A stretch of 26,353 bases of DNA from a virus. A program made the translations under genes and the position numbers. Below are positions 1-26,353 of this stretch, in pieces. The stretch covers positions 1 to 26,353 of IMG/VR virus record IMGVR_UViG_3300028615_000028; one strand, 5' to 3'. Numbering within the stretch: the stretch's first letter is position 1; each line of letters opens with the position of its first letter. The notes beneath the pieces are model-generated. The model did no database searches. It was not told where the DNA came from and was given only the letters and a program-made list of their open reading frames with translations.

Positions 1-1
1 A

Positions 2-3000
2 AACTTTTTAGCAGCTACTGGTGCAAATAATATTGCAGTTGGTCATAATGCTGGAGGTAGTTATACAACAGGTACAAGTAATATATCTTTGGGAAGGTCC
101 GCTTTAGCTCTTGTTGATACAGGTTCCGATAATATTGGTATTGGGAACCTAACGGGAGATGATATTGTTGGGGGTGGTAACAATATATTAATTGGTAATG
201 GCTTAGATGCTGGTGGAGCTTCTGTTGATAATTTAATTATTATTGGATCAGAGGGTACTGGTAACGCGGGCCAAAAAATTATTGTTGATTCAGCTAATGC
301 TAGTGTTCTTATTGGCTCATCAAATCCCGGTAATTGGCCAACTAATACCGGTTTTAATAACACGGCTATAGGAGACGGGGCGGGGTCTAGTATGACAGGC
401 GCTGGGGCTAATACTCTGATAGGGGAGGATTCTGGCCTTAATCTTACCGTAGGCGGTAACAATACATTAATCGGAGTTAATGCCGCGGATAATTTAACTT
501 CTGGTCAGCGTAATATTATTATTGGCGCGGGTGCAGATGGTCGAAGTGCTTTAGATGATGATGTCATTGCGTTATTTGTTAATACAGGTACGGACGCTGG
601 TCAAAGGGTTATTGTAGACCCAGTTGTTAATGGTGTGTTTATTGGGTCTAGCAGCCCAGGCAACTGGCCCTCCGCTACAGGAACAGAAAACTATGCGCTT
701 GGGGATGCGGCTCTTGCTTCTGTAACGTCTGGAACTCGCAATATAGCTATAGGAGAACAGTCTTTAAATGCTTTAGATTCGGGATTGTCAAACGTAGCTA
801 TTGGATCTCGGGCAGGAGAGTTTGGTACTTTTTCTAATCTTAATGTATTTGTGGGTCGTTTAGCTGGACGTAATATAGTTAATGACTCTAACGTCGCTGT
901 AGGGGCTGGTGCTCTAGAAGGTGGCGGGTCTACTATAACTTCAGTTGATAATGTTGCAGTTGGTCATAATGCTCTTAATGCCATTAATGGAGGTTCCTAT
1001 AATGTGGCCATAGGGCCTGATACAGGAGACATAATTACGTCTGGGTCTGATTTGGTATTAGTTGGCCGTAACATTAATCCTCGTAATGCAACCGATGTCG
1101 GTACGATTGCTATTGGACAAGGCGATGGTTTTGGAGGTGAAACTAGAATAGTTATAGATCCTGGTCTGGAAGGGGTCTTTATAGGCCAGTCTCGACCTGG
1201 TAATTGGCCTACTCTTACCGGTTTGGATAACACAGCGATGGGAGACAATGCTGGTGGGTCTCTTACTACAGGTTCCGCTAATACGTTTTTAGGTAACAAT
1301 ACTGGTGCTAGTGTTACCATTGGTTCGAGCAATCTTGCTGTAGGGTCAGCAGCTTTAGATGCTTTAGTTGATGGTACTGAAAATACTGCAGTTGGTACCT
1401 CAACTTTAACAGCCCAAACGACTGGTAATTATAATACGGCGGTTGGGTCTTTAGCTGGCGATACTATTACTACGGGAGAACGAAACATTCTTCTTGGACG
1501 TGGTGCAAATCCTTCTTCGTCTACTTCTAATAACCAAATTGTTATTCGCTGTGTTGCTAGTGGTGATGTTGGTCAAATGATTATTGTAGACCCCGATCTT
1601 AATAGTGTTTTTATGGGGGCGGGGTATCCTGGTAATTGGCCAACTGGCACAGGGTTATCGAATATTGCTATCGGTCATAGTGCTCTAAACCTAGCAACTA
1701 CAGCGATGGGCAATACTATGATAGGTGCTAATTCGGGGGATAGCATTACCGATGCCACACACAATACGGCAATTGGTTTTACTACTTTATCTGCATTAGT
1801 TTCAGGCGTAAACAATACTGTGGTTGGGGCTAATGCTGGCGAATATCTTTTAGGTGGCGGTAACACTGCAATTGGGTCTGGTTCTCAATCAGGTACTCTA
1901 AATGTTTCTACAGGTGATAATAATACAGCGGTGGGAGAGTTATCTTTAGTTTCTATTACATCTGGTGTAAACAATGTTGCTGTAGGACGGAATACTGGTA
2001 ATAACATAACTTCTGGGTCTGATAATACAGTATTGGGTACTGCAGCAGGTTCATCAGTAGTAGCTGGTTTAAGAAATGTCATTATTGGGTCGTCTATGGA
2101 TCCTGGAAGTGACCCGACTGATTTAATTGCCATAGGAGCTATTGGCGGTAGTAGCACTAATCAATATATAGTTATTGAGGGAGATACATCTCACAATGTT
2201 TATATTGGAACAGATGCACCTGGAGATTGGACCAATTCTAGTGGCTTAAACAATGTTGCGATTGGCCGTAATGCTTTGGGTAATGTTAGTAATGGAACAA
2301 ATAATATTGCCTTAGGGCGAGGTACTTTAAGCGGTGTTAGTACAGGTACTAGCAATACGGCGGTTGGGTCTTTTGCTGGTAATGGAGGAGTTGGATTTGG
2401 CCAGAATAATGTATTTGTAGGCGCCAGCGCAGGCGGTTTATCCTCTTCGGGCTCTAATAATGTTTTTGTAGGGCATCAGAGCGGCGGAAACATCACTTCG
2501 GGTAATGATAATATTATTGTCGGAGACTCTTTGACTACTGGGTCTAGTGGGTCTTATAGTGATATTATTGCCATTGGAACTCAATCTAGTCATGGGCGTA
2601 TCATTGTTGATGGTCAAAGCCTTAGACGAAATGTTTTTATGGGTTCGAATCTTCCTGGTAATTGGCCCACAGTTACTGGGCAACTTAACACCGCAATTGG
2701 CGACAATGCTGGTTCCTCTCTTACTTCCTCTAATACCAACACTTTAATAGGTAACAGTGCCGGGAGTTCAATCACTACAGGTTCTGATAATACTTGTATT
2801 GGTTCAGCAGCAGGCAATACTGTTGACACAGGAAATGAAAATATTATTATCGGTTCTGGTGTTAGTGCTCCGGGTTCTTCTACGTCTAACTTTTTGAATA
2901 TAGGCGATATTATTTATGGGTCTCCTTACACTACTGCTAGAATTCGAATTGGTGGTACTGGAACTGTTTCAACTCCTACTAACGGTGGGATTGAAATGAA

Positions 3001-3361
3001 TGATCTGGATATTGTGGGAATTAATGCGATTACTTGGGGTGCCTCTCCAGAGACTCCGTCTAGTACATCAGGTTCCTTGACTATTGATTTTGGTAATGGT
3101 ATGGTTCATGAAATTACACTAACAGAGAATATCACTAGCATTACTATTAATGATCCCCCTGAAGGAGAAATGGGGGAGTTTTATGTTAAGTTTGTGCAGG
3201 ATTTGAATGGTGGTCGAACTGTTTCTGGATGGCCTGGTAATGTTGTTTGGCCTGGAGGTTCAGCTCCCACAGTTAGTTCTGGTGTGAGTGATGAAGATTT
3301 AATCAGGTTTGTATTTGATGGTACTAACTATTATGGCACCTTTGCTCAGGATTTTAGCTAA
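2..3361 (+). CDS. Repetitive phage tail fibre/adhesin-like protein (5' end outside window)
   Basis: Open in this frame from the left edge, so the start lies outside the window; 1119 residues are visible. The TTG at 89 only looks like a start, because the same repeat pattern continues upstream of it. Most of the protein is a run of about 17-residue units of the type N-T-A-I/V-G-x-x-A-G-x-x-x-T-x-G-x-N, resembling the NxAIG repeats of YadA-like beta-roll heads and of fibre proteins in many aquatic phages. Six times the run is broken by a cassette (I/V-I/V-V-D, then about ten residues, F-I/M-G, then PGNWP or PGDW). From about nt 3000 the repeats stop and a non-repetitive C-terminal domain follows, with GGRTVSGWP, WPGG and DGTNYYG, which I recognise as a common ending of phage fibre proteins. 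The likely role is a trimeric, elongated host-binding or virion-surface fibre. The repeat architecture is directly visible; the fibre role is inference from family resemblance and position. Confidence 0.8.
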   Translation, partial: NFLAATGANNIAVGHNAGGSYTTGTSNISLGRSALALVDTGSDNIGIGNLTGDDIVGGGNNILIGNGLDAGGASVDNLIIIGSEGTGNAGQKIIVDSANASVLIGSSNPGNWPTNTGFNNTAIGDGAGSSMTGAGANTLIGEDSGLNLTVGGNNTLIGVNAADNLTSGQRNIIIGAGADGRSALDDDVIALFVNTGTDAGQRVIVDPVVNGVFIGSSSPGNWPSATGTENYALGDAALASVTSGTRNIAIGEQSLNALDSGLSNVAIGSRAGEFGTFSNLNVFVGRLAGRNIVNDSNVAVGAGALEGGGSTITSVDNVAVGHNALNAINGGSYNVAIGPDTGDIITSGSDLVLVGRNINPRNATDVGTIAIGQGDGFGGETRIVIDPGLEGVFIGQSRPGNWPTLTGLDNTAMGDNAGGSLTTGSANTFLGNNTGASVTIGSSNLAVGSAALDALVDGTENTAVGTSTLTAQTTGNYNTAVGSLAGDTITTGERNILLGRGANPSSSTSNNQIVIRCVASGDVGQMIIVDPDLNSVFMGAGYPGNWPTGTGLSNIAIGHSALNLATTAMGNTMIGANSGDSITDATHNTAIGFTTLSALVSGVNNTVVGANAGEYLLGGGNTAIGSGSQSGTLNVSTGDNNTAVGELSLVSITSGVNNVAVGRNTGNNITSGSDNTVLGTAAGSSVVAGLRNVIIGSSMDPGSDPTDLIAIGAIGGSSTNQYIVIEGDTSHNVYIGTDAPGDWTNSSGLNNVAIGRNALGNVSNGTNNIALGRGTLSGVSTGTSNTAVGSFAGNGGVGFGQNNVFVGASAGGLSSSGSNNVFVGHQSGGNITSGNDNIIVGDSLTTGSSGSYSDIIAIGTQSSHGRIIVDGQSLRRNVFMGSNLPGNWPTVTGQLNTAIGDNAGSSLTSSNTNTLIGNSAGSSITTGSDNTCIGSAAGNTVDTGNENIIIGSGVSAPGSSTSNFLNIGDIIYGSPYTTARIRIGGTGTVSTPTNGGIEMNDLDIVGINAITWGASPETPSSTSGSLTIDFGNGMVHEITLTENITSITINDPPEGEMGEFYVKFVQDLNGGRTVSGWPGNVVWPGGSAPTVSSGVSDEDLIRFVFDGTNYYGTFAQDFS
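326..2668 (+). repeat. Six PGNWP cassette repeats within the fibre gene
   Basis: In-frame PGNWP (fifth copy PGDW) codons begin at 326, 656, 1196, 1628, 2219 and 2654. Each is preceded by a hydrophobic I/V-V-D strand and followed by the first residues of a new 17-residue repeat run. At the DNA level the 11-mer GGTAATTGGCC is identical in four copies (329, 1199, 1631, 2657). A separate exact 20-base repeat starts at 33 and at 954. These are coding repeats of one protein. Confidence 0.85.
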
Positions 3362-3861
3362 TGCCACAGCCATGCGATAATACTTATGGAACTTTTGAAT
3401 ATGGGACTGGGGTTGTTTATGGTCCTAGTACTTGTGATGAGGAGTTTGTATCTTTTGATACTCCTGCTAGAGATTTAGTAGAGGCTGTGGTAACTTCACA
3501 GGTTGTAATTAATAATGTATACCTAAATCCAGAGAATTATATTCTTGTGGATACTACTACGGGTTTAACGTTAGGGGTTAGAAAAGTTTTACAGCCTATG
3601 AATAAATTTACTACTAATAAGTTTTATTTAAAAACAGATAAACATATTGCCGGTCACACACTATCTCTTACAACCCTTAATATGATTACAAGTAAAGGCG
3701 AGATAGTTACGTTTGCTGGTAAAGGGATAGCTAGAACAGCGAAAGCCGATTCTATGTTAGCTGGGTTACCTTCTCATTTTAACAGGGATCCTGCTGATTC
3801 AATTTTGAGACATTTATTACAGGCTTTTGCACAGTCAGATGACCTAATTGGGGGTTTGTAG
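3361..3861 (+). CDS. Putative phage structural protein, unknown function
   Basis: This 166-residue protein starts at an ATG sharing a base with the fibre gene's stop (TAATG), so it is probably translationally coupled to it. I do not recognise a named family. It is rich in beta-prone Val/Thr/Ile segments (residues about 35-125). It ends in a short helical stretch, LLQAFAQSDDLIGGL, of a kind I associate with phage tail or neck proteins. There is no signal peptide or membrane segment. Its position directly after the fibre gene and before the lysis cassette suggests a virion component or fibre-associated protein. The gene is secure; the structural role is only contextual. Confidence 0.6.
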   Translation: MPQPCDNTYGTFEYGTGVVYGPSTCDEEFVSFDTPARDLVEAVVTSQVVINNVYLNPENYILVDTTTGLTLGVRKVLQPMNKFTTNKFYLKTDKHIAGHTLSLTTLNMITSKGEIVTFAGKGIARTAKADSMLAGLPSHFNRDPADSILRHLLQAFAQSDDLIGGL

Positions 3862-3863
3862 GG

Positions 3864-3891
3864 TTGCATCGCTGTTTTTAGGTGTTATAAC
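3864..3891 (+). promoter_or_regulatory. Candidate sigma70-type promoter before the lysis cassette
   Basis: In one of the few non-coding gaps (3862-3909), TTGCAT (3864-3869) is followed after 16 bases by TATAAC (3886-3891), with an extended -10 TG at 3883-3884. A transcript starting near 3898 would carry the strong Shine-Dalgarno of the next gene almost at its 5' end. Candidate only; an AT-rich genome produces such matches by chance. Confidence 0.4.
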
Positions 3892-3895
3892 AGAT

Positions 3896-3904
3896 AGAGG
3901 AGGA
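3896..3904 (+). promoter_or_regulatory. Strong ribosome binding site AGAGGAGGA
   Basis: This near-perfect Shine-Dalgarno lies five bases before the ATG at 3910. It is one of the strongest in the window and opens the lysis cassette, which fits a highly expressed first gene of a transcript. Confidence 0.7.
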
Positions 3905-3909
3905 CAGAA

Positions 3910-4119
3910 ATGTCAAAGAAGCAAAATGGTAGTGTCTCTAATGAGCATGAAGAGTTGGGTAAGCAGGTTTGTAGTGCATTGTCGGAAGCTTTAGACCGAC
4001 CTGTTACTGTAGAAGAGGCTGGTGTTTTAGTGGACCAGTTGATTGATACTAATCGTAATTTAATTACTAAGGTAGGGCAGCTACAGTCTGCGCTTAAAGA
4101 TATTGTGAATGCAATGTAA
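3910..4119 (+). CDS. Small conserved-looking protein, unknown function
   Basis: This 69-residue protein is preceded by the strong ribosome binding site at 3896-3904. It is hydrophilic and probably all-helical (residues about 15-69), with the segment EALDRPVTVEEAGVLVDQLI and no membrane segment or cysteine cluster. It opens the group of genes leading to the amidase, with a possible promoter just upstream. I cannot assign a function. A regulator or chaperone of lysis, or a small virion protein, would fit the position, but nothing in the sequence proves either. Confidence 0.65.
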   Translation: MSKKQNGSVSNEHEELGKQVCSALSEALDRPVTVEEAGVLVDQLIDTNRNLITKVGQLQSALKDIVNAM

Positions 4120-4120
4120 T

Positions 4121-4531
4121 ATGATTGATTTTTTTGATGGATTAGCTCAAAAATTTGAGTATTTAAAAAAGAAGCTTAAGGATAGCCCGTGGTGGAGCAA
4201 GTGGTTTTGGTATGTGGTAGTAGGTATATTTGCTGTATTATTGGCTGGTGGCTTAATTTTTAATATTATTAGTAAAAGTGAAAAAGCTGCTAAGGCTATG
4301 CACGAGCGAGATGTTTTGCTGGAGAAAGCGAAGCTTGAAGAAGTGAATGCAGAAGTTTCTCAGTATGAGAAGCAAAAAACAAAACATGCTAAAAAAGCTG
4401 AAAAATATAAAGAAAAAGCCCAAAAATTACGAGTTAAAATTGTAGATTCAAAAGCACACGCAATACAAAGCCAACAAATAATAGACAAACTAAAAGGGTG
4501 GGATGATGTTGAAAATAATATTAAATACTAG
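4121..4531 (+). CDS. Membrane-anchored coiled-coil protein, i-spanin-like candidate
   Basis: The ATG at 4121, one base after the previous stop, is preferred; an in-frame ATG at 4109 would add four residues and overlap the previous gene. The 136-aa product has a basic N-terminus (YLKKKLKDSPWWSK), one membrane helix at about residues 30-50, and a long Lys/Glu-rich heptad-like helix from about 55 to 130. By the positive-inside rule the N-terminus is cytoplasmic and the coiled coil periplasmic, as in inner-membrane spanins (Rz-type). It lies two genes before the amidase. A holin is less likely because there is only one membrane helix and a long charged tail. The gene is well supported; the lysis role is inference. 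Confidence 0.6.
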   Translation: MIDFFDGLAQKFEYLKKKLKDSPWWSKWFWYVVVGIFAVLLAGGLIFNIISKSEKAAKAMHERDVLLEKAKLEEVNAEVSQYEKQKTKHAKKAEKYKEKAQKLRVKIVDSKAHAIQSQQIIDKLKGWDDVENNIKY

Positions 4532-5024
4532 TTTATGTGTGATGTTTATTTTTTGGGTGGGTGTAGTATCGGCTCAAGAGACTGATGTTGATACAGAAAC
4601 GACCGCAAATATTATGGATGAGAAGGAAACTTCTTATCAAGTATATGCTCTCCCAAAGGGTGAAAGAGTTCAGTATGAAAATGAACTTCATATGTGTTAT
4701 AATTTTGCTTTGTTCAAAGAGTTATTGACTTTGGATAATAGGCTGCGGTTAGCGGAAGAGTTGGTGCCTAAATTACATCAACAAGCTATATATTATAAAT
4801 TAGCTTTGAGTGAGGAAGCAAAAGCTTTGTCTGAGTCTAATAAACAAATTGAGATATTACAAAGGGACCGGGAACGGTTATTTCAAAGGTGGTCCCAAGA
4901 AAATAGGAAGCGACACAAAGCTGAAAATAAATCTATATTTGGTAATTGGATTCCTTGGATGATAGCTGGAGGGGTGGTTATGTTATCTGGTGGAATTGTT
5001 GTTGGTATGGCGGTATCAGATTAA
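4503..5024 (+). CDS. Exported protein with signal peptide and C-terminal membrane segment, lysis-region
   Basis: This 173-aa protein overlaps the preceding gene by 29 bases; ATGs at 4503 and 4506 are both possible, behind an AAAGGGTGG ribosome site. The N-terminus is a signal peptide (hydrophobic residues about 4-22, likely cleavage after VVSA). A helical, charged domain follows (about 45-145), then a C-terminal membrane helix starting at WIPWMIAGG. The cysteine at residue 12 lies inside the hydrophobic core without a lipobox, so it does not look like an outer-membrane spanin lipoprotein. The predicted topology is a periplasmic domain anchored at its C-terminus. Together with the coiled-coil protein and the amidase it forms an apparent lysis cassette, but its exact role is unknown. 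Confidence 0.6.
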   Translation: MMLKIILNTSLCVMFIFWVGVVSAQETDVDTETTANIMDEKETSYQVYALPKGERVQYENELHMCYNFALFKELLTLDNRLRLAEELVPKLHQQAIYYKLALSEEAKALSESNKQIEILQRDRERLFQRWSQENRKRHKAENKSIFGNWIPWMIAGGVVMLSGGIVVGMAVSD

Positions 5025-5860
5025 TGTCATTAGTTTTTAAGGGTAAAAAGGTTCAAGTTGAAGGTTTAAGTTCTAGTTCGTTTTTAGATGATACTAAGTT
5101 AAAGTTTACTGATTCTAAGGATTATAGAGCTAGAAAGACTGATTGGGTGCGTAATATATGTGTCCATACTCGTATGGGTATTAGCCCTCAAAAACTAATA
5201 GAGGGCTCACGTGATAGGAATTGGGATGAACGAGGAGTTAAATATGCTTCGAACGATTCGAGAACTGCGAGTTGGCATATTTCTGTGGACGCAGATGGTT
5301 CTTTTGTATGTCATCTTGATTTAGTTACCCTTGCTGCTTATCATTGTGGCCAATGTAATGAGGTTTCCATTGGTATAGAAATGTATCAAGATTCAAATGG
5401 GGCTATTACTACCGCTACTTTGGATGCTACGGTTAAAATTCTTGATACAATTACTAGAGAATTGAAGATTCAACGACAGTTTCCATCTGAGGATAAGATC
5501 TGTACTAGGTTTGCATCAAATCGGAAAAGCGGTGGTCTGGCATACTTAGAAAATGGACGCTCTGGGACTGACTGGGTTGGAGTTTTTGGTCATAGGAACG
5601 CAACTAGCAACCGGGGTAAAGGTGATCCTGGTGATTATATCTTTGATAGATTACGTGATGCTGGGTATGAAGAGTTTTCAGCAGAAAACTTTGAAGACAT
5701 CGCTGCGTGGAAGATCCGACAGGAACGTTTAGGGATCGAGGTTGTGGACGGTATTCCAGGTCCTAGCACTGTAAAAGTGATAGAGGCGGATAATCAGGCC
5801 CATGGTATTTGGATTCCTCGACCCGGAGATGATGAAGTATTAGTTTGTTCGGATGAATAA
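5024..5860 (+). CDS. N-acetylmuramoyl-L-alanine amidase (endolysin)
   Basis: This enzyme hydrolyses the amide bond between MurNAc and L-Ala in peptidoglycan. The chosen start is the ATG at 5024 in a TAATG overlap; an upstream in-frame ATG at 4946 would read through the previous gene's membrane segment and is rejected. The 278-aa product has an Amidase_2 fold: first zinc histidine at about H48 (ICVHTRMG), the WHISVDADG strand, IGIEMYQ, then GHR with H190 and DPG with D201 as the remaining likely ligands. Residues about 225-265 (AAWKIRQERLG, VDGIPGPST) resemble a short peptidoglycan-binding repeat. It lacks its own signal peptide, so it probably needs a holin or another route to reach the periplasm. 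The following gene overlaps it by eight bases. Confidence 0.88.
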   Translation: MSLVFKGKKVQVEGLSSSSFLDDTKLKFTDSKDYRARKTDWVRNICVHTRMGISPQKLIEGSRDRNWDERGVKYASNDSRTASWHISVDADGSFVCHLDLVTLAAYHCGQCNEVSIGIEMYQDSNGAITTATLDATVKILDTITRELKIQRQFPSEDKICTRFASNRKSGGLAYLENGRSGTDWVGVFGHRNATSNRGKGDPGDYIFDRLRDAGYEEFSAENFEDIAAWKIRQERLGIEVVDGIPGPSTVKVIEADNQAHGIWIPRPGDDEVLVCSDE

Positions 5861-6305
5861 TGAGAAAATTACATATTTTACTATAAATACTAAAACTGTT
5901 TTTATCCCTCTCAAATATTTATACCCGGAATGTGTAACTTTGATTGAGAAGCACCCACAGATGTTTCCATTAAAGTGCTTAAAAGAGGATGGGTGTCCAG
6001 TAAATATAGGGTGTATGGATATCCTAGTGAGGAGGTTACATTACTTATTTGATAATGTAATGAAAGACACAGAGTTAGTTTTAGCTTATTTTAAGTACAG
6101 TGACACTAAATCTCTTAGGGCTGGGGTTTTCTTTAAAGACACCAAAATTTTGCCTAGGGTGATAGTGGTTAATCCGTATGGATTTAAAAAATTACAAAAT
6201 GAGGGGACCGTTTATCAATGGCAACCAACAAATGATTATATTAATATTGCACCAACTTCGAATATTATACCCTCTAGTCAATTATTAAAATGTCAGCAGA
6301 AATAA
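5853..6305 (+). CDS. Hypothetical protein between amidase and helicase
   Basis: This 150-aa protein overlaps the amidase by 8 bases and the following helicase by 16 bases, so it belongs to a continuous translated string. I do not recognise a family. It is a mixed alpha/beta soluble protein with four cysteines in its first half (CVTLIEKH, PLKCLKEDGCPVNIGC) and a Val/Ile-rich strand, RVIVVNPYG, around residues 110-118. The cysteines are not in CxxC pairs. There is no membrane segment or clear ribosome site; expression probably relies on coupling. It marks the transition between the lysis and replication regions. Confidence 0.55.
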   Translation: MNNEKITYFTINTKTVFIPLKYLYPECVTLIEKHPQMFPLKCLKEDGCPVNIGCMDILVRRLHYLFDNVMKDTELVLAYFKYSDTKSLRAGVFFKDTKILPRVIVVNPYGFKKLQNEGTVYQWQPTNDYINIAPTSNIIPSSQLLKCQQK

Positions 6306-7729
6306 ATATTTATGGGCCCTATTCAATATTGTCTGGGGAGTTTCCTTTAAAACCTGTTCGTAAAGAAACTTCTTATTTAGTTGAAGGCGCTCGGTTTTCT
6401 AATGCCTACAAAAAAGGTTTGTGGGACGGAAGAAAGCATTTATTCAATAAACAGTCGGGTTCTTTCCCTACAGGACTGCTAAGTACTGTATGTGCAGTAT
6501 TACAAGATTATGAAATAGATTATGAAATTATAGACCATAGGATTGAGCCTAATCCCTTAGGGAGGACTTTTGAATTAAAAGATGTTAAAATGGACGGCAA
6601 GTACTCTTATCAACTAGATGCTTGCCAAACTATGGTTGATAAGAAGCAAGGTATTATTAAGATAGCAACAAATGGAGGGAAGACTGTTATCTCGTGTGCT
6701 GTAACAAATTATTTGAAACTAAATACTTTGTTTATTGTAACTACTAGAGAATTATTATACCAAGTTAGGCGAGAATTTATTCAAAAGTTAGATGTTACAG
6801 AGCAGGAGGTTGGTATTGTTGGAGACGGTCACTGGGATCTAGGGGGATGGGTTACGATAGCGACTTTGGATACATTGGAGTCTCGTATTGATACACAAGA
6901 GTGTATTGATTTTCTTGCTAGTATTGATGTGTTATTTATAGACGAGGCTCATCATGTTGGATCTGAAACTTGGTATTCTGTGTCTACTCTCTGCCCTGCT
7001 TTTTATAGGTATGGCCTATCTGGTACCCCCCTCGATAGAACTGATGGTGCCAATTTACGCCTTATCGCTGCTACGGGTGATGTTATTGTTGACATTACTA
7101 ACAAGTACCTCGTTGATATTGGTGTCAGTGCACGTGCTCATATCATATTTGACAAAATCAGCACCCCACCGATTGAGAAAAAAGCTACTTACACTCAAGC
7201 TTATAAGCAAGGTGTGGTTGAAAATGATGCGCTAAGTGCTAAGGTTATAGAGTGGGTGCAAGTTTTTAACGAGCTGGGCTTATCTACTCTGGTATTAGTT
7301 GAAAAAATTAAGCATGGCAATATCTTAGATAATAAGTTATGGACAGAGACTAATGGTGTATTTATTCCACATCAATTTATTTATGGTAAGGAAACTACAG
7401 AAGTTAGATCAGCAGCCTTAGAGGACTTTAGAAATCGGACACTACCTGTATTAATATCATCTACTATTTTAGATGAAGGTATTGATGTACCAGCCATAGA
7501 CGCTCTAATTTGTGCGGGTAGTAGAAAATCCACAATTAGAACTTTACAAAGGCTAGGTCGGGGCCTTAGAGGGGACAAATTAATTGTGGTGGAATTCTCT
7601 AATTTTACACATGATTATCTACTTAAACATAGTTTAGTGAGGTATAATGACTACAAAAATGAGGAGTGTTTTCCGTTATATCAATCGGGGCCGGACCTAG
7701 ATTTTGTTAAGTCTTTATGGAAGAAATAA
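6290..7729 (+). CDS. uvsW: SF2 DNA helicase, UvsW/XPB-like
   Basis: This 479-aa ATP-dependent DNA helicase matches the T4 UvsW size and domain order. UvsW remodels forks and recombination intermediates and unwinds R-loops. The N-terminal region (ARFSNAYKKGLWDGRKHLF, FPTGLL) is the small domain seen ahead of the motor in UvsW-like proteins. Motifs in order: Q-like YQLDACQ, motif I ATNGGKT (residues 126-132), motif II DEAH (218-221), motif III LSGTPLDR, motif V STILDEGIDVP and motif VI QRLGRGLR. All catalytic residues appear intact. The ATG at 6290 overlaps the previous gene. The likely role is fork regression and branch migration with the RecA and gp46/47 proteins encoded downstream. The family is firm; the UvsW orthology is likely but not proven. 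Confidence 0.88.
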   Translation: MSAEINIYGPYSILSGEFPLKPVRKETSYLVEGARFSNAYKKGLWDGRKHLFNKQSGSFPTGLLSTVCAVLQDYEIDYEIIDHRIEPNPLGRTFELKDVKMDGKYSYQLDACQTMVDKKQGIIKIATNGGKTVISCAVTNYLKLNTLFIVTTRELLYQVRREFIQKLDVTEQEVGIVGDGHWDLGGWVTIATLDTLESRIDTQECIDFLASIDVLFIDEAHHVGSETWYSVSTLCPAFYRYGLSGTPLDRTDGANLRLIAATGDVIVDITNKYLVDIGVSARAHIIFDKISTPPIEKKATYTQAYKQGVVENDALSAKVIEWVQVFNELGLSTLVLVEKIKHGNILDNKLWTETNGVFIPHQFIYGKETTEVRSAALEDFRNRTLPVLISSTILDEGIDVPAIDALICAGSRKSTIRTLQRLGRGLRGDKLIVVEFSNFTHDYLLKHSLVRYNDYKNEECFPLYQSGPDLDFVKSLWKK

Positions 7730-7899
7730 TCCATTATATGTATAAACATTCTTTGCAGAATAATCAAACAGCTTGCGGGCTGTCTTTAGGTGGGTTATTA
7801 CTATGTGATGTTACTACTGTGCTACACTCAGTGACATGTAAAAAGTGTTTGTTGTCCTGTGATTATACTTTAGAGTATATTAGTTCTGCGGGTTTGTGA
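7717..7899 (+). CDS. Small H-C-CxxC zinc-finger-like protein (paralogue A)
   Basis: This 60-aa protein overlaps the helicase gene's end by 13 bases; an in-frame ATG at 7738 is an alternative start. It carries an early His (YKHSL), then TACG, a variable loop, and VTCKKCL. The same pattern (His soon after the start, CG, then V-x-C-x-x-C) occurs in the proteins at 15600, 24554 and 24757. Small proteins of this layout are common in phages and probably bind one zinc ion through His and three Cys. This copy is the most divergent and lacks the LPLYEI ending. The function is unknown. Confidence 0.55.
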   Translation: MEEIIHYMYKHSLQNNQTACGLSLGGLLLCDVTTVLHSVTCKKCLLSCDYTLEYISSAGL

Positions 7900-7905
7900 T
7901 ATAAT
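7897..7905 (+). promoter_or_regulatory. Candidate extended -10 promoter TGATATAAT
   Basis: A perfect TATAAT (7900-7905) with the extended TGn motif lies just before the ATG at 7912. I see no good -35 at the expected distance. Transcription would start at about 7912, the first base of the next start codon, so a transcript from here would be leaderless or would serve genes further downstream. The assignment is tentative. Confidence 0.35.
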
Positions 7906-7911
7906 AGTATT

Positions 7912-8421
7912 ATGGCGGCCACAGTAGTTTCAAAAAGTTTTGGTCAAACTTCTAGTGCTTCTGTTACTCAACAACAGATTAATGAACCCATTCATGTTAC
8001 TCTGTTTGATTTGGTTGTAGGGGATGAAATTATTGCATACATGCGGCTAGGTTTGGCTCTCAGGACCAAAAGGCGGGTGGATGGTACGGTATACAGGACA
8101 GTGCCTTCTCGCCTGGAGACGGCCATCTCGTCTGATTTGACTAGGTTCAGGGGTACAGTCACAGCCAATGATGTAGACCAGAAGATATTATCTGTTAACA
8201 CGGTTAGGGTTGATTCTTGGAGGGTCCCAACAGCCAACAATCCAGTATTACATGCCCAAATTTCATATGGTGCTTTAAAGACTGTGCACTTGCTTAGTGA
8301 TTTTCACTTTGTGCCTAGGGATGAGAATAGACGAGGAGCGGCTCAGTTTAGGCCCACAACTAAAGCTATAGGCACTAATTTTAAGGCATATCGTACTATT
8401 GAAAATATTATTATTCCATGA
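7912..8421 (+). CDS. Hypothetical protein upstream of J-domain gene
   Basis: This 169-aa protein of unknown family starts at ATG 7912, 12 bases after the previous stop, with no Shine-Dalgarno in front. The N-terminal 20 residues are Ser/Thr/Gln-rich. The rest is beta-prone and basic (RTKRRVDGTVYRTVPSR, TVRVDSWRVPTANNP), with no membrane segment or cysteine. Its last codons overlap the next gene as ATGA. It starts the run J-domain protein, helical protein, DnaB, so it may take part in replication, but no sequence feature proves that. The codon composition and coupling support a real gene. Confidence 0.55.
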   Translation: MAATVVSKSFGQTSSASVTQQQINEPIHVTLFDLVVGDEIIAYMRLGLALRTKRRVDGTVYRTVPSRLETAISSDLTRFRGTVTANDVDQKILSVNTVRVDSWRVPTANNPVLHAQISYGALKTVHLLSDFHFVPRDENRRGAAQFRPTTKAIGTNFKAYRTIENIIIP

Positions 8422-8882
8422 AGGTTATAACGGGAAAAGGTAATTTTTTTAAGTTGTTTGGTGCACCTACTTCAGTGGTCCAATACTTACGATATTCTGT
8501 GTCTCAGGCATATAGATATTTTGAGACAGAGGATAAGCCACATTGGTGTGTCCATAGGGATTATCTTATTTATGCAATTCAATTAGGTTATTCTGAATTA
8601 GGGTATGTAGACTATTCGGATATATCGGCTGATTTACAAGTTGAAATAGCTAAATCTAAATCAAGCTGGAAAGTTAGAAATGATTTACCGGATGTTAATA
8701 TCAATTTAAAATATGAAGAATGTTTTGCCTCTTTATTCTTGACGCCAAATGCTCCACATGAGATAGTAGACGCGGTTTGGAAAGCGGTTGTGCGGAAATA
8801 TCATCCTGATGTAGGAGGGGATGAGGACAGGTTCGTACAAATGAAAGACGCTTATGAAAAGATTAAAGGTATTAGTGTATGA
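8418..8882 (+). CDS. Protein with C-terminal DnaJ-type J-domain
   Basis: J-domains bind DnaK-type Hsp70 chaperones and trigger their ATPase. In this 154-aa protein the J-domain occupies about residues 105-152: helix I (LFLTPNAPHEIVDAV), helix II (WKAVVRKYHPDVGG) with the invariant HPD tripeptide at 129-131, and helix III (FVQMKDAYEKIKG). The N-terminal 100 residues (Trp/Tyr-rich, PHWCVHRDYL) match nothing I know and are presumably the client-binding part. There is no Gly/Phe-rich linker or DnaJ zinc domain. It overlaps both neighbours as ATGA and lies two genes before the DnaB-type helicase. The J-domain is clear from the motif; recruitment of host DnaK to replication proteins is inference by analogy with lambda. 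Confidence 0.8.
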   Translation: MKVITGKGNFFKLFGAPTSVVQYLRYSVSQAYRYFETEDKPHWCVHRDYLIYAIQLGYSELGYVDYSDISADLQVEIAKSKSSWKVRNDLPDVNINLKYEECFASLFLTPNAPHEIVDAVWKAVVRKYHPDVGGDEDRFVQMKDAYEKIKGISV

Positions 8883-9514
8883 GCATTATTGAACGTATCA
8901 AAAAACAAAAATTAAAGAAAATATCTAGGTCCATTAATATATCAGAACGAAATGAACAAATTATAAAAAATAAATCTGAAGTTGTTAAAGATTTAATGGG
9001 GAGTACGAATGAACTTGACAAGCATGTAAGTTATGCTAATCAATTATCTTATCACTATTATAAGATGCTACATGAGTATAACACTTATACTTTTGTGTCA
9101 TTAGTAAAGCCGGTTCCAAATAAGAGGGGAGAAAGTTATTGGAATAAAGTAGCAGAACGATGTTTACAAGCCGAAGTATCTCCTGAGAAATATATTAAAG
9201 CACAGTTTGTTTACTTTAATAAACATTTTAATAAGTCGCCAGAGCACAAGCATTTGATAACGGAAGAGGCAGTGAAAAGAGCTAAAACTGTGTCTAGTAT
9301 TCAAGACCGAGTAGTTAGTGATCACTTGCCTTCTAATGTTGATTTAGGGACATTGTTTAGTGAGTGTGAGAAAATGATAAGAAGGCTGTGCCGTGCTCAA
9401 AATATTTCGAGGGAAGAATTTTATCGTAATTTTGTAATACCCGGTATTATAACTATACCCAAACAGTTTTTACAGGCTGACCCAGTATATAAAGCAATTA
9501 TTAAAGGTAGTTAA
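8879..9514 (+). CDS. Helical protein next to DnaB helicase, candidate helicase loader
   Basis: This 211-aa basic protein appears almost entirely helical. It overlaps the J-domain gene (ATGA) and the DnaB-type gene (TAATG). The N-terminal 45 residues are Lys/Ile/Glu-rich. A central block, SYWNKVAERCLQAEVSPEKY followed by IKAQFVYFNKHF, resembles segments I have seen in unnamed phage proteins but cannot name. The C-terminus ends in EEFYRNFVIPGIITIPKQF. Size, charge, helicity and position match what is expected of a helicase loader such as T4 gp59, but I see no convincing sequence match, so this is positional inference. It could also be the client or partner of the adjacent J-domain protein. Confidence 0.6.
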   Translation: MSIIERIKKQKLKKISRSINISERNEQIIKNKSEVVKDLMGSTNELDKHVSYANQLSYHYYKMLHEYNTYTFVSLVKPVPNKRGESYWNKVAERCLQAEVSPEKYIKAQFVYFNKHFNKSPEHKHLITEEAVKRAKTVSSIQDRVVSDHLPSNVDLGTLFSECEKMIRRLCRAQNISREEFYRNFVIPGIITIPKQFLQADPVYKAIIKGS

Positions 9515-10899
9515 TGTCAGAAGAACAACCTTTTGCGGCTTCTGTAGAATACCAAAATAAGGTGTTGTCACTAATGCTGCACCACCCACAATTTTGTGAG
9601 TTGTGTTCATCAGCCATTAGTCCTACAGATTTTAGTAATAAAATCCAACAGTGGTTTTTTAGTAGATTGGCCTTTGCTCCAATTACTTTAACTCCTACTA
9701 CATTAAGAGAAGAGTTATTAAAGGCAGCGAAGAACAAAGAAATTGAAGCAGAGGCAGTTCCTAAATATGTAGAATTATTTGAGTTTATTTTATCTCAGCC
9801 CTCTCCGTATGATGAGGAATATGTTCTAAACCATATGCAGAATTTTGTACGGACACAAGAAGTAAAAAAGGCGATCGTAGACTCTGTTGATCTGATTAAG
9901 GATCAGCAATGGGATGTTATATATTCCCGAATAGAAAAGGCAGTTACGGCTGGTGTAGATATATTATCACAGGGCATTGATTATTTTAAAGAATACCAAG
10001 ATCGTATTGCTAATCGTGTTCATAGAGAAGTTGACAAAAAATTAGGGACTGGCATTCCTGAGTTGGATGCTATGACGTTTGGTGGATTGTCAACCAAGCA
10101 GCTAGGTCTTATAGTAGGTGGTACAGGTAGAGGTAAGAGTATCTTTTTACAGTGGTTAGCAAAGGTCGCTGTAATGTTGAATAAAAAGGTAGTGTATATT
10201 ACCTTAGAGTTGTCTGCTGAAGATACTGCTGATAGATTTGATGCTATGTTTGCTAGAATTAAGCCTAATGCATTGAAGGATCATTCTTCTGAAGCTTTAA
10301 AACGATTAAGCAAATTACACACATCTTGTGGGTCTTCTTTATTTATTAAGGAGTATGCAGAAGATGAGGCTACAGTAACTGATATTAAAGCTTATTTATT
10401 ACAACTTTCTGCAAACAACTTTGTTCCTGACTTGGTATTAGTGGATTACGTGGATTTGATTAAGCCTCACAGAATTTATAATGATACGACTCAGGAACAG
10501 GCTACTGTGATCCAAGCTTTGCGTGGAGTGGCTAAATCTCTAAATACACGAATTTGGACTGCTGCTCAACTTAATAGAGGAGGTTTAGCTATGGAAACTC
10601 CTGATGAGACTAGCGTTTCAGGGGCTATAGCTAAGATTTTTACAGCCGATATTGCTTTATTCATGGCTCAGACAGCTGAAGAGAGGGAAGACCAGTTAAT
10701 GCGTATTTGGGTTTCTAAAAACCGCAATGGTATTGCTGGTAGGGTTATAAAGATCGACACTGAGTATGAATTCATGACGTTTTTTAGGCCACCAGTACAA
10801 ATTGACAATAACGAGGATACTAATGAGCAACGAGACAACAACAACGAAGAAACAACACATGTATCGGTCGATGACCAAGAAGATGTGTGCGTTTTGTAA
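9514..10899 (+). CDS. dnaB: Replicative DNA helicase, DnaB-like
   Basis: This 461-aa hexameric 5'-3' helicase would unwind the phage replication fork. The N-terminal helical domain (residues about 1-110; SVEYQNKVLSLMLHHPQF) is the usual DnaB primase-interacting part. The RecA-like motor begins near 180. Walker A is GGTGRGKS (202-209), the TLELSAE strand is present, Walker B is DLVLVDYVDLI, and the later motif AAQLNRGG and the basic SKNRNGIAG loop are also seen. Its length is typical of DnaB. The last 30 residues are unusually acidic and Asn-rich (DTNEQRDNNNEE), and the next gene starts inside the DNA encoding them. The start is an ATG in TAATG overlap. Family assignment is firm. Confidence 0.92.
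   Translation: MSEEQPFAASVEYQNKVLSLMLHHPQFCELCSSAISPTDFSNKIQQWFFSRLAFAPITLTPTTLREELLKAAKNKEIEAEAVPKYVELFEFILSQPSPYDEEYVLNHMQNFVRTQEVKKAIVDSVDLIKDQQWDVIYSRIEKAVTAGVDILSQGIDYFKEYQDRIANRVHREVDKKLGTGIPELDAMTFGGLSTKQLGLIVGGTGRGKSIFLQWLAKVAVMLNKKVVYITLELSAEDTADRFDAMFARIKPNALKDHSSEALKRLSKLHTSCGSSLFIKEYAEDEATVTDIKAYLLQLSANNFVPDLVLVDYVDLIKPHRIYNDTTQEQATVIQALRGVAKSLNTRIWTAAQLNRGGLAMETPDETSVSGAIAKIFTADIALFMAQTAEEREDQLMRIWVSKNRNGIAGRVIKIDTEYEFMTFFRPPVQIDNNEDTNEQRDNNNEETTHVSVDDQEDVCVL
10813..10817 (+). promoter_or_regulatory. Shine-Dalgarno inside dnaB that sets the next start
   Basis: GAGGA lies five bases before the ATG at 10823, whereas the in-frame ATG at 10802 has nothing comparable. This favours 10823 as the start of the zinc-binding protein. 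The site sits within the helicase's acidic C-terminal codons. Confidence 0.5.
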
Positions 10900-11272
10900 A
10901 GAATTACATTCAGTTTTAACTTCAAGTAAGAATTACGCTAAAGCTAATATATGTGATAAATGTGTGTATGGGTGTGATATTGCTGCTGAAAATATTAGTC
11001 CTGGTGTATTAGTATGTAGATCGTGTAGTTCTCATGATATTTATTATGTGTATAATATTAATTCAAAGTTTATTAAGTACGAGTTTAAAGGTTATACTTT
11101 AGAAGGTTCAGGTATTTATTATCCTATTCAATCTAATTTAAATTTGTCATCTGGTATTAAACACTTGGCTTCTCGTATTATATGTGGTGCGTGCAATAGA
11201 AAGAATCCGTTGTGGTTTATTCTATATAGTAAAAACCTTAAACAACACTTTGTTATTATGGATTATGATTAG
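10823..11272 (+). CDS. ClpX-type zinc-binding domain protein without AAA+ motor
   Basis: The chosen start, ATG 10823, has GAGGA five bases upstream; ATG 10802 is an alternative. The 149-aa protein has C22-A-F-C25 and I-C44-D-K-C47-V-x-x-C. First to third cysteine is 22 residues, the same as in the E. coli ClpX N-terminal domain (CSFC, 18 residues, ICDEC), and the flanking F, I, D and V also match. In ClpX this domain dimerises and binds adaptors and substrates such as SspB, UmuD and lambda O. There is no Walker motif here; the rest is a beta-rich segment holding a second zinc site (C65, C68, C121, C124). The gene overlaps the end of the DnaB-type gene and precedes primase. The resemblance is visible in the sequence; a role in influencing host ClpX or holding replication proteins is inference. 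A plain zinc-ribbon protein remains possible. Confidence 0.65.
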   Translation: MSNETTTTKKQHMYRSMTKKMCAFCKELHSVLTSSKNYAKANICDKCVYGCDIAAENISPGVLVCRSCSSHDIYYVYNINSKFIKYEFKGYTLEGSGIYYPIQSNLNLSSGIKHLASRIICGACNRKNPLWFILYSKNLKQHFVIMDYD

Positions 11273-11274
11273 AC

Positions 11275-12336
11275 ATGAGTAGGTTACAAAAATATGTAAT
11301 AGATAACTTTGATTGGCGTACTTATCTTGAGAAGTATTATGATATTAAGTATGCTAAAGGGAATTCTGAATATCGTATTTGTTGTTTTAATTGTGGGGAT
11401 ACTAAACATAAACTGTATGTTAATGTAGATAAAGGTATTTTTAATTGTTTTAAATGTGATTTTTCGTGTAAGAATTACAATGTATTTGATTTTGTCTCTA
11501 AGACTGAGCATATTTCTAGGGGTACAGCGGTATTAAAACTTTTACAAGAGTATCAGCCAACTACGCCTGAAGAGCTTGAATTGGTTTTTCCTACCTATAA
11601 GCCGGAAGAGAGAATAACAAATAATTTAAAGCGTATCCAGTTACCCGAAGAAGCGGTGCCATTATCAGAGTCTAATAAAAATAATTATAAAGTTTTTTGG
11701 GAGTACCTCTATGGTCGAGGGTTAACGTTTAATGAAATCACAAATCAGTTAAACATACATATTATTCCACAAAGACAATGTGCTATTTATAACAGTAAAA
11801 AACAGTACAAGGGCAATATTGGGCGGAGGCTTATTTGGCCAATATACAAAGAAGGACAATTGGTATCTTGGCAAGCTAGAGCTATACATTCGGGGGTTAC
11901 TTCTAAGTATTTAAACTGCCCTGATGCAGACAGTACGCAAACCCTTTGGCCATATGTTAAACCTTTAGAGAAGACTGTTATTTTAACTGAAGGTGTATTA
12001 GACTCTTTAGCTGTTCGTAGAAACCCAAACTATTCAGCTTATGCAACGTTTAGTAAGAATATATCTAAAGACCAAGTTAATATATTAAAATACTGGGGAG
12101 TCCAGGAGGTGATACTCTTCTGGGATAAACGGGATGCAATGTCTCAAATGGAGAATGCAGCAGAACGTTTAAAAATTTATTTTAAAGTAAGTGTGCCTAA
12201 TTTTTCAAATTGGCCTACAAATTTGGATTGTGGTGACTGCTTGAACTTGCAAGATGGGCAAAAATTGTTAGGTTATGCTGTGGATAATGCAATTTCGGTG
12301 GATTCCTTAGATTATTTGAAATGGAGAATTACATGA
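11275..12336 (+). CDS. DNA primase (zinc-binding domain plus TOPRIM)
   Basis: This enzyme makes the RNA primers for lagging-strand synthesis. The 353-aa product starts with a zinc-binding module, CFNC (37-40) and CFKC (58-61), separated by a short beta hairpin as in DnaG- and T7-type primases. The TOPRIM catalytic core lies at about 230-300: TEGVLDSLAV with E239 and D243, then FWDKRDA with D284, the acidic residues that bind catalytic metal. RRLIWPIYKEGQLVSWQAR just upstream matches the conserved RNAP-basic region of DnaG-like primases. No helicase domain is fused; the separate DnaB-type helicase lies one gene upstream. The start at 11275 is two bases after the previous stop. Function is firm. 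Confidence 0.88.
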   Translation: MSRLQKYVIDNFDWRTYLEKYYDIKYAKGNSEYRICCFNCGDTKHKLYVNVDKGIFNCFKCDFSCKNYNVFDFVSKTEHISRGTAVLKLLQEYQPTTPEELELVFPTYKPEERITNNLKRIQLPEEAVPLSESNKNNYKVFWEYLYGRGLTFNEITNQLNIHIIPQRQCAIYNSKKQYKGNIGRRLIWPIYKEGQLVSWQARAIHSGVTSKYLNCPDADSTQTLWPYVKPLEKTVILTEGVLDSLAVRRNPNYSAYATFSKNISKDQVNILKYWGVQEVILFWDKRDAMSQMENAAERLKIYFKVSVPNFSNWPTNLDCGDCLNLQDGQKLLGYAVDNAISVDSLDYLKWRIT

Positions 12337-12791
12337 AACTAGACACAAATCCTGTATCGGCAGTTATTCAATTTATTAAGATTCACCCAGATGCTAAGTT
12401 GCCAGAGAAGGCTACGGATGGTTCCGTTGGATTAGATGTTTATTCGGTGGATAGTGTGTCATTGAAATCTGGCGAGGTGAAAATGGTTCCTACTGGGCTG
12501 AAGATTGCTCCGCCGCCTTATATTGAGGTTCAGGTTCGGCCTAGATCTGGATTAGCCGTAAAAAAAGGGATTACTGTTTTTAATTCTCCAGGGACTATTG
12601 ATCCGGATTATCGAGGGGAGTTAGGGGTTATATTAGTTAATTGTGGCACTCAATATGTTAATTTGACTAAGGGGAGTAGGATAGCTCAGTTAGTAGCTAA
12701 GCCTATCATTCCGGTAGTTATGACAGCTGAGGTTGAAGAGTTTGATCAGACAGGACGAGGAGAAGGCGGATTTGGAAGCACCGGAGAATAA
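12333..12791 (+). CDS. dut: dUTP diphosphatase (trimeric dUTPase)
   Basis: This enzyme converts dUTP to dUMP and PPi, keeping uracil out of DNA and supplying the dTMP precursor. The start at ATG 12333 is preferred over 12321, because GGAG (12323-12326) sits six bases before it and it overlaps the primase stop as ATGA. The 152-aa product has all five motifs: I TDGSVGLDVYS, II RPRSGLA, III GTIDPDYRGELGV, IV GSRIAQLV and V GRGEGGFGSTG. Length and motif spacing are typical of the homotrimeric family, with the catalytic Asp in motif III and the Phe of motif V present. The DNA encoding motif V also serves as the ribosome binding site of the next gene. Confidence 0.95.
   Translation: MKLDTNPVSAVIQFIKIHPDAKLPEKATDGSVGLDVYSVDSVSLKSGEVKMVPTGLKIAPPPYIEVQVRPRSGLAVKKGITVFNSPGTIDPDYRGELGVILVNCGTQYVNLTKGSRIAQLVAKPIIPVVMTAEVEEFDQTGRGEGGFGSTGE
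12758..12766 (+). promoter_or_regulatory. Ribosome binding site inside dUTPase motif V
   Basis: AGGAGAAGG, which encodes part of the dUTPase motif V, lies five bases before a TTG codon at 12772 in another frame. It is the best reason to start the next gene at 12772 rather than at the TTG at 12733. Confidence 0.5.
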
Positions 12792-13218
12792 TCCTTTTAA
12801 GCACAAAAGACTAGGGTACCTTTCAAGTGATCGTCCGAGTGATGAGTTGTTAAAGGTCGCGTTAGAGCAGTTACCTGGAGAGGGGACATTACCCAAGTAT
12901 TGGAAGTATGGTACGCATGATGATTATTGCGAGATGTATGGACATTTAGGGAAGGTTGTTTGGGCAAAGTCTTATAATCATCACTTACTGATCTTATATG
13001 GCCAACGAATATTGCGTATCTGGACTGACTTGTCTAATCATTGTTGGGTGGATATTACAGAATACTTAGTTCCTATAGTACAGCAATGGTTTGTGGTTAA
13101 GCCTGTTCCAGCAGGCTGTTATAAAAAATCCAAACCTTTTCAATATCGTATAAAAGTCCACTCAGTGGAGGAAATGGCTACGTTAATAGCTTATGTTAGG
13201 GATTGCTATGGGTTTTAA
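12772..13218 (+). CDS. Hypothetical protein after dUTPase (probable TTG start)
   Basis: This frame has no early ATG. The TTG at 12772 is chosen because of the strong AGGAGAAGG upstream, giving 148 aa. The TTG at 12733 would give 161 aa and a longer overlap. I recognise no family. The protein is aromatic-rich and soluble (LPKYWKYGTHDDYCEMYG, HCWVDITEYL), with a basic patch, CYKKSKPFQYRIKVHS, followed by a final helix. The gene overlaps dUTPase and the following zinc-ribbon gene, so it belongs to the replication string. Function unknown. Confidence 0.5.
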   Translation: MEAPENNPFKHKRLGYLSSDRPSDELLKVALEQLPGEGTLPKYWKYGTHDDYCEMYGHLGKVVWAKSYNHHLLILYGQRILRIWTDLSNHCWVDITEYLVPIVQQWFVVKPVPAGCYKKSKPFQYRIKVHSVEEMATLIAYVRDCYGF

Positions 13219-13444
13219 GTTATATTTGTTTTATTGTGAAAAATGTTCTTATGAGTGGGAAGATTTAGTTTTAGAAAAATCTAGTTCTTGTGAGTCTTGT
13301 GGACAGGTGTCTAACACTATTGTACCGATAGCTGAGCTAGGTAGTTTTTCAATGTCTAGCCCAGAGGATAAAGAGGCTAAATTACGGAAGAGGTCTGCAG
13401 ACCATACGAAAAGAGAGATGCGGAAGCACGGTAAGGTATTGTGA
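13208..13444 (+). CDS. Small zinc-ribbon protein
   Basis: The ATG at 13208 (AGGG six bases upstream) is preferred over the in-frame ATG at 13193. The 78-aa product begins with one zinc ribbon, YCEKCSYEWEDLV then SSCESCG, similar in layout to FmdB- or rubrerythrin-type ribbons. A basic, charged tail follows (KLRKRSADHTKREMRKHGK). Such ribbons commonly bind nucleic acid or proteins. It overlaps the polymerase gene by four bases (GTGA), so the two are co-translated. Whether it modulates the polymerase is unknown. Confidence 0.6.
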   Translation: MGFKLYLFYCEKCSYEWEDLVLEKSSSCESCGQVSNTIVPIAELGSFSMSSPEDKEAKLRKRSADHTKREMRKHGKVL

Positions 13445-15582
13445 AGTTAGAGAAATTTAATGGGGTTACCATGCCGATGTTTGAAGGTGTGGGAGGAGCC
13501 CGGTTATTTTTAGTCCAAGACGAGGAGGCATTTAAAGCTTTCTTTGATGCTCTCATGGAACAAAGTGTTGTGTCTTGCGATACTGAGACTAGCGGTCTGG
13601 AGTGGTATAAAGAGCATATTGTTGGTGCTAGTTTTGGGTGGAAAACAGATAATTTTTACATACCTATTAGACATAAGCCTTCTGTGTTGGAACCAGAGAA
13701 GGTTACTCAATTAGACCCAGAGTTTTTCTTTGAAAACATTAGACATTTCTTTAATCAAAAAGATGTGATGAGTGTGTGGCACAACTGGAAGTTTGATGCT
13801 CACATGTATTTTAGGGATGGAGTGGAGATTAAGACACCTTTTCATGACACTCTAATTTTATGGAAGTTATATGATGAAAATGCCCCCGGTCAATTGAAGT
13901 CTATTGCTTCTGGTTGGAGAGATGCTTTAGGACGATTCCAAAAAGGGTTGGTGGATTCTAAAGCTGGGAATTCTGAAAAAGAATTGAAGCTTTGGCGAGG
14001 TAAGGAAGCTAGGGCTAGAAGGAAAGTTTTTAGTTCATTAGTAGATGAAAAATGCGACTTTTTAGAAACAAATGTTGAATTTCAAAAATATAATAGACGT
14101 GAATTAAAACAATATATTAAGTCTGAAATCTTACATAATCATGACTTTGCTAAGACTACCATAGATGATGTTCATTATGGGTACGTGCCTGTGGAGATGA
14201 TGTGTGAGTACGCAGGTTTGGATACTTTTTTTACCACCAAGATTTATGAATTTTGTATGAAAAATATATCTTGGACGGAGTCTGTCAAAAAATTGTATTT
14301 AAATGAAGTGCAGTTGAGCCGAGCGATTTTTGATATTGAAGAAAAAGGTATTTGTTTAGATGTGCCTTATTTAGACAAGGTAGAGACAATTTTAAAGAAA
14401 GATATTGAGGCTTTAGAAATTGAATTAAAAAGAGAACTTAATGATATTAATCTCCGGTCTTCTGAACAATTAGGTCAAGCTTTATTGAAAGTTGGAGTGC
14501 CTCTTACGAAAAGAACTAACACTGGAAATCTTATGGTTAGTAAAGATGTATTAGCTGATTTTCGTACGGAATACGATATTATTGATTCAATACTATCTTA
14601 TAAAGAACTAGAAAAGCTTAGATCTACTTATGTAGAAGGCATTAAAGAAAAATTAGTAGGTAATATATTACATTGTAATTTTAACCAAAATGTTACAACT
14701 GGACGTATGAGTTCATCGGACCCTAATTTACAGAATATACCTGGTAAATCTAATTTGATTAGAGCGGCATTTGTACCCCCGAATGATGAATATGTGTATG
14801 TTTTATGTGATTATAGCCAGGTGGAACTTAGATTAACGGCTCATTTTAGCCAAGATCCATTATTATTGGATTCTTATGCTAAAGGTCAAGATGTCCATTC
14901 TCGTACTATGTGTGAGATGTTTGGAGAATTCTACGAGGAAGTTGCAAAAATTCGGCAGGATGAGTTGCATCCTCGCCATAAGGACTTAGATTTACTGCGT
15001 AGCATCGCAAAAACAATTAACTTTGCCATTATCTATGGGGTTGGCCCTTCTGGTTTGGCCAAACAAATTCCCCGCCCTGAACAACATCAACATTTAACCC
15101 CTGCGGAATGGGTTCAGGTTTGTAAAGAATATCAAGATAATTACTTATCCACATATTTAGGAGTTAAGAGAATGATTAATAAAGGTTCTAGGTATGTGAA
15201 AAAACATGGTAAGATGACTAATAGTTTTGGTAGAGTCAGACACTTGCCTCATTATAAAGCTAGTAAAATTTTAGGCAGTCAAGCTTTTTGGATGGAAGCT
15301 AAAGCACAACGACAGGGGGTGAATTTTCTAGTCCAGGGAACTGCCGCTGATATCTTTAAGATTGCAGTAGTACGATGTGCTGAGTTATTAAAGGGAACTA
15401 AGTCTTATATGGTGAATATGGTCCATGATGAGATTCAGTTTTATATTCATAAGAGTGAGCTTCACTTACTTAAATCAATTAAGGAAAGAATGGAGGACTT
15501 CCCTCAGTTTCAAGTACCTTTATTAGTAGATATGTCTTGGACTGAGGAAAATTGGGCAAATAAAAAAGCAGTTCTATTATGA
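13441..15582 (+). CDS. polA: Family A DNA polymerase with 3'-5' exonuclease
   Basis: This is the probable phage replicative polymerase, 713 aa, with a GTG start overlapping the previous stop. The N-terminal half is a DEDDy proofreading exonuclease: DTET (D47, E49), a WHNWKFDAHMY strand and YAGLDTFF. The polymerase part has motif A CDYSQVELRL (D457), motif B R520-SIAK524-TINF528-AIIY532-G, and motif C VHDE (661-664). Catalytic Asp and Glu residues are intact. The residue equivalent to E. coli Pol I Phe762 is Phe (F528), the ancestral state. There is no 5'-3' flap domain, as usual for phage Pol A. The stretch at about residues 150-230 is rich in Lys/Arg/Glu and looks like an insertion between exonuclease motifs. 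Family assignment is firm. Confidence 0.95.
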   Translation: MKLEKFNGVTMPMFEGVGGARLFLVQDEEAFKAFFDALMEQSVVSCDTETSGLEWYKEHIVGASFGWKTDNFYIPIRHKPSVLEPEKVTQLDPEFFFENIRHFFNQKDVMSVWHNWKFDAHMYFRDGVEIKTPFHDTLILWKLYDENAPGQLKSIASGWRDALGRFQKGLVDSKAGNSEKELKLWRGKEARARRKVFSSLVDEKCDFLETNVEFQKYNRRELKQYIKSEILHNHDFAKTTIDDVHYGYVPVEMMCEYAGLDTFFTTKIYEFCMKNISWTESVKKLYLNEVQLSRAIFDIEEKGICLDVPYLDKVETILKKDIEALEIELKRELNDINLRSSEQLGQALLKVGVPLTKRTNTGNLMVSKDVLADFRTEYDIIDSILSYKELEKLRSTYVEGIKEKLVGNILHCNFNQNVTTGRMSSSDPNLQNIPGKSNLIRAAFVPPNDEYVYVLCDYSQVELRLTAHFSQDPLLLDSYAKGQDVHSRTMCEMFGEFYEEVAKIRQDELHPRHKDLDLLRSIAKTINFAIIYGVGPSGLAKQIPRPEQHQHLTPAEWVQVCKEYQDNYLSTYLGVKRMINKGSRYVKKHGKMTNSFGRVRHLPHYKASKILGSQAFWMEAKAQRQGVNFLVQGTAADIFKIAVVRCAELLKGTKSYMVNMVHDEIQFYIHKSELHLLKSIKERMEDFPQFQVPLLVDMSWTEENWANKKAVLL

Positions 15583-15599
15583 AAAAAGGAACAACAAAT

Positions 15600-15809
15600 A
15601 TGTCAAAAGAATATACTATGTCACACTTGGTTACAAAGAACGATGGTAGCGAGGTTTATCGTCCGGTTTGTGGGGCAAAGCCTGTTAAACCTGATTTTGT
15701 GGTTGGTTTTATTGATGTTATTCATTTTAAGGGGCACCCAAATAAGTGTGATCGTTGTGAGGAATTGTTGCCTTTATATGAGATAAGGGAAACTAAATTG
15801 TATGGTTAA
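15600..15809 (+). CDS. Small H-C-CxxC zinc-finger-like protein (paralogue B)
   Basis: The ATG at 15600 is preferred because AAAGGA lies nine bases upstream; the ATG at 15579, overlapping the polymerase stop, would add seven residues. The 69-aa protein shows the family pattern: early His (MSHLV), PVCG, a variable loop, then NKCDRCEELLPLYEI. Its C-terminal half is very close to the protein at 24554 (CDRC, LLPLYEI) nearly 9 kb away, so these are paralogues. One zinc ion bound by His and three Cys is the likely fold. The function is unknown. Confidence 0.6.
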   Translation: MSKEYTMSHLVTKNDGSEVYRPVCGAKPVKPDFVVGFIDVIHFKGHPNKCDRCEELLPLYEIRETKLYG

Positions 15810-15972
15810 TGCACCGGCTACTTTGTTAGGGGATAGGGACCCTAATAAAGATAGTGTTGTAGCCCCTATTGGATCTGTGTATATGAATCCAAATACAGGA
15901 CAATTATGGATTTTTACTCATCCTAGAAGTAGGAGGAAATGGCAAGAGGTAATAAATAAAGATGTCAAATGA
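15802..15972 (+). CDS. Short 56-aa protein resembling a tail-fibre 'APxGSxY...TGxLW' module
   Basis: This small ORF fills what otherwise looks like a 150-base gap. The ATG at 15802 overlaps the previous stop and its TGA (15970-15972) overlaps the next gene's start. The product has GDRDPNKDSVVAPIGSVY, then NTGQLWIF and RRKWQEV. The order G-D-P-N, V-A-P-x-G-S-x-Y, T-G-x-L-W, W matches a small module I know from phage tail fibres and other virion proteins. There is no good Shine-Dalgarno, so it is probably translated by coupling. Precise packing between its neighbours supports a real gene. Why a virion-type module sits between polymerase and recombination genes is unclear. Confidence 0.5.
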   Translation: MVNAPATLLGDRDPNKDSVVAPIGSVYMNPNTGQLWIFTHPRSRRKWQEVINKDVK

Positions 15973-16450
15973 GAATAAAGTATATCCTAGAGAAGTAGTA
16001 TTACAGGGAGAGGAATATAAAATTGATTTGCAAGATGCTCTAGATATTAATGAGGGGGATCTTAGTGGAGAGTTTCGACGTCATGCAGGGTTGTTTGCTT
16101 TTTATAGTACAGCTCATGAATTGGCGTTACGAGAAGAAAAGAGAATAAAAGCGGAGCTAGACAGATTGGGTGCTGTAGTTGATTATAATGCTAGACGAGA
16201 AGCGACTATGGCGGGTAAGAAACTAACAGAAACAATGGTTAAGAATACTGTTATTACTAACCCTGATTTTGTGGAAAAACAGAATGAGTTGTTTGATGCT
16301 GAACAAAAAACAGGCTTGATGAAGACAGCTAAGGATGCTATGATTCATCGACGAGATATGCTCGTGCAGATGGGGGCAAATCAACGTGCAGAATCAAGTT
16401 CAGATTTATCATTAAAAGGAAATTCTGTTAAAAATATTATAAATAAGTAA
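15962..16450 (+). CDS. Candidate UvsY-like recombination mediator
   Basis: This 162-aa, helical, charged protein lies directly before the ssDNA-binding protein. T4 UvsY (137 aa) loads recombinase onto gp32-covered ssDNA. The order of features is comparable: an N-terminal IDLQDALDI, a helix with YSTAHELALREEKRIKAEL, a middle portion with TETMVKNTVITNPDF, and a C-terminal helix DAMIHRRDMLVQMG. Sequence identity is low, so this is inference from size, helicity, pattern and gene order (mediator, SSB, RecA, gp47, gp46). An alternative is a general SSB- or RecA-accessory protein. The start at ATG 15962 has AGAGGT about 11 bases upstream and overlaps the previous small ORF. Confidence 0.5.
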   Translation: MSNENKVYPREVVLQGEEYKIDLQDALDINEGDLSGEFRRHAGLFAFYSTAHELALREEKRIKAELDRLGAVVDYNARREATMAGKKLTETMVKNTVITNPDFVEKQNELFDAEQKTGLMKTAKDAMIHRRDMLVQMGANQRAESSSDLSLKGNSVKNIINK

Positions 16451-16464
16451 AAGAGGTAAATAAT

Positions 16465-17313
16465 ATGACATTAGACATGGAAAAGGTCCTTAAACAAAAG
16501 GAAAAAGTTGAAAGTAATTTACAGAGAGGAGGAGGCACAACGGCAAAGTTCTGGAAGCCGGCTGATGGCAAGAATGAAATTCGAATTATGCCCCCATGGA
16601 GTGCGGATAAACCCTACGCTGGTCAGTTTTGGCGAGAGGTTGCACAACACTGGAACATATCAGAGGAGCAGAGGAGCCCTGTTTTGTGCCCTAAGAATAC
16701 CCCTGATTTGGATGGTGATTGTCCAATTTGTGAGTATGTAGAAGAGTTGCGTGCGCATAAAGATAACGTCTCGGCTCAAGAGATTGCTAAGAATCTGCGG
16801 GCAAAGTTTGCATATTTTATTAATGTTGTAGACTTGTCGGATCCGCATTATACCGCGTCTGATGTGTCTGCTTTTAAGAAGTCTCGTCCTGATGCGGATG
16901 TGCCTTTTGAGGTGGGTTCTCCTAAGGTGCAGGTTTATGCTTGTCCCCAGACTATTATTGACCAGATTTTTAGTGTGATTACTTCCAACCAAGTAGATAT
17001 TACAGACCGCAATAGAGGTAATGATATCTTTATTGACAAGAAGCCACACAAGGATCGTCGTAAAACGCAATACACTGTGTCTGCTCGTTTAAAGTCCACT
17101 GAATCTCCGATTACGGAAGATGTTGAATTGCCTGCTTTGGATAAGGTTGGGTTTTCGGCAGACTATGAGTTTATGACAAACTTGTTAGAGGAGGGTATTA
17201 AGTCTGAAGGATTGTTAGAAGACTTTGATTCACCTATGTTGCCTGCAGCGGAAGAGCAGGAACAGCCTGCATCTGGTCTAGAAGAAGAGATGAAGGCTGC
17301 TTTAAACCAGTAA
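16465..17313 (+). CDS. ssDNA-binding protein, gp32-like
   Basis: This 282-aa protein would coat single strands at forks and during recombination. AGAGGT precedes the ATG at 16465. Near residues 55-95 it has a His in VAQHWNI followed by VLCPKNT and DCPICEYVEEL, the one-His, three-Cys zinc module of gp32-type SSBs. Aromatic and basic residues (FWREV, KPHKDRRKTQYTV) supply the DNA-binding surface. The C-terminal 30 residues are acidic (AAEEQEQ, GLEEEMK), as in T4 gp32 and SSBs, where the tail recruits partner proteins. It is followed by a hairpin and recA, so SSB and recombinase are adjacent but separated by a possible regulatory element. Family is well supported. Confidence 0.85.
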   Translation: MTLDMEKVLKQKEKVESNLQRGGGTTAKFWKPADGKNEIRIMPPWSADKPYAGQFWREVAQHWNISEEQRSPVLCPKNTPDLDGDCPICEYVEELRAHKDNVSAQEIAKNLRAKFAYFINVVDLSDPHYTASDVSAFKKSRPDADVPFEVGSPKVQVYACPQTIIDQIFSVITSNQVDITDRNRGNDIFIDKKPHKDRRKTQYTVSARLKSTESPITEDVELPALDKVGFSADYEFMTNLLEEGIKSEGLLEDFDSPMLPAAEEQEQPASGLEEEMKAALNQ

Positions 17314-17320
17314 AATAATG

Positions 17321-17358
17321 ACTTGCATAGGGATGAGGTAACTTGTCTCTATGCAAGT
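17321..17358 (+). terminator. Hairpin between SSB and recA (possible terminator/attenuator or operator)
   Basis: Two 13-base arms (17321-17333 and 17346-17358) pair along their whole length with one G-U wobble; the outer ten pairs, ACTTGCATAG with CTATGCAAGT, are perfect. The loop is about 12 bases. Only a short, impure T stretch follows (TTTGTAAT), so it is at best a weak intrinsic terminator. It could instead protect the upstream mRNA, attenuate recA, or bind a protein as a DNA palindrome. It lies in the largest clear intergenic gap of the window (17314-17376). Confidence 0.55.
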
Positions 17359-17376
17359 TTGTAATATAGGTGTATT

Positions 17377-18378
17377 ATGTCTGATAAAGAAAAGTTAAGG
17401 GCTGATGCTAGATCTCTAATCGAGAAGAAGTTTGGCAAGGGCTCTATTTTTAACTTTACTGAAAACCCGTCAATTAAGGTGGATACTATATCTACTGGGT
17501 CATTGGGATTGGATCTTATCCTAGGGGTAGGGGGATATCCTAGGGGCCGTATTGTAGAGGTATTTGGTCCTGAATCAGCAGGTAAGACTACCTTGGCTCT
17601 ACATGCCCTTGCAGAGGCTCAAAAGGCTGGTGGAGCCGCGGCGTTTGTGGATGCAGAGCACGCCTTGGATCCTGACTATGCGGCCGACTTAGGGGTTGAT
17701 ATGGACGCGTTGTCTATTAGTCAGCCGGATAGTGGTGAACAGGCTCTAAACATTGTAGAAATCTTGATTAGGAGTGGGGGGTATGATGTGGTCGTAGTAG
17801 ATTCTGTGGCTGCGTTAGTACCCGAAGCTGAGTTACAAGGTGAGATGGGTAATGCTTCTATTGGTCTACAAGCTAGACTAATGGGACAAGCATTACGAAA
17901 GCTGTCCGGTGCTGTTTCGGATACTAAGACTGTTTTAATTTTTATTAATCAGCTTAGGAGTAAAATTGGTGTCATGTTTGGAAGCAACGAGACTACTCCT
18001 GGAGGTCGTGCTTTAGCTTTTTATTCGTCTGTGAGAGTTGATATTCGTCGTGTTTCTTCTTTGAAACAAGGAGACGTAATTATTGGTGGTCGTACACGGG
18101 TTAAGGCTGTTAAGAATAAAGTTGGCCCTCCTCATAAGTCTGCTGAGTTTGATATTTTATATGGCTCTGGTATTAATTTTCTTGGCGAGCTATTAGATTA
18201 TGCTGTGCAGTTGAAGATTGTGGAGAAATCCGGTGCTTGGTATTCTTATGATGGCAAACAGCTTGGGCAGGGTAGAGATAAGTCTCTGGATTATTTAAAG
18301 GAAAATGAAGAGACTTTATCTAGTATTAAAGCTCAGTTGTCTCAGGCATTGAGTTTAAAGTCTGCTCTATTGGAGTAA
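17377..18378 (+). CDS. recA: RecA recombinase, bacterial type
   Basis: RecA forms filaments on ssDNA and drives strand exchange. The 333-aa product (AGGTG before ATG 17377) follows bacterial RecA almost throughout: [16 protein letters not shown], Walker [10 protein letters not shown] (64-72), VDAEHALDP with the catalytic Glu, [18 protein letters not shown] (Walker B), the [13 protein letters not shown] region of loop L2, RVKAVKNK, and [13 protein letters not shown]. It is clearly not of the UvsX type. It is shorter than E. coli RecA (352 aa): a few N-terminal residues are missing and the acidic C-terminal tail is absent (it ends LKSALLE). That tail restrains E. coli RecA, so this version may be less inhibited (inference). 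The neighbours are gp32-like SSB and gp47/gp46. Confidence 0.95.
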
Positions 18379-18379
18379 T

Positions 18380-19474
18380 ATGAGATTTTTAGCGTTTTCT
18401 GACGTTCATGCTCATCCGTTTCCTTATGGTTCGACTTTAGTAGAAGTCCCGGGTATGGAGGGCTTATACAACTCTAGATTAGCGGATACGATCAAAGCAT
18501 TGCAGTCCGTTGCCACTCATGCAGTGGAAAATAATATTAAGCTAGTGTTGTTTGGAGGGGATCTCTTTCATACCCGGACTTCTATTAAAACTGAAGCCTT
18601 CTCTCTGGTGGTACAGACTCTTAAAAAACATTTTTTTGACAATGATATCACTGTGGTTATGATTCCTGGTAATCATGACTATGCTGATCGATCTGGTAAT
18701 GTTCATAGTTTGCAAAGCATAAATTTGATGCCTGGGTCTGTGGTAATGGATGAGGTTGACTTGTATATACCCAACTCCTGTGAGAATGTGGGTATTATCT
18801 CTGTTCCATATACAGATAATTTAGAGCTAGCTAAAGAAAACCTTAAAGAGGCGGCCAAGCGCGCTGATATGATTGGTTCTGCACACAAAATTTTATTAGC
18901 TCATTTGGGCATTCAGGGAGGTAAGGTTGGCACGGATTTTGTTTTAAGATCGGACCGAGACATCAAAACCTCGGATATTCCTACAGAATCCTTTGATATG
19001 TGTTTATTTGGTCATTATCATCAACACCAACAAATTGGTAAGAACTCTTGGTTTATTGGGGCCCTAACTGAACAAAACTGGTCTGATGTAGGCGGAGCTA
19101 GGGGATTTCTAGATATTGATTTATCTGGAGTTAGGCCTGTTATTAAAAGGTATGAGACTGAAGCTCCTAAGTTTGTTATTTATAAACCAGGTCAGGATAC
19201 TTCTGCTATTAGGAAACAAGACTTTGTAAAAATTGCTACGGATAAGGCATTTACTGAAATGGAGCAAGAACAGCTTAGAGATTCTATTAGTGCACAACAT
19301 GTGGAAGTTGTTCCTATTAAGAAGGTTAATTCGGATATTAAGTTAGAGGCAAATGAATTAAATCCTTTGTCTGTTTTAAGACCATGGATTCAGAGTAAAG
19401 ACCACCCATTTAATGAGGATGAATTATATGAGGTGGGGAGGAATTTGATTTTAGAAACTCAAAATGATATTTGA
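18380..19474 (+). CDS. sbcD: SbcD/Mre11/gp47-like recombination nuclease subunit
   Basis: This metallophosphoesterase pairs with an SMC-like ATPase to process DNA ends; T4 gp46/47 resects ends for recombination-dependent replication. The 364-aa product has all phosphoesterase motifs: DVHAH (8-12), FGGDLFH, PGNHDY, a LAHLGI histidine and GHYHQHQ. A C-terminal region beyond residue 260 corresponds to the capping/ATPase-binding part. The start, one base after the recA stop, has no strong ribosome site, consistent with coupling. The SbcC-like gene overlaps its end by 11 bases, so the two subunits are made together. Confidence 0.92.
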   Translation: MRFLAFSDVHAHPFPYGSTLVEVPGMEGLYNSRLADTIKALQSVATHAVENNIKLVLFGGDLFHTRTSIKTEAFSLVVQTLKKHFFDNDITVVMIPGNHDYADRSGNVHSLQSINLMPGSVVMDEVDLYIPNSCENVGIISVPYTDNLELAKENLKEAAKRADMIGSAHKILLAHLGIQGGKVGTDFVLRSDRDIKTSDIPTESFDMCLFGHYHQHQQIGKNSWFIGALTEQNWSDVGGARGFLDIDLSGVRPVIKRYETEAPKFVIYKPGQDTSAIRKQDFVKIATDKAFTEMEQEQLRDSISAQHVEVVPIKKVNSDIKLEANELNPLSVLRPWIQSKDHPFNEDELYEVGRNLILETQNDI

Positions 19475-21377
19475 ATCTTTACATATAGAAAATTTTGGTA
19501 CTATTAAAGCTGTTGATTTACCTTTAAAAGACCTGGGGCTGGTTCTGGTTACTGGTAATAACCAAGACTCCTCTAAAGCAGATTCTAATGGAGCTGGGAA
19601 AAGTTTATTATTAGATGCGTTTTGCTGGTGTGTATGGGGTAAGCCAGTACGAGAATATCGTGATGATGAAGTCATTAATAAGCAGGTAGGAAAGAATTGT
19701 AGGGTTACATTAAATTTTGTAGAGAATAGTAAACCTATTAAAATTATTAGGTACAGAAAGCATGACGAATCTAAAAAGCCTAATGATTTAGAGTTGTGGA
19801 TTAGTGATATAGAACATAGTGGGGCTAGTATTCGAGACACTCAGTCTAGAATAGATGGATTAATTGGTGTGTCCTATACGTCTTTTTGTGCCATGATGTT
19901 GGGCTCTGGGGTTGTTCCAGCTCAATTAACAGATTCAGCCATTAAAGATTTGTTAGAAGACATATTACAGACGAATATTCTTCCGAAGGTTAGGGATAGG
20001 GCTGGTAAGAAGATTAAGGACCTTGAAACAGATATGAAGGAGGTGACTCTAAAGCAGGAGTTATTGTCTTCTAAATTAGAGGGTATGCAGAAAAACCTAA
20101 ATAATTTAGAAAATTTGTATAATACCTTCTTAGAGAAAAAGAAAGTAAAGTTAAAGACTTTATCAGACAAGTTGTCTGACGTTGAGAAAGAAAAAGCAAA
20201 GTACATTCAAACTCTAGAATCGTATAATAATATTGAATCTGAATTAGAAAAGTTTAAGTTGTCTGTGCAGGCTTTAGATAATTCATTATCTGAATTATCG
20301 GGCCCTCTGCAAGAGATAAAGCATTATAAAGAACAACTGTTTAATAAGCATGACAAAGATAAGGATCTTATTGAAGCAAAATTGAAAGATGTAGAGGGCT
20401 ATCTTGCACAACTAAAAGAAGCCGAACAAGGTTGTTCTTTTTGTGGTCAGTCTTTGTCTAAAGAGAAAGCAAAGAGTCTGTGGGATAAATATAATACTGA
20501 ATTGTCTAGATTATCTGATAGAAAAACAGACTTAGAGACAAAGTTTAAAAAGGAATATCAGTCTTATACTACTGAAGAATCCCAAGTAGAGAAGCAAATA
20601 AGACAAATTCAGCAAGAGAAAAAGAGAAAAGAAAATTCTATTTATCAGTTCCAGCAGCAATATAGTAAGTATGAATTTACAGCTTATCAAATTAAGGTGT
20701 GTGAGAAAGAACAAGCTAGTATTGAAAAAGAGATTTTAGAGGTGGAAAATGATCATCCACCCCAACAGGGTATGTTAGAGGAGTTGAGAGCAGAGATTCA
20801 GAACGCTGAATTGGAACAGTATGCTTTAGTATCAGAGTATGATAAACTAAATAAAATCAAGAAAATGCTGTCTTTTTGGTATGATAGTTTTTCTCCTCAA
20901 GGTATTCGAAGTTATATTTTGGAAAATATTACTCCTATTTTAAATACTTATGTGCAAGAGTATTGTTCTGTACTCACGAATAATGAGATGCAGATTGAGT
21001 TTACTACTAAGACCAAATTGAAGAAGGGTGACACTAGAGAAAAGTTTTCGATCTTGACAAAGCAATTACATGGTGGGAATACTTATCAGAGCAACTCCAA
21101 GGGTGAGAGGCAACGGGCTAATCTAGCTATTGCATTTGCTTTGAGTGACTTAGCGGAACTTCATTCTTCCAAGAAAATACCTTTTAGGTTTCTAGATGAG
21201 CCCTTTGAGGGTATTGATGCAGCGGGGATGGATTCTGTTGTATCTTTGTTGTTAGACCAAGCTAAAAAGTATTCAACTGTCTTTGTTGTAACTCATCAAA
21301 ATCACTTAAAAGAATTATTTCCTAAAGAAATACAAGTAATAAAAGAGAAGGGATTTAGTCGTTTATGTCAAAAATAG
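19464..21377 (+). CDS. sbcC: SbcC/Rad50/gp46-like recombination ATPase
   Basis: This 637-aa SMC-like ATPase would be the partner of the preceding nuclease. The N-terminal motor has LHIENFGTIK and a Walker A ending SNGAGKS with an extended loop before it, as in phage gp46. Long coiled coils rich in Lys/Glu/Leu/Gln (about residues 170-450) flank a zinc hook, CSFC (C324, C327), through which two molecules dimerise. The C-terminal motor has the NSKGERQRANLAIAFAL signature motif, Walker B FRFLDEPFEGID and an H-loop VTHQNH. It is somewhat longer than T4 gp46 (560 aa) through its coiled coil, but far shorter than bacterial SbcC. All motor residues look intact. Confidence 0.92.
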   Translation: MIFESLHIENFGTIKAVDLPLKDLGLVLVTGNNQDSSKADSNGAGKSLLLDAFCWCVWGKPVREYRDDEVINKQVGKNCRVTLNFVENSKPIKIIRYRKHDESKKPNDLELWISDIEHSGASIRDTQSRIDGLIGVSYTSFCAMMLGSGVVPAQLTDSAIKDLLEDILQTNILPKVRDRAGKKIKDLETDMKEVTLKQELLSSKLEGMQKNLNNLENLYNTFLEKKKVKLKTLSDKLSDVEKEKAKYIQTLESYNNIESELEKFKLSVQALDNSLSELSGPLQEIKHYKEQLFNKHDKDKDLIEAKLKDVEGYLAQLKEAEQGCSFCGQSLSKEKAKSLWDKYNTELSRLSDRKTDLETKFKKEYQSYTTEESQVEKQIRQIQQEKKRKENSIYQFQQQYSKYEFTAYQIKVCEKEQASIEKEILEVENDHPPQQGMLEELRAEIQNAELEQYALVSEYDKLNKIKKMLSFWYDSFSPQGIRSYILENITPILNTYVQEYCSVLTNNEMQIEFTTKTKLKKGDTREKFSILTKQLHGGNTYQSNSKGERQRANLAIAFALSDLAELHSSKKIPFRFLDEPFEGIDAAGMDSVVSLLLDQAKKYSTVFVVTHQNHLKELFPKEIQVIKEKGFSRLCQK

Positions 21378-21751
21378 ATCATCAGCCTGAATTTATTGTT
21401 GATCTAATGGACAAAGAGCAGTTTTTTAAATCTGGTCAGCAAATACGGACAGCTGTTTATGAAAGGATTCATAGCTCCTTATCTAATCAACTACAAAATT
21501 ATATAGTTATGTTGGAGTCGGAGTTAGAGACACTTCCTTCTAAAGAGGTAACAGGGTTACTTTTGGCTATGGAACGCAATAAGGACTTGAGTCCTAAGGC
21601 TTTATGTATTAAAAATTATGTAAAGTGGTGTGGTAGTATAATGCAAGAAATAGAGGAGCTACGGTATATAGTTCAAAATATTGATTTGGATAAGTACTAT
21701 CGGCTAGATTTAGATAAGTTAAAAAGGTATGGTTTTCGAGGTGAGGAGTGA
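21365..21751 (+). CDS. Hypothetical helical protein after gp46
   Basis: This 128-aa, predicted helical, acidic protein overlaps the SbcC-like gene by 13 bases and the dNMP kinase gene by three bases (GTGA). There is no recognised family. It contains LQNYIVMLESELETLPSKEV and a second helical region, IMQEIEELRYIVQN, which may form a short coiled coil. There is no membrane segment and no CxxC. Its place inside the recombination and nucleotide-metabolism string implies early expression; a role as accessory protein of the gp46/47 complex is possible but unsupported. Confidence 0.55.
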   Translation: MSKIDHQPEFIVDLMDKEQFFKSGQQIRTAVYERIHSSLSNQLQNYIVMLESELETLPSKEVTGLLLAMERNKDLSPKALCIKNYVKWCGSIMQEIEELRYIVQNIDLDKYYRLDLDKLKRYGFRGEE

Positions 21752-22554
21752 GTAAGACTAATATTGTTGGTATCAGTGGTCACACTGCTTCGGGGAAGGA
21801 TACGGTTGCTGATTGTTTTGTGGAAGAGGGATATGTCAAGGTTTCTTTTTCGGATCCTTTAAAGCGTTTTTGTAGTGTAGTTTTTGATTTTTCGGAACAG
21901 CAGTTATTTGGTGAATCTAAGCAACGTAACACTACAGATAAGAGGTATTTTAAGGATAGCCAACAGTGGGCCATAGCTGAAAAAGAAATTTTAGCTCATG
22001 GTTTTGCGTGGATTAAGCAGATTCGTCCTGATGCATATCCTGGAGAAGCTTTAGAGAATTATGAGTCTTTGTTGTATTGGTTTTCGAAATTAAAAGAAAA
22101 GCATCCTAAATTGTCCCCTCGTGTGGCTATGCAATTGTTAGGAACTGAGTGGGGCCGTGAAAAGATTGGTGTGGATGTTTGGGTTCGACCGCTTCATGAT
22201 ACGGCTCTCAAGCTTCTACATGGCGGTGGACAGGTAGATGTACATTATCAGTATGATAAGCGTAAGGGTATCTTTAAAACGGACACGCCTCCGAAGTATG
22301 CAGGGGTTGTAGTTCCTGATGTAAGATTTAAAAATGAGCTTGATTTTTGTAATCGATATGGTAAAGCTATTATAAAGGTAGTGAGGGATGAAACGGATGA
22401 GTTTGCTCTTAAAACAGGCGTAAAACAACATCCTTCAGAAAAAGAACAAAAAGAGTTTACTTCAGAAGATTTTTCAGCCATCTTATCTAATGATGCGTCC
22501 TTAGGTAAACTAAAAGAAGACGCTAAGATGTTGGCGGTAATGTATAAGGAATAA
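21748..22554 (+). CDS. Deoxynucleoside monophosphate kinase, T4 gp1-like
   Basis: This enzyme phosphorylates dNMPs to dNDPs for phage DNA synthesis. The GTG start at 21748 overlaps the previous stop; GAGG lies just upstream. The 268-aa product begins IVGISGHTASGKDT, a P-loop (11-19) of the dNMP-kinase type, followed by VSFSDPLKRF. A later segment, VVVPDVRFKNELDF, then IIKVVRD, is the lid/acceptor region characteristic of gp1-type kinases. MQLLGTEWGREKIG is also conserved in that family. T4 gp1 is 241 aa, so this one is slightly longer. Together with dUTPase it supplies precursors for the polymerase. Family assignment is strong; substrate specificity cannot be read from sequence. Confidence 0.85.
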   Translation: MSKTNIVGISGHTASGKDTVADCFVEEGYVKVSFSDPLKRFCSVVFDFSEQQLFGESKQRNTTDKRYFKDSQQWAIAEKEILAHGFAWIKQIRPDAYPGEALENYESLLYWFSKLKEKHPKLSPRVAMQLLGTEWGREKIGVDVWVRPLHDTALKLLHGGGQVDVHYQYDKRKGIFKTDTPPKYAGVVVPDVRFKNELDFCNRYGKAIIKVVRDETDEFALKTGVKQHPSEKEQKEFTSEDFSAILSNDASLGKLKEDAKMLAVMYKE

Positions 22555-22772
22555 TGTTGTTTTTAGAAACGATGTATAGAATTACTAAGCATTTATCTAT
22601 GATATTATGCTATTTTAATGTTTTAATAGCAATTATTATGTTTTTTCTAGGTACGTGGGTTACAGTATTTTACTTTAGTACTGCTTCACTTTTATGTTAT
22701 ATAGCTTCTAGGTTAGTCGAAAAAATTGAAAAACAACATTATCAAAGTAAAAGGAAAAACAAAAATGAGTAG
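22554..22772 (+). CDS. Small membrane protein, two transmembrane helices
   Basis: This 72-aa protein starts at ATG 22554 in TAATG overlap with the kinase; ATG 22572 is an alternative. Two hydrophobic segments, about residues 12-32 (LSMILCYFNVLIAIIMFFLG) and 33-52, form a hairpin. A basic, Lys-rich C-terminus (HYQSKRKNKNE) would be cytoplasmic by the positive-inside rule. Small two-helix membrane proteins include holins and superinfection-exclusion proteins; the position, far from the amidase, argues weakly against a holin. The role is unknown. Confidence 0.55.
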   Translation: MLFLETMYRITKHLSMILCYFNVLIAIIMFFLGTWVTVFYFSTASLLCYIASRLVEKIEKQHYQSKRKNKNE

Positions 22773-23220
22773 TAATGGTCCTTGTTTTCACACATCAGAT
22801 GTTACTTGTCCTAATTGTACTATTGGTCAGCAGTCAATAGTGTCGGATTGGTATCCGGATTGGTATCAACAGCCTATTATTGATTACCAGAATCAGAAGT
22901 CTTATTGGACGATGCCAACCTCCACCACTAATGTTATTACTACACAGCCTTCATTAGAAGAGCTTGCTAATAAAGAGCCTAATAGTAGGGCCCAGTATGA
23001 GTGGGAACAGTTGATGCAGAAGATTCAAGACTTAGAAAATTCTACATCGATGCAAGTGTGGTTAGATTTATTTAAATTTGTTATTTCTCAACATAATGCG
23101 GGTGCTCAGATTACTGACTCGATTAAAAATAGTATTAAAGAACAGACCAATGCGTTGTTTTCTATTTTTATGGAAGAATGGATGATTGCACCGGAAGAAG
23201 AGGAGGAAGAAGATGAGTAG
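22765..23220 (+). CDS. Hypothetical protein with N-terminal Cys/His cluster and acidic tail
   Basis: The ATG at 22765 (AAGGA nine bases upstream) is preferred over ATG 22726, and overlaps the previous gene by eight bases. The 151-aa product has PCFHTSDVTCPNC at residues about 6-18, a possible compact zinc site. A Trp/Tyr/Gln-rich stretch follows (SDWYPDWYQQP), then helices from about 75 to 140, and a run of acidic residues at the very end (EEEEEEDE). The DNA encoding that acidic run contains the strong ribosome site of the next gene. No family recognised. Confidence 0.55.
   Translation: MSSNGPCFHTSDVTCPNCTIGQQSIVSDWYPDWYQQPIIDYQNQKSYWTMPTSTTNVITTQPSLEELANKEPNSRAQYEWEQLMQKIQDLENSTSMQVWLDLFKFVISQHNAGAQITDSIKNSIKEQTNALFSIFMEEWMIAPEEEEEEDE
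23201..23206 (+). promoter_or_regulatory. AGGAGG ribosome site inside a poly-Glu coding run
   Basis: A perfect AGGAGG, read as Glu codons by the upstream gene, lies six bases before ATG 23213. It makes 23213 the better start for the next gene than the in-frame ATG at 23186. Confidence 0.65.
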
Positions 23221-23608
23221 ATATGGTAAGACTGTTTACGATGTCAATTCTCAAGCTAAGGAACTAAATGATACTTATTCCGAATTTGAGAATATGATTG
23301 AACGGCGTTTTGGAGAAGAGTTACGGTTAGAATATCAGCGTCTTCAAAAGGTTACAGATCCGGATGAGTTACGAAAGAGTTTACCGGCTAGGTTGTGGGG
23401 GTCTTTATCTAATGTCGAGTGGTATAGGAAGGATAAAAATAAGCTTTCGGTTGGGTACTCTTTTAGAGCTGCGGGAGGCTTAATTGCTGATATTATTGGT
23501 AAACAGTCTTCATATTTAGATTGGTATTGTTCTGGGGATGCAGGTGTTGTAGACACAGGTATTGGTGAAATTTTTGATGAGGAAGGCTGGAGACCGAAGC
23601 TTTTATGA
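23213..23608 (+). CDS. Hypothetical protein, unknown function
   Basis: The start at 23213 is set by AGGAGG six bases upstream; an in-frame ATG at 23186 would add nine basic residues that look like read-through of the neighbour's Glu codons. The 131-aa protein has a helical, charged first half (AKELNDTYSEFENMIERRFG, EELRLEYQRLQ). Its second half is compact and Gly-rich (SFRAAGGLIADIIG, SGDAGVVDTGIGEIF) and ends EEGWRPKLL. There are no cysteine pairs or membrane segments. I do not recognise the family. Its overlaps with both neighbours show it is part of the same transcript. Confidence 0.6.
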   Translation: MSRYGKTVYDVNSQAKELNDTYSEFENMIERRFGEELRLEYQRLQKVTDPDELRKSLPARLWGSLSNVEWYRKDKNKLSVGYSFRAAGGLIADIIGKQSSYLDWYCSGDAGVVDTGIGEIFDEEGWRPKLL

Positions 23609-23865
23609 AAAAGAAACATTACTCATTTGATTATGGTAAAGATATTATGAGCTTACAAACTAAGCTTTTTAAGTTACAAGAACGTGTAGAGCAACTTGAG
23701 AAGCGGGTGGATCAGATTGGTCAGACAACTATGTGGTTTGAGTCTATTGGTCCAGCTCAGCCTAAGATTTACTTATCAGGCAATAATGAAACCACTCCTC
23801 CTCCTACAGAATCTGAGCTTAAAGAAATTAATAAGTTGTTGGAACAGATGTCGGAAAAGGACTAA
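23605..23865 (+). CDS. Small coiled-coil protein
   Basis: This 86-aa protein starts in an ATGA overlap with the previous gene. Residues about 15-40 form a clear heptad pattern (LQTKLFKLQERVEQLEKRVD), a likely coiled-coil oligomerisation helix. It is followed by a Pro/Thr linker (NNETTPPPTESE) and a final helix, LKEINKLLEQMSEKD. There is no catalytic motif. It is probably an oligomeric scaffold or a partner of its neighbours; the function is unknown. Confidence 0.6.
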   Translation: MKKKHYSFDYGKDIMSLQTKLFKLQERVEQLEKRVDQIGQTTMWFESIGPAQPKIYLSGNNETTPPPTESELKEINKLLEQMSEKD

Positions 23866-23866
23866 T

Positions 23867-24271
23867 ATGCATGTTATTGTTATAACAGGGAGCAGGGCTT
23901 GGAAAGACCCTGAACCCATTAAAGATGTAATTCTAGGTCGTCTAGACCACCCTAAAGCTGATTTAGTTTTACACGGGGGGTATAGGGGTGCTGATCTCAT
24001 TGCTCATGATATTGCTGTTGAGGCAGGTATTATGAGTGTTGGCATACCCGCTTGCTGGAAAGAGTTTAAGGGCCAGGCTGGTCCTATTAGGAATACTCAT
24101 TTGATCAGTGCGGGTGCTTTTCAAGGCGTTAAAGGCCATGATGTAAGGGTTTATGGTTTTCCCTTAGAGCGATCTGTTGGCACGTGGAATTGTGCCAACA
24201 TAGCTAAAGAGAAATTTTTACCAGTTAAAATTTATAATGTTGACAGGCAACTATTTGAGGATTATAAGTAA
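23867..24271 (+). CDS. DUF2493/SLOG-family nucleotide-binding-like protein
   Basis: The chosen start is ATG 23867, one base after the previous stop; the long upstream extension to 23696 is an out-of-frame reading of the coiled-coil gene. The 134-aa product matches the DUF2493/SLOG pattern: beta-strand then GSRAW (8-12), VLHGGYRGADLIA (34-46), and PACWKEFKGQAGPIRN (61-76). SLOG domains (Rossmann-like, related to DprA and LOG proteins) bind or cleave nucleotide-type ligands, and some act in anti-phage or stress signalling. The stand-alone phage copy keeps the conserved Gly, Arg and Asp residues. Its ligand is unknown. The gene ends in TAATG overlap with the next one. Confidence 0.8.
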   Translation: MHVIVITGSRAWKDPEPIKDVILGRLDHPKADLVLHGGYRGADLIAHDIAVEAGIMSVGIPACWKEFKGQAGPIRNTHLISAGAFQGVKGHDVRVYGFPLERSVGTWNCANIAKEKFLPVKIYNVDRQLFEDYK

Positions 24272-24579
24272 TGTCAGAAGAACAAGATAATTTAGAGGAA
24301 CACCCAGTTTTAGAAGATTTAGCAGCTGTACTTTTTAATGAACTGTTTCAGTATGAGCGTTTTCAAAAGTTTATTGCTTTAAATTACCAAATTCACTTAC
24401 TCAAGAATGAGTCGGGGGATGTAGTGGACGTTAAGATTATTGAAAATGATTCATCTTTAGTGCAACAACAAATTGTAGAGGAGGCTAGAAAAAAGCTTGA
24501 AGAGCAAGAGTCTGAGATTGTAGTGGCTCCGGCTGATACGTTAGACAAACTTAATGACGCATCTTGTAATAAGAACTAA
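24271..24579 (+). CDS. Hypothetical acidic protein
   Basis: This 102-aa, strongly acidic protein starts at an ATG sharing a base with the SLOG gene stop. The N-terminus is acidic (SEEQDNLEEHPVLEDLAAVLF). There is a middle beta-prone stretch (IHLLKNESGDVVDVKIIEN), a helix EEARKKLEEQESE and a disordered-looking end. No family recognised. Highly acidic small phage proteins are sometimes DNA mimics or SSB-like interactors, but nothing specific supports that here. It overlaps the next gene by 26 bases. Confidence 0.55.
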   Translation: MSEEQDNLEEHPVLEDLAAVLFNELFQYERFQKFIALNYQIHLLKNESGDVVDVKIIENDSSLVQQQIVEEARKKLEEQESEIVVAPADTLDKLNDASCNKN

Positions 24580-24760
24580 GATTAGTTTGGTAGCTCCAAA
24601 GGGCATATATAGATATACCTTATGTGGTGTTAAAAATAAAGTGTCTCCACACAGTATGTATAGTTTTCAGTTTGTTACTATTACTAATAAAGTACTAGTT
24701 AATTGTGATAGATGTTTAGAATTGTTGCCATTGTATGAAATAAAGAATACGGTATTATGA
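24554..24760 (+). CDS. Small H-C-CxxC zinc-finger-like protein (paralogue C)
   Basis: This 68-aa protein has an early His (MTHLV), TLCG, a variable loop, and VNCDRCLELLPLYEIKNT. It shares M-S/T-HLV and CDRC-x-x-LLPLYEI with the protein at 15600, so the two are paralogues. Comparison of the N-termini also supports the ATG at 24554 as the start, although it overlaps the previous gene by 26 bases and lacks a good ribosome site. One zinc ion bound by His and three Cys is likely. The next gene, overlapping as ATGA, is a third relative: a tandem pair. Confidence 0.6.
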   Translation: MTHLVIRTKISLVAPKGIYRYTLCGVKNKVSPHSMYSFQFVTITNKVLVNCDRCLELLPLYEIKNTVL

Positions 24761-25008
24761 TAGTTCACCTTTATGTGCGAGCATTTTCTTTTTATGAGGG
24801 AAAGAAAAAAAAGATTATTTTTAAAATGCTCTGTGGAGACAATCTAAATCTAGAGGGGTGCGAGATTCCGAAATGGAGGGAAAAAAATACTTATGCGTTA
24901 AACCCTAATAGAGTTACTTGTGAGGATTGTTTAAACCATCCTTATTTCATGTTATTAGAGATAAAAAATACGAATTTAGATGGCAGGGAAAAGACAGATA
25001 AAGGTTGA
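24757..25008 (+). CDS. Small H-C-CxxC zinc-finger-like protein (paralogue D)
   Basis: This 83-aa protein follows paralogue C in ATGA overlap. It has an early His (MIVHLYV), KMLCG, a longer variable loop (EGCEIPKWREKNTYALNPN) with one extra Cys, VTCEDCL, and an ending LEIKNTNLDG that echoes the YEIKNTVL of paralogue C. The tandem order and shared ending indicate local duplication followed by divergence. It overlaps the next gene by 29 bases. The function is unknown; probably a zinc-bound protein-interaction module. Confidence 0.55.
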   Translation: MIVHLYVRAFSFYEGKKKKIIFKMLCGDNLNLEGCEIPKWREKNTYALNPNRVTCEDCLNHPYFMLLEIKNTNLDGREKTDKG

Positions 25009-25666
25009 TATTGGCCAACAGTTTGGGTGTTGGGTTGTTTTAGAAGACCTGGGGTATAAGGGGAAGTATCGTTGTCGATGTGAGTGTGGTCGTGAACAAA
25101 ATATTAGAGTTTATGATCTGATACAAGGTAAGACTACTATGTGTCGGAGTTGCTCTAATATGATGACCACCCATAACTATTCTATTAGTAATACGGATGA
25201 GTACAATTCATGGATGCATATGAATCAAAGATGCTCAAATCCAAATAGCAAAGATTATAAAAATTATGGTGGGAGGGGTATTACAGTTTACCCGCTATGG
25301 CAGAATAGTTTTGAAGCCTTTTTGGTATATATGGGGCCAAAGCCTAGCCCTGATTATTCTATTGAGCGTATTGATGTAAATAAGGGATATTACCCGGGAA
25401 ATGTTAGATGGGCTACATCTCTAGAGCAGTCGCGTAACAAGAGAAATAATGTTATGATCGAGATTAATGATGTTTGTAAGACTGCTGCAGAATGGGCTGA
25501 GGATGACATCTGTGGCGTTCCTTTGAAGACTATATACAAGCGCATAGAGAGGGGTTGGGACCCTGTAGAGGCGGTTCTAGCGCCCTTGGGGGAAAATAAA
25601 GGATATTTTGCTCGTTTAGAGCAAATAATACTCAATGAGCAAAAAGAGCAAAAACAAGGGGAATAG
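24980..25666 (+). CDS. HNH/homing-endonuclease-like protein
   Basis: This 228-aa protein resembles a common phage family. It has an N-terminal zinc cluster, CRCECG (32-37) and CRSC (55-58). The core contains YNSWMHMNQRCSNPNSKDY, NYGGRGITVYPLW, FEAFLVYMG, SIERIDVNKGYYPGNVRWAT and EQSRNKRN, the sequence typical of free-standing phage genes annotated as HNH- or AP2-type endonucleases. The C-terminal part (KTAAEWAEDD, LKTIYKRIERGWDPVEAV) looks like a helix-turn-helix DNA-binding tail of the NUMOD kind. It may be a mobile homing nuclease inserted beside a resident gene, or a domesticated DNA-binding protein. I cannot tell from sequence whether it cuts DNA. Confidence 0.7.
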   Translation: MAGKRQIKVDIGQQFGCWVVLEDLGYKGKYRCRCECGREQNIRVYDLIQGKTTMCRSCSNMMTTHNYSISNTDEYNSWMHMNQRCSNPNSKDYKNYGGRGITVYPLWQNSFEAFLVYMGPKPSPDYSIERIDVNKGYYPGNVRWATSLEQSRNKRNNVMIEINDVCKTAAEWAEDDICGVPLKTIYKRIERGWDPVEAVLAPLGENKGYFARLEQIILNEQKEQKQGE

Positions 25667-26213
25667 GGCTGAGAGGGAAGCTGCTAAAAAGTTTAGTCAA
25701 TGGTGGGGGTCTAACTTTACACGGACGCCTAGTTCTGGTGGGTTTGGGACCAAGCAGTTTAGAGATGGGTGGAATGCAGCAGGAGATATAGTAACACCGG
25801 ATACTTCTTTTCCTTTTATAGTGGAATGTAAGTGGCAAGAGTGCTGGCACATGGAGCAGCTTATCAAAAATGATAAGTGTGAGATTTTCAAGTGGTGGCA
25901 GCAAGCTTTAAATGAGACAGGCCTTGGGAAGGTTCCTTTATTGTTTTTTACTAGGAATGGTCATCCGTGGTATGTCATGATAGATCTGGACGATTTGACT
26001 GCTTCTAGAAAAGTTTTTAATCATTATGATCAATTTACACATCCGACTTTTGTTTTAAATCTTAGTAAGGAAAAGTCTGGATATCCTGACAATTATGTAG
26101 CTATATTTACTGAGCAAACGTTTTTTTCGGGGAAGGCTGAATTATGGAAAAAAGAGGCACCAAAAATAATAAAAGCAAGACAGGAAAGGTTTCAGACGAT
26201 TTGGAACCCGTAA
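25635..26213 (+). CDS. PD-(D/E)XK nuclease, Holliday-junction-resolvase-like
   Basis: This 192-aa protein overlaps the previous gene by 32 bases. It has the PD-(D/E)XK order: NRAEREAAKKF with E13, RTPSSGGFGT, GD with D51, and FIVECKW with E64 and K66. The layout (early Glu in a basic helix, a Ser/Gly loop, then GD and ECK) is like archaeal Hjc-type resolvases and related phage nucleases. Resolving branched DNA would fit the recombination-dependent replication implied by RecA, UvsW-like and gp46/47 proteins. The long C-terminal part (about 90-192; WYVMIDLDDL, YVAIFTEQTFF) is not typical of Hjc and may give specificity. Nuclease family is well supported; the resolvase role is inference. Confidence 0.7.
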   Translation: MSKKSKNKGNRAEREAAKKFSQWWGSNFTRTPSSGGFGTKQFRDGWNAAGDIVTPDTSFPFIVECKWQECWHMEQLIKNDKCEIFKWWQQALNETGLGKVPLLFFTRNGHPWYVMIDLDDLTASRKVFNHYDQFTHPTFVLNLSKEKSGYPDNYVAIFTEQTFFSGKAELWKKEAPKIIKARQERFQTIWNP

Positions 26214-26335
26214 AGCCACATAGATGTATTGAGTGTGGTAAGATTGTCTTGCGATGTCGTTGCGGAGCGGATACATTAGAGAAAGGCAATGAGACTCAAA
26301 CAATCAGCGCTGTAGGTAAGCGAGGAGAGGCATGA
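26144..26335 (+). CDS. Small zinc-finger-like protein
   Basis: This 63-aa protein overlaps the nuclease gene by 70 bases; GGAAGG seven bases before ATG 26144 supports this start. The N-terminal half is basic and flexible (KRGTKNNKSKTGK). The core HRCIECGKIVLRCRCG has C-x-x-C-G then C-x-C-G, a compact zinc knuckle or half-ribbon. The rest is short and disordered-looking. The long overlap makes a shorter product conceivable, but no later ATG precedes the cysteines. Function unknown. Confidence 0.45.
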   Translation: MEKRGTKNNKSKTGKVSDDLEPVKPHRCIECGKIVLRCRCGADTLEKGNETQTISAVGKRGEA

Positions 26336-26353
26336 AGCAACCACAACGAACTG
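26332..26353 (+). CDS. Start of a further gene, cut by the window edge
   Basis: An ATG at 26332 overlaps the preceding stop as ATGA and has a strong purine-rich ribosome site, GAGGAGAGG, two bases upstream. Only seven codons (MKQPQRT) are visible, so nothing can be said of the product. The overlap style matches the rest of the operon. Confidence 0.4.

Follow-up and report, generated by a model that had tools for sequence, protein, structure and literature searches.

The window (the whole stretch of DNA analysed, 26,353 nucleotides) comes from an IMG/VR record that is a linear 26 kb fragment, and it carries a tightly packed replication operon. The operon contained the following: an SF2 helicase gene (6290-7729); a gene two positions 5' of the replicative helicase, encoding a protein with a C-terminal, HPD-containing J domain identified by a DnaJ match (8418-8882, plus strand); a gene for a 211-aa protein (8879-9514); the DnaB-like replicative helicase gene (9514-10899, plus strand; phrog_19, E = 6.6e-71; DnaB_C, 1.3e-23); a 149-aa open reading frame (ORF) whose product is here called the two-zinc protein (10823-11272, plus strand); a DnaG-like primase gene encoding its own CHC2 zinc finger and a Toprim domain (11275-12336, plus strand; phrog_47, E = 8e-48; Zn_ribbon_DnaG, 9.3e-7); a dUTPase gene (12321-12791); and the PolA gene (13441-15582), past which lay the genes for SSB, UvsX, SbcD, and SbcC. 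The cultured phages closest in helicase and primase were herelleviruses, at approximately 25-30% identity. The host was not inferred, because a scan of genome contigs with the helicase returned zero matches. A second small zinc-ribbon protein, with a weak Zn_ribbon_8 match, was encoded between the dUTPase region and PolA (13193-13444), and an apparent relative of it was present in a related contig, L053 (4213-4509).

The two-zinc gene starts at an ATG at position 10823, just before which the sequence CGAGGA is a plausible ribosome-binding sequence. The sequence-only reading had placed this gene next to the replicative helicase, and the two in fact overlap, the 3' end of the helicase gene sharing 77 bases with the ORF; the primase starts 2 bases past its stop. 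The overlap could suggest a spurious ORF, an explanation that was refuted by conservation and to which we give practically no weight. Homologues of approximately 124 to 153 aa were found at 14 further distinct loci in related uncultivated phages, between the DnaB-like helicase and the DnaG-like primase, and in most of these their starts overlap or abut the helicase stop. These relatives were recovered via helicase and primase searches; searching phages and viral contigs with the two-zinc protein sequence alone yielded none. The homologues shared about 16 to 31% identity across many contigs, with conserved zinc ligands, the nearest being that of contig L051 (BLASTP E = 7e-23), and the family alignment supported a confident predicted fold. 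The two-zinc family is therefore real, and it is new to the libraries searched.

In the window protein, the cysteines are arranged as C22-x2-C25, C44-x2-C47, C51, C65-x2-C68, and C121-x2-C124. In the 15-member alignment (the window protein and the 14 others), the conserved residues were C22, F24, C25, C44, C47, C65, C68, Y99, C121, C124, and P129, except that the first C-terminal knuckle of L051 reads CRC. The net charge was positive in 13 of the 15 members (pI 8.1 to 9.6), and two were acidic. A search of the records of 16 relatives turned up no further copy of the gene. The gene was missing at least three times among the relatives, being absent between helicase and primase in L049, L053, and L143, and a shortened version in L141 (5413-5736), the sister of L143, encodes a CSFC ... 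ICTVC finger and a probably helical tail and lacks the second zinc module. In the helicase tree, all four of these contigs were nested inside clades that have the two-zinc gene, which indicates that the gene is old in the clade yet dispensable, and hence not a core part of the replisome.

The N-terminal finger of the window protein reads CAFC, 18 intervening residues, and ICDKCVYGC. The sequence-only reading had drawn attention to its ClpX-like cysteine spacing, which is real, as is the ORF; the 18-residue gap from C25 to C44 holds if the isoleucine is counted (17 residues plus Ile), although that reading had put all 18 before the isoleucine. The exact motif, CxFC-x17-ICDxCVxxC (10886-10975, plus strand), was sought as the DNA pattern TGYNNNTTYTGY-N51-ATHTGYGAYNNNTGYGTNNNNNNNTGY, which occurred once in the window and in 0 of 100 dinucleotide shuffles. 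At least 119 stretches of the viral contigs matched the exact 18-residue pattern, and every one listed was a ClpX-type zinc domain: among the matches listed, 118 were intact and scored at least 33 bits against a ClpX zinc-domain profile built here, and one further frame was broken. Forty-five of these 118 had the motor behind the finger and 73 (56 distinct) were stand-alone. A 19-residue version of the pattern matched 41 stretches in viral contigs, all of them ClpX or stand-alone ClpX-type domains. Because the listed matches at both spacings were all ClpX-type, the motif is diagnostic as a rule.

The window protein is an exception to this rule, its pattern being exact and its ClpX score low. 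Against Pfam zf-C4_ClpX (PF06689; curated cut-off, 27 bits), the window finger alone scored 6.8 bits, compared with 35 to 67 bits for true phage ClpX-type domains, and a Pfam search of the window protein at E 1 did not find zf-C4_ClpX. When the nine motif residues were held and the rest of the window finger was shuffled, 912 of 1,000 shuffles scored at least as well against ClpX as the real sequence; the ClpX likeness of the window sequence alone is confined to those nine residues. The CxFC, its Phe invariant in 15 of 15 members, and the (I/V)CxxC are kept in the relatives, but the gap between the cysteine pairs ranges from 14 to 20 (18 also occurs in L052, L132, and L137); the window protein alone has D45 and C51. 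The most striking ClpX likenesses of the window are thus peculiar to it: most or all relatives lack its exact spacing, its fifth cysteine, and the Asp that follows C44, which are therefore not inherited ClpX features.

At the level of the family, the comparison was more favorable. Finger 1 (approximately residues 19 to 56, with C22, C25, C44, and C47; 10877-10990, plus strand) appears treble-clef-like in profile comparisons and predicted structure, and its nearest known family is the ClpX zinc-binding domain. In Pfam searches, zf-C4_ClpX was matched by 9 of the 15 members (best E, 6.9e-6) and was the top Pfam family in those nine; the best relative scored 26.3 bits, and one relative reached 28 bits, just past the cut-off, in a six-frame search. 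Profile-profile alignment (hhalign) of the family finger with the ClpX domain gave a probability of 95.5 to 96.6%. A reciprocal search of 10,905 ORFs, a set rich in ClpX because of the way it was gathered, placed ClpX-type domains next after the family for the family profile and the two-zinc family next for the ClpX profile. The claim of a ClpX-type domain is supported for the family; the window sequence taken alone has no significant zf-C4_ClpX hit.

These data also bear on whether finger 1 could be an unrelated treble-clef finger, convergent on the ClpX-like pattern, with a DNA- or RNA-binding role like that of GATA-type fingers. Most of the profile signal comes from CSFC and the second cysteine pair: 100 shuffles with only the cysteines fixed reached a maximum of 27.6, and a further 100 that preserved these two elements had a median of 26.7 and a maximum of 40.1, against a real score of 42.3. 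In a PDB profile search with the smaller alignment, moreover, GATA-3 was level with ClpX. The real score nevertheless exceeded those of all 200 shuffled profiles, and with the larger alignment the top three PDB matches were the ClpX domain, at marginal E values of 0.03 to 0.06; together with the ranking of zf-C4_ClpX among the nine members, this makes convergence unlikely. Judged from sequence comparisons, finger 1 is probably a ClpX-type domain at the family level, and common ancestry with the ClpX zinc domain is likely, though not proved. The two share four cysteine ligands arranged as CxFC ... (I/V)CxxC, with a hydrophobic residue and then a helix after them, and the knuckle, hairpin, and helix order (predicted for finger 1), and the cysteine spacing of the window is identical to that of ClpX. 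Unlike ClpX, the two-zinc family has no AAA+ motor, has a loop of 14 to 20 residues, and carries an extra zinc module; the window finger lacks the LIAGP-type core, and the family falls below the curated cut-off bar one relative. The absence of the motor had been recognized in the sequence-only reading, and the 149-aa ORF indeed contains no Walker motifs and gave no AAA+ match.

The second zinc site suggested earlier also proved real and is conserved in the family. This C-terminal module (residues 62 to 143; 11006-11251, plus strand), delineated from the alignment and the predicted structure, has knuckles at C65/C68 and C121/C124, a four-strand sheet, and then short helices. AlphaFold2 with the family alignment modelled the two-zinc protein at a pLDDT of 85 and a pTM of 0.75, compared with a pLDDT of 38 from the single sequence. 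In the model, finger 1 comprises strands 32-34 and 42-44 and a helix at 45-54 with C44 and C47 at its start, and the C-terminal sheet comprises strands 73-78, 83-91, 97-104, and 114-121, with the second set of cysteine pairs at its two ends. The predicted order of elements in finger 1 fits a treble clef as in 2DS5 and 1OVX, although the fold searches barely covered this finger. Foldseek and VIA gave weak, mostly C-terminal matches, aligned mainly to residues 66 to 149, to Sm-like proteins and the HCV NS3 protease (Z 2.5), which were judged too weak to be meaningful. No functional match was found among the solved or predicted structures searched.

Several other small proteins invite comparison. 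The stand-alone ClpX-type domains found in phages and prophages (PHROG 5259, 12435, 6797, and 20296) are likewise small and motorless with a ClpX-like finger, and phrog_5259 also matched several members of the two-zinc family. ClpX-type zinc domains, with or without a motor, were frequent in viral contigs (loci L176-L294 and L007-L047), and searches of the open-access literature returned no study of stand-alone ClpX domains in phages or of their function. Unlike the window finger, the stand-alone domains score 33 to 70 bits, as true ClpX domains do, and none of those among the matches listed has the second zinc module; the window protein, scoring far too low, was ruled out as an ordinary stand-alone ClpX domain. 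A detached primase zinc finger was likewise ruled out, since the neighboring primase retains its own CxxC/CxxC, and the DnaG zinc-binding domain (PF01807) had no match in the two-zinc protein. In herellevirus-like phages (L006, 12483-12704; L059, 9531-9809), a small cysteine-pair ORF also lies directly 5' of a DnaG-like primase, but these ORFs have a CxxC ... CxxCP pattern and no detectable homology to the two-zinc protein. One 150-kb herellevirus-like phage, IMGVR_UViG_3300036783_000080 (L215 and L059), carries an 86-codon frame for a true stand-alone ClpX zinc domain as well as, directly before its primase, the different small cysteine-pair ORF.

CsfB of Bacillus, an inhibitor of sigma factors, forms a stand-alone treble-clef dimer whose closest likeness is to the N-terminal domain of ClpX; the authors of that study doubt that the two have partners or function in common (PMC5890618). 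The two-zinc protein resembles CsfB/Gin in having a small treble-clef finger of the ClpX-domain type, and by this precedent it might act as a host-takeover regulator whose target is a sigma factor or RNA polymerase instead of ClpX; its repeated absence from relatives would fit such an accessory role. However, CsfB/Gin has no second zinc module and another genetic setting, and the gene studied here sits within a replication operon. In addition, finger 1 of the members listed did not match CsfB/Gin (PF10764) at E 1, the sole match being in the C-terminal part of L051 (E 0.023). We regard this role as rather improbable.

The family-level likeness of finger 1 to the ClpX domain raises a further alternative, namely, that the finger imitates the ClpX zinc domain, occupying adaptors or substrate tails or pairing with ClpX itself, and thereby shields the phage's replication proteins from ClpXP or redirects it. 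The ClpX zinc domain is the site that binds adaptors and lambda O; in Escherichia coli ClpX, trigger factor and lambda O both bind the region where F16 and I46 lie (PMC7804408). The invariant Phe of CxFC would suit such mimicry, as would the relatives' records, a search of which revealed no phage-encoded ClpX. Against it stand the low score of the window finger, which, motif residues apart, does no better than its shuffles, the variable spacing of the family, and the equivalent of I46, which is Ala in the window (by-eye alignment to the E. coli sequence) and is not conserved in the family; CsfB, moreover, has the same fold with an unrelated function. On the sequences compared, competition with ClpX is possible but unsupported, and we consider interference of this kind distinctly unlikely.

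The J-domain gene gives the helicase a further neighbor of interest. Homologues of the window's J-domain protein (120 to 160 aa; L050, 3892-4365; L051, 2839-3279; L132, 2996-3364; L155, 274-735; and others) matched DnaJ in 13 of 13 cases (best, 5.8e-11) with an invariant HPD. Where a relative's contig extended far enough upstream, the gene lay 5' of the helicase, and this was so even in L049 and L143, from which the two-zinc gene is missing. DnaK-binding J-domain proteins have been described in phages (RB43, cited in PMC12619734). A conserved J-domain protein beside the replicative helicase suggests that phages of the clade supply a chaperone connection to replication themselves, and the protein is perhaps a phage helicase factor that recruits DnaK. 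It is conceivable, but very unlikely, that the J-domain and two-zinc proteins form a chaperone-handling pair at the helicase, the former recruiting host DnaK and the latter, as a ClpX-domain mimic, recruiting or blocking host ClpX, so that together they would control replisome assembly and turnover. If true, the pair would be a phage-encoded counterpart of lambda's use of host DnaJ/DnaK and ClpX.

Our preferred, tentative reading, with a probability of roughly 0.45, is that the two-zinc protein is a dispensable accessory of the phage's own primosome or replication machinery. Finger 1, as a treble clef of the ClpX-domain type, would most likely mediate a protein contact or self-dimerization; the C-terminal zinc module, which is basic in most of the family, would most likely contact nucleic acid or a replication protein; and the protein made from the overlapping frame would assemble with the helicase, the primase, or both, tuning or perhaps bridging the primosome. 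The position of the gene, its coupling to the helicase frame, and the mostly positive charge favor an accessory role. The nested absences speak against a core part of the replisome, the two acidic members also count against this reading, and operon position alone is a weak argument for partnership.

Stand-alone ClpX-type zinc domains are common in viral contigs, accounting for 73 of the 118 intact exact matches listed. The two-zinc family is a divergent form with a second zinc module attached and a fixed position in the replication operon, and this combination poses a simple question: whether the protein binds the helicase and primase, ClpX, or the adaptors of ClpX. Binding to ClpX, if it occurred, would make the two-zinc protein a clear example of a phage taking over the adaptor-docking domain of a host unfoldase.
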